In this document: positions 1 through 56,533 of the stretch, one piece after another | Numbering within the stretch: position 1 is the first letter of the stretch | How the letters are laid out: each line of letters begins with the position of its first letter | From: Caldilineales bacterium | GTDB lineage: Bacteria; Chloroflexota; Anaerolineae; J102 | DNA length: 56,533 nt | Assembly (NCBI GenBank): GCA_019695115.1 | Contig: JAIBAP010000037.1 | Span: 1 to 56,533, forward strand | Reading direction: 5' to 3' | Program-made: the position numbers and the translations under genes | Notes under the pieces: model-generated | Database searches by the model: none | Seen by the model: the letters and a program-made list of their open reading frames with translations, nothing else | Told to the model about the DNA's origin: nothing

Positions 1-45
1 GTTATTGGTTATTCGCTTCCTCTCAATAACCAATAACCAATAACC
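1..45. repeat. AATAACC heptamer array with inverted copies
   Basis: Three perfect tandem AATAACC units occupy 25-45, and the complementary unit (GGTTATT register) occupies 1-13, so the region can fold into a hairpin. It lies just downstream of the riboswitch terminator on the minus strand. It is one of many heptamer arrays in this window. Confidence 0.7.
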
Positions 46-47
46 AC

Positions 48-83
48 AAAAAAAGAGCCGCAGTCAACGGTTGACCGGGCTCT
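48..83 (-). terminator. Intrinsic terminator of the glycine riboswitch
   Basis: On the minus strand AGAGCC pairs with GGCTCT, with an inner GTCAA/TTGAC stem, and the hairpin is followed directly by seven T. It starts only a few bases after the second aptamer closes, which is the usual expression platform for transcriptional control. The controlled gene lies beyond the left edge; glycine cleavage gcvT would be typical but cannot be seen. Confidence 0.85.
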
Positions 84-85
84 TG

Positions 86-290
86 ACTCTGTCTTGGGGC
101 CTGAGAGATTGGGCGAGAACCGTTGCAGCGGACTCTGCTTTCCCCCTTCGGCGCCGGCCTTCGCAATCGAAGCGGCTCTCCAGAGTGCTGTCGGCGGGCG
201 ATCCTTTTGCCTGAGAGTTTGGGGACCTCCGCCCAGGGAGGCCCCTTGCACCTTCGGCGACCCACCACTTCGTGGATCCTCTCTCGCACG
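86..290 (-). ncRNA. Tandem glycine riboswitch (two aptamers)
   Basis: Read on the minus strand, two copies of the glycine aptamer core occur in series. The first has a GAGAGAGG opening, CGCCGAAGGTGCAA, and CTCTCAGGCAAAAGGA (about 290-200). The second has CTCTGGAGAG, CGCCGAAGGGGGAAA, and CTCTCAGGCCCCAAGACAGAG split over about 187-86. This is the classic cooperative two-aptamer arrangement. A strong intrinsic terminator follows at once, so glycine binding would be expected to control read-through into a gene left of the window, in most known cases switching a glycine cleavage operon on. Confidence 0.94.
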
Positions 291-382
291 CTTCGATCAG
301 CAACTATGCGCTTGTTTGGTTGTGGTCGTGTGGCGAGATCGGTTGGCAAACGTCAACCTTCATGCCACACCAGGCAAGTATA

Positions 383-1075
383 TCACCGAGCGGTGGCGTC
401 CGTCAACCCACGCTCGGCCAAAACGGCCATGAGCGCCGCCTGCACCTCCTGGGGCGAACGATCGCCATCGATCTCGGCCAGCAGCCCTTTGGCATAATAA
501 TAGCCCACCAGCGGCGAGGTCTGCTTGTAGTACACGTACAGGCGATTATGAACCGTATCCGGGTAGTCGTCGGCGCGTTGCAGCAGTTCGGCGCCATCCA
601 GATCACAACGTCCTGCCACCTGCGGTGGGTCGAACTCGATATGATACACGGCGTTGCAGAGCGGGCACAGACGGCGCCCGGTGATGCGACGCATCACCAC
701 GCCGTCGTCCACCGCCAGCAGCGGGGCCAGGTCCAGGCCGCCGACCGCCTCCAGCAGCCGATCCAGCGCCGTCGCCTGCGCCAGCGTGCGCGGGAAACCA
801 TCGAGGATGACGCCGGCCGCCGCGTCCGGCTCGGCCAGGCGCGCCTCGACCATGCGGATGGTCACCTCATCGGGCACCAGGTCGCCCTGGTCGATAAAGG
901 TTTTCGCCAGCCGGCCCAATTCGGTCTGGTTCTTGATGTGGTGGCGAAAGAGATCGCCGGTAGAAACCTGGGGGATGCCCAACACCCCGGCCAGCGAACG
1001 GGCCTGAGTTCCCTTCCCCGAACCAGGCGGCCCCAAAAACACAAGGAAGGTGCGAGAGTTGGCATTGGCAGTCAT
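383..1075 (-). CDS. adk: Adenylate kinase
   Basis: 230-residue cytosolic adenylate kinase catalysing ATP + AMP to 2 ADP. The N-terminus carries the P-loop GPPGSGKGTQ. DGFPRT marks the AMP-binding region, and the LID domain has a CPLC ... CDLD zinc-type motif (Cys-Cys-Cys-Asp). The ATG at 1075 is chosen because it is preceded by GAGG 8 bases upstream and puts the P-loop at the usual place; the frame stays open 34 codons further but that part is unlike the family. A good promoter lies at 1168-1196. The gene stands alone, divergent from the DarA-like gene, with the riboswitch behind it. Confidence 0.95.
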   Translation of the reverse strand: MTANANSRTFLVFLGPPGSGKGTQARSLAGVLGIPQVSTGDLFRHHIKNQTELGRLAKTFIDQGDLVPDEVTIRMVEARLAEPDAAAGVILDGFPRTLAQATALDRLLEAVGGLDLAPLLAVDDGVVMRRITGRRLCPLCNAVYHIEFDPPQVAGRCDLDGAELLQRADDYPDTVHNRLYVYYKQTSPLVGYYYAKGLLAEIDGDRSPQEVQAALMAVLAERGLTDATAR

Positions 1076-1107
1076 AACCACGGCCTCGTGAGTAGATGAC
1101 GTAGGAA

Positions 1108-1138
1108 CGGCCTGCGGAGTCAGACGTCTCGCAGGCCG
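1108..1138. other. Hairpin in adk leader
   Basis: CGGCCTGCG and CGCAGGCCG form a perfect 9-bp stem around a 13-base loop, inside the predicted adk 5' leader. There is no T-run, so it is more likely a leader structure than a terminator. Confidence 0.45.
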
Positions 1139-1167
1139 CCAGTGGGAGCAGAGATTACATTGACCTG

Positions 1168-1196
1168 ACTTTAGCACGGCTTGCCGCGAAGGTCAA
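1168..1196 (-). promoter_or_regulatory. Predicted sigma-70-type promoter of adk
   Basis: On the minus strand TTGACC (1191-1196), a 17-base spacer and TAAAGT (1168-1173). Predicted transcription start is near 1161, giving a leader of about 86 bases to the adk ATG. Confidence 0.55.
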
Positions 1197-1254
1197 GGTT
1201 GGAGTAGACTTATGCGCGGTTACGGACTCTCAACCCCGATTCGGACGCTCCGCC

Positions 1255-1923
1255 ATGCAACTTCTCCTCGCCATCATCCACGACGAAGACGCCGACCCGC
1301 TCGGCAAGCGCCTCAACGCCCTGGGTTTTCGCATCACCCGCTTTCAGACCGTGGGCGGCTTCCTCAGCGCGGCCAACGCCACCGTCGTCATGGCAGTACA
1401 TGACGACGAGATCGAGCAGGTGCTGGCCGTCATCCGCTCCGTCTGTCGCACCCGCCACACCATCATCAGCCCCATCCCCTGGGCGGTCGAGCCGGGCCAG
1501 GCGCCGTTTGCCGCGCCGGCCGCCCCGTTGGAAGCCGAAGTGGGCGGGGCCACCGTTTTTTGTCTGCCGGTGCAAGGATTCCACCGTCTCCCCGGCGCCC
1601 TCTCCCCATCTCCCGAACCCTCCCCCCGACCAAGAGGCAGTACGATGAACCTTGTCCTCGCCATCGTCCACAACGACGACGCCGCCGCCATCGCCAACGC
1701 CCTTCTGGCCGCCGACCACCGCCTGACGCGCATCAACACCGCCGGCGGCTTCCTGCGCCGTGGCAATGTCACCCTCCTCATCGGCGTCGAAGCCGACAAG
1801 ACCGAGCAAGTGCTGGCGATCATATCGGCCCACGCCCGCGCCCGCGGCGCCACGGCCGAAGAAAGCGCCAGCCAGGGAGCCACGGTCTTTGTCCTTGAGG
1901 CGGCGCGCTTCCTGCAAATCTGA
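1255..1923 (+). CDS. Two-domain cyclic-di-AMP receptor-like protein (tandem DarA/CdAR)
   Basis: 222 residues made of two consecutive PII-like CdAR (DUF970, DarA/YaaQ) domains, about 1-110 and 131-222, joined by a proline-rich linker. Canonical DarA is a single domain of about 110 residues that trimerises and binds c-di-AMP. The second copy keeps the signature TAGGFLRRGNVT; the first has TVGGFLSAANAT, so its GN binding-loop motif is altered. Domain 2 starts with a Met (1645) preceded by an AAGAGG Shine-Dalgarno, so a separate short product by internal initiation is possible. The stop codon directly abuts the lon start, indicating one transcript. Function is inferred from the family. Confidence 0.8.
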   Translation: MQLLLAIIHDEDADPLGKRLNALGFRITRFQTVGGFLSAANATVVMAVHDDEIEQVLAVIRSVCRTRHTIISPIPWAVEPGQAPFAAPAAPLEAEVGGATVFCLPVQGFHRLPGALSPSPEPSPRPRGSTMNLVLAIVHNDDAAAIANALLAADHRLTRINTAGGFLRRGNVTLLIGVEADKTEQVLAIISAHARARGATAEESASQGATVFVLEAARFLQI

Positions 1924-4431
<2,508 letters not shown>

Positions 4432-4434
4432 GGG

Positions 4435-4559
4435 GGGTGCCGGGTGCCGGGTGCTGGTGGACCACCGTGCTAACCAAGCGGTGACACGACGAGTATCTGC
4501 GGTTGTGCTCTGACCCGGCCCCCGGCACCACGGAACACGGAACACGCACCACGCACCCC
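4435..4559. repeat. Heptamer arrays between lon and the UbiA gene
   Basis: Three GGGTGCC-type units occupy 4435-4455 and five units of the GGAACAC/GCACCAC type occupy 4525-4559, all at an exact 7-base period. No gene or clear terminator is seen in this convergent gap. Confidence 0.65.
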
Positions 4560-4561
4560 CA

Positions 4562-5443
4562 TCAATGATTCGAGAAATATAAAATCCCCATCGCCGCCAA
4601 ACCCCAGGCAATGGCGGCAAGAAAGAGCGGCTTATCCTGAAAAAGTAGCTCATCCGGCGCACCTCCCAACTTACGCACGTGGATGAGATAGAGATAGCGA
4701 AACAGAAAATAGACCACAAGGGGGATGGTCAGCATCATCAAGTGGTTTTCTGGTAAATTCGTGGCCGAAAAGGTGTAGAACGAATAGCAGATCACGGTTG
4801 CCGCCGTGACGATGCTGATCAGATGGTCGAGAAAGACGACGGTGTATTCATCCAGGATGGCGCGGTGATTCCCCGCCTCGGCCTCGAGCGAGGTCAGTTC
4901 GTGGCGACGCTTGCCCAGGGCGATCAGCAGGGCCACGAAGGTGATGCAGACATAGAGCCACGGCGAGAAGCGTTCGACCTCGACCACCACCGCGCCGGCC
5001 GCCACCCGCAGGACGAAACCCGTTGCCACCACCAGCGCATCGATGATGACCATGTGTTTGAGCTTGAACGAGTAGGCCAGGTTGAGGAGGAAGTAGCCGG
5101 CCAGGATGAGACCCAGCCAGACATCGACCACGAAAGCCGGCAACAGCGAGATGACCAGCAGCACGACCAGCGCCGCCACGGCCAGGCCCGGCTTGAGCGC
5201 GCCCGAAGCCAGCGGCCGGCGACGTTTGTCGGGGTGCGCCCGATCCGCCTCCATGTCCACCAGATCGTTGAGCAAGTAGACGGCGCTTGAGACCAGGCAG
5301 AACAGGAAGAAAGCAGCCAGGGTGCGCAGAAGCGGCTGGGGCTGCGCGAATTTGACGTCGAAGACGAGCGCGGCAAAGACAACGAGGTTCTTCGTCCATT
5401 GGCGAAGTCGCATCGTCTTCAGCAAAGCGCGGGGGGTGCTCAT
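4562..5443 (-). CDS. UbiA-family prenyltransferase (decaprenyl-phosphate phosphoribosyltransferase-like)
   Basis: About 293 residues with roughly eight membrane helices. The first aspartate-rich motif is NDLVDMEADRAHPDKRRRP, and the N-terminus LLKTMRLRQWTKN is typical of the decaprenyl-phosphate 5-phosphoribose synthase branch of the UbiA superfamily, which moves a phosphoribosyl group onto polyprenyl phosphate for cell-envelope glycan synthesis. Start taken at 5443 by similarity; an ATG at 5449 is equally possible and neither has a good Shine-Dalgarno. Substrate assignment is by branch similarity only. Confidence 0.82.
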   Translation of the reverse strand: MSTPRALLKTMRLRQWTKNLVVFAALVFDVKFAQPQPLLRTLAAFFLFCLVSSAVYLLNDLVDMEADRAHPDKRRRPLASGALKPGLAVAALVVLLVISLLPAFVVDVWLGLILAGYFLLNLAYSFKLKHMVIIDALVVATGFVLRVAAGAVVVEVERFSPWLYVCITFVALLIALGKRRHELTSLEAEAGNHRAILDEYTVVFLDHLISIVTAATVICYSFYTFSATNLPENHLMMLTIPLVVYFLFRYLYLIHVRKLGGAPDELLFQDKPLFLAAIAWGLAAMGILYFSNH

Positions 5444-5620
5444 GGGCATTGGGGAGGGTGGCAGGGGTTCAGCGTTCACCCCGGCGGATTTGGCGACAAG
5501 TAGGGTAGAATAGGCGATGTTAACGGAGGAGCCAGCGATCACCCAAACCCGCGGCGACGCTGCAACGCCCCCCGCCCAGACTCCTCCCCTCCACCATCCC
5601 CCGCCTCACGCCCCCCCCCA

Positions 5621-5648
5621 CGCAACACGAAACACGCAACACGAAACC
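5621..5648. repeat. CGCAACA/CGAAACA heptamer array
   Basis: Four 7-base units alternate CGCAACA and CGAAACA immediately before the tlyA start codon. The array keeps the tlyA frame open upstream, which could mislead start prediction. Confidence 0.65.
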
Positions 5649-5654
5649 CACCCT

Positions 5655-6431
<777 letters not shown>

Positions 6432-6444
6432 GGTCTCACGAATC

Positions 6445-6478
6445 AGACCCTAAAGGTCTTGGAGACCTTTAGGGTCTC
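6445..6478. repeat. Palindromic hairpin repeat, copy 2
   Basis: A near-identical copy of the hairpin at 6404-6436, with the arms AGACCCTAAAGGTCT/AGACCTTTAGGGTCT now perfectly paired. It sits between the convergent tlyA and the unknown minus-strand gene and may serve as a transcription barrier. No T-run follows. Confidence 0.75.
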
Positions 6479-6489
6479 ATGGGTTCGGA

Positions 6490-6906
6490 TCAGGAAGCAG
6501 CGCGGATGCCGTAGCGGACTTCGCGGTCGGCGACCACGCGCAGGATGGTGTCGGCCGAGCGCCAGGGCATGTGCCCGTGCAGGTCGTTGGGCGAGGCCGG
6601 CTGGTTGCCGTTCATCAAGAAGATGCGGAACACGGCTGCCGCCACAGGCAGGCCCTCGTGGATGAAGCCCGGCTCGTGGACGCAGCGGCTGCGCAGACAC
6701 ATTTGCAAGGCATCGGCGCGCGTCACTTCGGCAGTGCGCGGGTCGATCCAGTCGACTTCCTCGACGGCCATCGGGTTGGGGAAGCGCCGGCGGCAGTCCT
6801 CGCACAGCTGCTCGTAGAGAAACAAGCGGTAGTTACGGTCGTTGGCCCGCCACCAGTCCCAGTCGATGTGGAAAGGGGTGTCAACAGTAGGTCGTTTCCA
6901 GGACAT
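6490..6906 (-). CDS. Uncharacterised protein with two cysteine pairs
   Basis: 138 residues, not recognised. It has two Cys motifs, CEDC near residue 34 and CLRSRC near residue 71, which could bind a metal, and an acidic centre. The ATG at 6906 is supported by AAGGAG six bases upstream. It starts 10 bases after the stop of the larger unknown gene at 6917-8494, so the two are probably co-expressed and may work together. No signal peptide or membrane segment is seen. Confidence 0.7.
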   Translation of the reverse strand: MSWKRPTVDTPFHIDWDWWRANDRNYRLFLYEQLCEDCRRRFPNPMAVEEVDWIDPRTAEVTRADALQMCLRSRCVHEPGFIHEGLPVAAAVFRIFLMNGNQPASPNDLHGHMPWRSADTILRVVADREVRYGIRAAS

Positions 6907-6916
6907 CGTTCGCTCC

Positions 6917-8494
6917 TTACAGGCTCCAGAAACCGCTGCCCGTGTCGGTGGCGCCGGGAAGCTGGGACAAGGCGGCAAAGATCGGGCCGGGGGGCAGGCG
7001 CATGGCCACATTGACGGCGCTGTAAAGGGTCTTCACGTGCGCCGTGCCTTGCGGGCTGAGTTTGGCCAGTTCCGGCATGATCTCTTCGACCACCTGCCTG
7101 ATCGTAGGCTGGCGCTGGGCAAACGCGCCGCGGAAAGCCTCGATCTCGGCGGAATCGGGGACGACCATGGCCAGATGGTCGTCGTAATCACAGGCCAGCT
7201 GATGCTGATTCAATTCGAAGGTCAGGCGGCCATTGAGGACGCGCGCCGTGCGCACCCAGGCGCGCTTGGCCCGCTGCGGGCGGAAGTCGATCACAACTTC
7301 GCCGGGGTTGTTGGTGCGTTCGAGCGTGATGCGGGCGCCGACCGGGAGCTTGTGCTGGGCGTACCAGGCCCCTAGCCCGGCCACATAACGCCCCGACGAC
7401 GACACCCAGCCCTGGATGCGCCCGCCCCAGCGCCCGTCGATCAAGGTCACTTCGGTGGCCTGGCCCGAGCCGTGCGGCAGCAGGCGCCGGGTGGAGGCCG
7501 ACAGGGGGAGCGTGCCCGAGATCAGGTGAGGATAGAGGACATGGAAGGAGACCGAGGGCGCCTCGGCCGGGGTCTCGTCGCCCAGGCCGCCCTCGCTCCA
7601 TTCGTCGTTCAGCTCCCACTCGATCTTTACCATCTCGACATCGAGCGAGGAACGCTGGTAGGAGACGGGGCGAACACGGAGCGCCGGCGGCGTTTCGAGG
7701 GCGGCGGCCGGCATCATCCGGCGCAGATACCAGGCCCGGCGCTCACCTGACCCCACTTCGACGAAGCGGTCGTCGCCATAAAGGGCAGTTTCGAGCGAGA
7801 AGATGCGCACCGATTCGGCGCTGCCGGCGTCGAGATCGATGGCGTCGAGCAGGGCCGCCGTGCTCACCGGCTTGTTGTTCATTTCGATGGCGGCTTCGGC
7901 GATGTTCAGGTGCCCCAGGTTGACCTGCACCATCTGTTCGGCCGTCAGCCACGACGCCCCGGCACGGACGAACAGGCTGGGGTTGCCCTGTAGGTGTTTC
8001 TCGATCCGGGCGCTGACGGCGTCGCTCACAAGGTCGAAGATCTCGTCGGGTGTGAGCACGTCCTCATCGCTGAATTTGACCTCCTGGCCATTGCGATTGA
8101 GGGGATGGGGGGTGCGCAGCCGGGCGGCGAACATGCGCTCGCTCGCTTCGCCCTCGAAACGCACGTTGATGACGTCGAAGGGGCCGTGTTCGGGATTCTG
8201 GCCGGATCGCACCGCCAGCACTTTCGCCAGGCGGAACTCGAAGGCAGGAAAAACCACCATATCGTCGGCGCGATAGGTGTCGTAGGGATCAAAGATCAGG
8301 CCGCGCGTCAGCTCGGTGCGGATGCGGCTTTCTTCTTGCTGGCAACGGCGGCGGATGATGGCCCTCGCCAGCTGGCTCAGACTTTGCGGTTCGGTGGCGT
8401 CGGCCAGGGTTTCATAAAGAAACTCGTGGTCGGCGTTATCCACCTTATAGTCGTCTCGCCAGTAGGCGAGATTTTGGGTTTTGCGTTGAATCAC
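6917..8494 (-). CDS. Uncharacterised 525-residue protein
   Basis: Soluble protein of 525 residues with no family I can name. The N-terminal part (about 25-70) and the segment LNIAEAAIEMNNKPVSTAALL look like small helical, winged-helix-like segments. The C-terminal half ends in an acidic DYDDHLAMVVPD segment and helical tail. It starts with GTG at 8494, preceded by AGGAGG eight bases upstream. It sits 65 bases downstream of the LCP operon and is followed by the small cysteine-pair protein. A nucleic-acid role would be a guess. Confidence 0.75.
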   Translation of the reverse strand: MIQRKTQNLAYWRDDYKVDNADHEFLYETLADATEPQSLSQLARAIIRRRCQQEESRIRTELTRGLIFDPYDTYRADDMVVFPAFEFRLAKVLAVRSGQNPEHGPFDVINVRFEGEASERMFAARLRTPHPLNRNGQEVKFSDEDVLTPDEIFDLVSDAVSARIEKHLQGNPSLFVRAGASWLTAEQMVQVNLGHLNIAEAAIEMNNKPVSTAALLDAIDLDAGSAESVRIFSLETALYGDDRFVEVGSGERRAWYLRRMMPAAALETPPALRVRPVSYQRSSLDVEMVKIEWELNDEWSEGGLGDETPAEAPSVSFHVLYPHLISGTLPLSASTRRLLPHGSGQATEVTLIDGRWGGRIQGWVSSSGRYVAGLGAWYAQHKLPVGARITLERTNNPGEVVIDFRPQRAKRAWVRTARVLNGRLTFELNQHQLACDYDDHLAMVVPDSAEIEAFRGAFAQRQPTIRQVVEEIMPELAKLSPQGTAHVKTLYSAVNVAMRLPPGPIFAALSQLPGATDTGSGFWSL

Positions 8495-8559
8495 GCGGAT
8501 TTCCTCCTGGACATGAGAGTGTACATCACAATGGGCGGTCTGCGCAAAGACGCGGGGTT

Positions 8560-9858
8560 TCAGGGTGTGTGGGTCAGGGTGGGCGCAGGCTCGGCGGTCG
8601 GCTTCAGGGTGGCCAGGTAGGCATCGCCCCAGCGCGGCCGGGGCAGGCAGCCCTGGGCAGGCTGCGACGCGCTTGCGATCGGCGGGGCATCGAAAAGCCC
8701 CTCGATGAGCTGAAGGGCGGTATTGCCTTTGGCGGTGGAGACGGCTGCACCCGATGCCAGCGGAACCGGTTCCAGGGCCGTGTAGTCGATCACGCGGGCA
8801 TGGACGCTGGCCATGTCCATGTCATTGGCCAGCGCGGCGAGGCGGATGAGGTCGGTCAGGCCCAGGTTGGTCTTGAAGTAGTTGCGGAAAATGCTCCACA
8901 ATTTGGGAACCTGGGTGAGAAGGCCGGCATTAACGAATTGCTGCCGGGCGTTGGCCAGGAAGATCTGCTGACGCCGGGCGCGGTCCCAGTCGGCGGAGTT
9001 GTAACGATAGGTGACGAATTTGAGGGCGGTCTCGCCATCGAGATGGTTGGGGCCAGATGGCAAATAGAGGACGAAGAACGGCAGCCCGCCCACATCGAAG
9101 CCGCCTGGCGAGCCTTCGGTAGGCGACAGCTCCCAGACTTCGCAGTCCAGATCCACATCCATCCCACCCAACGTATCGACGATCTCGACGAAACCCTGGC
9201 GATGGAGCCGGGCGAAATGGTCGATGCGGATGCCGAAGTTCTGTTGGAAGACCTCTTTCAGTAAACCGAATCCCCCTTGCGGGTGGTTGAGCGTGCGCTC
9301 GCCCAAAAAGTCCACCTGGTTGATGCGCTGGTAGTTGGCGCCGTAGTCGCTGACGAAGCCGGGGATATACAGCCAGTAATCGCGTGGGAAGGAGAGGATG
9401 CCGACGCGCTTGTGGGCGCGATCTACGGCGACGAGCAGCATGGTGTCGGTGCGCCAGGCATTTTCGCCAGGGCGCAGGTCGCTGCCCAACAGCAGGATGT
9501 TATCGGTGTCCTCTAGGGCGATGGAGGGAGGGGCCTGGGTGGGGATACAGGTGATGAATGGCTTGCAGCCCTCGGGCGAGAGGGAAAGGTAGATGGGGTT
9601 GGGGCCGGGGGTGGGAGTGGCAAAAGCCGTGGGCGTGGGCGCGGGGGTGTCGGTGGGGGTGGCGGTGGGAGCGCGGGTGGGCGTGGGAGTGATGGTGGGG
9701 GTGGGAGAGGGGGCAGGGGTGTCGGTAGAGGTTGGTGTGCCGGTCTGGGTCGGTGAGGCGGCCGGCGTAGTCGTTTCGGGCGTGGCCGGGACGGCGCGGT
9801 TGCAGGCAGCCAGGAGCAAGATCAGAAGCAGGCAGATCAGAAGTCGACGAAGGGTCAT
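8560..9858 (-). CDS. LCP-family (LytR-CpsA-Psr) lipoprotein, copy 1
   Basis: 432 residues. A signal peptide ends in the lipobox LLAAC, followed by a long Thr/Pro-rich linker (about residues 30-90) and an LCP catalytic domain with NILLLGSD, RTDTMLLVAVD, LSFPRDYWLYIPG and the late RRQQIFL arginine motif. LCP enzymes transfer undecaprenyl-linked glycopolymers onto peptidoglycan or other envelope acceptors outside the membrane. ATG at 9858 chosen because it begins the signal peptide. It lies 4 bases after the second LCP gene; the pair probably arose by duplication and then diverged. Confidence 0.9.
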   Translation of the reverse strand: MTLRRLLICLLLILLLAACNRAVPATPETTTPAASPTQTGTPTSTDTPAPSPTPTITPTPTRAPTATPTDTPAPTPTAFATPTPGPNPIYLSLSPEGCKPFITCIPTQAPPSIALEDTDNILLLGSDLRPGENAWRTDTMLLVAVDRAHKRVGILSFPRDYWLYIPGFVSDYGANYQRINQVDFLGERTLNHPQGGFGLLKEVFQQNFGIRIDHFARLHRQGFVEIVDTLGGMDVDLDCEVWELSPTEGSPGGFDVGGLPFFVLYLPSGPNHLDGETALKFVTYRYNSADWDRARRQQIFLANARQQFVNAGLLTQVPKLWSIFRNYFKTNLGLTDLIRLAALANDMDMASVHARVIDYTALEPVPLASGAAVSTAKGNTALQLIEGLFDAPPIASASQPAQGCLPRPRWGDAYLATLKPTAEPAPTLTHTP

Positions 9859-9862
9859 GTTG

Positions 9863-11158
9863 TCAGGATCTACAGTTGGCGGGTTTGATCGGATTTTCGA
9901 GCACGCTGGGCTGGTCGAAGAGGGTGTTGATGCCCTCGTTGATTTTGCCCATCTGGGGCAAGAGCACCTGGGCGCCCTCGGGTGTCGTCCAGCTATCGGT
10001 CTCCTGGAAGCCGATGATGAAGCCGTGGGCGTCTTTCGGCTCGACCTGCACGCCCACACGGGCCAGGGCGATGATGTCGGTCAGCCCCAGGTCGGTCTCG
10101 ATCGAATCATGGAGGGCGCCATAGAGGGCAGGGACGCGCGGGAGGATGTTGACCTCGCGGGCACGGTTGCGAATGGCGATGAGCATCCGTTGCTGACGGC
10201 GGGCGCGGTCGACGTCGCTGGTAGATTTGCGCTCGCGCACGTAGCGCAGGGCGAAGACGCCGTCCATGTGGTACTCGCCCGGCTGCAGGGTCTGATAGAC
10301 GAGTTCTTTGCTGCCTGGCTCGCGCGGGAAGTTGCCGGGGATGGGGCAATCGACCACGACATCGATGCCGCCGAGGGCGTCGATGACGTCCTGGAAGCTG
10401 TTGAAATCGATTTTGACACTGTAGTCGACGCGCAGACCGAAATTCTGGGCAAGGGTGTCCTTCAGCAGCCCAATGCCCCCCTGCTTGAACTTGCGGGCCT
10501 CGCCCCAGAAGGTAGCGGTGTTGATGCGGTTCTCGCCGACGCCGGGGATAGCCACCCACAGGTCGCGGGGGAAGGAGATGACGCCGACTTCGCGGGTGGC
10601 GAAATCGACGGCGACGAACATGAGCACATCCGAGCGCCAGGGGCCGACCTCGTCGCGCTCGTCCGAACCGACGACGAGGATGTTGAGGGTGTTATCCAGC
10701 CGGCGGCGGCCCAACGCCTGAGCGGTGGCGATGGCGGGGGCGTCAGGCGTGGGTTGGGTGGTGGCTTCGGCCAGGGGCAGGGGGGTGGAGGTGGGGGTGA
10801 GGACGGCGGTGGGAGTGAGGGGCAGGGTGGGGCTGAGGACGACGGTGGGAGTGAGGGGCAGGGTGGGGGTGGGGCTGAGGGTGGGGCTGGGGGTGGCGGT
10901 GAGGGCCGGGATCTTGATGACGATGGGGGTGCGGACGGGGGTGGGGGTCGGCGGCGGCGCGGCGGTCTCGATGGGGGCAAGGGTAGGCGAGGCCGTGGCC
11001 TCCACCAGGGGGGCCGGGGTGATGCCAGGGATGGAGATGGGAGCCGTGGCTGGGGTGACGGTGATGGGAGGGCCGAATAGTATCCCAGAGGGGTTGCTGC
11101 ACGAGATCAGGAGCAGCACGAGCAAGGCCAACGGAAGTAAACGAGGTAGCAGACGCAT
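9863..11158 (-). CDS. LCP-family lipoprotein, copy 2
   Basis: 431 residues with the same architecture as its neighbour: lipobox LLISC, a very long Thr/Pro-rich low-complexity linker (about residues 30-135, coded by GTGGGG-type repeats on the plus strand) and an LCP domain with NILVVGSDERDE, WRSDVLMFVAVD, VISFPRDLWVAIPG and RRQQRMLIA. Probable glycopolymer-peptidoglycan ligase anchored in the membrane by lipid. It is the fifth gene of the operon that starts at 15814. Confidence 0.9.
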   Translation of the reverse strand: MRLLPRLLPLALLVLLLISCSNPSGILFGPPITVTPATAPISIPGITPAPLVEATASPTLAPIETAAPPPTPTPVRTPIVIKIPALTATPSPTLSPTPTLPLTPTVVLSPTLPLTPTAVLTPTSTPLPLAEATTQPTPDAPAIATAQALGRRRLDNTLNILVVGSDERDEVGPWRSDVLMFVAVDFATREVGVISFPRDLWVAIPGVGENRINTATFWGEARKFKQGGIGLLKDTLAQNFGLRVDYSVKIDFNSFQDVIDALGGIDVVVDCPIPGNFPREPGSKELVYQTLQPGEYHMDGVFALRYVRERKSTSDVDRARRQQRMLIAIRNRAREVNILPRVPALYGALHDSIETDLGLTDIIALARVGVQVEPKDAHGFIIGFQETDSWTTPEGAQVLLPQMGKINEGINTLFDQPSVLENPIKPANCRS

Positions 11159-11168
11159 GGCAGACGGA

Positions 11169-12095
11169 TCAGGAGTGGCTGGGGGGATCGCTGGCGGGGG
11201 CGGGTTCAATGCTCAAGCAGCGGAAGATGGCGGGGACGACGCCGGTCAAGTCGTTGACATCGCCAAAATGGGCGGCGCAGGGGCCGTGCACGATGAGCGG
11301 AACCGGGTTGTAAGTATGGCCCTTGGTGTCGGGGTCTTCCAAATTGCCGTGGTCCGAAGTGATCAGCAGGGTCGCGGCAGGGTCGATGGCCTCTAGCACG
11401 CCCAGGAGCATGGCATCGATGCGGGCCAGGGTCTCGGCGGGCGTCCAGGGGATGCGGCGGTGCCCCGCCAGATCGGTGACGAAGGTCTCATAGAGGACCA
11501 GGTCGTGGGCGGCGCTCAGGCGGGCGAGCCGGCGGCCAGCCTCGCGCGGGTCGATGGGGCTGAGTTCGGGGGCGTAGCTGGCGTTGGCAAGCTCGTGGGT
11601 GATGTCCCAATAGACGGCTTCGCCGCGGGCCAGGTGTCCGAAATCGCGAAAGGGGAGGTCGGCGGCCAGGTTGGTCCAGGTGCTGACCGAATGGCGGTTG
11701 CGGCGGGCGCTGGCCAGTTGCCAGTAGTGGGGGCTGTAGGCGTTGGCAAAGGCCACGCTGCGTCCGGCTGCGCGAGCGCGCTTGAGGAAGCTGTGTTCGG
11801 CGATGGCCTGGCGCAGGGCGCGGGTGGGGAAGCTGCTGATGTGCATCCCCTCCAACTGGGGGCCGTTGACGCCCGTGAACAGGGTCGTCTGGCCGGTGGC
11901 GCTTTGGGGCAGGCCGGCGATGCCCAGGCCGGCGTCGATGGGTCGGAAGATGCGGCCGGGTTCATCCAACCGGCGCCCGGCCACCATCTTGCCCCCACAC
12001 AGTTGTGCAAAGCCCGGCAGGGTGGCGACACTGAAGGGATTGGCAGACTGGTCGGCGCCGACGCCAATGCCATCGATGAAGATGAAGAGCAGCAT
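11169..12095 (-). CDS. Alkaline-phosphatase-superfamily metalloenzyme (phosphopentomutase/iPGM-like)
   Basis: 308 residues. It starts MLLFIFIDGIGVG, the first metal-binding Asp motif of the superfamily. GQTTLFTGVNG supplies the probable nucleophile Thr, and TSDHGNLED the second metal cluster with Asp and His. These are the hallmarks of phosphopentomutase and cofactor-independent phosphoglycerate mutase relatives, but the protein is shorter than both, so substrate is uncertain. It is located between CinA-like and LCP genes in a minus-strand operon (15 and 10 base gaps). Confidence 0.8.
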   Translation of the reverse strand: MLLFIFIDGIGVGADQSANPFSVATLPGFAQLCGGKMVAGRRLDEPGRIFRPIDAGLGIAGLPQSATGQTTLFTGVNGPQLEGMHISSFPTRALRQAIAEHSFLKRARAAGRSVAFANAYSPHYWQLASARRNRHSVSTWTNLAADLPFRDFGHLARGEAVYWDITHELANASYAPELSPIDPREAGRRLARLSAAHDLVLYETFVTDLAGHRRIPWTPAETLARIDAMLLGVLEAIDPAATLLITSDHGNLEDPDTKGHTYNPVPLIVHGPCAAHFGDVNDLTGVVPAIFRCLSIEPAPASDPPSHS

Positions 12096-12110
12096 GGTTT
12101 GGCCTTGGGT

Positions 12111-13331
12111 TCAGCCGGTCGCCAGTTGGCGGCGCAGGAAGGTCAGGCTGTAGATGCTGAGCCATTGCGCCGTGAAATCGTCGGCGCCGCCGGCGTTGAA
12201 ACGCTCGCAGACGATGCCGGCCGGGCCGGCGAGGGCCAGCCAACTGTGCCCACGATCGGCCGACCAGAAATCCTGGCCCGAGCCAGGGTCGCCGAGCAAG
12301 GCCAGGGCGAAGTTGGCGCCGCTGATCTCGCGCAGGCGCTGGGCAGCCAGGCGGGCGGTGGCTTCGTCGATGGCGGCAGCGATGGGCAAGGCCAGCTGGC
12401 GCTCCAGGTGGGGGAGATCGCCTGCGACCAGGCTGGCGACGAGGAGGGATCGGTCGGGTTCGGGGATGGCGGCGGCGATGCGACCGGCGGTGTTGGTCTC
12501 GACCACGGCCAGGGTGGCGGCCTGCTGGCGCAACAAGGCGGCTATCGCCCCGCCCAGGGTTTCGCCGTCGACGCCGTAGAGGTAGGCGGCCACCTTCTGC
12601 CGTATCTCTGCCTCGACCGGGGCGATCAAGGCCTGGGCCTGGGCGGCAGAGGGGGCGCGGGCGGCGATGCGGATGTCCACCTGGCCCAGGTGGGCGGCCA
12701 GGCCGACGGTGGGGTTGCCGGCGGTCATCAGATGGCCGATGCGGTCGTCGATCAGGCTTTCGCCCAGGCCGGCTACGTGCAAGATGCGGGTGACGATGAC
12801 GCCCTGGGCGTCGCCCAGCCGGGCTTGCAGAAAGGGTAGCACCTGGTCGGCCATCATCCGTTTCATTTCCCGCGGCACGCCGGGCATGGCCAGGATGGCC
12901 CGGCCCTGGTGCTCGACCACAAAGCCCGGGGCGGTGCCGATGGGGTTGGGCAAGGCGCGGGCGCCCTGCGGCAGATAGGCCTGGCGGAGGTTGTTATCGG
13001 TCAGCTGGCGGCCCCAGCCGGCGAAGAGGGTGCGAATGTGTTCGGCCAAATCCGGGCGCAGTTCCAGCGGCCGGTCGGTGGCCTCGGCCACGGCCTCGCG
13101 GGTGATGTCATCCACGGTCGGCCCCAGGCCGCCAGTGACGAGGATGACGTCGGAGCGGCTCAGCCCCAGGCGCAGGACTTCGGCCAGGCGGCCTTGGTTA
13201 TCGCCAACGGTGGTTTTGTAGAAAAGGTTGACGCCCACCTCGCGCAGTTGGCGGGCGATGTGGGCGGCGTTGGTGTCGACGATCTCGCCCAGGAGAAGCT
13301 CGGTGCCGGTGGTGACGATCTCGGCGTTCAT
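12111..13331 (-). CDS. CinA-like protein with degenerate amidohydrolase domain
   Basis: 406 residues. The N-terminal MoaB/MogA-like domain (EIVTTGTELLLGEIVDTN, TGGLGPTVDDITREA) matches the CinA pyrophosphatase part. The C-terminal domain normally carries the NMN-deamidase motif AESCTGG; here residues 276-283 read VVETNTAG, so the catalytic Ser and following Cys are replaced by Thr and Asn. NMN deamidation is therefore doubtful while the N-terminal activity may persist. The start overlaps the GT4 gene by 4 bases, so it is translationally coupled. Confidence 0.85.
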   Translation of the reverse strand: MNAEIVTTGTELLLGEIVDTNAAHIARQLREVGVNLFYKTTVGDNQGRLAEVLRLGLSRSDVILVTGGLGPTVDDITREAVAEATDRPLELRPDLAEHIRTLFAGWGRQLTDNNLRQAYLPQGARALPNPIGTAPGFVVEHQGRAILAMPGVPREMKRMMADQVLPFLQARLGDAQGVIVTRILHVAGLGESLIDDRIGHLMTAGNPTVGLAAHLGQVDIRIAARAPSAAQAQALIAPVEAEIRQKVAAYLYGVDGETLGGAIAALLRQQAATLAVVETNTAGRIAAAIPEPDRSLLVASLVAGDLPHLERQLALPIAAAIDEATARLAAQRLREISGANFALALLGDPGSGQDFWSADRGHSWLALAGPAGIVCERFNAGGADDFTAQWLSIYSLTFLRRQLATG

Positions 13332-14476
13332 AGACGGCGGCGGCGTTGGTAGGCCACGATGGTTTCCTGATAGATGGCGATCAGGCGGGCGGTGAGGGCT
13401 TCGACGCCGAATTGCTCGGCGGTGTGCCGGGCGGCGGCGCCCATCGCCTGGGCGCGGTCGGGGTTGCGAGTAAGTGAGAGGATGGCCTCGGCGAAGGCGC
13501 TTTCGTCTTCTTCCACCACCAGGCTATCGACGCCGGGGTTGAGACAGTCGCGCAGGGGAGGGCAATCGACCAACACCAGGGGCAGGCCGGCGGCCATGGC
13601 TTCCAACGCCACCAGGCCCTGCGTCTCGATGATCGAGGCAAAGAGGAAGATGTCGGCGGTGGCCAGTTCCCTGGGCACCTGCTCGAAGGGGGCGGGGCCG
13701 GCAAAGCTGACGACCCGCTCCAGGCCTAACGAAGCGGCCAGATCGAGGAATTTGTCGAAGTCCGGGCCGTCGCCGATCAGCCGCAGACGCAAGCGCGGCT
13801 CGCGTCGCCAGGCGCGGGCAAAGGCGCGCAAGAGGAATTCCAGGTTCTTGTTGCGGTCGATGCGCCCGACGAAGATCGCCCGGATCAGGTCGGGGTCGGA
13901 GAAAGGCGGCCTGGCCCGGGCCGGGAACTGCGAGAGATCGACCGGCGTGGGCAACACCACGGCCGGCAGGTCGATGTTGTATTCGCTGAAGAGGGTTTCC
14001 TGGGCGCTGGTCGAAGGTACGATGACGCAGTCGACTTTGCGCACATAGCTGCTGACGACTCGTTTGATGATCTGCCGCGCCAATGACACATCCAGGCCCA
14101 GGTAGTTGGTGTACTCGTGGTACATGGTGTGGAAGGTCATGACCAGGGGGATGCCCAGCGAGCGGCTGAAGTTGAGGGCGGCGTTGCCGACGACGATGGG
14201 GTGGTGGGTGTGGATGATGTCAAGTTTCAGGCGGGGGACGAGCCAATCGATCTGCGGCGCCACCAACACCGGTAGGGTGTAGTCGGTGCCGCTGGGCAGG
14301 GGCAGGGCAGGATAACGGAAGATGAATGGCTCCGCATCCTCGTAGCTGCGGTGATCGGGCGCGAAGATCGACACGAAGTGCCCGGCCTGGCGTAGCCCGT
14401 GGCTGTAGAGATCGACCGAACGCACCACGCCACTCAGCGACGGCCGATAGGCGTTACTGAACATCCCGATCCGCAT
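13328..14476 (-). CDS. GT4-family glycosyltransferase
   Basis: 382 residues, GT-B fold. The N-terminal domain begins MRIGMFSNAYRPSLSGVVRS and contains the IIHTHHP motif. The C-terminal domain has FVGRIDRNKNLEFLLRAF, a GDGPD turn, and the E-x7-E motif ASIIETQGLVALEAMAAGLP. This branch includes diacylglycerol glucosyltransferases and mannosyltransferases acting at the inner face of the membrane, so a glycolipid product is likely, but acceptor and sugar cannot be read from the sequence. It is 3 bases after the CpXC gene and overlaps the CinA-like gene. Confidence 0.9.
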   Translation of the reverse strand: MRIGMFSNAYRPSLSGVVRSVDLYSHGLRQAGHFVSIFAPDHRSYEDAEPFIFRYPALPLPSGTDYTLPVLVAPQIDWLVPRLKLDIIHTHHPIVVGNAALNFSRSLGIPLVMTFHTMYHEYTNYLGLDVSLARQIIKRVVSSYVRKVDCVIVPSTSAQETLFSEYNIDLPAVVLPTPVDLSQFPARARPPFSDPDLIRAIFVGRIDRNKNLEFLLRAFARAWRREPRLRLRLIGDGPDFDKFLDLAASLGLERVVSFAGPAPFEQVPRELATADIFLFASIIETQGLVALEAMAAGLPLVLVDCPPLRDCLNPGVDSLVVEEDESAFAEAILSLTRNPDRAQAMGAAARHTAEQFGVEALTARLIAIYQETIVAYQRRRRL

Positions 14477-14479
14477 CGC

Positions 14480-15814
14480 CTAGACCCCCAAGCGCGCCTG
14501 CGTGAGGACATTGCGCAGGTGACGGACCACGTCCTGCTGTTCGCTGTTGTCGGCGGCATCTTTCTCGGTGGCATCGATCGCCGACTGCAGGAGGGCCAGG
14601 AATTCAGGGGTGATGTGCTCCTTGTTCTCCTTCAGGATCGCCCGCGTGCCATCAGGATAGTCGGCATCGGTCAGCGCATAGAGGAGACGCATCTCCGGCG
14701 GCAGAGCGGCGTCCATCGCGGTGACAATGGCATCCCACACCTGCTTCAGGCGCGTGGCGGCCGCCTTGGCGCCCCGCTTCTCGGCTTCTTCGATGTTGGC
14801 CGCCAACAGCCCCATCACCGCCTGGTCGATATAGGGCAGCATTTCCTGCACAGCCTGTTCCAAGTTTTCGGCGCCGAGCAGCTCCTGCAAGACCTGGGTC
14901 GACGCCTGCGCCACAGACTGGTCGGCGGCGCGCATCGATTCCAACACCTGCAACATCCGCTGACGGTTGGCTTCCAGGGCGGGGCGTCTGTCGGCAGGGG
15001 CGCTCTCGATGTGGTTGGTGTAGTCTTGGAAGAACTGGTAATCCATGATCGGGCGGGCCACGACCGCAATCGCCTCGGCTTCGTCTTCGTCCGCAGCCAG
15101 GAGGGCGGCCATGATGCTCTCGCGGGTGGGCGAGGCGCCCAGGCCCTGGACGGCGCGGCGCTGCTTGAGCATCCGGCGCCCGATCTCGGTCAGGGGGAGG
15201 AGTTTTTCGCGCAGGTCGGTGATGAGTTCTGCCTGCTGGGTGGCGCCCTCGTTCTGGGCCGTGAGCGTCAGATTGGCCAGGATCGAGAAGAACTCCTGGT
15301 CGAGATAGCGCTCGTTCTCCTTGACGGTGAGGCTGAAGGCGATGGCGTCATCTTTCAGGCGCGCCAGTTCCGAGACCAGTTCGACCTTCTTGCGGCTGGC
15401 GGCCAACATATCGGGCGTCACGCCCTCGAAGCCCAGCAGTTTCTCCAGCAGGCTGTCCATGGTCAGGAATTGCTGCGGCGAGACCATGTAGTAGCGTCGC
15501 TGTTCGGCCGGCAGGCTGTCCATCAGCGCCTTCGATAGATCGCCGATGACTTTCTGGCGCTGGGCTTCGCTGATGTTGAGTTGCGTGGGGATGAACACGC
15601 CCAGAAACTCGTGGGCGGGGTCGTGGTAGAGGAAGGGCGAGGCCAGATAGTTGACGTTGCGACAGTTGGGGCACTGTGAGGCATTCAGCGAGCCTGACAA
15701 GACGACCTGTTTGAGTTCGGGCGTCTGGCCGACATCGACGATATTGAAGACAGGCGTCTGGTAGTTGAACCCGCATTGAGGACAGCGAAGCGATACGGCT
15801 TGGGGTCTGAACAT
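14480..15814 (-). CDS. CpXC-domain protein
   Basis: 444 residues. The N-terminal 150 residues match the CpXC domain, a probable zinc ribbon with LRCPQCG and SQCPNCRN, the motif that gives the family its name. The rest is predominantly helical, with acidic and alanine-rich segments and no membrane helix. Function is unknown for the family. ATG at 15814 chosen because it begins right before the zinc motif; no clear Shine-Dalgarno. It is the first gene of the minus-strand operon that ends with the two LCP genes. Confidence 0.8.
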   Translation of the reverse strand: MFRPQAVSLRCPQCGFNYQTPVFNIVDVGQTPELKQVVLSGSLNASQCPNCRNVNYLASPFLYHDPAHEFLGVFIPTQLNISEAQRQKVIGDLSKALMDSLPAEQRRYYMVSPQQFLTMDSLLEKLLGFEGVTPDMLAASRKKVELVSELARLKDDAIAFSLTVKENERYLDQEFFSILANLTLTAQNEGATQQAELITDLREKLLPLTEIGRRMLKQRRAVQGLGASPTRESIMAALLAADEDEAEAIAVVARPIMDYQFFQDYTNHIESAPADRRPALEANRQRMLQVLESMRAADQSVAQASTQVLQELLGAENLEQAVQEMLPYIDQAVMGLLAANIEEAEKRGAKAAATRLKQVWDAIVTAMDAALPPEMRLLYALTDADYPDGTRAILKENKEHITPEFLALLQSAIDATEKDAADNSEQQDVVRHLRNVLTQARLGV

Positions 15815-15843
15815 GGTAGGAGGGGGTGAGTGAGAGGGAGAGT

Positions 15844-15895
15844 GTTCCGTGTTCCGTGAGAATCCACGTTTCACGCTTCACGTTTCACGAGCCAG
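15844..15895. repeat. GTTCCGT/GTTTCAC heptamer array
   Basis: Two GTTCCGT units, a 10-base break and three GTTTCAC-type units plus a degenerate fourth, all on a 7-base period, fill the gap between the carbonic anhydrase and CpXC genes. Confidence 0.6.
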
Positions 15896-15915
15896 ATAAC
15901 AGATCGATTACGCGC

Positions 15916-16434
15916 TCAAAGGGACCTGGCTTGAAGCTGGCGGTAGCTGCGGGCGCGCTGGCGGTAGGTGGCCGCGCCCTGTGCGCCTGCCTGGCGGGCC
16001 TCGGCATCCAGTTGCCGCACGACTTTGGCCGGGATGCCAACCGCCAGGCTGCCGGCGGGGATGTCGGCGCCCGGCGGGACAACGGCCCCGGCGCCGATCA
16101 CAGCCTCGGCGCCGATGCGGGCGCCGTTGAGCACGGTGGCGTGCATCCCCACCAGGGCGCCGTCGCCGACCGTGCAGCCATGAAGGACGGCGGCATGGCC
16201 GACGGTGACATTGGCCCCGATCTGGGTGGGGAAGCCGGGGTCGGCGTGGACAACGGCGTTATCCTGGATGTTGCTGCCTGGGCCGATGAGGATGCGGTCG
16301 GCATCCCCACGCAACACGGCGCCGTACCAGATGCTCGCCTCGGCTCCGATTTCGACCTGACCGACGACGGTGGCAGTGGGGGCGACGAAGGCAGTAGGGT
16401 CGATGAGTTCAGGGTGAGGGCCGATGACGTCCAC
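15916..16434 (-). CDS. Gamma-carbonic-anhydrase-family (left-handed beta-helix) protein
   Basis: 172 residues with hexapeptide repeats of the trimeric left-handed beta-helix fold. The zinc-ligand histidines are present in DNAVVHADP and VTVGHAAVLHGC. Family members hydrate CO2 or act as related acyl-transfer or structural proteins. It starts with GTG at 16434, which gives the standard N-terminus. The divergent gap before gnd holds a perfect 23-bp hairpin. Carbonic anhydrase activity itself is not assured in this family. Confidence 0.88.
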   Translation of the reverse strand: MDVIGPHPELIDPTAFVAPTATVVGQVEIGAEASIWYGAVLRGDADRILIGPGSNIQDNAVVHADPGFPTQIGANVTVGHAAVLHGCTVGDGALVGMHATVLNGARIGAEAVIGAGAVVPPGADIPAGSLAVGIPAKVVRQLDAEARQAGAQGAATYRQRARSYRQLQARSL

Positions 16435-16456
16435 GGCAACGAAGGGCGGTGAGTGG

Positions 16457-16506
16457 CCTCGAACACACCTGACAGGTTTTGAAAAACCTGTCAGGTGTGT
16501 TCGAGG
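16457..16506. repeat. Perfect 23-bp hairpin repeat
   Basis: Left arm 16457-16479 (CCTCGAACACACCTGACAGG and three T) and right arm 16484-16506 pair without a mismatch around the loop TGAA, between divergent genes. No T-run follows in either direction, so it resembles an extragenic palindrome more than a terminator. Confidence 0.8.
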
Positions 16507-16682
16507 TAGGCTGGAGGCGGGGCTGTATCGTCGGAAGCGCGACAGATAAGTTTAGCACGGTTGCGGCCTGCTGGCCTAACCGTTCGCCTGTTGTTTGCGC
16601 TTTGCGGTAGAATCTGACGCACCAACGCATCCCCCTACAGGCGCCCTCGCGGACGCCTTTCCTCTCACACGGAGTTGCCACA

Positions 16683-18131
16683 ATGCCCGCCGATCTTGGA
16701 CTCATCGGTCTTGCCGTCATGGGTCAGAACCTGGTCCGCAACATGGACCGCAACGGCTTCCGCGTCGCCGTCTACAACCGCACCGCCGCCAAGACGCAGG
16801 AATTCCTGGCAGGCCCTGCCGCCGGAACCCAGGTCGTGCCGGCCTTCTCGCTCGAAGAACTGGTGGGGGCGCTCGCGCGACCGCGCAAAATCATGCTGAT
16901 GGTGCAGGCGGGCAAACCTGTGGATGCCGTCATCGAACAGCTCGCCCCCCTGCTGGAGCCGGGCGATCTGCTGATCGACGGCGGCAATTCCTTCTTCCCC
17001 GACACCGAGCGGCGCTCCGACGAGTTGGCTGCTCGCGGTCTGCGCTATCTGGGCGTGGGCGTTTCGGGCGGCGAGGAAGGGGCGCTCTGGGGGCCGAGTC
17101 TGATGCCGGGCGGCCAGCCCGACGCCTACGAACTGGTGCGGCCCATCTACCAGGCTATCGCCGCCCAGGCCTATGGCGAGCCGTGCGTCACCTACATTGG
17201 CCCGCGCGGGGCCGGTCATTATGTCAAAATGGTGCACAACGGCATCGAGTACGGCGATATGCAGCTGATTGCCGAGGCCTACGACCTGTTGCACCGGGGC
17301 GCGGGTCTGAGCAATGACGAGTTGCACCAGGTCTTCGACGACTGGAACCGAGGCCCTTTGCAATCCTTTCTGGTCGAGATCACGGCCGCCATCTTCGCCA
17401 AGCGCGATGACAAGACCGGCGGGGCGATGGTGGATGTCATCCTCGACCGCGCCGGACAGAAGGGCACGGGCAAATGGACGAGCCAGAACGCGCTCGATCT
17501 GGGGGTGCCGGCAACGGCGATCACCGAAGCTGTCTTTGCCCGCGCCCTCTCGGCAGCCAAAGATGAGCGCGTGGTTGCCTCCACCCAGCTTTCCGGCCCC
17601 GATCAGCCCGTCTTCGACGACAAGGCCAGCTTCATCCGGGCCATGGGCGATGCGCTCTATGCCGCGAAGGTGGTGTCCTACGCCCAGGGTTTCGCCCTCT
17701 TCCGCGAGGCCAGCCAGGAATATGGCTACGGGCTAGACTACGGCGAGATCGCCCGCATCTGGCGCGGGGGCTGCATCATCCGCGCCGCCTTTCTCAACGA
17801 CATCACCGCCGCCTACCGCAGCCAGCCGGAGTTGCCGAACCTGCTAGTGGCGCCATTCTTCCGCCGCGAGATCGAGGCCCGCCAGGCAAACTGGCGACGG
17901 GTGGTGATGGCGGCCGTGCAGATGGGCATCCCGGCCCCGGCCATGAGCGCCGCCCTGGCCTATTTCGACGGCTATCGCAGCGCCCGGCTGCCCGCCAACC
18001 TCATCCAGGCGCAGCGCGACTACTTTGGCGCCCACACCTACGAGCGCATCGACGAGCCGCGAGGACAGGTCTTTCACACCAATTGGAGCGGGCACGGCGG
18101 CGATGTGACGGCAGGAACGTACAATGCTTGA
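16683..18131 (+). CDS. gnd: 6-phosphogluconate dehydrogenase (decarboxylating)
   Basis: 482 residues, full length. The Rossmann motif is GLIGLAVMGQNLVRNM and the NADP-binding part is VYNRT. Substrate motifs are GVSGGEEGALWGPSLMPGG, KMVHNGIEYGDMQ with the catalytic Lys, and the C-terminal FHTNWSGHGG tail. It converts 6-phosphogluconate to ribulose 5-phosphate in the oxidative pentose phosphate pathway. The ATG at 16683 has GGAG eight bases upstream. It is a single-gene unit. The long NADP-enzyme form is indicated by length. Confidence 0.97.
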   Translation: MPADLGLIGLAVMGQNLVRNMDRNGFRVAVYNRTAAKTQEFLAGPAAGTQVVPAFSLEELVGALARPRKIMLMVQAGKPVDAVIEQLAPLLEPGDLLIDGGNSFFPDTERRSDELAARGLRYLGVGVSGGEEGALWGPSLMPGGQPDAYELVRPIYQAIAAQAYGEPCVTYIGPRGAGHYVKMVHNGIEYGDMQLIAEAYDLLHRGAGLSNDELHQVFDDWNRGPLQSFLVEITAAIFAKRDDKTGGAMVDVILDRAGQKGTGKWTSQNALDLGVPATAITEAVFARALSAAKDERVVASTQLSGPDQPVFDDKASFIRAMGDALYAAKVVSYAQGFALFREASQEYGYGLDYGEIARIWRGGCIIRAAFLNDITAAYRSQPELPNLLVAPFFRREIEARQANWRRVVMAAVQMGIPAPAMSAALAYFDGYRSARLPANLIQAQRDYFGAHTYERIDEPRGQVFHTNWSGHGGDVTAGTYNA

Positions 18132-18325
18132 TTGCGGATTGCGAAATGTGATGCCTGATTCGGTTCTACCTCAGCCAGAAGGTGTTGAACCGGCGCCATC
18201 CGCGCCGCAAAACACGTCGTAACAGAAACGTAACCAAGGCGGCACGCAGGTGTAACACGCTTGAGTCAGAGTAGGAGCGTCGATAATTCTTCTTCCTACA
18301 CTCTATCAAGGAATCACACCTTACC

Positions 18326-19981
18326 ATGAATCGCAAATGGCTCATCGCCTTCGCCAGTCTGTTGGTTGTGGCGCTTCTCTCCGTGGCCGCCTTGGGCACC
18401 GTGCTGGCCGCGTCGCGCCAACAGGTTGCCCCCACGCCCGTTCCGCAGCCCGCCCCCGTCCTCGATGCCAACGCCGTCGCCTCGGCCGCAGCCCTCGAAG
18501 GTGCACTCACGGCTATCTACGATGCCGTCAACCCCTCGGTCGTACACATCCAGGTGACGCAGAAGATGGATACAAACGGCATGCAGGATCTGCCCCAAGG
18601 TTTCCCCGGCCTACCGCAGCTCCCCTTTGGCCTGCCCCAAGTCCCTGATGACCAGACGCCGAACATGCCCCAATACGGTCACGCGCTTGGTTCAGGCTTT
18701 GTCTGGGACAAGCAGGGCCACATCATCACCAACAATCACGTCGTCGCTGGCGCCGAAAAGATCGACATCATCTTCGCCGACGGCGCCAGCTTTCGCGGCA
18801 AGGTCGTGGGCGCTGACCCCGATAGCGACCTGGCTGTGGTGAAAATCGAGGCGCCGGCCGCGCAATTGCAGCCGGTGAGCCTGGCCGCTTCCGACAAGGT
18901 GCGAGTTGGCCAATTGGCGGTGGCCATCGGCAATCCCTTTGGTCTGGAAAACACGATGACGGTCGGGTTTGTCAGCGCCCTGGGCCGCACCCTGCCGGCT
19001 GATGAAACCTCGGGCCGCAGCTACTCCATCCCCGACATCATCCAGACCGACGCCGCCATCAATCCCGGCAACTCTGGCGGGGTGCTGGTAGACCGCCAGG
19101 GCCAGGTGATCGGCGTCACTGCCGCCATCGAGTCGCCTGTCCGTGCTAACGCCGGCATCGGCTTCGTCATCCCCTCGGCTATCGTCGCCAAAGTCGTGCC
19201 GGAACTGATCAAAGACGGCCAATTCGATCACACCTGGTTGGGCATCAGCGGCGCGGCCCTGACGCCTGACATGGCCGATGGCATGAATCTGAAGACCGGC
19301 CAGCGCGGCGCCCTGGTGATCGATGTGACCCCTGACAGCCCCGCCGATAAGGCCGGTTTGCGCGGAAGCGACCGCCCGCTCACCATCGATGGCGAGGAAG
19401 TGCGCGTCGGCGGCGATGTCATTACCGCCATCGACGGCCAGCCGATCAACGACATCGAAGACGTGATCGCCTATCTGGCCAGCAGCACTCAGGTGGGCCA
19501 GAAGATTACGGCTACGGTGCTGCGCAACGGCAAGGAGATGGATGTTGAGATCATCCTGGCTGCCCGGCCGGCGACTCAACCCAACGAGCAAGCCCAAACC
19601 GACGAACAACCCGCCCCAACTGCCAGCGTGTGGCTCGGCATCCGCGGCCAGAGCCTCAGCGCCGCCCTGAACAAGACCATGGGTCTGGATTCCGGGCAAG
19701 AGGGCGTGCTGGTGGAACAGGTCGAGCCTGGCAGCCCCGCCGATGAGTCCGGTATGCAGGGCAGCTTCAAACCGGCTACGGTGGACGGCCAGCGGGTGCT
19801 GGTGGGCGGCGATGTCATTACCGCCATCGACGGCCAGCCCGTACAGACGATCGAAGCCTTGCGCGAGGCCCTCGCCCAGAAGCAGCCCGGAGACAGAGTG
19901 AGACTCACCCTGCTGCGCCACGGCGATGAGGTCAACTTGAAGGTCACGTTGGCCGAACGACCCACAAGTAACTTGCACTAG
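18326..19981 (+). CDS. HtrA/DegP-type serine protease with two PDZ domains
   Basis: 551 residues. An N-terminal membrane segment or signal sequence (4-28) leads to a trypsin-like domain with triad His138 (NNHVV), Asp168 (DSDLAVVK) and Ser250 (NPGNSGG), then PDZ domains near 300-420 and 430-545, joined by a Gln/Thr/Pro linker. It acts in protein quality control outside the membrane. Both PDZ domains contain an identical DNA stretch of 30-odd bases (around 19408-19442 and 19805-19839), a sign of duplication with recent homogenisation. AAGGA lies about 14 bases before the ATG. A terminator follows at 20009. Confidence 0.95.
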   Translation: MNRKWLIAFASLLVVALLSVAALGTVLAASRQQVAPTPVPQPAPVLDANAVASAAALEGALTAIYDAVNPSVVHIQVTQKMDTNGMQDLPQGFPGLPQLPFGLPQVPDDQTPNMPQYGHALGSGFVWDKQGHIITNNHVVAGAEKIDIIFADGASFRGKVVGADPDSDLAVVKIEAPAAQLQPVSLAASDKVRVGQLAVAIGNPFGLENTMTVGFVSALGRTLPADETSGRSYSIPDIIQTDAAINPGNSGGVLVDRQGQVIGVTAAIESPVRANAGIGFVIPSAIVAKVVPELIKDGQFDHTWLGISGAALTPDMADGMNLKTGQRGALVIDVTPDSPADKAGLRGSDRPLTIDGEEVRVGGDVITAIDGQPINDIEDVIAYLASSTQVGQKITATVLRNGKEMDVEIILAARPATQPNEQAQTDEQPAPTASVWLGIRGQSLSAALNKTMGLDSGQEGVLVEQVEPGSPADESGMQGSFKPATVDGQRVLVGGDVITAIDGQPVQTIEALREALAQKQPGDRVRLTLLRHGDEVNLKVTLAERPTSNLH

Positions 19982-20008
19982 GCAACTCCGGCGTCCGGGC
20001 GCCGTGGC

Positions 20009-20048
20009 AGGCAGGCCCCTCCCGAGAACTTGGGGGCCTGCCTCTTCA
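20009..20048 (+). terminator. Terminator after the HtrA gene
   Basis: AGGCAGGCCCC (20009-20019) pairs perfectly with GGGGCCTGCCT (20033-20043) and is followed by CTTCATTT. Confidence 0.6.
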
Positions 20049-20170
20049 TTTCTGGGCCGGATTTCGGGGTCGGCCTGTGCCCACAAGTGCTTGACCGGGG
20101 GCCAAGACAGGGGTAAAATCAGGGTGTCCACGGCGTACGAGCCAAGCCTGGCCGATGCCGGGAGGCGACG

Positions 20171-21304
20171 ATGGAAAATTCAGCTACCACCCTGGCCGAC
20201 ACTTTGGATCACCTGGCCCGACCCGGCGAGTTGTTTGGCCGGCTGGACGATGGCAGCGTTCGTTGTTTTGCCTGCGCCCACCGCTGTCTGATCCGGCCCG
20301 GTCGTCGCGGGATTTGCCAGGTGCGATTCAACCGCGAGGGCGTGCTCTATGTCCCGCACGGCTATGCGGCTGGGGTGCAGGTCGATCCAATCGAAAAGAA
20401 ACCGTTCAATCACGTCATGCCGGGAAGCGATGCTTTGACGTTTGGAATGCTGGGATGCGATATGAGATGTAGTTTCTGCCAAAACTGGGTTACTTCGCAG
20501 TTTTTGCGTGATTCTGCGGCGATATCACCGATTAGCACAACTTCAGCGGATAATTTAGCAGATGTGGCGCTTCGCTCCGGCGCCAGCACGGTGGTCAGTT
20601 CCTACAACGAGCCGCTGATCACCTCCGAATGGGCGGTGGAGGTCTTCAGGCAGGCGCGGGAGCGCGGCCTGCTGTGCGGCTTCGTCTCCAACGGCAATGC
20701 CACCGCCGAGGCGCTGGACTTCATCCGGCCGTGGGCGCAGTGCTACAAGATCGACCTGAAGACGATGAACGACCGCAACTACCGGCAATTAGGCGCGGTG
20801 CTGGCGCACATCCTCGACGGCATCCGCATGGTGCACGAGCGCGGGTTCTGGCTGGAGATCGTCACGCTTGTGATCCCCGGCTTCAACGACTCGCAGGCCG
20901 AGCTGCGCCAGGCGGCCGAGTTCATCGTCTCGGTTTCGCCCGACATCCCCTGGCATGTGACGGCCTTCCACCAGGACTACAAGATGACCGACCCGCGCCA
21001 CACCACCGCCCGCGACCTGGTGCAGGCGGCCGAGATCGGCAAGGAGGCCGGGCTGCATTTCGTCTATGCCGGGAACCTGCCGGGGCGCGTGGGGCCGTGG
21101 GAGAACACCTGGTGCCCGGCCTGCAATCAGTTGTTGATCGAGCGTCACGGCTATGTGCTGCTGGCGTACCACCTGACTGCCGACGGCGCCTGCCCCGCCT
21201 GCGGCGCCCGCATCCCCGGTCTCTGGCCGCACTCGCCGGCGGATGTGCGGTTGAGCGAGACCAGCAGTTGGTTCAGCCGGACGCCCAAGCGCGTGCGGGT
21301 GTGA
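20171..21304 (+). CDS. amrS: AmmeMemoRadiSam system radical SAM enzyme
   Basis: 377 residues. The radical SAM cluster motif is CDMRCSFC (Cys96, Cys100, Cys103), and the N-terminal CFACAHRC and C-terminal WCPACNQ ... CPACGARIP Cys sets are typical of the AmrS/PflA-like subfamily that occurs with AMMECR1 and Memo proteins. Those partners are not in this window. GGAGG sits 5 bases before the ATG. The biochemical product of the AmmeMemoRadiSam system is not established, so no reaction is assigned. Confidence 0.88.
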   Translation: MENSATTLADTLDHLARPGELFGRLDDGSVRCFACAHRCLIRPGRRGICQVRFNREGVLYVPHGYAAGVQVDPIEKKPFNHVMPGSDALTFGMLGCDMRCSFCQNWVTSQFLRDSAAISPISTTSADNLADVALRSGASTVVSSYNEPLITSEWAVEVFRQARERGLLCGFVSNGNATAEALDFIRPWAQCYKIDLKTMNDRNYRQLGAVLAHILDGIRMVHERGFWLEIVTLVIPGFNDSQAELRQAAEFIVSVSPDIPWHVTAFHQDYKMTDPRHTTARDLVQAAEIGKEAGLHFVYAGNLPGRVGPWENTWCPACNQLLIERHGYVLLAYHLTADGACPACGARIPGLWPHSPADVRLSETSSWFSRTPKRVRV

Positions 21305-21352
21305 GGGGCCGGGTGACGGGGAAGCGGATGGTAGACGGGAAAGGGGCAGTTC

Positions 21353-21380
21353 GCAATCCGAAATCCGCAATCCGAAATTC
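21353..21380. repeat. CGCAATC/CGAAATC heptamer array
   Basis: Four heptamers alternate CGCAATC and CGAAATC. The same units appear inside copA near 32611-32633, which ties the intergenic and intragenic copies together. Confidence 0.65.
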
Positions 21381-21397
21381 CTTTCCCAACACGCGCA

Positions 21398-21422
21398 AAA
21401 GCCGGGCGAAATCGCCCGGCTT
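21398..21422. terminator. Terminator hairpin between convergent amrS and rpsT
   Basis: AAGCCGGGCGA pairs with the matching CGCCCGGCTT arm, and T-rich bases follow on the minus side (CTTTTG). It is placed to end rpsT transcription and possibly amrS from the other side. Confidence 0.65.
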
Positions 21423-21449
21423 GCGTTTGCGGGTGGGGTATGGCGCCTG

Positions 21450-21716
21450 TTACTGGGCGGCCTGGTTGTACAGCCGCATCAGCCGCGATTTGCGACGAGC
21501 CGCGTTGTTGGGGTGGATGATGCCCCGCTTGGCGGCCTTGTCGAGTTCGCTGATGGCCTCTTGCAACGACGCCTGAGCGCCGGCCATGTCGCCGGCGGCG
21601 ACCTCGGCCCGGGTGCGCTTGATGGCGCCGCGCACATTGCCCTTGATGATGCGGTTGCGGTTGCGATGCGTGAGGCTCTGGCGATGGGCTTTCAGAGCAG
21701 ATTTGTGCGAAGCCAA
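21450..21716 (-). CDS. rpsT: 30S ribosomal protein S20
   Basis: 88 residues, lysine/arginine-rich and helical, with the S20 features ASHKSALKAHRQ, NRNRIIKGNVRGAIK and the C-terminal NNAARRKSRL segment. It binds 16S rRNA early in small-subunit assembly. The start codon is TTG at 21716 with GGAG seven bases upstream; E. coli rpsT also uses UUG, which matters for its autoregulation. A hairpin sits just upstream in the leader (21743-21770). Confidence 0.95.
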   Translation of the reverse strand: MASHKSALKAHRQSLTHRNRNRIIKGNVRGAIKRTRAEVAAGDMAGAQASLQEAISELDKAAKRGIIHPNNAARRKSRLMRLYNQAAQ

Positions 21717-21742
21717 GTGAATACTCCTGCAATCAAAGAAAG

Positions 21743-21770
21743 GCCCGCCGAGAAAGCAACCCCGACGGGC
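21743..21770 (-). promoter_or_regulatory. Leader hairpin before rpsT
   Basis: On the minus strand an 8-bp stem (GCCCGTCG with CGGCGGGC, one G-U pair) is followed by CTTTCTTTG, then the rpsT Shine-Dalgarno about 15 bases later. It could be an attenuator or an S20-binding leader. Confidence 0.4.
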
Positions 21771-21911
21771 GAGAACGACGCTTGAGGTGACGGGGGATTA
21801 TAGACGGGAGAGGGTCAGGAGGCCAAATCTGTGGGCCGGGCGGATGGGCGATGAATCTTGCGAAGCACCCTGCTTGAAGACACACACCCTTGTTGAGCGG
21901 CTGCTTGCAAG

Positions 21912-22121
21912 TCAACTCATGCCGGCTCCACGAAGGTCTGAAATGCTCTCCCTATGTTCGATCTGATCAGCCAGTACTCGCAAGGTCAAGGCTTTGCTCC
22001 TGGCAACTGCCTCTTCGCGGCTTTGGTCGTAGACCATGACGCCAGGTAGGTCGATGACTTCCGCTATCCAACGGCCATCGTCCTCGCGTTCGACTTCGAT
22101 AATCAAGGGCTTACCAGGCAT
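21912..22121 (-). CDS. HicB-like small protein
   Basis: 69 residues resembling the N-terminal half of HicB/UPF0150 antitoxins: KPLIIEVEREDDGRWIAEV, then DLPGVMVYDQSREEAVARSKAL. HicB proteins neutralise the HicA mRNase; no HicA gene is present next to it. It starts 10 bases after the MazF-like gene and appears to be the third gene of that small operon. ATG at 22121 is taken because the family motif begins there. Confidence 0.75.
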   Translation of the reverse strand: MPGKPLIIEVEREDDGRWIAEVIDLPGVMVYDQSREEAVARSKALTLRVLADQIEHRESISDLRGAGMS

Positions 22122-22131
22122 CGAGAACCAG

Positions 22132-22458
22132 TCAAAACTGGAGGCTGATATGTGACCTCCAGGCATCCTGCAACTGTATGGCATCGGCAGCGGAAACGCG
22201 CCCCAGGCGGAAGATCAGCAGGGATTGCTCCAGGCAGTCCAGGCGAGACAAGCGCACAGTGGAGGCTGCACGCAAGCCACTTCTCTGCCAATCGACCAGC
22301 GCCACATCCGTTAGGGTGCGTGGCGCGGCCGAGGTGACGGCCGCCACCACCGCGTCTTGTCCGTCCAGCCAGAGCACCAGGACGGGACGCCGTTTGGCCC
22401 CACTTCCGTCCGTAAACTGAATCTCCGCCACCCAGAAGTCACCGGATTGGCAACTCAT
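22132..22458 (-). CDS. PemK/MazF-family toxin-like protein
   Basis: 108 residues with the PemK/MazF pattern GDFWVAEIQFTDGSGAKRRPVLVL at the N-terminus, where Arg and the following beta strands form the mRNase active face. SRLDCLEQSLLIFRLGRVS matches the later Lys/Arg strand and helix only loosely, so activity is not certain. It overlaps the upstream antitoxin gene by 20 bases, the usual toxin-antitoxin arrangement. Likely a ribosome-independent mRNA interferase of a type II system. Confidence 0.78.
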   Translation of the reverse strand: MSCQSGDFWVAEIQFTDGSGAKRRPVLVLWLDGQDAVVAAVTSAAPRTLTDVALVDWQRSGLRAASTVRLSRLDCLEQSLLIFRLGRVSAADAIQLQDAWRSHISLQF

Positions 22459-22663
22459 CGTACAACCCGTCGTCTTCAGGCGCGTAGCTATTCAAAAAGG
22501 CGTTGTGGCTACGAATGGGTATCGTCGGCATCGTGATGACAGCGCAAGGTCGTATCGTAATCAGCCAGCGTCCAGCATCCACCGCCTCGATGAGCGAGGC
22601 CGGTAGGGTAAGCTTTTCGCCGGGCTTGAGATCGACCTCGTAGGTCAGGTTGAGCAGGCTCAT
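22439..22663 (-). CDS. Putative antitoxin of the PemK/MazF pair
   Basis: 74 residues from the ATG at 22663 (AGGAG eight bases upstream), or 90 residues from an ATG at 22711 that coincides with the predicted transcription start. The family is not one I can name. It has a beta-rich N-terminus VDLKPGEKLTLPASLIEAVDAG and an acidic C-terminus ending APEDDGLYDELPIR, typical of the unfolded toxin-wrapping tail of antitoxins. Assigned by position, overlap with the toxin, and charge pattern. Confidence 0.6.
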   Translation of the reverse strand: MSLLNLTYEVDLKPGEKLTLPASLIEAVDAGRWLITIRPCAVITMPTIPIRSHNAFLNSYAPEDDGLYDELPIR

Positions 22664-22710
22664 GGCAATATCTCCTGAATTCCTCTTGGCGCCACTTCTT
22701 CGTTCAGGCA

Positions 22711-22746
22711 TGCCGCGATCATACCGTCAGCGTCTCGGCTTGTCAA
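22711..22746 (-). promoter_or_regulatory. Toxin-antitoxin promoter, start overlapping an ATG
   Basis: On the minus strand a perfect -35 TTGACA (22741-22746), 17-base spacer and TATGAT (22718-22723). The predicted +1 is base 22711, the A of an in-frame ATG, so a leaderless transcript is possible. Confidence 0.6.
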
Positions 22747-22788
22747 TTGTCTTTGAGTCTCACCATCCACCTTCTCACCCCCCGCCGC

Positions 22789-23406
22789 CTACCCGTGTTC
22801 CGGCCCCAGCGCCTCCGCCAGATACGGATACACGAACCACAGCGTGCCCACCCCGAACAGCGCCCCGGTCAGCGTCCGCAGCGCCCAATTGCTCTCGCGC
22901 AGCCCGGCCAGCTGGGTCAGGCCATCCACGGCCATGGGCAGGACGAAAACCAGGACATACCACAGCAGCTTCAGGCGCGGCGGCCGGCGCTTGCGCACAA
23001 GCTGGAAGGCGCCCACGACGAACATGCTGCCATAGATGGCCAGGTCGCGCTCGCACAGCGCCGCCTTGTAGCCGTGCTCATGGTCGCCAGTGTAGAAGCG
23101 CCGCTCCAACAGCCCCCCGCTCGCCACCCCATCCGCCTGCAACTCCTGCAAGCTGTAAACCGGCGACTCGCCGAACAGGAAGTACGAACGCTCCGGCAGT
23201 TGGTGGCAGAAAGGGATGTAGATCGTATAGATCACCCTGGCCGGCAACTCGGCCCCGGCTTTCATCAACACCGGCGCCAGCAGGGGCAGCCCCACATAAA
23301 CCAGAAACAACAGCGTCAACAGGCTCAGCCAGCGCCGCAGCACGAACTGCACCCAGCGGTCGATGGCCGAAACAAAGCGGTTGGGCGAAGATGGCGTCTG
23401 CGACAC
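22789..23406 (-). CDS. DUF2085 membrane protein
   Basis: 205 residues with four predicted membrane helices. The family signature is the CHQLPERSYFLFG motif near residue 71 and CERDLAIYGSM near 119, with conserved Cys and His possibly facing the outer side. Function is unknown. Start is GTG at 23406, with GAGGG just upstream; it begins 7 bases after the glutaredoxin-like gene, so it is the last gene of the cytochrome maturation operon. No terminator is evident after it. Confidence 0.8.
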   Translation of the reverse strand: MSQTPSSPNRFVSAIDRWVQFVLRRWLSLLTLLFLVYVGLPLLAPVLMKAGAELPARVIYTIYIPFCHQLPERSYFLFGESPVYSLQELQADGVASGGLLERRFYTGDHEHGYKAALCERDLAIYGSMFVVGAFQLVRKRRPPRLKLLWYVLVFVLPMAVDGLTQLAGLRESNWALRTLTGALFGVGTLWFVYPYLAEALGPEHG

Positions 23407-23413
23407 AGATCCC

Positions 23414-23680
23414 TCAGGCCGGCCGGCTGGCCGCCACCGCGCTGGCCGCCACCGCATCCAGCAGCGTCTCGGTCGTCAGGGGCGCATAGACCAACGGGCC
23501 GCCCTCCACATCGACGACCGGGATCAGGTTTCCCAGGCGGGGCAACAAGACCTCATCGCCAGAAATATCGACCTTCGCCAGATCCCACGCGAATTCAGCC
23601 GCCAAGGCCTCGAGCAGCGCCCAGGCATCGTCGCAGAGATGGCAACCGGGTCTGGTGAAAAGCGTGAGATGAGGCGTCAT
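23414..23680 (-). CDS. Glutaredoxin-family thiol protein
   Basis: 88 residues with the thioredoxin-fold start LTLFTRPGCHLCDDA (active-site CHLC), the cis-Pro segment NLIPVVDVEGG, and an acidic helix between them. It resembles the glutaredoxin-like DUF836 group. It overlaps tlpA by 4 bases and is read in the same operon as CcdA, so it may shuttle electrons on the cytoplasmic side of that membrane thiol system. This role is inferred from position. Confidence 0.85.
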   Translation of the reverse strand: MTPHLTLFTRPGCHLCDDAWALLEALAAEFAWDLAKVDISGDEVLLPRLGNLIPVVDVEGGPLVYAPLTTETLLDAVAASAVAASRPA

Positions 23681-24309
23681 AGGATCAAGTCCAGGTTCTG
23701 ATCGAGGGCATTCGCCGGCAAAAAGCCCACCCACCGCACACGCACCACCCCGTCGCGGTCGATAAAAAAGGAAGATGGCAGCGATTGCGTCTTGAAGGCC
23801 TGCATCACATCGCCCTGCGGGTCGATCACCACCGGCATCGTCATCCCGAACTCCTCGACAAACCCCGACACCTGCTCGTGGCCCTCGCTCTCGTTCAGGG
23901 CGATCACCACCAGGCCCTCGGCCTTGTGCGCCTCGTAGACCCGCACCAGGTCGGGCATCTCCTGGCGGCAGGGCGGGCACCAGGTCGCCCAGAAATTGAG
24001 GATCAGCGGTCGCCCTCGATAGTCGCTCAGCCGGGCGGTGGAGCCATCAGGCAGGTGGATGGTGAAATCCGGGGCAAGATGGCCGGCATCGGGCTGGGCG
24101 GAGGAGGTGCGGGCGGCGTCGATACCGAAGAGGCTGGCAACTGGATAGATGCCTTCGGCGTCGATGCGAGCGGTGGGTGGAGCTGGGGCGGCGGCGCGGT
24201 CGCGCAGGACAAGAAAGATGGCGGCGCCGCCCAGGATCAAGCCAGCGGCCAGGAGGAGGATGGCCTGCCGGCGGGAATGCAGATGGGGAGAAGGGGAGGC
24301 TTCGACCAT
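23677..24309 (-). CDS. TlpA/ResA-type membrane-anchored thioredoxin
   Basis: 210 residues. One N-terminal membrane anchor (15-35) leads to a thioredoxin-fold domain with LNFWATWCPPCRQEMPDL and the cis-Pro region TQSLPSSFFIDRDG. ResA/CcmG-type proteins reduce the disulfide of apocytochrome c outside the membrane so that haem can be attached. It starts 5 bases after the CcdA-like gene, its expected electron donor. Confidence 0.9.
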   Translation of the reverse strand: MVEASPSPHLHSRRQAILLLAAGLILGGAAIFLVLRDRAAAPAPPTARIDAEGIYPVASLFGIDAARTSSAQPDAGHLAPDFTIHLPDGSTARLSDYRGRPLILNFWATWCPPCRQEMPDLVRVYEAHKAEGLVVIALNESEGHEQVSGFVEEFGMTMPVVIDPQGDVMQAFKTQSLPSSFFIDRDGVVRVRWVGFLPANALDQNLDLIL

Positions 24310-24314
24310 TGCCT

Positions 24315-25385
24315 TCAGGAGGGGTTCGCGACCGGCGCCGCCTCTCGCGAACGCCGGCCCAGGGCGGCGCCGCTAAGATAGCCGAGGAAGGCGGGCACCA
24401 GGGGAAGCACACACGGCGAGAGGAACGAGAGCAGACCGCCAAGAAAGGCGATCACCAGCGTGATCCCCTCGGACGATTCGATCCCCAGCATCGACTCAAG
24501 GCTGAGAAAGGCCCCGTACTGCGCCAACTGCGCCAGGCTGCCGGTGAAGATGAGCAAGCCAATGAGGAGCAACAGCAAGCCGCTGACCAGGCTGATGGTG
24601 GGCAGATGCCGGTAGAAGCGGGGCAGATAGGCAGTCAGACGCGAGAAAAGGGCGCCGGCCACGAGGAAGGGGATGCCCAGGCCGAGCGAATAGGCGGCCA
24701 GCAACAAGGCCCCCTGCGTCACCGTCTGCGTCTGCGAGGCCAGCAGGAGGATGCCGGCCAGGATCGGCCCCACGCAGGGCGTCCAACCGGCGGCAAAGAT
24801 GACGCCCACCAGGGCGCTGCGCCCATAGGAGACGCCCCCGCCGCGCCCCATGGCATCGAAGCGCATCTCGCGGTCGAAGAGATCGGTATGACTGCCGAAA
24901 AAGACGATGGCGCCAACTGCCGCCGATTCGACCAGCCGACCGAGCGGGCTATTGATGCTGTCGCTGGTCAGCCAACTGAGGGCGGCAACCAGGAGAGACA
25001 ACACCAGAAGGACGAATCGCTCCCACGGCGCGCCGACGACCACCGTCAGCGTGATCAGAGCGGCGGCGGCCAAACGCATGGCCTGGTCAAGCTCGAAACG
25101 GGCCAGCAGGTAGGTGACAAGACCGGCGGCGATGGCGACAGCGCCCCACTGCCAGTAGTGCAGATGGAGGTGCGCCACGCGCAGGGCAAACACCACCAGC
25201 AGCACCGCCCCCACGCGCACGATGACCGGGAGGATGTCATAGAGGGCATAGCCGCCCAACAGCCCGACCGATGCGCCCAAGAGGGTGAAGACGCCGGTGA
25301 AACCGAGCACCAGAGCCAGGGCATGGAAGAAGGTCGCGCGCGGGCTGACGACGGTGGATGGGGAGGTGATGGCTGAGGTTTGCAT
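24315..25385 (-). CDS. CcdA/DsbD-family transmembrane thiol reductase with permuted halves
   Basis: 356 residues, many membrane helices. The family has two inverted halves, the first opening with SPCVLPLVP and the second with GWTPCxGPxL. Here the order is reversed: GWTPCVGPILAG is at residue 200 (Cys204) and SPCVLPLVPAFLGYLSG near the end (Cys325). The N-terminus FFHALALVLGFTGVFTLLGAS matches what normally follows the first motif. Both redox Cys are kept, so electron transfer from cytosolic thioredoxin to TlpA is plausible. There is also an extra hydrophobic stretch (about 80-165). Confidence 0.85.
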   Translation of the reverse strand: MQTSAITSPSTVVSPRATFFHALALVLGFTGVFTLLGASVGLLGGYALYDILPVIVRVGAVLLVVFALRVAHLHLHYWQWGAVAIAAGLVTYLLARFELDQAMRLAAAALITLTVVVGAPWERFVLLVLSLLVAALSWLTSDSINSPLGRLVESAAVGAIVFFGSHTDLFDREMRFDAMGRGGGVSYGRSALVGVIFAAGWTPCVGPILAGILLLASQTQTVTQGALLLAAYSLGLGIPFLVAGALFSRLTAYLPRFYRHLPTISLVSGLLLLLIGLLIFTGSLAQLAQYGAFLSLESMLGIESSEGITLVIAFLGGLLSFLSPCVLPLVPAFLGYLSGAALGRRSREAAPVANPS

Positions 25386-25450
25386 AGCAACAGGATCGAC
25401 GACAAATGTTAGCGGCGTCTTACGGCAGGCGAACGGCAAAACTACGCCCG

Positions 25451-25588
25451 TTACTTGCCTTGTCGTTTAGCGGCCTCTTCTAGCATCGCCAATTCATCTG
25501 CCAGCGCGCCCAGGCGCCGGTTCATCAAGAAGACAAAAACGAACAGGATCAGCCAGATGATCAAATAGGCGGCGGCAAAGTAAGTCAT
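25451..25588 (-). CDS. ccmD: CcmD-like small membrane protein
   Basis: 45 residues. A single membrane helix (about 5-22, rich in Ile, Leu, Phe and Val) is followed by a short charged cytoplasmic helix, RRLGALADELAMLEEAAKRQ. Length, topology and the position directly after ccmC match CcmD, which helps release holo-CcmE from the CcmABC complex. Sequence identity in this family is always low, so context carries most of the weight. Confidence 0.8.
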   Translation of the reverse strand: MTYFAAAYLIIWLILFVFVFLMNRRLGALADELAMLEEAAKRQGK

Positions 25589-25625
25589 TGGGGATCGCAC
25601 CTTGTGTTGTGGGAGGGAGTGCAAA

Positions 25626-25652
25626 CCTTGAGGGTTTCGGAAACCCTCAAGG
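25626..25652. repeat. Perfect 12-bp hairpin repeat between ccmC and ccmD
   Basis: CCTTGAGGGTTT and AAACCCTCAAGG pair around the loop CGG. It has the same form as the hairpins at 16457 and 37167 though a different sequence. It may protect or partly terminate the polycistronic message. Confidence 0.75.
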
Positions 25653-25673
25653 CTTCTGTGAACGTGGTGATGT

Positions 25674-26372
25674 TCAAGCCGCCAGCAACTGCTCGCGCAG
25701 GGCAGCGACGCGCTCGATCATCGCTTCCAGGCGCAGGCGGTTTGCCAGCAGGACGAAATAGAGGACGGTGAAGCAGAGGATGCAGACCATGAAGGCAGCG
25801 GCCATGCCCGGCCCCAGGCCAAAATCCTCGTTGGGGTCGAGGATGACCGGGTGGATGGTGTTCCACCAGCGGATGGACATGAAGGTGATGGGCACACTGA
25901 GAAAGGCGAAGATGCCGTAGACGGCAGCAAAGCGCGCCCGTCGTTCCGGTTCGGGGATGGCCCCGCGCAGCATGAAATAGGCAATGTAGAGCAGCAAGAC
26001 GATGGTGTAGGTCGTCAGGCGGGGGTCCCATGTCCACCAGGTGTTCCAGGCCGGCTTGGCCCAGATCGAACCGCTGGCCGTGGCGGCGATGGTGAAGGCA
26101 ATGCCCAACTCGGCCGAGCAGCGCCCCACCCGATCCCAGCGCACGTTCGCCCGCGCCAGATAAAGGATGCTGGCCAGGAAGGTGACGAAAAAGGCAAACA
26201 TGCTGACCCAGGCCGTGGGGACATGGAAATAGATGATCCGCTGCGCCCATTGGTCGGTTTCGGTCAGGTTGATCGCGCTTGGCGCCTGAACCAGGGCCAT
26301 GTAGACGGCCACCATCATGGCCGCCAGGCCGATGATGTTGAGGATGTCGAGGTTGCGTTTGGAAAGAGTCAT
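25674..26372 (-). CDS. ccmC: Haem transporter CcmC
   Basis: 232 residues with six membrane helices and the tryptophan-rich haem-handling motif WWTWDPRLT near residue 115, flanked by conserved His in IIYFHVPTAW and in the late NTIHPVI segment. CcmC presents haem to CcmE outside the membrane. The ATG at 26372 is used, with AGGAGG eleven bases upstream; another ATG lies at 26393. It follows ccmB after a 90-base gap that holds a decamer repeat. Confidence 0.93.
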   Translation of the reverse strand: MTLSKRNLDILNIIGLAAMMVAVYMALVQAPSAINLTETDQWAQRIIYFHVPTAWVSMFAFFVTFLASILYLARANVRWDRVGRCSAELGIAFTIAATASGSIWAKPAWNTWWTWDPRLTTYTIVLLLYIAYFMLRGAIPEPERRARFAAVYGIFAFLSVPITFMSIRWWNTIHPVILDPNEDFGLGPGMAAAFMVCILCFTVLYFVLLANRLRLEAMIERVAALREQLLAA

Positions 26373-26408
26373 GTCTGCACGAGCCTCCTGCATCAGAAAT
26401 AGCGAAAG

Positions 26409-26438
26409 AATCCGTGTCAATCCGTGTCAATCCGCGTC
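26409..26438. repeat. AATCCGTGTC decamer array
   Basis: Three 10-base units (AATCCGTGTC twice, then AATCCGCGTC) lie between ccmB and ccmC. Related decamers occur at 52114-52143. Confidence 0.6.
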
Positions 26439-26462
26439 CAAAAGAAACTGGCGGGCGGGTCC

Positions 26463-27137
26463 CTACTCCTCGACCACGAAATCGAAGGTCAGCACGGCCA
26501 CGACTAGGAACAGGGCATCGAAGATGACCATCAAACCCAGCCAGTTGCTGAAATCGCTCAGCGGCTGGCCCTCGACCAGGCCGATGGTGGCGCGGATGCC
26601 TGCCACCAGCACCGGCAGCAAGACGGGGAAGAGCAAGACCGGCAACAACACCTCGCGGGCGCGGGTGTTGACGGCCAGGGCTGAAAAGACCGTGCCCACG
26701 ATGGCGAAGCCCATTGTACCCAGCACCAGCACCAACAACAAGGAGAAACTGATGAGGGAAACATTAAAAAAGAGCACCGTCAAGGGGACGATGAACACCT
26801 CGACGATCAGAATGAAAATCAGATTCGCCAGCATCTTGCCGAAATAGATGGCGCTGCGGTCGACCGGCGCCAGCAACAGCCCGGCCAGGCTGCCCTTGTC
26901 CTTTTCGTTGATGAACGCCCGCCCCAGCCCCAAGACGCCGGCAAAGGCAATCGCCACCCACAGCACGCCCGGCGCCACCGTGCTCTTGTTGGGGACGCGC
27001 AGATCGAAGGCGAAATTGAGGATGAGCAAGGACAGCACGGCAAAGACAGCCATGCTGGTGAACATATCCTTTGTGCGCAGCTCGATCCGCACATCCTTCC
27101 ACAAGACCGCCGCCAGCACCTGCAGATAGCGCTTCAT
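26463..27137 (-). CDS. ccmB: Haem exporter membrane subunit CcmB
   Basis: 224 residues with six membrane helices and the CcmB signature AFAGVLGLGRAFINEKDKGSLAGLLLAPVDR. It forms the CcmAB complex whose ATPase activity releases haem-loaded CcmE. It overlaps ccmA by 4 bases, so the subunits are co-translated. Confidence 0.93.
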   Translation of the reverse strand: MKRYLQVLAAVLWKDVRIELRTKDMFTSMAVFAVLSLLILNFAFDLRVPNKSTVAPGVLWVAIAFAGVLGLGRAFINEKDKGSLAGLLLAPVDRSAIYFGKMLANLIFILIVEVFIVPLTVLFFNVSLISFSLLLVLVLGTMGFAIVGTVFSALAVNTRAREVLLPVLLFPVLLPVLVAGIRATIGLVEGQPLSDFSNWLGLMVIFDALFLVVAVLTFDFVVEE

Positions 27138-27862
27138 TGCCCTGCGCCCCCTCCACTGCCCACATAGCGGTCATAGAGCGGGCGCAAATCGGCGTAGGAG
27201 AGCGCGCCGGCCGGGGAATCGAACACCAGCACACCGCCGGAGAGGATGAGGATGCGGTCGGCCAGTTCCAGGCCTCGCTCCAGGTGGTGGGTGGTCATCA
27301 GGATGGTGGCGGCCGAGCCGCCCAGGTCGCGCAGGAGGCCGGTCATCATCTCCGCCGCCTGGGGATCCAGGCCGGTGTCGGGTTCGTCCAGCAGGAGGAT
27401 GGCCGGGTTGTGCAAGAGGGCGCGGGCAATCGCCAGCCGCTGCACCATCCCCCGCGAAAAAGTCCGCACCAGATCCTTGCGCCGATGCCACAAGCCCACC
27501 CGCTCCAATAGCTCCTGGATGCGGGCGTCAGGCTCGGCCAGGCCATACAGCCGGGCGTAGAAAGCCAGGTTCTCGAACGCCGAAAGGTCGTCATACAGCA
27601 GCGGCGCATGGCTGACCAGCCCCAGGTGTTGGCGGATGCCCTCGGGGTTGGCCATGATCTCCACCCCCGCCACCCGCACCCGGCCAGCGCTCGGCCGGGA
27701 CAGCGTGGCCAGGATGCGCAAAAAGGTCGTCTTGCCGGCCCCATTCGGCCCGAACAGCGCCACCCTGGCCCCGGCCGGGATGTCGAGATCGATGCCTTTG
27801 AGCACCCGATGGCGGCCAAAAACCTTCTGCAGACCCTTGACCTCGATCAGCGGCTGGCTCAT
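27134..27862 (-). CDS. ccmA: ABC transporter ATPase CcmA
   Basis: 242 residues. Walker A is GPNGAGKTT, the signature motif is the FSRGMVQRLAIARAL variant, and Walker B is ILLLDEPDTGLD, followed by the switch His in TTHH. It is the cytoplasmic ATPase of the CcmABCD haem-release complex. The start overlaps the stop of the dihaem cytochrome gene by 4 bases. Confidence 0.92.
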   Translation of the reverse strand: MSQPLIEVKGLQKVFGRHRVLKGIDLDIPAGARVALFGPNGAGKTTFLRILATLSRPSAGRVRVAGVEIMANPEGIRQHLGLVSHAPLLYDDLSAFENLAFYARLYGLAEPDARIQELLERVGLWHRRKDLVRTFSRGMVQRLAIARALLHNPAILLLDEPDTGLDPQAAEMMTGLLRDLGGSAATILMTTHHLERGLELADRILILSGGVLVFDSPAGALSYADLRPLYDRYVGSGGGAGQ

Positions 27863-29667
27863 CCGGCCTCTTCGCGCCGCAAGGAAACGAACTGGGCCTT
27901 GAGCAGACGCCGTCGCGCCTGATAATCGGCCTCCACCAGTTCACCGGCGTCGTAGGCGTCGTCGAGATCGGCGATCTCCTGGATCAGCGCCTGCTGTTGC
28001 TGTTGGCGCAGGGCTGGCAGCGTCGCCGCCTGCGCCTGTTGTCGCTTCAACAGCAGGTAGGCGCCCCCACCCAGCAGGCCGGCGGACACGACGGCCAGCA
28101 GGATCGGCAGCCAGGCCAAGCCCGAAACGCCGGGGGCGGCGGTGGGGTCGATCACCTGCTGCGGGCCAGAGGCGGCCGAGCCAGAGCTGGCGAACTGGGC
28201 GGCGTCGATGTTGGAAAAGATAACCTCTGGGCTGGAATTGGCCGCCAAATCGCTCTGCAGATAGTTCAGATAGTTGCCACCCTGTGTTTCCAACGGGTCC
28301 TGCTGCAACCAATCGGGGGCGGCAATCGCCATCCCGGCATCAGGCGCCAAGAGATTGAGATTGGCGACCGGATACGGGATCGTGTGGCTGAGCCGGGACG
28401 AGCCATCCCGGATCGGCAGGCTGTAGCGGATCAGCACCTGCCGGCCGCCGGGCGGCAGCGGCATGGTGTCTACATACTCCTCGCCGGCGCGCTGGAAACG
28501 CAGACCCAGCTCACCGCCCTCGAAACTGACATTGGTAGCGCCTTCTGGCACGGCGAAGCGCAGGACGGCGGGGGCGCCGTCGGCCTGGGTCTCACCCATG
28601 TACACGCGGTCGCTGGTGTTGTCGAAGGCATACAGTTCGCCCACATCCAGGTTCTGGCCATCCTGCAAACTTATCACCCAGTGCGCCCGGCCGATGCGGA
28701 TGTCAGCGGCGGTTGCGCCCGTTTCGTAGACCATCAGCGGGGCTTCCAGCGCGGCCTGCGACGGTTCGAATTGCAGCATGTCGCTTTCGAAGGGGATGCC
28801 GTTGTAGTCGGCCGAGGCAACGTAGGCCCAGGCGGGGTCGGTGGGCAAGCCCTCGAACCGGGCTACGCCCTCGGCATCGGTTCTGGCCTGTCGTTGGGCA
28901 GCAAGGTCCTGACCATCGAAGACCAGCAACTGCACCGCGGCCTGCGCCAGTGCCACGCCAGTGGTGCCATTCTGCGCTCGGATGCTGAGCACGCCATTCC
29001 CCTGTACGATGGCCTGCTGGATGGTGAAGCCGAGGCTGAAGCTGCGTCCAAAGGTCGCAGCCAGGGTGCGGTTGGCGCCATCAGCGCCGGCAACGGCGGG
29101 ATGGGTTGAGGCCGATTGCAGGCCCCACCATTCGGTCTCGGTAGTGCTAAGGCCATCGGCCGAGCCAAGCGCCGGGCCTTCACTCCCGCCCTCGCCCTCG
29201 GCCCCATGACAACTGGCGCAGTTCTCGCCATAGGCCGCCGCTCCGCCACTCAGGTCGGCCTCGCTCAGATGCAGCGACCACACGTAGGCCGTCAGATCCC
29301 AGATTTCAGCCTGGCTCAGGCTGTCCTTCCAGGGCGGCATCAGGTTGTCCAGATTGCCGTTGCTGATGAAATCGAAGACAGCCTGCGGGCTGCGGGTCTC
29401 GACAAAGGCCGCCTGGGTGAAGTCGGCCAACGGGACAGGGGATTGCGCGGACATGGGGCCGTCGCCCTTGCCCCCGGCGCCGTGGCACTGCAAGCAATGC
29501 TCGGCAAACAGACGCTGGCCGCGATAGGCCGCCCCCTGAGGAGTGTCGGACGGGTCGCCTTGCTGCGCCAACACCGGTGAAGCCCACCCCACCAGCACGG
29601 TCAACCATGCCAGGGCGCCGCCCAGGATCACCGCGCGCCAGAGCCAGCCTCTTGTGCGTCGTTGCAT
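27859..29667 (-). CDS. Dihaem c-type cytochrome with Ig/carboxypeptidase-regulatory-like region and membrane anchor
   Basis: 602 residues. Signal peptide (1-35), first haem site CLQCH (58-62), second CASCH (150-154), then a beta-rich region with GVALAQAAVQLLVFD resembling carboxypeptidase regulatory-like folds, a membrane helix around residue 530, and a cytosolic Gln-rich coiled tail. It lies between ccmE and ccmA, the usual place for maturation factors rather than substrates. It may be an electron carrier, or an apocytochrome-handling factor with its own haem. ATG at 29667 is chosen for the AGGG nine bases upstream. Confidence 0.85.
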   Translation of the reverse strand: MQRRTRGWLWRAVILGGALAWLTVLVGWASPVLAQQGDPSDTPQGAAYRGQRLFAEHCLQCHGAGGKGDGPMSAQSPVPLADFTQAAFVETRSPQAVFDFISNGNLDNLMPPWKDSLSQAEIWDLTAYVWSLHLSEADLSGGAAAYGENCASCHGAEGEGGSEGPALGSADGLSTTETEWWGLQSASTHPAVAGADGANRTLAATFGRSFSLGFTIQQAIVQGNGVLSIRAQNGTTGVALAQAAVQLLVFDGQDLAAQRQARTDAEGVARFEGLPTDPAWAYVASADYNGIPFESDMLQFEPSQAALEAPLMVYETGATAADIRIGRAHWVISLQDGQNLDVGELYAFDNTSDRVYMGETQADGAPAVLRFAVPEGATNVSFEGGELGLRFQRAGEEYVDTMPLPPGGRQVLIRYSLPIRDGSSRLSHTIPYPVANLNLLAPDAGMAIAAPDWLQQDPLETQGGNYLNYLQSDLAANSSPEVIFSNIDAAQFASSGSAASGPQQVIDPTAAPGVSGLAWLPILLAVVSAGLLGGGAYLLLKRQQAQAATLPALRQQQQQALIQEIADLDDAYDAGELVEADYQARRRLLKAQFVSLRREEAG

Positions 29668-29695
29668 CGATGTCAACCCTGCCAAGATGATGGGG

Positions 29696-30169
29696 CTACT
29701 GGATAGCCGTGAACTCGGTCACCTCGGGCGCCTCTTCGTAGCGCGAGGGACACTTGAGCAGCAGATTGTCGGCGCGGAAGGTGCCATCGGGCATCATCTC
29801 GCCCTCGACGATAGCCTCGGTCGCCCGGCTGAAGTTGCTGGGCCGGCTGCCATGAAAGCTCACCGTCACCTGCTCGCCGCTGGCATCGGTCAGGGCGAAG
29901 TTCAACAGCAGGTTTTCGGCATCCCAGTTGGCAGTATCCTGCGCCACCGCCCCCGACATGCGGATCTTCTGCCCTTCCAGGCTGTCCGCCTTGGCCAGCA
30001 CCTGATCCACCGTCATGTAATAGGAACTGTTGCCTTTGATCGTCCAGGCTACCAGCACCACGCTCAGCAACAGCAACAAGATCACTGCAACCACGAATTT
30101 GAGCTGTTTGTTGGGGTTCTTGGCGGCGATACGAGGTTGCGCCGGCTGGATAGTAATGTTTTCGGTCAT
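29696..30169 (-). CDS. ccmE: Cytochrome c maturation haem chaperone CcmE, Cys-type
   Basis: 157 residues. A membrane anchor (24-43) is followed by the OB-fold domain. The haem-attaching motif, normally HxxxY, is here C140-P-S-R-Y144, so the covalent haem ligand is Cys. This CxxxY form is known from archaea and some bacteria with the modified System I that lacks CcmH; no ccmH or ccmF gene is seen in this window. It is the first gene of the operon, with a promoter and FNR/CRP-like site upstream. Confidence 0.9.
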   Translation of the reverse strand: MTENITIQPAQPRIAAKNPNKQLKFVVAVILLLLLSVVLVAWTIKGNSSYYMTVDQVLAKADSLEGQKIRMSGAVAQDTANWDAENLLLNFALTDASGEQVTVSFHGSRPSNFSRATEAIVEGEMMPDGTFRADNLLLKCPSRYEEAPEVTEFTAIQ

Positions 30170-30197
30170 CGGAAGTCCTCAGTGTGATTGTGAAAAG

Positions 30198-30244
30198 TGT
30201 GCTCAGTATAGCACAACCTATCATCACCGACATGATCTAGATCA
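30198..30244 (-). promoter_or_regulatory. ccmE promoter with FNR/CRP-like operator
   Basis: On the minus strand an extended -10 (TGC TATACT, hexamer 30205-30210) predicts a start near 30198. The perfect 12-base palindrome TGATCTAGATCA (30233-30244) is centred 40.5 bases upstream, the class II activator position of FNR and CRP, whose half sites are TTGAT...ATCAA and TGTGA...TCACA. A second dyad, TGTGCT/AGCACA, surrounds the -10. Confidence 0.5.
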
Positions 30245-30325
30245 GCCGCAGCCTGATTTGCAGCTAAAGGGTGGCTAAGAATCTGATGAGAAACGGCCCC
30301 AACCCGACGAACAGTAGCAAAGTCC

Positions 30326-30670
30326 TCAGTCGTCGCCATCCCTGGGGTCGGCGTAGTCGGCATCCGCATAGGCTTCGGCGATGATCTGGCGGGCGCGGGG
30401 AGCCAGGCCGCGGGCAACAAAGACCCTCACCTCGGCCAGTGGCCCCACTTGCAGGCCGAAGGCCTGGCTGAGCGAAACGCCGGCGGCGTAGGCAGGGATA
30501 TCCTCGCTGGCAAGAAGAGCTATCGCCAAGTCGGCCTCAGCGACATTGGCGGCGACATAGACCAGCACCGGTTCGCCATCGCCGCTAAAGGCGGCGCGGG
30601 AGTTCTGCGCCCGTGTGTCGGCCTGGGAGCGGAGAAAGGAGCGGAATCTGGTCGCGGTCAGAGTAGTCAT
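30326..30670 (-). CDS. DUF2007-like small protein
   Basis: 114 residues. The C-terminal part VLVYVAANVAEADLAIALLASEDIPAYAAG and the VFVARGLAPRARQIIAE helix match the DUF2007 putative signal-transducing fold. No signal peptide, so cytosolic; the last nine residues are very acidic. Start at 30670 by domain position. It is read in the same direction as ccmE but separated by 155 bases with an independent promoter. Confidence 0.7.
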   Translation of the reverse strand: MTTLTATRFRSFLRSQADTRAQNSRAAFSGDGEPVLVYVAANVAEADLAIALLASEDIPAYAAGVSLSQAFGLQVGPLAEVRVFVARGLAPRARQIIAEAYADADYADPRDGDD

Positions 30671-30754
30671 CGGCGGGAAGGCATGATAACATGAAGCCAG
30701 CCAGATGACCACTGTCCAAGCCGCCCCGCTCTCCCCCCACTTCCCCGCACCCCT

Positions 30755-31573
30755 ATGAAAGCCGACCGCCTTGCGACCCTGGCCGAAAACCCTGACTTCA
30801 TCCCCGGCATCTACAATTACTGCGACCGGTGGTGCCAGCGTTGCGCCTTCACCGGTCGCTGTCTTAGCTTTGCGAGCGAACGAGACGAGTTTCCTGACGG
30901 CGAAACGCCGGACCTTGATAGCGAGGAGTTCTGGGAGAGCTTCACCGAAACGATGAACTCAAGCCTGGAACTGCTGCGCCAGATGGCGGCGGAGGATGGT
31001 ATCGATCTGGACGCCATCGATTACGATCAGATCGACGCCGAGCGCCAGGCCATGCAGACAGCCGTGGATGAGCATCCCCTGACAAAGGCGGCCGAACGCT
31101 ATGCCGGGATGGTCAACGACTGGTTCGAGAACAACGCCGCCGCCTTTGAGCAAAAAGGCGAAGAGCTGGAGATGTTCGTCCGCCTCAATATCGGTAGCGC
31201 CGATGTGACGGGGCAGGCGGCGCGAATCAGCGATGCGGTGGAAGTCATCCAGTGGTATCAATTATTCATCGCCGAGAAGATCGTTAGCGCCTTGTACAGC
31301 CGTTCTTACGCCTTTGCGGACGAGAGCGATGGGCGCCCCAGTGACGCCGATGGCTCGGCCAAAATCTGCCTCATCGCCATCGAACGCTCGCTTGCAGCCT
31401 GGGCCGTGTTGTTGCGCGCCTTTCCCCACCTGCAAACCGAAAACCTCGAGCTTTTGGCGCAACTCGAACGCCTGGGAAAGGGCCTGGAACTGGAGTTTCC
31501 CAACGCTCGCGCCTTTCAGAGACCCGGCTTCGATGTTCCACCGCCGGGAGAACCGGCCCTCGAACTCGAATGA
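30755..31573 (+). CDS. Uncharacterised protein with N-terminal four-cysteine cluster
   Basis: 272 residues, not recognised. It begins with a compact cluster YCDRWCQRCAFTGRC (spacing C-x3-C-x2-C-x5-C) near residues 22-36, which could bind zinc or an iron-sulfur centre. The rest is helical and acidic. The stop overlaps the DinB-like start by 4 bases, so the two proteins are probably coupled in function. No signal peptide. Confidence 0.7.
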   Translation: MKADRLATLAENPDFIPGIYNYCDRWCQRCAFTGRCLSFASERDEFPDGETPDLDSEEFWESFTETMNSSLELLRQMAAEDGIDLDAIDYDQIDAERQAMQTAVDEHPLTKAAERYAGMVNDWFENNAAAFEQKGEELEMFVRLNIGSADVTGQAARISDAVEVIQWYQLFIAEKIVSALYSRSYAFADESDGRPSDADGSAKICLIAIERSLAAWAVLLRAFPHLQTENLELLAQLERLGKGLELEFPNARAFQRPGFDVPPPGEPALELE

Positions 31574-32043
31574 ACACGATTCTCCGCGACCAATACCCCC
31601 TCTTCGAGCACTACCAGGCCCTGCGCAGCCAGATGCTCGACCTCCTGACCGACGACGATCTGGCCTTCGCCTTCCCCGCCAACCCTACCCTGGGTGAACT
31701 CTGCCGCGAGATCGGCGAGATTGAGCATTGTTATGTCGAGTCATTTCGTACTTTCTCCCTCAGCTTCGACTTTCGCGCTGACGACCCGGCCCTGGAGCGC
31801 AACTTGGCCCGCCTACGCGAGTGGTTCGCACAACTCGATGCCGATCTGCACTCAGCGATTAGCGCCCTTAGTGACGAAGACTGCGAGAACCGGCTGATCG
31901 ATCGCGGCGGCTGGCGCATCCCCTCGCGCATGCAACTGGAGATCTACAAAGAGGCGTTGCTCATCTTCTACGGCAAGGCCAGCGTGTATCTGAAGGCCCT
32001 GGACAAGCCGCGCACCGAGCAGTGGAGCGAGTGGATTGCCTGA
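31570..32043 (+). CDS. DinB/YfiT-like four-helix-bundle protein
   Basis: 157 residues of the DinB-like metal-dependent fold, with the first metal His in GEIEHCYVESF. The other two His usual for the fold are not obvious, so metal binding may be lost. Family members include thiol transferases and stress-induced proteins; no reaction is assigned. It overlaps the cysteine-cluster gene. Confidence 0.65.
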   Translation: MNTILRDQYPLFEHYQALRSQMLDLLTDDDLAFAFPANPTLGELCREIGEIEHCYVESFRTFSLSFDFRADDPALERNLARLREWFAQLDADLHSAISALSDEDCENRLIDRGGWRIPSRMQLEIYKEALLIFYGKASVYLKALDKPRTEQWSEWIA

Positions 32044-32061
32044 CGGCGCGAGCGAGTCGCT

Positions 32062-32090
32062 TTGACAGGTCACCACCCCGGCAGTAAACT
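32062..32090 (+). promoter_or_regulatory. Promoter of the truncated antitoxin gene, start on the ATG
   Basis: TTGACA (32062-32067), a 17-base spacer and TAAACT (32085-32090). The predicted +1 is 32097, exactly the A of the start codon, so the message would be leaderless. Confidence 0.5.
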
Positions 32091-32096
32091 CAGACT

Positions 32097-32345
32097 ATGA
32101 ACACCGCCATTTCCATCCCCGATCCCATTTTCGAGACCGCCGAGCGTCTCGCCCAGACCCTGCGCATCTCACGCAATGAACTCTATACGCGTGCGCTTTC
32201 CGCCTACATCCGCTACCGCAACCGATACCCCCGCAATCGCAAGGAATTCGTCACCACAAAAACACTGCTGAAGGCCATCGCACCGGCGGCGATGATGGGA
32301 TTGAGCAGCCCCAGGGCGGCAAAGGGGATGCCGATGATATTGTAG
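32097..32345 (+). pseudogene. Truncated ribbon-helix-helix antitoxin gene running into copA
   Basis: The first 45 or so residues (AISIPDPIFETAERLAQTLRISRNELYTRALSAYI) match RHH antitoxins of the MazE/CopG type. From about 32213 the frame runs through the antisense of the copA 3' end, and residues there look like shadow sequence. The normal C-terminal toxin-binding part and a partner toxin are missing. Probably a remnant cut by the arrival of the copper operon. Confidence 0.5.
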
Positions 32346-34732
32346 ATGAAGGCCCAGAACAGGTTCTGGCGGATGGTGCGCATCGTCCCCCGGCTGAGCG
32401 CCAGCCCCCGGCTCACCCCCGCCAGGTCGCCGCTCATCAGTGTGATGTCGGCCGTCTCCATCGCCACATCCGTGCCGGTGCCCAGGGCGATGCCGATGTC
32501 GGCCTGAGCCAGCGCCGGAGCGTCGTTGATACCATCGCCGACCATGGCGACGAGGCGGTGGGGATTGGAGATTGGAGATTGGTGATTGGAGGTTGGGGAG
32601 TCCGGCGCGTTTCGATTTCGCAATCCGAAATCAGACATCTGCAATTGCAGTTCCTTCACCTGGGTGGCTTTGTCTTGGGGCAGGACTTCGGCGTAGATGT
32701 CGTCGATGCCGGCCTGGTGGGCGATGGCAGCGGCGGTGCGGCGGTTGTCGCCCGTCATCATCACCACCTGCAGCCCTTGTGTGCGCATTTCCGCCACAGC
32801 TGCCGCCGAACCGGGCTTGATCGTATCGGCCACGGCCAGCAGACCGGCGGTTTCGCCATCGACCGTCACCATCATCGCCGTCTTGCCCTCGCTTTCCAGA
32901 CGGGCGAGGGCATCGGCCAGGGTGGAGGAGGCCATTCCGGCCAGCCGCGTGCTCCCCACCACCACCAGCCGCCCCTCCACCTGCGCCCGCACCCCGGCCC
33001 CGGTCACGGCCTCGAAGCCGGAGGGAGCCGCCAGGTCGAGCGCCTGCGCCCGGGCCGCAGCGACGATAGCCTGGCCCAGGGGATGCTCGGAGCCGCGCTC
33101 GGCCCCGGCAGCCAGACGTAGCAAATAGGATGCGGGCGAGAAGCCGTTGGCCGCGGGCGGCAGCCAATCGGGGGCGGCGATCACATCGGTGAGCGCCGGC
33201 TTGCCCTCGGTCAGGGTGCCGGTCTTGTCCAGCACCACCACCTTCACCGCCTCGGCCCGCTCCAGCGCCTCGCTGTTCTTGAACAGAATGCCGTTCTGCG
33301 CCCCTTTGCCCGTGCCGACCATGATCGCCGTCGGGGTGGCCAGGCCCAGCGCGCAGGGGCAGGCGATGACCAGCACGGCCACGGCGTTGATCAGGCTGGT
33401 AGTGAAGCCGGCGTCGGCCAGGAAATACCAGCCCAGGAAAGTGAGGGCCGCGATGCCCAACACCGCCGGAACAAAGATAGCCGAGACGCGGTCGGCCAGC
33501 CGCTGGATCGGGGCCTTCGAGCCTTGCGCCTCCTCCACCAGCCGGATGATCTGGGCCAGGGCGGTTTCGCGGCCCACGCGCGTGGCCTGCACCCGCAACA
33601 TTCCCTGCTTGTTGAGGGTGGCGCCGATCACCTGATCGCCCGCCTGCTTGTCCACGGGCGCCGCCTCGCCGGTCAGCATCGACTCATCGATGGCGCTCTC
33701 GCCGCTGAGGACGATGCCATCTACGGGCAGTTTCTCGCCCGGCCGCACCACCACGATGTCGCCCACCCGCACCTGAGCGACAGGGATCTCGCTCTCGCTG
33801 CCGTCGCGCTCGACGCGGGCCGTCTTCGGGCGCAAGCCCATCAGCGACTTGATGGCGGCGGAGGTGGCGCCTTTGGCGCGCGCTTCCAGATACTTGCCCA
33901 GGCGGATGAGCGTGATGATCAAGGCCGAGGTCTCGAAGTAGACGTGATCGCCCAGGTCGGCGCCGGCCAGCCCGCCCACGATGACGGCCACGCTGTAGAA
34001 GTAGGCCGCCGATGAGCCGAGGGCGATGAGCACATCCATGTTGGCGGCGCCGTTCTTCAGCGCCTTGTAGCCATTGACATAGTAATCACGGCCGACATAG
34101 AACTGAACCGGCGTCGCCAGCGCCCACATCACCCAGTTGACCCAACCGGCGTGCGCCCAATGACCCAACAAACCGAGGTCGCGGGCCATCGAAAACAGAA
34201 ACAGCGGGATAGTGAAGGCCAGGCCGGTGAGCAACAAGCGTCGCTGGCGGTCGAGTTCGGCCTGCCGCGCCTGTCGCTCGGCATCCTCGACCTCGGCTTC
34301 GTCCTCCCCCGCCGCCTCGATCACCTGATAGCCCAGGTCGGCCACCAACTCCTTCATCGCCCCGACATCGACCATGGCCGGGTTGTAGACCACCGACGCC
34401 TTCTCGCTGGCCAGGTTGACGTTGGCCTGCTCGACCCCCGGCATCCGCTTGAGATTGCGCTCGATGGTGGTCGAGCAGTTGGCGCAGGTCATGCCGGCAA
34501 TGGGCAGTTCGACCCGCGCCGTGGCCACGCCGTAGCCCAACTCCCCGATCAGGTCATGGATGGCGGCTGGCTGCACCACGGCAGGGTCATACACCACTCG
34601 CGCCCGCTCGGTGGCCAGATTGACCGATGCCTCCTCCACGCCGGCCATGCGCTTCAGATTGCGCTCGATGGTGGTCGAGCAGTTGGCGCAGGTCATGCCG
34701 GTGATGGGGAGGACAAGCTGTTGGCTGGTCAT
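32213..34732 (-). CDS. copA: Copper-exporting P1B-type ATPase with two HMA domains
   Basis: 839 residues. Two N-terminal HMA domains (GMTCANC at residues 12-18 and 80-86), the transmembrane CPC motif [12 protein letters not shown], phosphorylation site DKTGTLTEG, and hinge [16 protein letters not shown]. It pumps Cu(I) out of the cytosol. Between KELQ and [10 protein letters not shown] about 28 extra residues ([20 protein letters not shown] and onwards) are encoded by the same heptamers seen between genes; the frame is intact. It is the last gene of csoR-copZ-glutaredoxin-copA. ATG at 34732 begins the first HMA domain. Confidence 0.95.
32555..32645. repeat. Heptamer repeat array inserted in frame in copA
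   Basis: Plus-strand units GGGATTG, GAGATTG, GAGATTG, GTGATTG, GAGGTTG at 32561-32595, then CGCAATCCGAAATC at about 32617-32631. The first set matches the intergenic array at 35241-35317 and the second the array at 21353-21380. It adds about 28 residues to CopA just before the conserved GDGIND hinge. Confidence 0.85.
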
Positions 34733-34766
34733 AGGTGGATGGTAGGGAGGAAAGCGCCGGGCCGGA

Positions 34767-35015
34767 TCAACCGGTCTCTGGCAAGCCCAGGAGCTGCGAG
34801 AGGCGCTTGCGGTTGAAGCCCACGACCGGTTCTTCACCCACGAGCGTGACCGGAGTCGAGAAGACCTGCAAGCGTTCGAGCACGGCCAACGCCTCCTCGT
34901 CTTCGATCACATTGCGTTCCTCGAAGGCGACGCCCATTTGAGAAAGCCACGCTTTCTCGCTGTTGCAGAACAGTCAGCCGGGTTGGGTGAAAAGGACAAC
35001 GTGCGGGTCTTCCAT
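34767..35015 (-). CDS. Glutaredoxin-like protein with in-frame UGA (candidate selenoprotein)
   Basis: Reading through one TGA gives 82 residues of glutaredoxin type: [16 protein letters not shown] at codon 14 (34974-34976), LFC, then [31 protein letters not shown] holds the cis-Pro and [14 protein letters not shown] the last helix. The UGA stands exactly where the first active-site Cys belongs, giving UxxC. A perfect 8-bp hairpin with loop GUG begins 15 bases after it. CopZ ends 10 bases upstream and copA starts 34 bases downstream. A nonsense mutation or base-call error cannot be excluded from this sequence alone; no sel genes lie in the window. Confidence 0.8.
34940..34958 (-). promoter_or_regulatory. 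Candidate bacterial SECIS element
   Basis: On the minus strand GAGAAAGC pairs perfectly with GCTTTCTC around the loop GTG. The loop begins 23 bases after the UGA, within the 16-37 base window for bacterial SECIS hairpins, and has the required G at the loop start. Confidence 0.7.
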
Positions 35016-35025
35016 GCCGGATTCC

Positions 35026-35229
35026 CTAATTGGCGGGCGCGTAACCGGCCTCTTGCAGGGCCGCGCGCGCTTTGATCAGCGCCTCTTCACTGGCGTAATC
35101 GACCATGACGGCGCGGGTTTCGATGCTGCCCTGGATGTATTCGACGCCTTCGACGAATTTGAGCTCACGCTCGATGGTCTTCAGACAGTGGCCGCAGGAG
35201 ATGGTGGGGATGGTGAGGGTCTTTTTCAT
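35026..35229 (-). CDS. copZ: Copper chaperone CopZ (HMA domain)
   Basis: 67 residues, one HMA fold with the metal-binding loop SCGHC (residues 11-15; Cys12, Cys15) and the C-terminal strand GYAPAN. It carries Cu(I) in the cytosol to CopA. The usual GMTC is replaced by TISC. It lies between csoR and the UGA glutaredoxin in the same operon; a long heptamer array precedes it. Confidence 0.92.
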   Translation of the reverse strand: MKKTLTIPTISCGHCLKTIERELKFVEGVEYIQGSIETRAVMVDYASEEALIKARAALQEAGYAPAN

Positions 35230-35240
35230 GGTAGGGGTTG

Positions 35241-35317
35241 GAGAACGGAGATTGGAGGTTGGGGATTGGGGATTGGGGATTGGAGATTGGGGATTAGGGA
35301 TTAGAGATTGGGGATTG
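35241..35317. repeat. GGGATTG/GAGATTG heptamer array between csoR and copZ
   Basis: Eleven consecutive 7-base units, GAGAACG, GAGATTG, GAGGTTG, three GGGATTG, GAGATTG, two GGGATTA, GAGATTG and GGGATTG. It is the longest array in the window and the closest relative of the one inside copA. Confidence 0.85.
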
Positions 35318-35347
35318 CTTCGGCCTGCGGCCTCGCAATGACAGGGG

Positions 35348-35632
35348 TTAGCGGGTGAGCTTGCCGGCGGCGTCGAAGACTTCGATGATCTCGCCGATCA
35401 CGCGCTGGCGGTCGTCGGCGTCTTCCGAGCGGATGGCGGTGGTGACACAGGTCTGCAAGTGGTTGGAGAGAACCAGGCTGTTGACGCGCTCGAGCGCACT
35501 CTGTACGGCTTTGATCTGTTTCATCACGTCGATGCAGTAGCCGTCATCCTCGACCATGCGTTCGATCCCGCGCACATGACCTTCGACGCTACGCAGACGG
35601 TTGATGACATCTTTCTTGACTTCGGGCTGCAT
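35348..35632 (-). CDS. csoR: Copper-sensing repressor CsoR
   Basis: 94 residues, all-helical CsoR/RcnR family. The Cu(I) ligand set Cys-His-Cys is present in DDGYCIDVMKQ and in SNHLQTCV. CsoR binds a GC-rich palindrome and leaves the DNA when copper binds. ATG at 35632 begins the family N-terminus MQPEVKKDVINRLRSVEGHVRGI. A matching G/C palindrome overlaps its predicted start of transcription, which points to autoregulation of the cop operon. Confidence 0.94.
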   Translation of the reverse strand: MQPEVKKDVINRLRSVEGHVRGIERMVEDDGYCIDVMKQIKAVQSALERVNSLVLSNHLQTCVTTAIRSEDADDRQRVIGEIIEVFDAAGKLTR

Positions 35633-35651
35633 CGTGTGCCTTCCTTGCCTG

Positions 35652-35712
35652 TCACCCCTCCCCCTGGGGGAGGGGGGTAGCCTCATCCTAGCACTTCGAC
35701 GCCGGATGATAA
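35652..35712 (-). promoter_or_regulatory. cop operon promoter with CsoR-type operator
   Basis: On the minus strand TTATCA (35707-35712), 16 bases, TAGGAT (35685-35690). The predicted start near 35678 falls in the palindrome CCCCTCCCCC-T-GGGGGAGGGG (35655-35675, 10-bp arms), which resembles the known CsoR operators TACCC...GGGTA with poly-G/C tracts. Confidence 0.5.
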
Positions 35713-35745
35713 GTAAATTGGCTTCCTTTTCGGTGGGGTCTTGCC

Positions 35746-35773
35746 AAAAAAAGACCGGCGCGGGCGGCCGGTC
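35746..35773 (-). terminator. Terminator of the lgt-rhodanese operon
   Basis: On the minus strand GACCGGC and GCCGGTC form a 7-bp stem followed by seven T. Confidence 0.85.
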
Positions 35774-35816
35774 CAGTGTGCAAGAGGGAAGGGAGGGCGA
35801 AATGGGGCGGGTTTGC

Positions 35817-36227
35817 TCAGCGTTCCACTTTGTAACCTGCCTGCGACCATTGGTTCATGCCGCCGGCCATGTTGTGAACATTGTCGAAACCCTGGTCGCG
35901 CAGGAATTGGGTGGCCTGGCCGCTGCGGTTCCCCGAACGGCAGACGGCGACGACGGTTTTGTCTTTGGGGATTTCGTTCATCCGCGCCGGGACTGAACCG
36001 AGTGGGATGAGCGTGACGCCGGGGATGTGGCCGGCGTCGTATTCATCCTGCTCGCGCACATCGATGAAGACGACATCGGGGTTATCCAACAGGGCGGCGG
36101 CCTGAGCGACCGTGATCTCGACCGGCAACGAAGACAGGTCGGGCGCGGCGTCTTTGGGGGCGGAAGCGCCGCCACAACCTGCCAGAGCGAGGAGGAAGGC
36201 GAAAAGGAAGAGAGAGAGCTGCTTCAT
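35817..36227 (-). CDS. Rhodanese-like lipoprotein
   Basis: 136 residues. Signal peptide with lipobox ALAGC, then a single rhodanese domain with the active-site loop CRSGNRS (Cys96). It would act on the outer face of the membrane, possibly moving sulfane sulfur. ATGA overlap with lgt, the enzyme that lipidates such proteins, suggests co-expression. Substrate is unknown. Confidence 0.88.
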   Translation of the reverse strand: MKQLSLFLFAFLLALAGCGGASAPKDAAPDLSSLPVEITVAQAAALLDNPDVVFIDVREQDEYDAGHIPGVTLIPLGSVPARMNEIPKDKTVVAVCRSGNRSGQATQFLRDQGFDNVHNMAGGMNQWSQAGYKVER

Positions 36228-37087
36228 CGTTTGCCGCGGGCGGCTTTGGCCGCGGGTTGTGGCTTGGAACGGATGGTGTGGTTGACGACCAGACCGGCGA
36301 TGCCGATGGCGATGGCGATCAATGAGAAGATCGAGGCCGTAGGCAGAGCGCCGATGGTCCAGGCATCGGGCCGGAACAGCAATTCGATCCAGAAACGACC
36401 CACGGGGTAGATGATGAGATAGAGGAAGATGACATCGCCCTGGCGCAGGCGGTCGTGGAAGCGCCGGGAAATCCAGTAGAGCAAGAGGAAGCCGGCAAAG
36501 TTCCACAGGGATTCGTAGAGGAACGTGGGATGGAAATGGGTGCCAGCCGGAACGTCGCCTTTGGGCGGGCAGTGGAAGTTGCCAAAACGGTGCTGGCAGT
36601 CGATGGTGATGCCCCAGGGCAGGGTTGTGGGCGGGCCGTAGAGTTCCTGGTTGATGTAGTTGCCCCAACGCCCGATCGATTGAGCCAGAAGCAGGCCGGG
36701 GGCGGCGTAATCGGCCCATTCCAAAAAGCGCAACTTGGCGAAGTGGGTATAGAGGAACAGCCCTAACATCCCGCCGATGACGCCGCCAAAGATGCCCAGG
36801 CCCCGAAAGCCACCGTTCCAGAAGGCGATGATCTCGATCGGGTGTTGGCGATAATAGCTCCAACCGGTGAACTCGCCCGCCGGCTGCGAGAAGACATGGT
36901 ACAGCCGGGCGCCGAGTATCCCCAACAGCAGGATGACGGTGAGCATGTTCCAGATGTGTTCGGGGTTCTGGCCGGCGCGTTTGGCCAGGCTGCCGGCCAC
37001 GAACGCGCCCAGGACGGCGCCGGCGACGATGAGGATGCCGTACCAGTGCACCTGGAGGGGGCCGATACTGAAGGCGACAGGATTCAT
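36224..37087 (-). CDS. lgt: Prolipoprotein diacylglyceryl transferase
   Basis: 287 residues, seven membrane helices, with the Lgt signature GRWGNYINQELYG and the catalytic region YRQHP near residue 100. It transfers diacylglycerol from phosphatidylglycerol to the lipobox Cys of prolipoproteins. The many lipoproteins in this window (LCP pair, rhodanese) would be its substrates. It overlaps the rhodanese gene by 4 bases. Confidence 0.95.
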   Translation of the reverse strand: MNPVAFSIGPLQVHWYGILIVAGAVLGAFVAGSLAKRAGQNPEHIWNMLTVILLLGILGARLYHVFSQPAGEFTGWSYYRQHPIEIIAFWNGGFRGLGIFGGVIGGMLGLFLYTHFAKLRFLEWADYAAPGLLLAQSIGRWGNYINQELYGPPTTLPWGITIDCQHRFGNFHCPPKGDVPAGTHFHPTFLYESLWNFAGFLLLYWISRRFHDRLRQGDVIFLYLIIYPVGRFWIELLFRPDAWTIGALPTASIFSLIAIAIGIAGLVVNHTIRSKPQPAAKAARGKR

Positions 37088-37111
37088 GAATGACTCCGGG
37101 GTGGGGTGCGA

Positions 37112-37160
37112 GTTCCGGGTTCCGAGTTCCGGGTTGCGTGTTGCGTGTTGCGTGTTGTTG
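37112..37160. repeat. GTTCCGG/GTTGCGT heptamer array
   Basis: Seven consecutive heptamers (three GTTCCGG-type, three GTTGCGT, one GTTGTTG) before lgt. Confidence 0.75.
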
Positions 37161-37166
37161 TTTTAG

Positions 37167-37199
37167 AGGTGCGACGCACTTTGGAAGTGCGTCGCACCT
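37167..37199. repeat. Perfect 15-bp hairpin repeat
   Basis: AGGTGCGACGCACTT and AAGTGCGTCGCACCT pair around loop TGG, directly after the heptamer array and 10 bases beyond the stop of the unknown gene. It may act as that gene's terminator, although the T-run is poor. Confidence 0.75.
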
Positions 37200-37209
37200 G
37201 AATTTCAGC

Positions 37210-38334
37210 TCATCCTTCGGCAATGCCGAGTTCCGTTTTGAGGATGCCGCGCACGCCGTGGACGCGGTCGAAGGAGCGGAAACGGTCGGAATCGGCATGG
37301 TCGACGGCGCTGAAGAGGACAAAGCCAACCACACCGACGTAGGCAGCCGCCGCCGCCAATTGCGCCCAGGGCAGCGTGGCCATTTGCAGCGCCAGCGCCA
37401 CCTTGGCCACGGCCAGCCCTTTGAAGACCACATCGGCGATCTTGGCGCGGCCCGCAAAGCTGCCTTGCAGAACGATGATCTGGTCGCGCGCGGCCACCAA
37501 CTTGGCGTCATCACCCGAGTATGCCTCGATCCAGCCCTTGCCTTGCTCGAAAATACCCATCTTGTCGATCCAGCGTTCGATGGACTGCCGGATCTTCTTG
37601 TCGTCCTTCAGTTGTTCCAGAAAATCGACCACGCCCTTCTTGATCTGTTCCTCGCCCTGTTCGCCCAGCAGCAGCCGGATCTTAGCGGTGGCCTTGAGAA
37701 TGTACTCCACCGCCAGCCGCAGGGCAGTGATGGTGCTCTGGCGCAACTTCTCGGCGATATCGACGCCCAACATCTCCGCCGCTTCTTTGAGCGCGGCCAG
37801 GGGCATCAACAGCAGTCCTTCCAGGGCGTCCTTGCTGGCCCCGAACGTTCGCTCCTCGATGTCATCCAGGCACTTGTAGGTGGCGTCGATCAGGGCCTTC
37901 TTGCTGGCAGTATCGCCGCGAAAGGAGACAACCTTGATCGTCGGCGCAAGGAGTTCGTCGGGATGCACCAGCGCCTGGTTGATCAGGGTCTCGTTGCCGC
38001 CGGTGGTGGAGCGTTTCCTCCCGCGGGCAGCAGCGTCCAGATCGGGCGCCAACAGCCGTTCGGCAATCGCCAGGTCGGCGGCGGCCGCGGCCAGCAGCTG
38101 CACCTCGGCGCGACTGCGCTCGACCGGGCCAGGGGCATCCTGCCACTTCTGCCAGAGAGCGCCTTCGAGGAGGGCGCTCTGATCGAGGAAACGGAGAGCC
38201 GCCTCGATGTCGGCGTCAGCATAGGGCGAGACCGGGCGCGCCGCCTCGCCAGAGCGGGTGGAAACGCGGGGCGGCGTCAGCAGCAGTTGCAGGTCGGCCG
38301 CATACGCCTTGACAAAATCGTCGTCCATTTTCAT
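37210..38334 (-). CDS. Uncharacterised protein with C-terminal hydrophobic segment
   Basis: 374 residues, not recognised. Mostly amphipathic helices. A hydrophobic stretch near residues 310-345 (VFKGLAVAKVALALQMATLP and the following AYVGVVGFVLFSAV) could be one or two membrane helices, and a DRVHGVRGILKTEL tail follows. No signal peptide. It overlaps the metallopeptidase gene upstream by 4 bases, so it is co-translated with it. Confidence 0.72.
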   Translation of the reverse strand: MKMDDDFVKAYAADLQLLLTPPRVSTRSGEAARPVSPYADADIEAALRFLDQSALLEGALWQKWQDAPGPVERSRAEVQLLAAAAADLAIAERLLAPDLDAAARGRKRSTTGGNETLINQALVHPDELLAPTIKVVSFRGDTASKKALIDATYKCLDDIEERTFGASKDALEGLLLMPLAALKEAAEMLGVDIAEKLRQSTITALRLAVEYILKATAKIRLLLGEQGEEQIKKGVVDFLEQLKDDKKIRQSIERWIDKMGIFEQGKGWIEAYSGDDAKLVAARDQIIVLQGSFAGRAKIADVVFKGLAVAKVALALQMATLPWAQLAAAAAYVGVVGFVLFSAVDHADSDRFRSFDRVHGVRGILKTELGIAEG

Positions 38335-38855
38335 CCTCCTTCAGAATCTGAGGCGGCCTCATCCGAGGCGGACTCTTCGAGGCCAAGCGCCATGAGATAG
38401 CCACGCGCACGTTCGCTGCGCGGATAACGGTTCACCAATTGCCAGAAACCAGGGCCATGGTTGGGCGCCTGCAAGTGCGCCAGTTCATGGACGATGACGT
38501 AGTCCTGCACCCAGGCCGGGAGCGTCGCCACCCGGTGGGAGATGCGGATGCGGCCGTTGGTGGGCGTGCAGGAGCCATAGCGCCGCTCCTGGTTCGTCAC
38601 CCAGCGGATGCTCTGCCAGCGCAGGCGGCCGGCAAAATACTCGCGGTTGAGCTGCTGCGCCCGCACCGCCAACTCGTTGTCGCTGAGCGAGCGGGCGTCG
38701 CGCTTGCGCTCGAGACGGGCGCTCAGCCGGGCGATGGACTCAGCCAACTCTTGCTCGCTGATCTCCACCGGCGCCCGGACGACCAGCGTTTCCCCTTCCA
38801 GGCGGGCGCTGATGGTCTTGGTGCGGCGGTCGCTGCGGATCACTTCCACTTTCAT
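38331..38855 (-). CDS. YgjP/SprT-like zinc metallopeptidase (DUF45)
   Basis: 174 residues. The zinc motif HELAH is at residues 123-127, with the third ligand expected in PNHGPGFWQLV. RRYGSCTPTNGRIRISHRV is the typical YgjP core. Cytosolic; the family is linked to protein quality control and wrapped in many genomes with restriction systems, but the substrate is not known. ATG at 38855 starts the domain. The acidic C-terminal tail overlaps the start of the next gene. Confidence 0.85.
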   Translation of the reverse strand: MKVEVIRSDRRTKTISARLEGETLVVRAPVEISEQELAESIARLSARLERKRDARSLSDNELAVRAQQLNREYFAGRLRWQSIRWVTNQERRYGSCTPTNGRIRISHRVATLPAWVQDYVIVHELAHLQAPNHGPGFWQLVNRYPRSERARGYLMALGLEESASDEAASDSEGG

Positions 38856-38960
38856 AGCGCCTATTATGGCAGGTGGGCCGCCCTTCGCGCAAACAAACCG
38901 CAGCGGCGGGCATTGCACCCCGATCCGCCCTGTGCTACGATGCCCACACTCCCCCACCCC

Positions 38961-39016
38961 CAATCTCCAATCTCCGCCCTCTGACCTCCGACCTCTGATC
39001 TCCGCTCTCCGCCCTC
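38961..39016. repeat. CAATCTC/CGCCCTC heptamer array
   Basis: Eight heptamers (CAATCTC twice, CGCCCTC, TGACCTC, CGACCTC, TGATCTC, CGCTCTC, CGCCCTC) end 5 bases before the methyltransferase ATG, where a leader would normally lie. Confidence 0.75.
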
Positions 39017-39021
39017 CCCCC

Positions 39022-39780
39022 ATGCCCTTCACCCCCATCGCCCGCTTCTACGACGCCCACCACGGCCAGATCAGCGAAGACATCCCCGCCTACCTGACCC
39101 TCGCCCGACAGACCGGCGGCCCCGTGCTCGACCTGGGCGTGGGCACCGGCCGGCTGGCCCTGGCCCTGGCCAAAGCCGGATACACCGTCACCGGCGTCGA
39201 TTCCTCCCCGGCCATGCTCGCCATCGCCCGCCGCCGTCTCGCCGCCGTCCGCCTGGAAGCCCGGATCACACTGGTCGAGCAGGGTTTTCAAGATTTCGAT
39301 CTGGCGGGTCAACGCTTCGGCCTGGCCGTTTGCGGCTTCAATAGCTTTTTGCACCTCATCGACGAGGCCGAGCAGTTGGCAGCCTTGCGCTGTTGGCGGC
39401 GGCACCTGCGTCAAGACGGCCTGTTGCTGATCGATATCGAGAACCCCAACCTGGCCCGGCTGGCCGCCAGCGACGGCAACCTGGAACTGGCGGAGACCTT
39501 CGTCGATGCAGAAAGCGGGCATCAGGTTTACGCCCTCTTCGCCAGTTGGGTCACATTCGCCGACCAGGTGCACGAAATCCACCTGATCTACGATGAAGTG
39601 CTGGACGACGGCAGCCTGCGGCGCACGGCCACGCACTTCCCCACCCGCATCCTCTTCCGCCGCGAGCTGGGGCTGCTGCTGGAGATGGCCGGGTTCGGGC
39701 AGGTCCAGTTCTACGGCAGCTACGATTTGGAGCCGTGGACGCCCGAAAGCCCGCGCCTGCTGGTGGCGGCGCGGCCATAG
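39022..39780 (+). CDS. Class I SAM-dependent methyltransferase
   Basis: 252 residues. Motif I is VLDLGVGTGRLALALA with the acidic motif II TGVDSSPAM, and the start FTPIARFYDAHH is common in small-molecule methyltransferases of the UbiE/Methyltransf_25 group. Substrate cannot be told. The only sequence before the ATG is a heptamer array; no Shine-Dalgarno is visible. Confidence 0.88.
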   Translation: MPFTPIARFYDAHHGQISEDIPAYLTLARQTGGPVLDLGVGTGRLALALAKAGYTVTGVDSSPAMLAIARRRLAAVRLEARITLVEQGFQDFDLAGQRFGLAVCGFNSFLHLIDEAEQLAALRCWRRHLRQDGLLLIDIENPNLARLAASDGNLELAETFVDAESGHQVYALFASWVTFADQVHEIHLIYDEVLDDGSLRRTATHFPTRILFRRELGLLLEMAGFGQVQFYGSYDLEPWTPESPRLLVAARP

Positions 39781-39861
39781 GAACCCAGGCCGCAGCAACG
39801 GCGTCATCAGGATCAACATCACAACCATCGTTCCCCATCGATTTCTGCAAGGAGACAACTT

Positions 39862-41325
39862 ATGTCAAGCCAAAGACTACGACGCCGCCCCCTGCTCGGT
39901 CTGGCCGCCGGCCTGATCCTGCTGGCGGGGCTGGCCCTTTCCCTGACTTCCACCGTCGCCCGGTCGGCCCTGGCCCAGGCGCAGGGACCAGAAGTCACCG
40001 TCTACAACAGCAACATCGCCGTCGTCAAAGAAAGACGCCAGTTCGAACTGGATAAAGGCGTCAACCTGGTCGATGTCGCCGATGTGCCCAGCGGCATCCA
40101 GCCCGACACCGTCCTCTTCCGCTCCACCACCGACCCCGACGCCGCCGTCCTGGAGCAGAACTACGAGTATGACCTGGTTGGCTCGCAGGCCCTACTACAA
40201 AAATACATCGACCAGGAAATCCGGGTCGTGAGCAACGATGGCGTCGCCTACGAAGGCGTCCTGCTCAGCGCCGACGGCGATGTGATTTTGCAGAACGCGG
40301 ATGGCGGCGTCCAGGTCATCAAGTACGACCAGATCCGCGAATACAGCTTCCCCGCCCTGCCCGAAGGCCTGATCACCAAACCGACGCTGGTGTGGACGGT
40401 GGACGCGACCAAAGCCGGCCGGCACGAGGCCGAGATCACCTATCTGACCAACGGTCTGAACTGGAACGCCAGCTATGTGCTGCTGCTGGCCGACGACAGC
40501 AAGAGCGTCGATCTGGATGGCTGGATCACGCTCGATAACCGGAGCGGCGCCAGCTACAAGGACGCCAAACTCAAGTTGGTGGCAGGCGATGTTCATCGGG
40601 TGACGAAGCCGATCGTGCTCGAACGACTGGTCATGGACTTCGCCGCTGAGGCGCCGGCGCCAACGCCGGCCGTCGAGGAGCGGACCTTCGCCGAATACCA
40701 CCTCTACGAGATGCAGCGACCGGTTACGATCAAGGACAAGCAGACCAAGCAGGTGCAGTTCGTCAGCGCCGGCGGTGTGGCGGCCGAGAAGACCTACACC
40801 TACGACGGCTCGACGCCCTATGGCGGCTACGGCCCCAACTTCGAACGGAACTTCGGCAGCACCGGCAACACCAAGATCGATGTCTCTCTCACCTTCAACA
40901 CCGGCAAGGATGGCGTCGACGCCGAATTGCCCGCCGGCGTCATCCGCATGTACCAGACCGACATCGACGGCGCCCAGCTGCTGATCGGCGAAGACAACAT
41001 CGACCACACCCCCAAAGGCGAGGATGTGACCCTGACCATCGGCCAGGCCTTCGACCTGGTGGGCGAGCGCAAGCAGACCGACTTCGAGCGCATCGGCGAT
41101 AATGTCGTCGAGGAGACCTACGAGATCGAGTTGCGCAACCAGAAGGAGAGCGAGGACGTGGTCATCCGCGTGGTCGAGCATCTCTCGCGCGGGACGAACT
41201 GGCAGATCCGGGACGCTTCGCCGGTGGATTTCGAGAAGACCGACAGCGCCACCATCGAATGGAAAATCCCGGTCCCGGCCCAGGGCAAGGCCACCGTCAA
41301 GTACACGGTGCGCTATACGTTCTAA
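39862..41325 (+). CDS. Secreted DUF4139-domain protein
   Basis: 487 residues. Signal peptide (about 1-40, RRRPLLGLAAGLILLAGLAL), then the DUF4139 fold with EVTVYNSNIAVVKERRQFEL at the start and WTVDATKAGRHEAEITYLTNGLNWNASYVLLL. Family members are surface or periplasmic beta-rich proteins of unknown role. AAGGAG nine bases before the ATG supports the start. It is upstream of murI, with 18 bases between the two. Confidence 0.9.
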   Translation: MSSQRLRRRPLLGLAAGLILLAGLALSLTSTVARSALAQAQGPEVTVYNSNIAVVKERRQFELDKGVNLVDVADVPSGIQPDTVLFRSTTDPDAAVLEQNYEYDLVGSQALLQKYIDQEIRVVSNDGVAYEGVLLSADGDVILQNADGGVQVIKYDQIREYSFPALPEGLITKPTLVWTVDATKAGRHEAEITYLTNGLNWNASYVLLLADDSKSVDLDGWITLDNRSGASYKDAKLKLVAGDVHRVTKPIVLERLVMDFAAEAPAPTPAVEERTFAEYHLYEMQRPVTIKDKQTKQVQFVSAGGVAAEKTYTYDGSTPYGGYGPNFERNFGSTGNTKIDVSLTFNTGKDGVDAELPAGVIRMYQTDIDGAQLLIGEDNIDHTPKGEDVTLTIGQAFDLVGERKQTDFERIGDNVVEETYEIELRNQKESEDVVIRVVEHLSRGTNWQIRDASPVDFEKTDSATIEWKIPVPAQGKATVKYTVRYTF

Positions 41326-41343
41326 GCCGAGGCGAGCTTGCCC

Positions 41344-42204
41344 ATGACCAGCGCCGCCCCTTCCCCCTGTCGCCGATCCGACCTGCCCATCGCCCTCTTC
41401 GATTCGGGCGCCGGCGGGCTATCGGTCTGGCGGGAAGTGGCGGCGCTGCTACCCAACGAAAGCACGATCTACCTGGCCGACCACGCCCATGTCCCCTACG
41501 GCGCCCGCCCTGCCGCCGAGATCGAGGCCCTGACCCACGCGGCGGTGGCGTGGCTGCTGGCCCAGGGCGCCAAGCTGGTGGTTATTGCCTGCAACACGGC
41601 CTCGGCGGCAGCCCTGGTCAGCCTGCGCCAACGCTGGCCGGACATCGCCATCGTCGGCATGGAGCCGGCGGTCAAACCGGCCAGCGAGCGCACGCGCAGC
41701 GGCAAGGTGGCAGTGATGGCCACGCCGGGGACGCTGCAAGCTGGCCGTTTCAGCAGCCTGGTCGAGCGTTACGCCGGCGGGGTGGAGGTGTACACCCAGG
41801 TCTGTCCGGGGCTGGTCGAGCATGTGGAGGCAGGGGACCTCGACGGCCCGGCCCTGGAAACCGCTCTGCACGGCTACCTCGATCCGCTGGTGGCCGCCGG
41901 CGTCGATCACCTGGTGCTCGGCTGCACCCACTATCCGTTTCTGCTCCCGGCCATCCGCCGGGTGGTGGGTGAGACGATGACGATCATCGACCCGGCCCCG
42001 GCCGTGGCGCGGCAGGCGCAGCGCCTGCTACAGGCGGACGGTTGTCTGGCCCCGCCGAGGGAACGCCCCAGCCACCGCTTCTACACCACCGGCGAGGCCG
42101 AGACCCTGACCCGCGGCCTCGCCCGGCTGCTGCACCTGGCCCAGCCCCACCCCACGGCCCAACAGGTTCGCCTCGAATCGCCGCTCACCGTCCGCACAGA
42201 GTGA
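41344..42204 (+). CDS. murI: Glutamate racemase
   Basis: 286 residues with both catalytic Cys: VIACNTASAAAL (first) and VLGCTHYPFLLPAI (second), and the N-terminal FDSGAGGLSVWREV. It makes D-glutamate for peptidoglycan. ATG at 41344 is used; a TTG two codons earlier is closer to a GAGG Shine-Dalgarno. It is followed by heptamer arrays and a convergent aminotransferase. Confidence 0.94.
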   Translation: MTSAAPSPCRRSDLPIALFDSGAGGLSVWREVAALLPNESTIYLADHAHVPYGARPAAEIEALTHAAVAWLLAQGAKLVVIACNTASAAALVSLRQRWPDIAIVGMEPAVKPASERTRSGKVAVMATPGTLQAGRFSSLVERYAGGVEVYTQVCPGLVEHVEAGDLDGPALETALHGYLDPLVAAGVDHLVLGCTHYPFLLPAIRRVVGETMTIIDPAPAVARQAQRLLQADGCLAPPRERPSHRFYTTGEAETLTRGLARLLHLAQPHPTAQQVRLESPLTVRTE

Positions 42205-42207
42205 AGC

Positions 42208-42316
42208 GGAGGACGGAGGACGGAGGACGCACGCCCCCCATCAGCCGCCCCCCGGAACTCGCCTCACGCCTCACGCAGCACGCATCACGGAACACGGAAC
42301 CCGGAACCCGCAAACC
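42208..42316. repeat. GGAGGAC and GCCTCAC/GGAACAC heptamer arrays
   Basis: Three GGAGGAC units (42208-42228) and then eight units (GCCTCAC, GCCTCAC, GCAGCAC, GCATCAC, GGAACAC, GGAACCC, GGAACCC, GCAAACC; 42261-42316) fill the gap between murI and the convergent aminotransferase gene. Confidence 0.75.
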
Positions 42317-42320
42317 CGCA

Positions 42321-43496
42321 TCACCCCTCCCGCAACCCATCCAGCACGGCCTGGGCCGCAGCCAGGGCCAGGCCCGGCTCGACGGCATGGCCGCAGCCAC
42401 GCAACCCGGCTTCGAGCGCGCCCAGGGTGGCCAGGGTGTCGTTGCGCCCGATGATGCCCATGTGGCCGATGCGGAAATATTCGGCGCGGATGGCCGGGTG
42501 CAGCCCGCCCGCCAGGATGGCCCCCGACGCCCGGACTTTGGGCAGCAGCCCAGCGTCCACCCCCGCCGGATAGCGCGGGCAGGTGAGGGTGTGGGCGGCA
42601 TGAGCAGGGTGGGTGGGCACCTGGCCCAGGCCCAGGGCGCTCACCCCGGCTTTGAAGGCGTCACTGACCAGGCGATGGCGGGCAAAGACCTGGTCCACGC
42701 CCTCGGCCAGGATGCCGGCCAGACTGACGGCCAGGGCCAGCACCAGGTTGACGGCGGGGGTGGCAAAGTAGGCCGGGCGGCCGGCCTCATAGGCCTGCAT
42801 GATCGGCAACCACAGGCCCCAATCGCTGTAGTAGGCGGCCACGGGCGTGCGGCGGCCTTGCCATCTGGCCAGAGCCGCCGGCGAGGCCACGAACAAAGCC
42901 AGGCCAGGCGGCGTCCCCATCGCCTTTTGCGAGGCAGTGAGAAAGACATCGACGCCCCACTCGCCCTGGCGCAGCTCTTCGCCGCCCGCCGAACAAACGC
43001 CATCGACCACCATCAGCGCCCCGGCGGCCTTGACCACACTGGCGATGCCTTGCGCATCGGTGAGGACGCCGGTCGAGGTATCGACATGGGTGAGCGTGAC
43101 CAGGTCGTAATCGGCCTGCGCCAGCCGGTCGGACACCTGTGCGGCGGCGATGGTCTCGCCGGGCGCGGCGCTGAGGACGTCGACCGCCGCCCCGTAGCGG
43201 CGACAGATGTCGGCCATGCGCTGGCTGAAGAAGCCGGTGTCGATGACCAGGGCGCGGTCGCCCGGCTCGACCAGGTTGGCGATGGCGCTATCCATGGCCA
43301 GGGTGCCGGAACCGGTGAGGATGAAGGGTTGAGCCTCTTCACCGGCCTGAAAGACGGCGCGCAGGTCTTTGAGGGCCTGGCCGAAGACAGGGATGAAGGT
43401 GGGATCGACATGGCCGGGGCTGGGCCGGCTCATGGCGGCCAGTACGTCATCTGCAAACTCAATCGGGCCGGGGATCATCAAACGAGGTCGGGTCAT
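42321..43496 (-). CDS. PLP-dependent aminotransferase (serine/alanine-glyoxylate type)
   Basis: 391 residues, fold type I. Start RLMIPGPIEF is typical of the group. The probable PLP Lys is Lys191 in TASQKAMGTPPG, and the Asp for the PLP ring is in MVVDGVCSAGG. It would convert glyoxylate and an amino acid to glycine and the oxo acid. Exact donor (Ser, Ala or other) is uncertain. ATG at 43496 is used because it begins the domain. A single-gene unit. Confidence 0.88.
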   Translation of the reverse strand: MTRPRLMIPGPIEFADDVLAAMSRPSPGHVDPTFIPVFGQALKDLRAVFQAGEEAQPFILTGSGTLAMDSAIANLVEPGDRALVIDTGFFSQRMADICRRYGAAVDVLSAAPGETIAAAQVSDRLAQADYDLVTLTHVDTSTGVLTDAQGIASVVKAAGALMVVDGVCSAGGEELRQGEWGVDVFLTASQKAMGTPPGLALFVASPAALARWQGRRTPVAAYYSDWGLWLPIMQAYEAGRPAYFATPAVNLVLALAVSLAGILAEGVDQVFARHRLVSDAFKAGVSALGLGQVPTHPAHAAHTLTCPRYPAGVDAGLLPKVRASGAILAGGLHPAIRAEYFRIGHMGIIGRNDTLATLGALEAGLRGCGHAVEPGLALAAAQAVLDGLREG

Positions 43497-43602
43497 TTCG
43501 TGCTCCAGAGGACATCCGTAAGCCATTTGTAAGGCTCAGGGGCTTGAATTACAGGCGGTAGACTGCTAGGATGGAGTCGTTGTCCGTTCCCCTCTCTGTT
43601 GC

Positions 43603-43639
43603 TGACGCCCCTTTTCATCTCGCCGTGAAAGGGGGCGTC
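43603..43639. other. Hairpin over the acpS stop codon
   Basis: GACGCCCCTTTTCA and TGAAAGGGGGCGTC can pair over 14 bases with one mismatch. It lies at the 3' end of acpS; no T-run follows on the minus strand. It may slow decay of the operon message. Confidence 0.45.
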
Positions 43640-44001
43640 TCTGTTTCAAGGGCGACAACGAAGGCGATGGCAAGTGTGTGGGTGTGCGAAAGGCTGATCG
43701 ACCAGGCCGAAAGGCCCAGCTCGGCGCTGCGTGCGGCCGCTTGCCCGTGCAAGAGCAGGCGCGGGGCGCCATCGGCATCGCTCAGAATCTCGATATCCCG
43801 CCAGCGCACGACGCCGATGCCGCTGCCCAGGGCCTTGGCGACGGCCTCTTTGCCGGCCCAGCGCGCCGCCAACGAGGCCGGCCGGCTGCCATAGGCGGCG
43901 ACTTCCTGGGGGGTGAAGACGCGCTGCAAGAAACGCTGTCCGTGGTGGGCGAGCACGGTCTGGAAGCGGGAGATTTCGATCAGATCGACGCCGGTGCGCA
44001 T
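43615..44001 (-). CDS. acpS: Holo-[acyl-carrier-protein] synthase
   Basis: 128 residues, the usual AcpS length. Motifs: TGVDLIEISRF with the metal Asp, and RWAGKEAVAKALGSGIG with the second Glu and Lys. It transfers phosphopantetheine from CoA to acyl carrier protein. It follows the M16 pair after a 45-base gap with three heptamers and is the last gene of the operon. Confidence 0.95.
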   Translation of the reverse strand: MRTGVDLIEISRFQTVLAHHGQRFLQRVFTPQEVAAYGSRPASLAARWAGKEAVAKALGSGIGVVRWRDIEILSDADGAPRLLLHGQAAARSAELGLSAWSISLSHTHTLAIAFVVALETETPPFTAR

Positions 44002-44003
44002 GG

Positions 44004-44031
44004 GGAGTGCGGATTGCGAAGTGCGGAGCCA
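44004..44031. repeat. GGAGTGC/GGATTGC heptamer array
   Basis: GGAGTGC, GGATTGC and GAAGTGC, and a fourth degenerate unit, between acpS and the M16 gene. Confidence 0.5.
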
Positions 44032-44046
44032 GCAAGCGCGTTGGTT

Positions 44047-45318
44047 TCAGTTCGCTGGCCCGGCGATGCTGAGGGCATAGCAGTCGGGCCGGAGATAGGT
44101 TTGGGCCAGGCGCAGGACGCCGGCGCGGTCGATGCTGTGAATGCGGTCGGCGTAGGTCAGCAGATAGTCCAGGCCCTCGTCGAACCAGGCCATCTCCAAC
44201 AGTTGTCCGGCGATACCGGCGTTGGTCTCCAGGCGGAGGGGCAATGAACCCACGAACCGCGCTTGCACTTCCGCCAGTTCCTCCTCGGTCACCGCCTCCT
44301 GGACGATGCGCTCGACCTCGCTCAGGATCGTGCGCACGGTCTGGTCGATGTTGGTGGGATGGACGCCGGCGATGGCGTACCAGCTGCCGCCGGCCACGAA
44401 TGTTTCCAGGTGGCTGGAAGTGTAGTAGGCCATGCCCTGACGCTGGCGCACATTGGCGCCCAGCCTGCCGCCCATGCCGAATTGGCCCAGGATGCTGTTG
44501 CAGACCCGCGCCGTCTCGAAGTCGGGATGGTGGGAGTTCAACCCCATCCAGCCCAGAACGAGATCGCTCTGGCTCTTGCCGGGCAGCGTCGTCTGGCGGA
44601 TGGCTGTCTGTTCGAGGACGGGCGCGGGGGGAGTGGAGGGGATGGCGGGGTCGGGCGATGGCTGCCATTGGCCCAGGGTGCTCTGCAGGCGCGCCACGGC
44701 ATCGCCGGCGGCGATGTCGCCGACGACCACCACCACCCCGCCGGCCGGCCCCACCCACTGCTGGTAGAAGCCGAGGATGTCGTCCCGGCTGAGGGGGGTG
44801 ATCGTGTCTTCGTAGCCCGAAAGGGCGCGCCCGTAGGGATGGCCGGGGAACAGCAGTTCGCGAAAGCCCAGGCCGGCAGTGGCGCGGGTGTTCTGCTGCC
44901 GCTCGCGGATGCCGGTGAGGTATTGGGCGCGCACTTGCTCCAGCTGCCCAGCGTCGAAGGCCGGTGCGGTCAGGCTCTCGGTCAAAAGCTCCAGGGTCAG
45001 GTCGAAGTCGGCGGTCAGGCATTTGCTGTCGAAAGAGAGGACATGCCTGCCGCTGCCAAAGCCCATCATCGCCCCGACCTCTTCCAGTTGCTCGTTGATC
45101 TGGTCGAACGAGCGCCGCTGCGACCCGCGGCGCAGCATCGTCGCCGTCAGTTGGGCCAGCCCGGTCTGCGCCGCCAGCTCGCAAGCGGCCCCGCCACGCA
45201 GGTAGGCGTCGAGGACGATGGTGGGGCTGCTGGAGTTTTCGTAGACCCAGACCTGCAAGCCATTCGCCAGGGTGGCGACGGTGAGGTTGTGCGGGCCGGG
45301 GAGGTTGGGCGTCTTCAT
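44047..45318 (-). CDS. M16-family peptidase-like subunit lacking the zinc motif
   Basis: 423 residues with the M16 fold, including the core RGGAACELAAQTGLAQLTATMLRRGS and the C-terminal ITEVRRI-like region around residue 330. The HxxEH zinc-binding motif is absent from the place where it is expected, so this is the non-catalytic partner. In two-subunit M16B proteases an inactive chain with an RY motif pairs with an active one. It overlaps the active gene by 4 bases. Confidence 0.88.
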   Translation of the reverse strand: MKTPNLPGPHNLTVATLANGLQVWVYENSSSPTIVLDAYLRGGAACELAAQTGLAQLTATMLRRGSQRRSFDQINEQLEEVGAMMGFGSGRHVLSFDSKCLTADFDLTLELLTESLTAPAFDAGQLEQVRAQYLTGIRERQQNTRATAGLGFRELLFPGHPYGRALSGYEDTITPLSRDDILGFYQQWVGPAGGVVVVVGDIAAGDAVARLQSTLGQWQPSPDPAIPSTPPAPVLEQTAIRQTTLPGKSQSDLVLGWMGLNSHHPDFETARVCNSILGQFGMGGRLGANVRQRQGMAYYTSSHLETFVAGGSWYAIAGVHPTNIDQTVRTILSEVERIVQEAVTEEELAEVQARFVGSLPLRLETNAGIAGQLLEMAWFDEGLDYLLTYADRIHSIDRAGVLRLAQTYLRPDCYALSIAGPAN

Positions 45319-46601
45319 TGCGGCCCCCCAGCGGGTCTGTACCAGCCCACGACGCGGTTGTTGGCGGTCAGATAGGTCTGGGCGACGCGCTGCACGTCAG
45401 CGGCGCTTACCGCGGCCAGGCCATCCAGGAACCCCGCCAGCCACTCGACCGAGGCAACGACCTGGCTGAAGCCCAGCCACAGCGCCTGGTTGGTCACGGT
45501 TTCGCTGCCATAGACGAATTGGGCGCTGGTGCCACGGATGGCTTTGCGCAGTTCGGCTGCGGGCAGCGGCGTTGTTTGCAGCCGCTCGACCTCGGCCAGG
45601 GCGGCAGCCTCGACTTCGGCCAGGGTGTGCTGCGGGTGGGCGGTGGCCGTGATCGTGAACAGGTAGGGGTCGAGGGTGGCGCTGATCGAACTGCTGGCCG
45701 ACACCGCCAGCCCGGTGTTGACCAGGCCGCGGTAGAGTCGGGCCGAACGGCCAAACGACGCCCCGCCGAAGGGCGGCAGGCCCGTGGCCCCGCTCAGGAC
45801 CGCATCCAGCACCACCAGCGGGAAGAAATCGGGATGGCGGGCGCCGGGGACGACGAAGGTCAGGTTGAGATAGGCGGCGCCGGAGGGGCCGGTCAGGTCG
45901 AGCCGGCGCTCGCCGCGGGCGGGCGGCTCGGTGATCGTGATCGCAGCCGGGGCAGGGCCAGGTGGGATCGGCCCGAAGGCGGCGGTGATGCGGTCGATCA
46001 GATCGGCGGTCTCGAAATCGCCGACGACGGCGAGGATGGCGTTGCTGGGGGTGTAGAAGGCGCGGTAGTGGTCGAAAAGTTGGTCGCGGGCGATGGTGCG
46101 CAGGTCTTCTTTCCAGCCGATGACCGTGTGGCGGTAGGGATGGGCGACGAAGCTGTGGGCCTGCACCTGCTCGAAGAGCTGATAGGTGGGCCGGTTCTCG
46201 TTGCCTTCGCGTTCGGCTAGGATGACCGTGCGTTCGCTTTCGGTCTCGGCCGGATCGAAGAGCGAGTTGGTCATGCGGTCGGCTTCGATGCCGATGGCCA
46301 GGTCGAGGCGGTCGGCGGGGAGGGTCTCGTAGTAGGCCGTCCAGTCCAGCCAGGTCATGCCGTTGAAGCTGCCGCCGGTGCGTTGCACCAGGTGGTCGAT
46401 CTGCCCGCGCGGGTAGGCCGGCGTGCCCTTGAACAGCATGTGCTCGACCCAGTGCGACAGCCCGGTGAGGCCGGGCCGCTCGTTGCGGCTGCCCACCCGA
46501 TACCAGATCCAGAAGCTGACGACGGGCGCGCTGTGGACCTCGCGCGCCAGCAGGCAGAGGCCGTTGTCCAGGGTCGTTTGCTGCAAACTGTCTGTAATCA
46601 T
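45315..46601 (-). CDS. M16-family zinc peptidase, catalytic subunit
   Basis: 428 residues. The inverted zinc motif is HWVEH (His50, Glu53, His54), and the downstream Glu ligand is in ILAEREGNENRP. Members of this group (M16B, processing-peptidase-like) cut peptides in a closed chamber with a second subunit, here the gene that follows with a 4-base overlap. No signal peptide. It lies 3 bases after ugd. Confidence 0.92.
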   Translation of the reverse strand: MITDSLQQTTLDNGLCLLAREVHSAPVVSFWIWYRVGSRNERPGLTGLSHWVEHMLFKGTPAYPRGQIDHLVQRTGGSFNGMTWLDWTAYYETLPADRLDLAIGIEADRMTNSLFDPAETESERTVILAEREGNENRPTYQLFEQVQAHSFVAHPYRHTVIGWKEDLRTIARDQLFDHYRAFYTPSNAILAVVGDFETADLIDRITAAFGPIPPGPAPAAITITEPPARGERRLDLTGPSGAAYLNLTFVVPGARHPDFFPLVVLDAVLSGATGLPPFGGASFGRSARLYRGLVNTGLAVSASSSISATLDPYLFTITATAHPQHTLAEVEAAALAEVERLQTTPLPAAELRKAIRGTSAQFVYGSETVTNQALWLGFSQVVASVEWLAGFLDGLAAVSAADVQRVAQTYLTANNRVVGWYRPAGGPQ

Positions 46602-46604
46602 CGT

Positions 46605-49361
<2,757 letters not shown>

Positions 49362-49373
49362 AGCTCCTCTCGA

Positions 49374-50375
49374 TCAGGATTCTGACAACGCCGCCTGGCT
49401 GGCCCGCTCGAAATCGGCCCAGTGCAGTCGCTGCCGATAGAAGTAGTAGATGCCCAGGAGAGTGATGGGAATCCACAAAGCGGCATGGAGGATGAGGGTG
49501 TAGGCGGCGGCGATTTCGCCGGGGACGCGGCCCACGATCTCCAGGATTTTGATGCCGGGGGCATCGAAGGTGCCCAAATAGCCGGGCGCGGCCGGCAGGG
49601 TGGTGAAGAGGTTGACGATGCCATTCATCAGCATCAGGACGAGGAACGACACCTCGAAGGGGAAGGCATGCATGACAAACCAGTATTTCAGGGTTTCCAT
49701 CAGCCAGATGACGATCGAGGTGACGAAGATCATCAGCACATCGCTGGCATTGGTCAAGGACGAAAGCCCCAGCAGAAAGCGATCGTAGAAGGCGCTGAAT
49801 TTGGGACGCCAGTGCGGCGGGGCCAGCCGGTTGACGAGCCAATCGAACGGGCGTTTGGCAGTCTGCGGCCGGGCGGCCACGGCGATGAAGACGATCAATG
49901 CCACCCCAAACAGCAGGCTGAAGACAATCACCCAGCGCCGATAGACGGCCGGGATGCCGCCGGCAAAGGGCAGGGCGACGAAGACGAACATCAGCATCAC
50001 CAGACCGTCGAACATGCGTTCGATCAGCACCGTGGCCAGGCTGCCGCTCATCGTGATCCCCTCGCTCCGGCGGAGCACATACGAGCGGATCACCTCGCCC
50101 GCCCGCGCCGGGTAGATGTTGTTGCCGGCGTAGCCGATGCACACCACCGGGAACAGACGCCGCAACGGCACCGTTTTGAACGGTCGCAGCATGTAGTGCC
50201 AGCGCCAGGTGCGCGCCCACACGCCCACGAAATAGACGGCAATGCCCGGCAGGATCCATCCATACCTGGCCGTACGCAAATAAGACCAGACTTCGGCCAG
50301 GTGCAATAGCCGAAGTGCATACCACAACAAGAGGGCGCTGATGACCAGCCCGGCCCAGGTGAGTAATCGTCGCAT
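49374..50375 (-). CDS. UPF0104 (YbhN/LPG synthase TM-like) membrane protein
   Basis: 333 residues, eight or so membrane helices. Family motifs: RTWRWHYMLRPF near residue 55, GYAGNNIYPARAGEVIR, and TLPAAPGYLGTFDAPGI near residue 270. Related to the flippase part of lysylphosphatidylglycerol synthase; lipid or glycolipid transport is possible. It is the first gene of the ugd-M16-acpS operon. ATG at 50375 starts the first helix. Confidence 0.85.
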   Translation of the reverse strand: MRRLLTWAGLVISALLLWYALRLLHLAEVWSYLRTARYGWILPGIAVYFVGVWARTWRWHYMLRPFKTVPLRRLFPVVCIGYAGNNIYPARAGEVIRSYVLRRSEGITMSGSLATVLIERMFDGLVMLMFVFVALPFAGGIPAVYRRWVIVFSLLFGVALIVFIAVAARPQTAKRPFDWLVNRLAPPHWRPKFSAFYDRFLLGLSSLTNASDVLMIFVTSIVIWLMETLKYWFVMHAFPFEVSFLVLMLMNGIVNLFTTLPAAPGYLGTFDAPGIKILEIVGRVPGEIAAAYTLILHAALWIPITLLGIYYFYRQRLHWADFERASQAALSES

Positions 50376-50434
50376 CGGCCAGCATTCTAGCACAGCCCCC
50401 CGCGGCCCCAGAAACCACCACCGCCGATCAAAAC

Positions 50435-50463
50435 GAAACGCCCCGGCGCTGCCGGGGCGTTTC
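50435..50463 (-). terminator. Terminator after slyD-like gene
   Basis: GAAACGCCCCGGC and GCCGGGGCGTTTC pair perfectly over 13 bases around GCT; on the minus strand TTTCGTTTT follows. Confidence 0.75.
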
Positions 50464-50506
50464 TGTTGGTGTCGATGACCGTGTGGTGAGAGGCGAGGAG
50501 GTGCAG

Positions 50507-50541
50507 GTGGAAGGTGGCAAGTGGCAAGTGGCAAGTGGCAA
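50507..50541. repeat. GTGGCAA heptamer array
   Basis: One GTGGAAG and four perfect GTGGCAA units in the non-coding gap 50376-50640. Confidence 0.7.
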
Positions 50542-50580
50542 GTAAACCGTTGCACAAGGCGAGTTCTCTCATCGAAATCC

Positions 50581-50628
50581 TTGTCTACTTATCTACTTAC
50601 CTACTTACCTACTTATCTACTTGTCTAC
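50581..50628. repeat. TTACCTAC octamer array
   Basis: Six 8-base units in the mirror order TTGTCTAC, TTATCTAC, TTACCTAC, TTACCTAC, TTATCTAC, TTGTCTAC. It is the only octamer array seen. Confidence 0.75.
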
Positions 50629-50640
50629 CTCGTCATCCGC

Positions 50641-51138
50641 TCAGTGAACATGCCCGTTACCGTGGACATGCCCGTGCTCTCTCTCCTCGGCAGTGGCGGG
50701 GCGGATATCGAGGACTTTGACCTCGAAGCGAAGCGTTTCGCCGGCCAACGGGTGATTGAAGTCGAGCAGAACGCCTTCCTCGTTGATTTCAACGATAGTG
50801 GCTTCGTAGACCTCGTCTTCCTCTTCGTCGTGTAGTTCCAGCGTCATGCCGACTTCAAGCTCGACATCGTCCGGGAATTCGTCCCGCGCTACCGTCTCGA
50901 AGGCGTCGTCATCATACTCGCCATACGCCTGTTCGGGGCCGAGGATGATCTCGGCTTCGTCGCCGACGTGCAGGCCGTACAACGCCTCTTCGAGGCCGGG
51001 CAGAAGCTCGCCCTCGCCGTGCAGATAGGTGACCGTCTCGGGGCCGTCGTCGCTCAGCGCCTCGCCATCTTCCAGGCGCATCTCATAACGCAAGCGAACG
51101 ACCATGCCATCGTCGACGGTCAGGGGGGTGGAAGTCAT
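50641..51138 (-). CDS. slyD: FKBP-type peptidyl-prolyl isomerase, SlyD-like
   Basis: 165 residues. FKBP core with an IF chaperone insert, YLHGEGELLPGLEEALYGLHVGDEA, and a His-rich C-terminus HGHVHGNGHVH that could bind nickel or zinc. Acts as folding helper and metal carrier in the cytosol. Very acidic, as is normal for SlyD. It lies 13 bases downstream of the cold-shock gene's stop and is probably transcribed with it. Confidence 0.9.
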   Translation of the reverse strand: MTSTPLTVDDGMVVRLRYEMRLEDGEALSDDGPETVTYLHGEGELLPGLEEALYGLHVGDEAEIILGPEQAYGEYDDDAFETVARDEFPDDVELEVGMTLELHDEEEDEVYEATIVEINEEGVLLDFNHPLAGETLRFEVKVLDIRPATAEEREHGHVHGNGHVH

Positions 51139-51151
51139 GCTGGTGGCTGCC

Positions 51152-51370
51152 TTAGATCTTGATAACGCTGACTGCGGCCAGGCCCTTGCGACCTTGCTCG
51201 ACCGTGAATTCGACCTGCTGGCCTTCCTTCAGGCTCTTGAAGCCGTTGCCGTCGATCGATGAGAAATGAACGAAAACGTCCTCGCCATTGTCTCGGGCAA
51301 TGAAGCCATAGCCTTTGGCATCATTGAACCATTTCACGACTCCGCGTTCGCGATTGTTTGGGGTGGTCAT
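51152..51370 (-). CDS. Cold-shock-domain protein
   Basis: 72 residues, one [22 protein letters not shown] (RNP1 KGYGFI) and [11 protein letters not shown] (RNP2 VFVHF). An RNA chaperone and possible antiterminator. AAGGAG precedes the ATG at 11 bases. A long leader (about 154 bases from the predicted promoter) holds an intrinsic-terminator-like hairpin. Confidence 0.93.
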
Positions 51371-51439
51371 GTTAGGTACTTCTCCTTCAGAGATGAAACG
51401 AATAGGGTGTTGATAAGGACGCACAGCTTGCTCGCAACG

Positions 51440-51481
51440 AAAAAAGCACCGCTCGACGTGATGAACTGCCGATGCGGTGCT
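51440..51481 (-). terminator. Terminator-like hairpin in the cold-shock gene leader
   Basis: On the minus strand AGCACCGC pairs with GCGGTGCT over 8 bases with six T following, 70 bases ahead of the start codon. No minus-strand gene lies upstream for it to end. Confidence 0.65.
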
Positions 51482-51529
51482 CCTTTTGCGTTCCTCGAAA
51501 CAGCACTGACAACGTCCAACAATGGCATA

Positions 51530-51558
51530 AGTATACACAGGATCACGTAGGCGCCAAA
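51530..51558 (-). promoter_or_regulatory. Predicted promoter of the cold-shock gene
   Basis: On the minus strand TTTGGC (51553-51558), 17 bases, TATACT (51530-51535), predicting a start near 51523. Confidence 0.4.
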
Positions 51559-51649
51559 TCGCGCGCGGCATGTTGTGCAAGACGCCGCCGCCTGTGCTAT
51601 CATTCCGCACCTTCCACCTTCCTCCCATCTCTTGCATCTTCCAACCACC

Positions 51650-51952
51650 ATGTCGAAAACATCCACTTCCAGCGCCAAACGCCGCCGCCAGCGCCGCCCC
51701 AATGTCCCCCCCTACACCGGCCCCATCGACGTTGCCGCCCAGACCACCGAGGCCAGCCCATCGCCATCGGCCGCACCGGCTGCCCCCAGCCGCGCCCCCA
51801 GCCGCAGCGCCCGACTCGCCCCGCCTGTCGCCGGCGCCGCGGTCGATTTCCGCCAGGAATACAGCTACGTGCTCAAAGACCTGCGCAATATGGCCATCGT
51901 TGCGGCGGTGATGGTGGCCCTGTTGGTGGCGCTCAACTTCATCATCGTCTGA
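51650..51952 (+). CDS. Small single-pass membrane protein
   Basis: 100 residues, not recognised. The first 20 residues are very basic (KRRRQRRP), a Pro/Ala/Ser-rich linker follows, and a single membrane helix is near the C-terminus (about 78-98, [20 protein letters not shown]). The N-terminus would be cytosolic. A good terminator follows. ATG at 51650 gives the basic N-terminus; no clear Shine-Dalgarno. Confidence 0.65.
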
Positions 51953-51977
51953 TCTCCCCCCAACCTGGAAACCCCCA

Positions 51978-52010
51978 AAAGGGCCGGCGCCTGCGCCCGG
52001 CCCTTTTTCC
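51978..52010 (+). terminator. Terminator after the small membrane protein gene
   Basis: AAAGGGCCGG and CCGGCCCTTT pair perfectly and are followed by TTCCTTTT. Confidence 0.75.
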
Positions 52011-52113
52011 TTTTCGCGCTGGAGAAGGTACGCGAATTGAGGCGGAGGAACGCGGATCAGACAAAGAGGCTGTGCCACCCCGACATTGCGAACGCAACAA
52101 AGCAATCCCTAAA

Positions 52114-52143
52114 CATCCGCGTTCATCCGCGCCAATCCGCGTA
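52114..52143. repeat. CATCCGCGTT decamer array
   Basis: Three 10-base units (CATCCGCGTT, CATCCGCGCC, AATCCGCGTA), related to the decamers between ccmB and ccmC. Confidence 0.5.
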
Positions 52144-52144
52144 C

Positions 52145-52175
52145 AAAAAAGACCGCAGCGGCTATGGCTGCGGTC
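52145..52175 (-). terminator. Terminator after tRNA-Val
   Basis: GACCGCAG and CTGCGGTC form an 8-bp stem with six T following on the minus strand. Confidence 0.8.
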
Positions 52176-52179
52176 CTGA

Positions 52180-52253
52180 TGGGCGAGAAGGGGCTCGAAC
52201 CCCTGACCTCGGCGATGTGAACGCCGCGCTCTAGCCGACTGAGCTACTCGCCC
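52180..52253 (-). tRNA. tRNA-Val (anticodon CAC)
   Basis: The minus strand folds as a cloverleaf: acceptor GGGCGAG/CTCGCCC, D-arm AGCTCAGTCGGCTAGAGC, anticodon stem CGGCG/CGCCG with loop TTCACAT (anticodon CAC, reads GUG), and T-arm with GGTTCGAGCCC. Discriminator A; CCA is not encoded. It stands alone. Confidence 0.96.
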
Positions 52254-52322
52254 GACGCCCACAAGTATGCCACACCCCGCCCGGCCCTGCAAAATCGCCC
52301 ACCCCTTCCGTTTCCCTGCCCG

Positions 52323-54161
52323 ATGTTCGCACTCGACCGTCCGGCCCGCATCGCCCTCGCCCTCCTCCTGCTCGGCGCCGCCCTCCTCTACCTGGCCACC
52401 CTGCAGAACAGCCTCACGCCCGGCGAACTGGGCGGCGGCGACCTGATCACGCACCACTACGCCCAGGTGCAGGCCCGACCCGCCAATGCCCCCGGCTACC
52501 CGCTCTACACCCTGGGCGGATGGCTGTGGTTCCACGGTTGGCGCAGCCTCTGGTCGGGGGCCAACCCGGTGGCCGTGCTCTCCAGCTATTCGACACTCTG
52601 GGCCTTGCTGGCGCTGACGATCTTCTTCTTGCTCGCCCGCCATCTGGCCGGCGGCAACCTGGTCATCAGCCTGGGCCTGAGCGCCTTCTACGCCGTCACC
52701 TACTTCTTCTGGTTCTACAGCGTCAGCGCCGAGCAATACACCTCGGCCGTGGCGCAAACCCTGGCCATCGTCGCCTGCGTCCATGCCTGGGATCAGAACC
52801 GCCGCGACCGCTCTCTCTACGCCCTCGCCTTCCTGCTGGGCCTCAGCCTGGCCCACCTGGTCACCGTCCTCTTCATCGCCCCCGGCGTCCTCCTCTTCCT
52901 GGTCTGGACCGACCCCAGCCTCTTGCGCCGCGGCCGGCTTATCGTCCGTTGCCTGGGATTGGCTCTGCTGCCATTGGTCAGCTATGTTTTCATCTATGTG
53001 CGCGGGGCGCAGCACCCCGAATGGCGGGGCGCAGGCAGCTGGCCGAGCGCCGGCGCCTGGTTTCTCGATTTCATCTCCACCGGGCAGGGCCGCGCTGAAC
53101 TGACCTGGGTGCTCGGCCCCCTCACCCGCGAGTTCCCACGGTTGATCTGGGTCGAGCTGACGCCGCTCCTGCTCATCTTGGGGCTGGCCGGCTTTGTCCT
53201 CATGGGCCGGCGCTTCGCCCTGATGGTTGGTCTCACCGCTGCCATCTACCTGGTTTTCAGTTATGTCGACCGCCTGGGCAACTGGTTCCAGGTGATCATG
53301 CCGCTCTATCCCCTGCTCCTGCTCGGCGCGGCGGTCAGCCTGGGCCGGCTCTGGCGCGCCTTTCCTTCGCGTGGGTGGCGCCTCGTCCTGGCGGCGATTT
53401 TGCTGGCGCTGGTGATCACGAAGGCAGCGGCCGTCTACCCGCGCGCCGACCTGCGGGACCGCGCCGCGGCCATCGGCCTCGAACCCGGCCGGGTCATCCT
53501 CTTCGCCCGTCCTCCTCAGCAAGCTGCCCTCCTGACCGCCGCCAACGAAAAACTGGCGCTCGACTACCTCACCGCCATCGCCGGCCAGCGGCCCGACTTG
53601 CGCGTCATCGGCTCAGGCCAGGTGGGCGCCGCCCTGGCCGAGGGCCGACCTCTCTTCATCAGCGCCGCTGCCGCCGCCTACGCCGCCCGCGAGACCGGCC
53701 TGCCCCTGCGCTACACCGCCTGGGCGCCCGGCCTCCTGGCTGCCTCGCCCGGCCGCCTGCCCCCAGGCGCGGTCGATGACCTGATCGAGATGGCGCAACC
53801 CTTGGGCGATGGCCTCACCCTGGCCGGGTACAAGCTGGAGCCTGGCCCCACGCCCGGCCAATGGGACATCAACCTGGCCTTGCGCTCTGCCAGCCCTCCC
53901 ATCCACGATTGGGCGATCAGCCTGCGGCCGCTGGCCAACGGCCATGAACTGAGCCAGCAGGATCACCCCGCCCCCGCCCTGGGTCTGACGCCCACCACCA
54001 GCCTGGCCGCCAACGAAATCGTCCATGACGCCTTCCGTTTCGACCTGGCCCCCGCCTCTCCGCCCGACGCCCTCCGCCTCATCCTCTACCGCCCCCTGGC
54101 AAGCGGCGGCTTCGAGAACCTGATCCGCCTCGATCTCCCGCTCCCCACCGGCACTCACTGA
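52323..54161 (+). CDS. DUF2723-family polytopic membrane protein
   Basis: 612 residues. About ten membrane helices up to residue 380, with the DUF2723 start LYLATLQNSLTPGELGGGDLITHHY, whose acidic loop resembles the Asp/Glu catalytic loop of GT-C glycosyltransferases. A soluble C-terminal part follows. Possible membrane glycosyltransferase with a lipid-linked sugar donor, by fold only. It starts 69 bases from the divergent tRNA-Val gene. Confidence 0.82.
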   Translation: MFALDRPARIALALLLLGAALLYLATLQNSLTPGELGGGDLITHHYAQVQARPANAPGYPLYTLGGWLWFHGWRSLWSGANPVAVLSSYSTLWALLALTIFFLLARHLAGGNLVISLGLSAFYAVTYFFWFYSVSAEQYTSAVAQTLAIVACVHAWDQNRRDRSLYALAFLLGLSLAHLVTVLFIAPGVLLFLVWTDPSLLRRGRLIVRCLGLALLPLVSYVFIYVRGAQHPEWRGAGSWPSAGAWFLDFISTGQGRAELTWVLGPLTREFPRLIWVELTPLLLILGLAGFVLMGRRFALMVGLTAAIYLVFSYVDRLGNWFQVIMPLYPLLLLGAAVSLGRLWRAFPSRGWRLVLAAILLALVITKAAAVYPRADLRDRAAAIGLEPGRVILFARPPQQAALLTAANEKLALDYLTAIAGQRPDLRVIGSGQVGAALAEGRPLFISAAAAAYAARETGLPLRYTAWAPGLLAASPGRLPPGAVDDLIEMAQPLGDGLTLAGYKLEPGPTPGQWDINLALRSASPPIHDWAISLRPLANGHELSQQDHPAPALGLTPTTSLAANEIVHDAFRFDLAPASPPDALRLILYRPLASGGFENLIRLDLPLPTGTH

Positions 54162-54170
54162 GCCAAACAA

Positions 54171-54207
54171 AAGGCTTCCGAAATCCCTGTGGGATTTCGG
54201 AAGCCTT
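54171..54207. terminator. Bidirectional terminator, perfect 17-bp stem
   Basis: Left arm AAGGCTTCCGAAATCCC, loop TGT, and an exactly complementary right arm. On the minus strand TTTTGTTT follows, suited to end rplI; from the plus side it can end the DUF2723 gene. Confidence 0.8.
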
Positions 54208-54249
54208 CGTCAGCTGGGCCTACGGGTCTGGCGACCCGATCCACCTGCG

Positions 54250-54771
54250 TTACTCGGTGGCAGCGATCTGGGCCGCCGCCGCAGTTTCCAGTTCTTTCTC
54301 GCTCAGGGCGGCCTTCTCGACTTCGCCTTCGGCCTCGACGATGACCTTGAAGGTGGCGTCCACTTCCGAGGCCAGGTGCACCGTCACCTCGTGCTCGCCC
54401 AGCTCGCGCAGGCCGTGCTCCAGCCGCAGCCGGCGGCGGTCGATCTCCTGACCCAGGCTGTGTTCGAGCCGGTCGGCGATCATCGTGCTCGTGACCGAAC
54501 CGTACAGCCGTCCGCCCTCGCCGGCGCGGGCCTTGAAGGTAAGGGTGGTGGCGCGAATGCGTTCGGCCAGGCCGCGGGCGGCGCTCAGCTCGCGCTGGCG
54601 CCGACGGTCGGCCGCGCCCTTGATCTGGTCGGCCTGTTTGCGCAGGCCAGGGGTGGCGGGCATGGCCAACCCGCGTGGGATGAGGTAGTTGCGGGCGTAG
54701 CCGGGCTTCACTTTGCGGATCTGGCCTGCTTCGCCCAGTCCATCGACGGTCTTCTTCAGCAAAACTTCCAT
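54250..54771 (-). CDS. rplI: 50S ribosomal protein L9
   Basis: 173 residues. The N-terminal RNA-binding domain MEVLLKKTVDGLGEAGQIRKVKPGYARNYLIPRGLA is classic L9, followed by a long helix and a C-terminal domain with the usual GRLYGSVT motif. It binds 23S rRNA near L1. ACGGAGG lies upstream of the ATG at 54771. A short acidic C-terminal extension (EKELETAAAAQIAATE) goes beyond the common length. Confidence 0.96.
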   Translation of the reverse strand: MEVLLKKTVDGLGEAGQIRKVKPGYARNYLIPRGLAMPATPGLRKQADQIKGAADRRRQRELSAARGLAERIRATTLTFKARAGEGGRLYGSVTSTMIADRLEHSLGQEIDRRRLRLEHGLRELGEHEVTVHLASEVDATFKVIVEAEGEVEKAALSEKELETAAAAQIAATE

Positions 54772-54795
54772 GAAAACAAAAGCCTCCGTAGGCAG

Positions 54796-54825
54796 ACAAG
54801 ACCGGCCTGGGTGGGCCGGTTTTGT
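54796..54825 (-). other. Leader hairpin before rplI
   Basis: ACAAAACCGGCC and GGCCGGTCTTGT can pair in the rplI leader with a 6-base loop, 25 bases ahead of the start codon. No T-run. Confidence 0.4.
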
Positions 54826-54960
54826 GGACGTTCGGTATCGATTGAAATAAGCCCGTGCGCAATGGTGTCTGGCTGCGCACGTGAAAAGGGAGTCTACATC
54901 AGATGGGGGCGAAGTGGCAAAATCAGATGGGCGACTGTAGGGCGATGACTTGTTCATCCC

Positions 54961-55371
54961 CTACGCGTGGCGATTCAGGCTTTGTGGATTCCCCGGCTCC
55001 GGCACAATCGTGTCCGCCTGGGTGAAGCGACCAATCGCCGGATCATACCAGCGGGCGCCGTAGTACAAGCTCGTGCCGCTGTCCCAGCGCTGGCCGGTGT
55101 GTCCTGAGTGGAACGAAGGATCGGTCGTCACCTGGTTGCCGGGGTTGTAGCGCACACCGCCATAGGCGTAGTAGCGCAACTCGGTCACGTTGGCGCCGCT
55201 GGTGTTGGCGGTGACGGACGTGGAACCGAGGTGATCGCTGAGGAGGTAGCTGACCGCCGTGCTGGTATTGTGCCCCACCGCCACCCTTCGGCAAGACTCA
55301 GGGCAGGCCCGCACCCCGCCCGCCTCGTAATACTTGCTCTCGCGCGTCATCAGGATGTTGTCGAACAACAC
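54961..55371 (-). pseudogene. Displaced Rhs core fragment
   Basis: 136 residues of Rhs core only: YLLSDHLGSTSVTAN, RYYAYGGVRYNPG, WYDPAIGRFTQADTIVPEPGNPQSLNR, then the frame ends where an intact Rhs would run on into its variable tip (LNRYSYV). A piece ACPESCRRV inside it is coded by a CCCTTCGGCAAG...CAGGG-type repeat. No start codon of quality; the likely beginning is right after the stop of the membrane protein at 55382. A remnant of an earlier Rhs end after exchange of tips. Confidence 0.75.
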
Positions 55372-55381
55372 ATTGTTTCTC

Positions 55382-55765
55382 TCAATACTTCAGATTGACT
55401 GCTCCTGATTCAATGACAAGCAGCGCGACACAAAGAGACAAAAATATCATCAGTAACATCAAGAAGCCAAAAATTCTAGCCCAGGCAAGATGATAACGCA
55501 ACTCTTCTGGATGATGTTTCATTGTATTTATGAATTCAGAATTTGATCTATTGCCAAGTAGCAATTTCCTAATGCCAGGGATTGTAGGTATATGATCTAA
55601 GGTTTCATCGTCCATATCAAGAGGATTCATCATACGTCCGATAAATTGCATCACTCTTTGGGGATAGAAAAGAGAAAAGAAACCAAATCCTACAAAAGGT
55701 ATCAAGAATAGGAGAGGCCAAAATCTGAGTATAGAAGCCATTGTTGTGATTCCTATTTGAATCAT
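55382..55765 (-). CDS. Two-helix membrane protein, candidate immunity protein
   Basis: 127 residues. Membrane helices near residues 8-30 and 97-118 with a charged cytosolic loop (NPLDMDDETLDHIPTIPG, HHPEELRYHL). It starts 2 bases after the Rhs stop codon, where immunity genes stand in Rhs toxin loci, and has the same low-GC look. No family is recognised. Immunity against a membrane-active tip is an inference from place only. Confidence 0.65.
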   Translation of the reverse strand: MIQIGITTMASILRFWPLLFLIPFVGFGFFSLFYPQRVMQFIGRMMNPLDMDDETLDHIPTIPGIRKLLLGNRSNSEFINTMKHHPEELRYHLAWARIFGFLMLLMIFLSLCVALLVIESGAVNLKY

Positions 55766-55767
55766 GT

Positions 55768-56533
55768 TTACTGATTTTGCGGTCTTTGCATTGATAATAC
55801 GTCATATATATTGAATCGTATCGGACCGAGCCAAGAATAATTGAATCCACCATGAATCTCAGCCGCGAAGAACGGACCAACATCTCCCCCTAATCCGGCA
55901 GAATATACTTGACCTGTAAACATTGTATCTGTTTCATAGTCCATAAACCATACTTGATCAAATCCGGCTACTAAACCCGCACCAATTCCTCCCCCAGCAT
56001 TTACAGACCACCCGGCAAGTTGATCGACGGTTTGCGCATTTGTAACTGAAATGAATCCAGTGCCTTCGACTGCAGCCCCTGCAATGCCTCCACCACCCAC
56101 AGAAGGACTGAACATAACTATATTTCCCTCCGAATCAATGTGAAAGATTGCCACTGAAATTGATCCCATAAGCCCGGCGCCTACCATTAGCGTCCCTCCC
56201 ATACTCACGGTTCCATCCTCAGGAACTAACACATCCACCACAATGGATGGATCTAATCGCGTATCGCCAACATTATTTGGCCGAATGCTGGAGGTGTCAC
56301 ACTCCGTATTTGTTGCCCCACATACATTGGCATGCCCCGTCGGGTCAGTGAATTTGAGCGAATTGTTAAGGACATAGCTATACCTGTTCAAACCGCCAGG
56401 ATTCCCCGGCTGGGGCACAACCGTATCCGCCGCCAGGAAGCGGCCAATCGCCGGATCATACCAGCGGGCGCCGTAGTAAAACAAGTTCGTGCCGCTGTCC
56501 CAGCGCTGGCCGGTGTGTCCTGAGTGCAACGAA
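55768..56533 (-). CDS. Rhs-family protein, C-terminal part with variable tip (5' end beyond window)
   Basis: The visible part has the last Rhs core repeats (SGHTGQRWDSGTNLFYYG, YDPAIGRFLAADTVV, LNRYSYVLNNSLKFTDPTGH) and, after the DPTGH border, a tip of about 205 residues. The tip is rich in Gly and hydrophobic strands (VGAGLMGSISVAIFHID, SVNAGGGIGAGLVAGF) and has no toxin motif I know. In Rhs systems the tip is the toxin or adhesin, released by self-cleavage of the shell. The start lies to the right of the window. Confidence 0.85.
   Translation of the reverse strand, partial: SLHSGHTGQRWDSGTNLFYYGARWYDPAIGRFLAADTVVPQPGNPGGLNRYSYVLNNSLKFTDPTGHANVCGATNTECDTSSIRPNNVGDTRLDPSIVVDVLVPEDGTVSMGGTLMVGAGLMGSISVAIFHIDSEGNIVMFSPSVGGGGIAGAAVEGTGFISVTNAQTVDQLAGWSVNAGGGIGAGLVAGFDQVWFMDYETDTMFTGQVYSAGLGGDVGPFFAAEIHGGFNYSWLGPIRFNIYDVLSMQRPQNQ

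Follow-up and report, generated by a model that had tools for sequence, protein, structure and literature searches.

The predicted copper pump CopA of a Caldilineales bacterium (Chloroflexota) carries an expanded loop in its P domain, and the additional DNA includes heptamer repeats that are dispersed through the same genome. It is likely that this dispersed heptamer DNA was captured passively and in frame by a permissive surface loop of the enzyme. Unrelated bacteria possess inserts at the same CopA loop, and thus the loop looks like a recurrent absorber of stray repeats. The gene lies in a stretch of 56,533 nucleotides (the window), which belongs to a genome of 5.99 Mb in 135 contigs. The features under discussion are listed in Table 1.

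Table 1. Features of the copA region and of the repeat arrays in the window.
Feature	Position	Strand	Description or basis
copA, P1B-type Cu+ ATPase (predicted)	32213–34732	minus	839 aa from Met at 34732; translation, Pfam, NCBIfam
Expanded P-domain loop, KELQ to VAMVGDG	32552–32644	minus	31 residues; alignments, AlphaFold2
Heptamer array A, GGGATTGGAGATTGGAGATTGGTGATTGGAGGTTG	32561–32595	plus	five imperfect units; G-rich on the plus strand, C-rich in copA mRNA
Linker, non-repeat	32596–32613	unassigned	18 nt; no second genomic copy found
Palindromic element B, GATTTCGCAATCCGAAATC	32614–32632	unassigned	predicted 7-bp hairpin
Glutaredoxin-like ORF	34776–35015	minus	Pfam Glutaredoxin, 41.5 bits with TGA read as a residue
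Intergenic heptamer array	35248–35317	plus	10 units; lies 18 nt ahead of the start codon (ATG) of a small minus-strand HMA-like gene
Array of CGCAATCCGAAATC units (family B)	21352–21378	unassigned	repeat search

Judging from its sequence, CopA is a complete P1B-type copper ATPase. The frame, which is open upstream to 34837, contains two HMA domains, E1-E2_ATPase and Hydrolase according to Pfam, and scores above the cut-offs of both NCBIfam models TIGR01525 and TIGR01511 (585.6 bits for the latter, cut-off 397). The HMA domains with their CxxC and the motifs CPC, DKTGT, SEHP and GDGIND are all present without a stop codon, and the similarity to named Anaerolineae (66% to CopA of Anaerolineae bacterium CG2_30_64_16, L091) by itself makes a placement in Chloroflexota probable. 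In domains, motifs and fold it resembles the solved P1B-1 relatives (7r0g, 8q74 and 7xun), but has 26 additional residues ahead of GDGIND; the best solved match to the AlphaFold2 model was 7r0g (Z 34.5 over 637 residues, rmsd 2.6). The model (mean pLDDT 83.8) retains the helix before the insert and the strand after it (727–732), and residues 712–723 have pLDDT below 50. The fold is thus predicted to be intact and the insert to be disordered. The codons 3′ of the insert are constrained relative to congener G001 (dN 0.05, dS 0.96), a comparison that covers mostly the time predating the insertion, as most of the divergence may be older than the insert. The pump is taken here as presumably functional.

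An assembly error or a dead gene is hardly credible as the source of the unusual loop. Repeats do cause false joins, and the genome is in 135 contigs, but copA sequence stands on both sides of the insert in a single frame. The other match of this genome among those listed is only 43% identical, so that no second close copA for a false join appears among them. Against a dead gene stand the complete set of catalytic motifs and the absence of stop codons.

In the ORF adjoining copA that resembles glutaredoxin, an in-frame TGA occupies the first cysteine position of the CxxC (PG-U-LFC), with an 8-bp hairpin shortly downstream. Its match to the NCBIfam Uxx-star (seleno)protein model is below the cut-off. 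On these sequence features it may possibly encode a selenoprotein.

The expanded loop comprises ORF residues 732–762, counted from 34837. The CopAs of the same genus have 5 residues here (LQAEGKV and LQNQGRV at the site), which gives a net gain of 26 residues or 78 nt. As was proposed in the preliminary description, the protein was compared with its close relatives, and the insert proved to be absent from both congeners; the DNA alignment with their copA genes opens a single in-frame gap of 78 nt. That description placed an insert of about 28 residues between KELQ and the conserved stretch. The position holds, while the size had to be corrected. It also supposed that the family is contiguous at this point, which does not agree with the relatives: 21 of 27 with a measurable loop share a 13-residue segment of identical length that ends in 5 residues such as AEGKV (truncated L014 and L025, which has an in-frame stop, were left out of this count). 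The frame is indeed preserved. The explanation offered for it, namely that three heptamers make seven codons, fails because the array measures 35 nt, which is no multiple of 21, and the net insert 78 nt.

The origin of the insert from the genome's own heptamers, claimed initially, was confirmed by several searches. The loop DNA has a lag-7 self-match of 0.62, a value equalled by 0 of 500 shuffles. The two-unit probe GGRATTGGRGATTGG has 89 matches in this genome, and the reversed control has none; in two genomes of the same genus the probe gives 0 and 1 matches. These counts indicate that repeats of the host entered copA. Matches to GGRATTGGRGATTGG are present in 15 of the 61 genomes of the relatives set, the genome under study included, and the family B probe TTTCGGATTGCGRA, with 19 matches in this genome, was detected in 16 of the 61. 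The two separate arrays that had been noticed outside copA exist (Table 1), and the core of the palindrome GATTTCGCAATCCGAAATC is also present in other dispersed genomic copies. A 96-nt query covering the insert retrieved only itself over the whole length, and its first ~40 nt match dozens of sites. Together with the counts in the congeners, this points to a recent expansion of the repeats in the lineage, part of which was received by copA. The array in copA has few GGG runs. Neither GGGATTG nor GAGATTG units contain a stop in any of the six frames; GGTTATT units, which produce stops on the C-rich strand, do not occur in the insert.

Tandem arrays of variable length, such as those observed here, could also have grown in place, slippage having extended a seed that was present by chance, with no DNA arriving from outside the loop. 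This is improbable since the insert combines two repeat families and a linker. Both families also adjoin at other loci, for example L032, L070 and L072, which suggests that ready-made composite DNA was available.

It was further assumed in the preliminary description that the arrays spread as units. This was not borne out: array length in this genome ranges from 2 to 19 units, and there was no sign of a fixed unit, of terminal inverted repeats or of a target duplication. The search for the last two revealed the self-similarity of the array and one 8-nt inverted pair extending outside the insert, and nothing else. Palindromic elements located in frame are known in Rickettsia (PMC10969869), and it might be thought that a mobile unit of this or of MITE type brought the array into copA. 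Those elements are ~150 bp long and form defined families encoding a conserved peptide, whereas the copA arrays are tandem, variable and without fixed ends, and the insert belongs to no family of fixed length with shared ends. Three matches resembling Y1 transposases were found in this genome and none in its congeners, but array-poor relatives contain equally many, up to five, and the whole insert is unique, with only its array part recurring. A mobile unit is therefore very unlikely, and Y1/RAYT transposases were rejected as movers, as their match counts fail to track the arrays.

Arrays inside other genes were sought as well. Four in-frame arrays of this genome are flanked by recognised domains on both sides (copA, L059, L061 and L056). 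The family-2 glycosyltransferase gene of L059 (770–1960) is the second clear case. About 91 residues separate VIDAS from GLPAQRN, compared with 21 in the orthologue of the same genus; they include a heptamer array of 19 units and another tandem (RAEDGGQ), and the length of this segment varies in other relatives too. The CoxM/CoxS-like fused frame (L061) and the polyketide-synthase-like frame (L056) are likely further examples, though in both the array separates domains of a single open frame and might be an inter-gene array with readthrough. The early suggestion that arrays can add protein sequence is borne out by the glycosyltransferase and, similarly, by the Nostoc ATPases described below.

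The recurrence of inserts was examined with a site pattern of two CAATC heptamers joined to the GDGIND codons in one orientation, which was scanned over 84,980 species genomes. It yielded 19 stretches, and 17 of them have an insert at the loop: 11 from Nostocales, where they fall in two paralogous P1B ATPases, three from Anaerolineae, two from Gallionellales/Nitrosomonadales and one from Bacteroidales. The other two stretches (L074 and L084) have ordinary short loops. The inserts of Nostoc and of the other Anaerolineae look like repeats. The inserts of Bacteroidales and Gallionellales/Nitrosomonadales are non-heptameric, and those of L076, L078 and L080 contain no clear heptamers (lag-7 p 0.682, 0.01 and 0.038, respectively). 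Three loops of the L091 CopA (232–3237) contain a repeat-like insert, and the KELQ-VAMVGDG loop is one of the three. In the Nostocales paralogues L077, L079, L085, L088, L090, L115 and L119, a variable insert of 24–33 aa was also seen between membrane segments, at about reference position 440–445.

The 19 stretches are a biased set because the pattern requires heptamers. A less biased set was composed of 28 newly fetched loci, the best orthologues in 116 Nostocaceae genomes, regardless of insert status. The loops of these orthologues exceed the reference by 2 to 42 aa, and in 13 of the 28 the excess is at least 8 aa. When insertions of at least 8 aa were counted against the majority core (757 columns), seven of eight proved to be located at the CopA loop, in a comparison of loops inside one Nostocaceae paralogue only. 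The exact CAATC pattern occurs in 3 of 118 Nostocaceae genomes; all three were already in the 84,980-genome scan, and one was the centre of the sample draw. The pattern evidently undercounts Nostocaceae inserts, since 13 of the 28 orthologues have an expanded loop that contains other repeats. Of 37 expanded loops, 24 display lag-7 periodicity (p < 0.01); among the 13 less biased inserts 6 do so, and the remaining 7 miss this threshold.

In a tree of 39 rows, built with the loop excluded from the alignment, the inserted state requires eight changes, seven of which are forced by starred branches. Sister species can possess unrelated insert sequences (e.g., L132 and L135, L087 and L097). In L131 the loop insert, the one case traced by DNA search, is built from two or more repeats that are scattered through the same genome (43 matches, self counted). 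According to the preliminary description, the same insertion made of unrelated DNA in other phyla would reduce the resemblance to the heptamers to chance. Same-site inserts do exist in other phyla, but the result does not point to chance: the host-derived insert of L131 and the many heptameric inserts indicate a permissive site.

Meanwhile, expansion of the loop is rare in the phylum of the bacterium under study. The sole match of the site pattern among 400 phylum genomes is this genome itself, and a loop gain of at least 8 aa was found in 0 of 28 Chloroflexota relatives; the maximum among the 27 with a measured loop is +5, and 21 have no additional residue. A universal hotspot is ruled out by these counts, and the loop seems to act as a trap in lineages rich in repeats rather than universally.

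The insert might also have a function: a longer loop, or the C-rich mRNA or G-rich template strand, would tune the activity or the translation of CopA. GGGATTG oligonucleotides form G-quadruplexes in vitro (PMC4692102), and in the model the loop would lie directly ahead of the hinge strand. Little probability is assigned to this explanation, because the inserts of sister species differ, as neutral turnover predicts, and AlphaFold2 assigns no structure to the insert. The RNA of the insert does not fold better than shuffled sequences (z 0.56), and an RNA hairpin function was rejected on this ground.

The position of the arrays relative to genes was analysed for 53 arrays, in the window and in 43 stretches covering probe-match sites outside it. 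On the C-rich strand, 29 of the 53 are followed within 20 nt by an ATG that opens an ORF of 80 or more codons, and on the G-rich strand 3 of the 53, with 9% for random positions. The copA insert is among the 29, as it ends 15 nt before the ATG of VAMVGDG. The count took only ATG starts with ORFs of 80 or more codons, and for this reason the small HMA-like gene beside the 10-unit intergenic array was missed. In their enrichment just ahead of ORFs, with the G-rich run on the non-coding strand, and in the genome-wide dispersal of tandem 7-nt GGGATTG-type units, the arrays conform to the G-rich heptamer SSRs/STRRs; Nostoc and Xanthomonas repeats have been reported to prefer such positions too (PMC4692102). 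Many of the 53 arrays were seen to end 1–15 nt before start codons, leaving little space for a Shine-Dalgarno sequence, with the C-rich strand as the sense strand.

Such an arrangement could mean that some process places C-rich arrays directly ahead of ATG codons and that the ATG of VAMVGDG was its target in copA. Both the intergenic arrays and the copA cases fit this explanation. The counts in one Nostocaceae genome are 7/37 against 1/37 (random 5%), and the C-type units of the Nostoc loops end about 8–10 nt ahead of the corresponding ATG. Nevertheless, targeting is improbable. Selection or the availability of intergenic space explains arrays before start codons equally well, the in-frame arrays of L056, L059 and L061 have no such in-frame ATG, and the Bacteroidales insert precedes VAFVGDG, where there is no ATG. 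The same low probability applies to the corresponding view of the loop as a true hotspot of an active process, in which start-codon leaders would be the normal targets and the conserved ATG of the ATPase motif a decoy in both cyanobacteria and Chloroflexota.

Passive capture, the explanation preferred here, would most likely have proceeded as follows. Template switching, ectopic recombination or slippage, and not transposition, would copy repeat DNA into the loop. The insert would survive if its length is a multiple of three and it is free of stop codons; such an insertion can persist because the turn is extendable and GGGATTG/GAGATTG units contain no stop in any frame. The helix-to-strand turn ahead of the GDGxND hinge would lengthen without breakage of the fold, and the model and the recurrence suggest that the exposed loop tolerates the insert. 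The same loop would have received inserts repeatedly in other repeat-rich lineages, with passive tolerance as the probable cause of the recurrence.

Vioque reportedly described heptamers with an occasional intragenic position in 1997. G-rich heptamer repeats have been found in Nostoc (GGGGATT/GGGATTG) and Xanthomonas (GGGAATC) (Rehm et al. 2015, PMC4692102). That paper mentions neither Chloroflexi nor P-type ATPases, and no mapping of inserts onto proteins or recurrence at one loop was found in it. Units of 7 bp, as here, can sit inside a working gene in the case of STRRs, which there is an RNA gene and here encodes a protein loop (PMC2670836). Dispersed repeats in frame within protein genes are represented by the Rickettsia palindromic elements (PMC10969869), and short-repeat satellites are scattered in Chloroflexus aurantiacus (PMC6749651). 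No paper on repeats in CopA loops or on a recurrent CopA site was found in the open-licence PMC literature. Heptamer arrays, including intragenic ones, are therefore known, and the recurrent CopA loop is the real new part.

Intergenic repeats are usually regarded as non-coding, but here a single defined loop of a well-studied pump has, in distant bacteria, acquired repeat or other additional DNA on many occasions. Caution is needed with the NPQSPIS-type tracts of protein databases, as they represent repeat DNA translated in frame. The inserts form a natural series in which one can study the conversion of dispersed repeats into protein sequence, the amount of added sequence that a catalytic domain accepts next to its hinge, and the route by which heptamer arrays reach new sites.

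Follow-up and report, generated by a model that had tools for sequence, protein, structure and literature searches.

The locus is a copper-export operon on the reverse strand of the window (the whole 56,533-nt stretch of DNA that was analyzed), and it holds a short glutaredoxin-like reading frame between copZ and copA (Table 1). This frame runs on the (−) strand from an ATG at 35015-35013 to a TGA at 34769-34767 and has one internal TGA only, at codon 14, which is followed by L-F-C. Translation table 11 interrupts it at codon 14, and it is absent from the list of open reading frames of at least 60 amino acids, which makes it plausible that gene finders overlook the gene or cut it in two, as the initial annotation expected. 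With the TGA read as a residue, the Pfam Glutaredoxin model matched residues 6–62 (E = 1.7e-10, 41.3 bits against a cut-off of 22.9), and because this match spans the UGA, membership of the family holds on both sides of it. Positions U14, C17, and P55 were invariant in the alignment of homologues (alignment A3), giving the (C/U)xxC motif and the conserved proline after it that characterize glutaredoxins. Coordinates and Pfam thus agree with the initial annotation, which had described an 82-codon glutaredoxin frame with a single TGA at the first active-site position and family-like sequence on either side. The best NCBIfam match by score was the YruB-family model TIGR02196 (55.6 bits, cut-off 88.55), and since the protein fell below this cut-off and those of the UXX-star family NF041212 (45.4 bits against 66) and the NrdH redoxin TIGR02194 (42.3 bits against 85.75), it is filed under none of the three. 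An AlphaFold prediction made without an alignment had a mean pLDDT of 45 and was unusable.

Table 1. Features of the copper operon and of the glutaredoxin gene within it
Feature	Position	Strand	Basis
Sec-glutaredoxin gene (predicted)	34767..35015	−	82 codons plus TGA stop; PF00462, 41.3 bits; aligned with ten UGA homologues
Internal UGA at codon 14 (first UxxC position), predicted selenocysteine	34974..34976	−	UGA in ten homologues, TGC/TGT in Cys homologues
Resolving cysteine codon, C of UxxC	34965..34967	−	Invariant in alignment A3
SECIS-type hairpin with 8-bp stem and GUG loop (34950-34948)	34940..34958	−	bSECIS rules, covariation, UGA-plus-hairpin model
copZ, HMA-domain copper chaperone	35026..35229	−	Pfam HMA, 38.6 bits; copper-binding/CopZ models score highest in NCBIfam, below their cut-offs
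copA, copper-translocating P-type ATPase, two HMA domains	32213..34732	−	TIGR01511, 585.8 bits against 397; start ATG 34732 by inspection
csoR-type metal-sensing repressor	35348..35632	−	PF02583, 101 bits; best NCBIfam match is the RicR copper repressor, below cut-off; start by inspection
Perfect C-rich palindrome CCCCTCCCCCAGGGGGAGGGG, candidate CsoR operator	35655..35675	−	21 nt, upstream of csoR

The assembly containing the window (G000; 6.0 Mb in 135 contigs, estimated 100% complete) was searched for the genes of selenocysteine insertion. The check for selA, selB, selC, and selD that had been suggested for this genome found all 4: a tRNA-Sec (anticodon TCA; 73.1 bits against a gathering threshold of 47), SelA (453 bits), SelB with the C-terminal part included (335 bits in sum), and SelD (353 bits). 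The SelD frame of this genome (L018:1501-2436) itself contains an in-frame TGA within the motif CAGUASK, and the host SelD is probably a selenoprotein too; other Sec-containing SelD proteins likewise carry an in-frame TGA in their genes. Sec decoding in G000 is thus indicated by more than the glutaredoxin gene. The glutaredoxin gene also terminates at a UGA (codon 83), where the SECIS model found no match, which argues that UGA is not globally reassigned.

When 400 genomes of the phylum were searched with the protein, nine others proved to have a UGA homologue; the family to which the window belongs supplied a tenth. In all ten, the UGA falls in the same alignment column and is followed by xxC, and the Cys homologues have TGC or TGT at the position of codon 14; the alignment that had been proposed as a check therefore revealed unbroken frames in which this codon specifies Sec or Cys. 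The wider search raised the number of UGA homologues across the phylum to tens, and a profile search of one class gave a match in 22 of 29 genomes, most of them with an in-frame TGA. SelA was present in all ten UGA genomes; because it also occurs in most of the Cys-form genomes tested, this co-occurrence is a matter of consistency rather than proof. These data bear on the explanation that the gene is an ordinary or decaying Cys glutaredoxin whose UGA is a nonsense mutation or a miscalled base, an explanation to which the presence of the gene in this operon in one genome only and the 135 contigs of the assembly would lend some weight. That ten other genomes share this UGA leaves very little likelihood of an assembly error and, together with the frame intact on both sides, a covarying hairpin (see below), and the full Sec machinery, largely refutes this explanation, which we regard as extremely improbable.

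The nearest homologues of the window protein (45–51% identity) belong to other classes, and in the tree the gene is placed amid UGA homologues of other classes with weak support (69/78). This is consistent with horizontal transfer of the gene, as judged from its sequence, and with support of this order the tree does not single out a donor. A back-translated peptide scan for close relatives returned one distant match in genome_contigs and one in viral_contigs, and the matches of a plasmid search all had less than 60% identity and were mostly annotated as glutaredoxin or NrdH.

Downstream of the codon-14 UGA, the RNA can form the hairpin GAGAAAGC-GUG-GCUUUCUC, which begins 15 nt past the UGA. 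According to a published description, bacterial SECIS (bSECIS) elements have a loop of 3–9 nt, a stem of 4–16 bp, a G in loop positions 1–2, a spacing of 16–37 nt, and a minimum free energy of −7.5 kcal/mol or lower (PMC13188914). All of these constraints are satisfied by the window hairpin (3-nt loop GUG, 8 bp, loop 23 nt past the UGA, −10.3 kcal/mol), so that both the agreement with the bacterial SECIS rule claimed by the initial annotation and every detail it gave of stem, loop, and distances proved right. When the same peptide was recoded synonymously, 3.2% of the recodings contained a bSECIS-like hairpin of 8 bp or more, and 0.03% had a stem of 8 bp in precisely this position relative to the UGA. 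A hairpin in one sequence alone is weak to modest evidence, and it becomes strong here because it is conserved across relatives. In the ten homologues, ungapped, the hairpin lies equally far from the UGA; nine have GUG, GUA, or GUU as the loop, and one has a variant register. Standard pairs occupied 94.3% of the hairpin cells, compared with 41–64% when the partner was slid by 1–3 columns. Changes on both sides of a pair were found in 5 of the 8 pairs (15 cells; mean 3.5 after shuffling, 0/500), and the covariation score of the hairpin was 0.539 versus 0.207.

At this offset, a contiguous stem of 6 bp or longer was present in 25 of 32 UGA loci against 2 of 36 Cys loci (Fisher p 3e-10, indicative only, because the rows are related and independence is overstated), and of the 21 UGA loci retrieved once the pattern had been noticed, 15 had such a stem. 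Constraint on the peptide is by itself an insufficient explanation for the hairpin, since the Cys homologues encode a similar peptide. In one UGA sequence (L056) the stem contains a mismatch. A model combining UGA and hairpin, for which the window site was itself a training sequence, returned this site as the single significant one in a scan of the window (60.8 bits, E 6e-13), the next scoring 14.3 bits. Separately, 3 glutaredoxins of the HERU(T/S)AC type (L122, L132, and L133) have an in-frame UGA and no hairpin at the +15 offset, and may use a SECIS of a different shape.

Two further readings of the UGA are addressed by these results. It could be the true stop of a 13-codon leader, with the hairpin as a regulatory element coupling translation to copA, and attenuation or coupling by a hairpin just past a stop near copA is conceivable in principle. 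We consider this barely credible, since UGA, frame, and hairpin are kept in homologues that have no copA nearby and the frame past the UGA is a clean glutaredoxin. Alternatively, a route other than Sec insertion could decode the UGA as Cys or Trp, given that misacylation or read-through takes place at UGA in some bacteria. The whole Sec pathway is encoded in the genome, the hairpin fits the bSECIS model, and the Cys homologues simply use TGC or TGT, all of which make this decoding very improbable. Altogether, the reading of the gene as a Sec-dependent thiol protein, put forward in the initial annotation, is well supported by UGA conservation, the covarying hairpin, and the complete sel set. 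In this mechanism, SelB carrying Sec-tRNA-Sec and GTP would bind the hairpin just 3′ of the UGA and selenocysteine would be put in at codon 14, yielding a U-L-F-C active site; from the sequence we judge such insertion to be very likely.

The surrounding genes form a CsoR-type copper operon, with the order csoR-copZ-copA and the palindrome, an operator by similarity only, ahead of csoR. Similar C-rich palindromes with small changes precede csoR in most of the same-family relatives examined, and the element is likely to be the CsoR operator, for which it is a candidate on sequence grounds. A short repetitive tract, 'aatccccaatctcc', lies between csoR and copZ (35231-35320), and simple repeats like it are found in the copZ-copA gaps of some relatives. 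The glutaredoxin gene starts 10 nt past copZ, ends 34 nt ahead of copA, and has the same direction as both, and these short gaps make it very likely that it is carried on the copper-controlled message; we accordingly think it probable, from gene arrangement, that the gene is co-transcribed with the operon and induced by copper. The order csoR-copZ-copA is conserved in same-family genomes, and none of those with a readable junction, both congeners included, has a glutaredoxin between copZ and copA. These junctions point to an insertion in the lineage of the window or to repeated loss, of which insertion is the simpler, and the copper operons of the congeners show that the system can do without the gene.

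To ask how far the family is associated with metal genes, we compared the neighborhoods of 90 loci. Matches to metal genes were not enriched among UGA homologues (5 of 49, against 12 of 41 other loci, the Cys homologues, one of which, L188, was misparsed), so that metal specificity is not a trait of the whole family and an association of all UGA glutaredoxins with metal clusters is unsupported. The sub-group closest to the window gene, delimited post hoc, had a metal link in 4 of 5 members, the window included (Cu, As, As, Hg). One of them (L062) is flanked by Acr3, ArsR, and ArsM, another (L065, 2200-6633) is a UGA glutaredoxin among ArsR, ArsM, a cysteine desulfurase (IscS), a NifU/IscU-like protein, TusA, and a DsrE-like protein, and a third (L068) has MerA/MerB as neighbors. 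No further members of this sub-group were found in other genomes of the classes to which G030 and G035 belong.

These neighborhoods bear on the function of the protein. The selenoprotein may be real and serve general thiol redox or peroxide repair, its place in the copper operon being an accident of insertion. The non-metal neighborhoods of other UGA homologues, the lack of enrichment over Cys controls, and the congeners that operate csoR-copZ-copA without a glutaredoxin all favor this explanation; it is countered by the tight, co-directional spacing that makes a shared message very likely and by the arsenic and mercury genes adjoining the nearest sub-group, and we hold it to be possible but rather improbable. 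We consider it likely, instead, that a Sec-glutaredoxin is made with the CsoR-controlled copper-export operon and acts there, in all likelihood as a thiol reductant. The gene would have been inserted between copZ and copA, and its product would probably be formed together with the copper chaperone and pump upon Cu(I) accumulation. It would most likely maintain the cysteines of the Cu-binding CxxC sites in CopZ and CopA in reduced form, or alternatively repair oxidized thiols, and selenium could provide speed and resistance to over-oxidation. That CopZ and CopA are themselves the substrates is suggested by analogy and held tentatively, as quite possible. Since metal genes are not enriched family-wide, the copper role that we infer draws on operon membership, the conserved C-rich palindrome, and the analogy to the copZ-prxgrx-gorB and Grx1-Atox1 systems described below. 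A more direct role, in which the UxxC selenolate-thiolate pair binds Cu(I) or swaps it with CopZ or CopA and the sub-group has been repeatedly recruited to copper, arsenic, and mercury clusters, seems unlikely; if true, it would place a selenium-based step in copper export.

Glutaredoxins with Sec in a UxxC motif have been known since early selenoproteome surveys and are an established selenoprotein family. Those of Geobacter, Alkaliphilus, Clostridium oremlandii, Moorella, and the Sargasso Sea set share with the window protein the PF00462 domain, the UxxC motif, and a SECIS just past the UGA, while the location of the gene inside csoR-copZ-copA is unusual and is a setting that the available portions of these reports do not describe (PMC13188914, PMC1794560, and PMC1088965). 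The UXX-star and YruB families (NF041212, NF041211, and TIGR02196) are likewise small and glutaredoxin-like, often with Sec at the first active-site position, and metal-ligand roles are suggested for UXX-star in a review (PMC13188914); the window protein differs in falling below the curated cut-offs of all three models and in retaining the resolving Cys. In Bordetella pertussis, the gene after copZ in the copper-induced operon copZ-prxgrx-gorB likewise encodes a glutaredoxin-type thiol enzyme, which guards against oxidative damage (PMC7794356). That operon encodes a peroxiredoxin-glutaredoxin fusion and a glutathione reductase under CueR/OxyR control (PMC7794356), whereas the window has a stand-alone Sec glutaredoxin with copA and a CsoR-type repressor, which makes this an analogy and not a shared system. 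Human Grx1 speeds the redox equilibration of the CopZ-like chaperone Atox1, is tied to the copper pumps ATP7A and ATP7B, and exemplifies a glutaredoxin acting on CxxC sites in both a copper chaperone and a copper pump (PMC5039574); being eukaryotic, Cys-based, and glutathione-dependent, it is a functional analogy only.

What is new is the copper-operon location and the size of the UGA glutaredoxin group in the phylum. The first extends Sec-glutaredoxins to a copper-export operon and suggests that selenium use and copper defense are linked in a way that can be tested, and the second provides a large, covariation-supported set of UGA glutaredoxins within one bacterial phylum. The standard bacterial code breaks such frames at the UGA, and the protein from the window falls short of the cut-offs of current NCBIfam selenoprotein models.

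A separate observation concerns the length of these proteins. The UGA glutaredoxins L109, L112, L126–L128, and L154–L171 (TxTUPYC and similar motifs) extend about 160 amino acids beyond the UGA, and their C-terminal extension is apparently PDZ-like, as judged by eye. This PDZ-like Sec fusion form is apparently widespread in the phylum.
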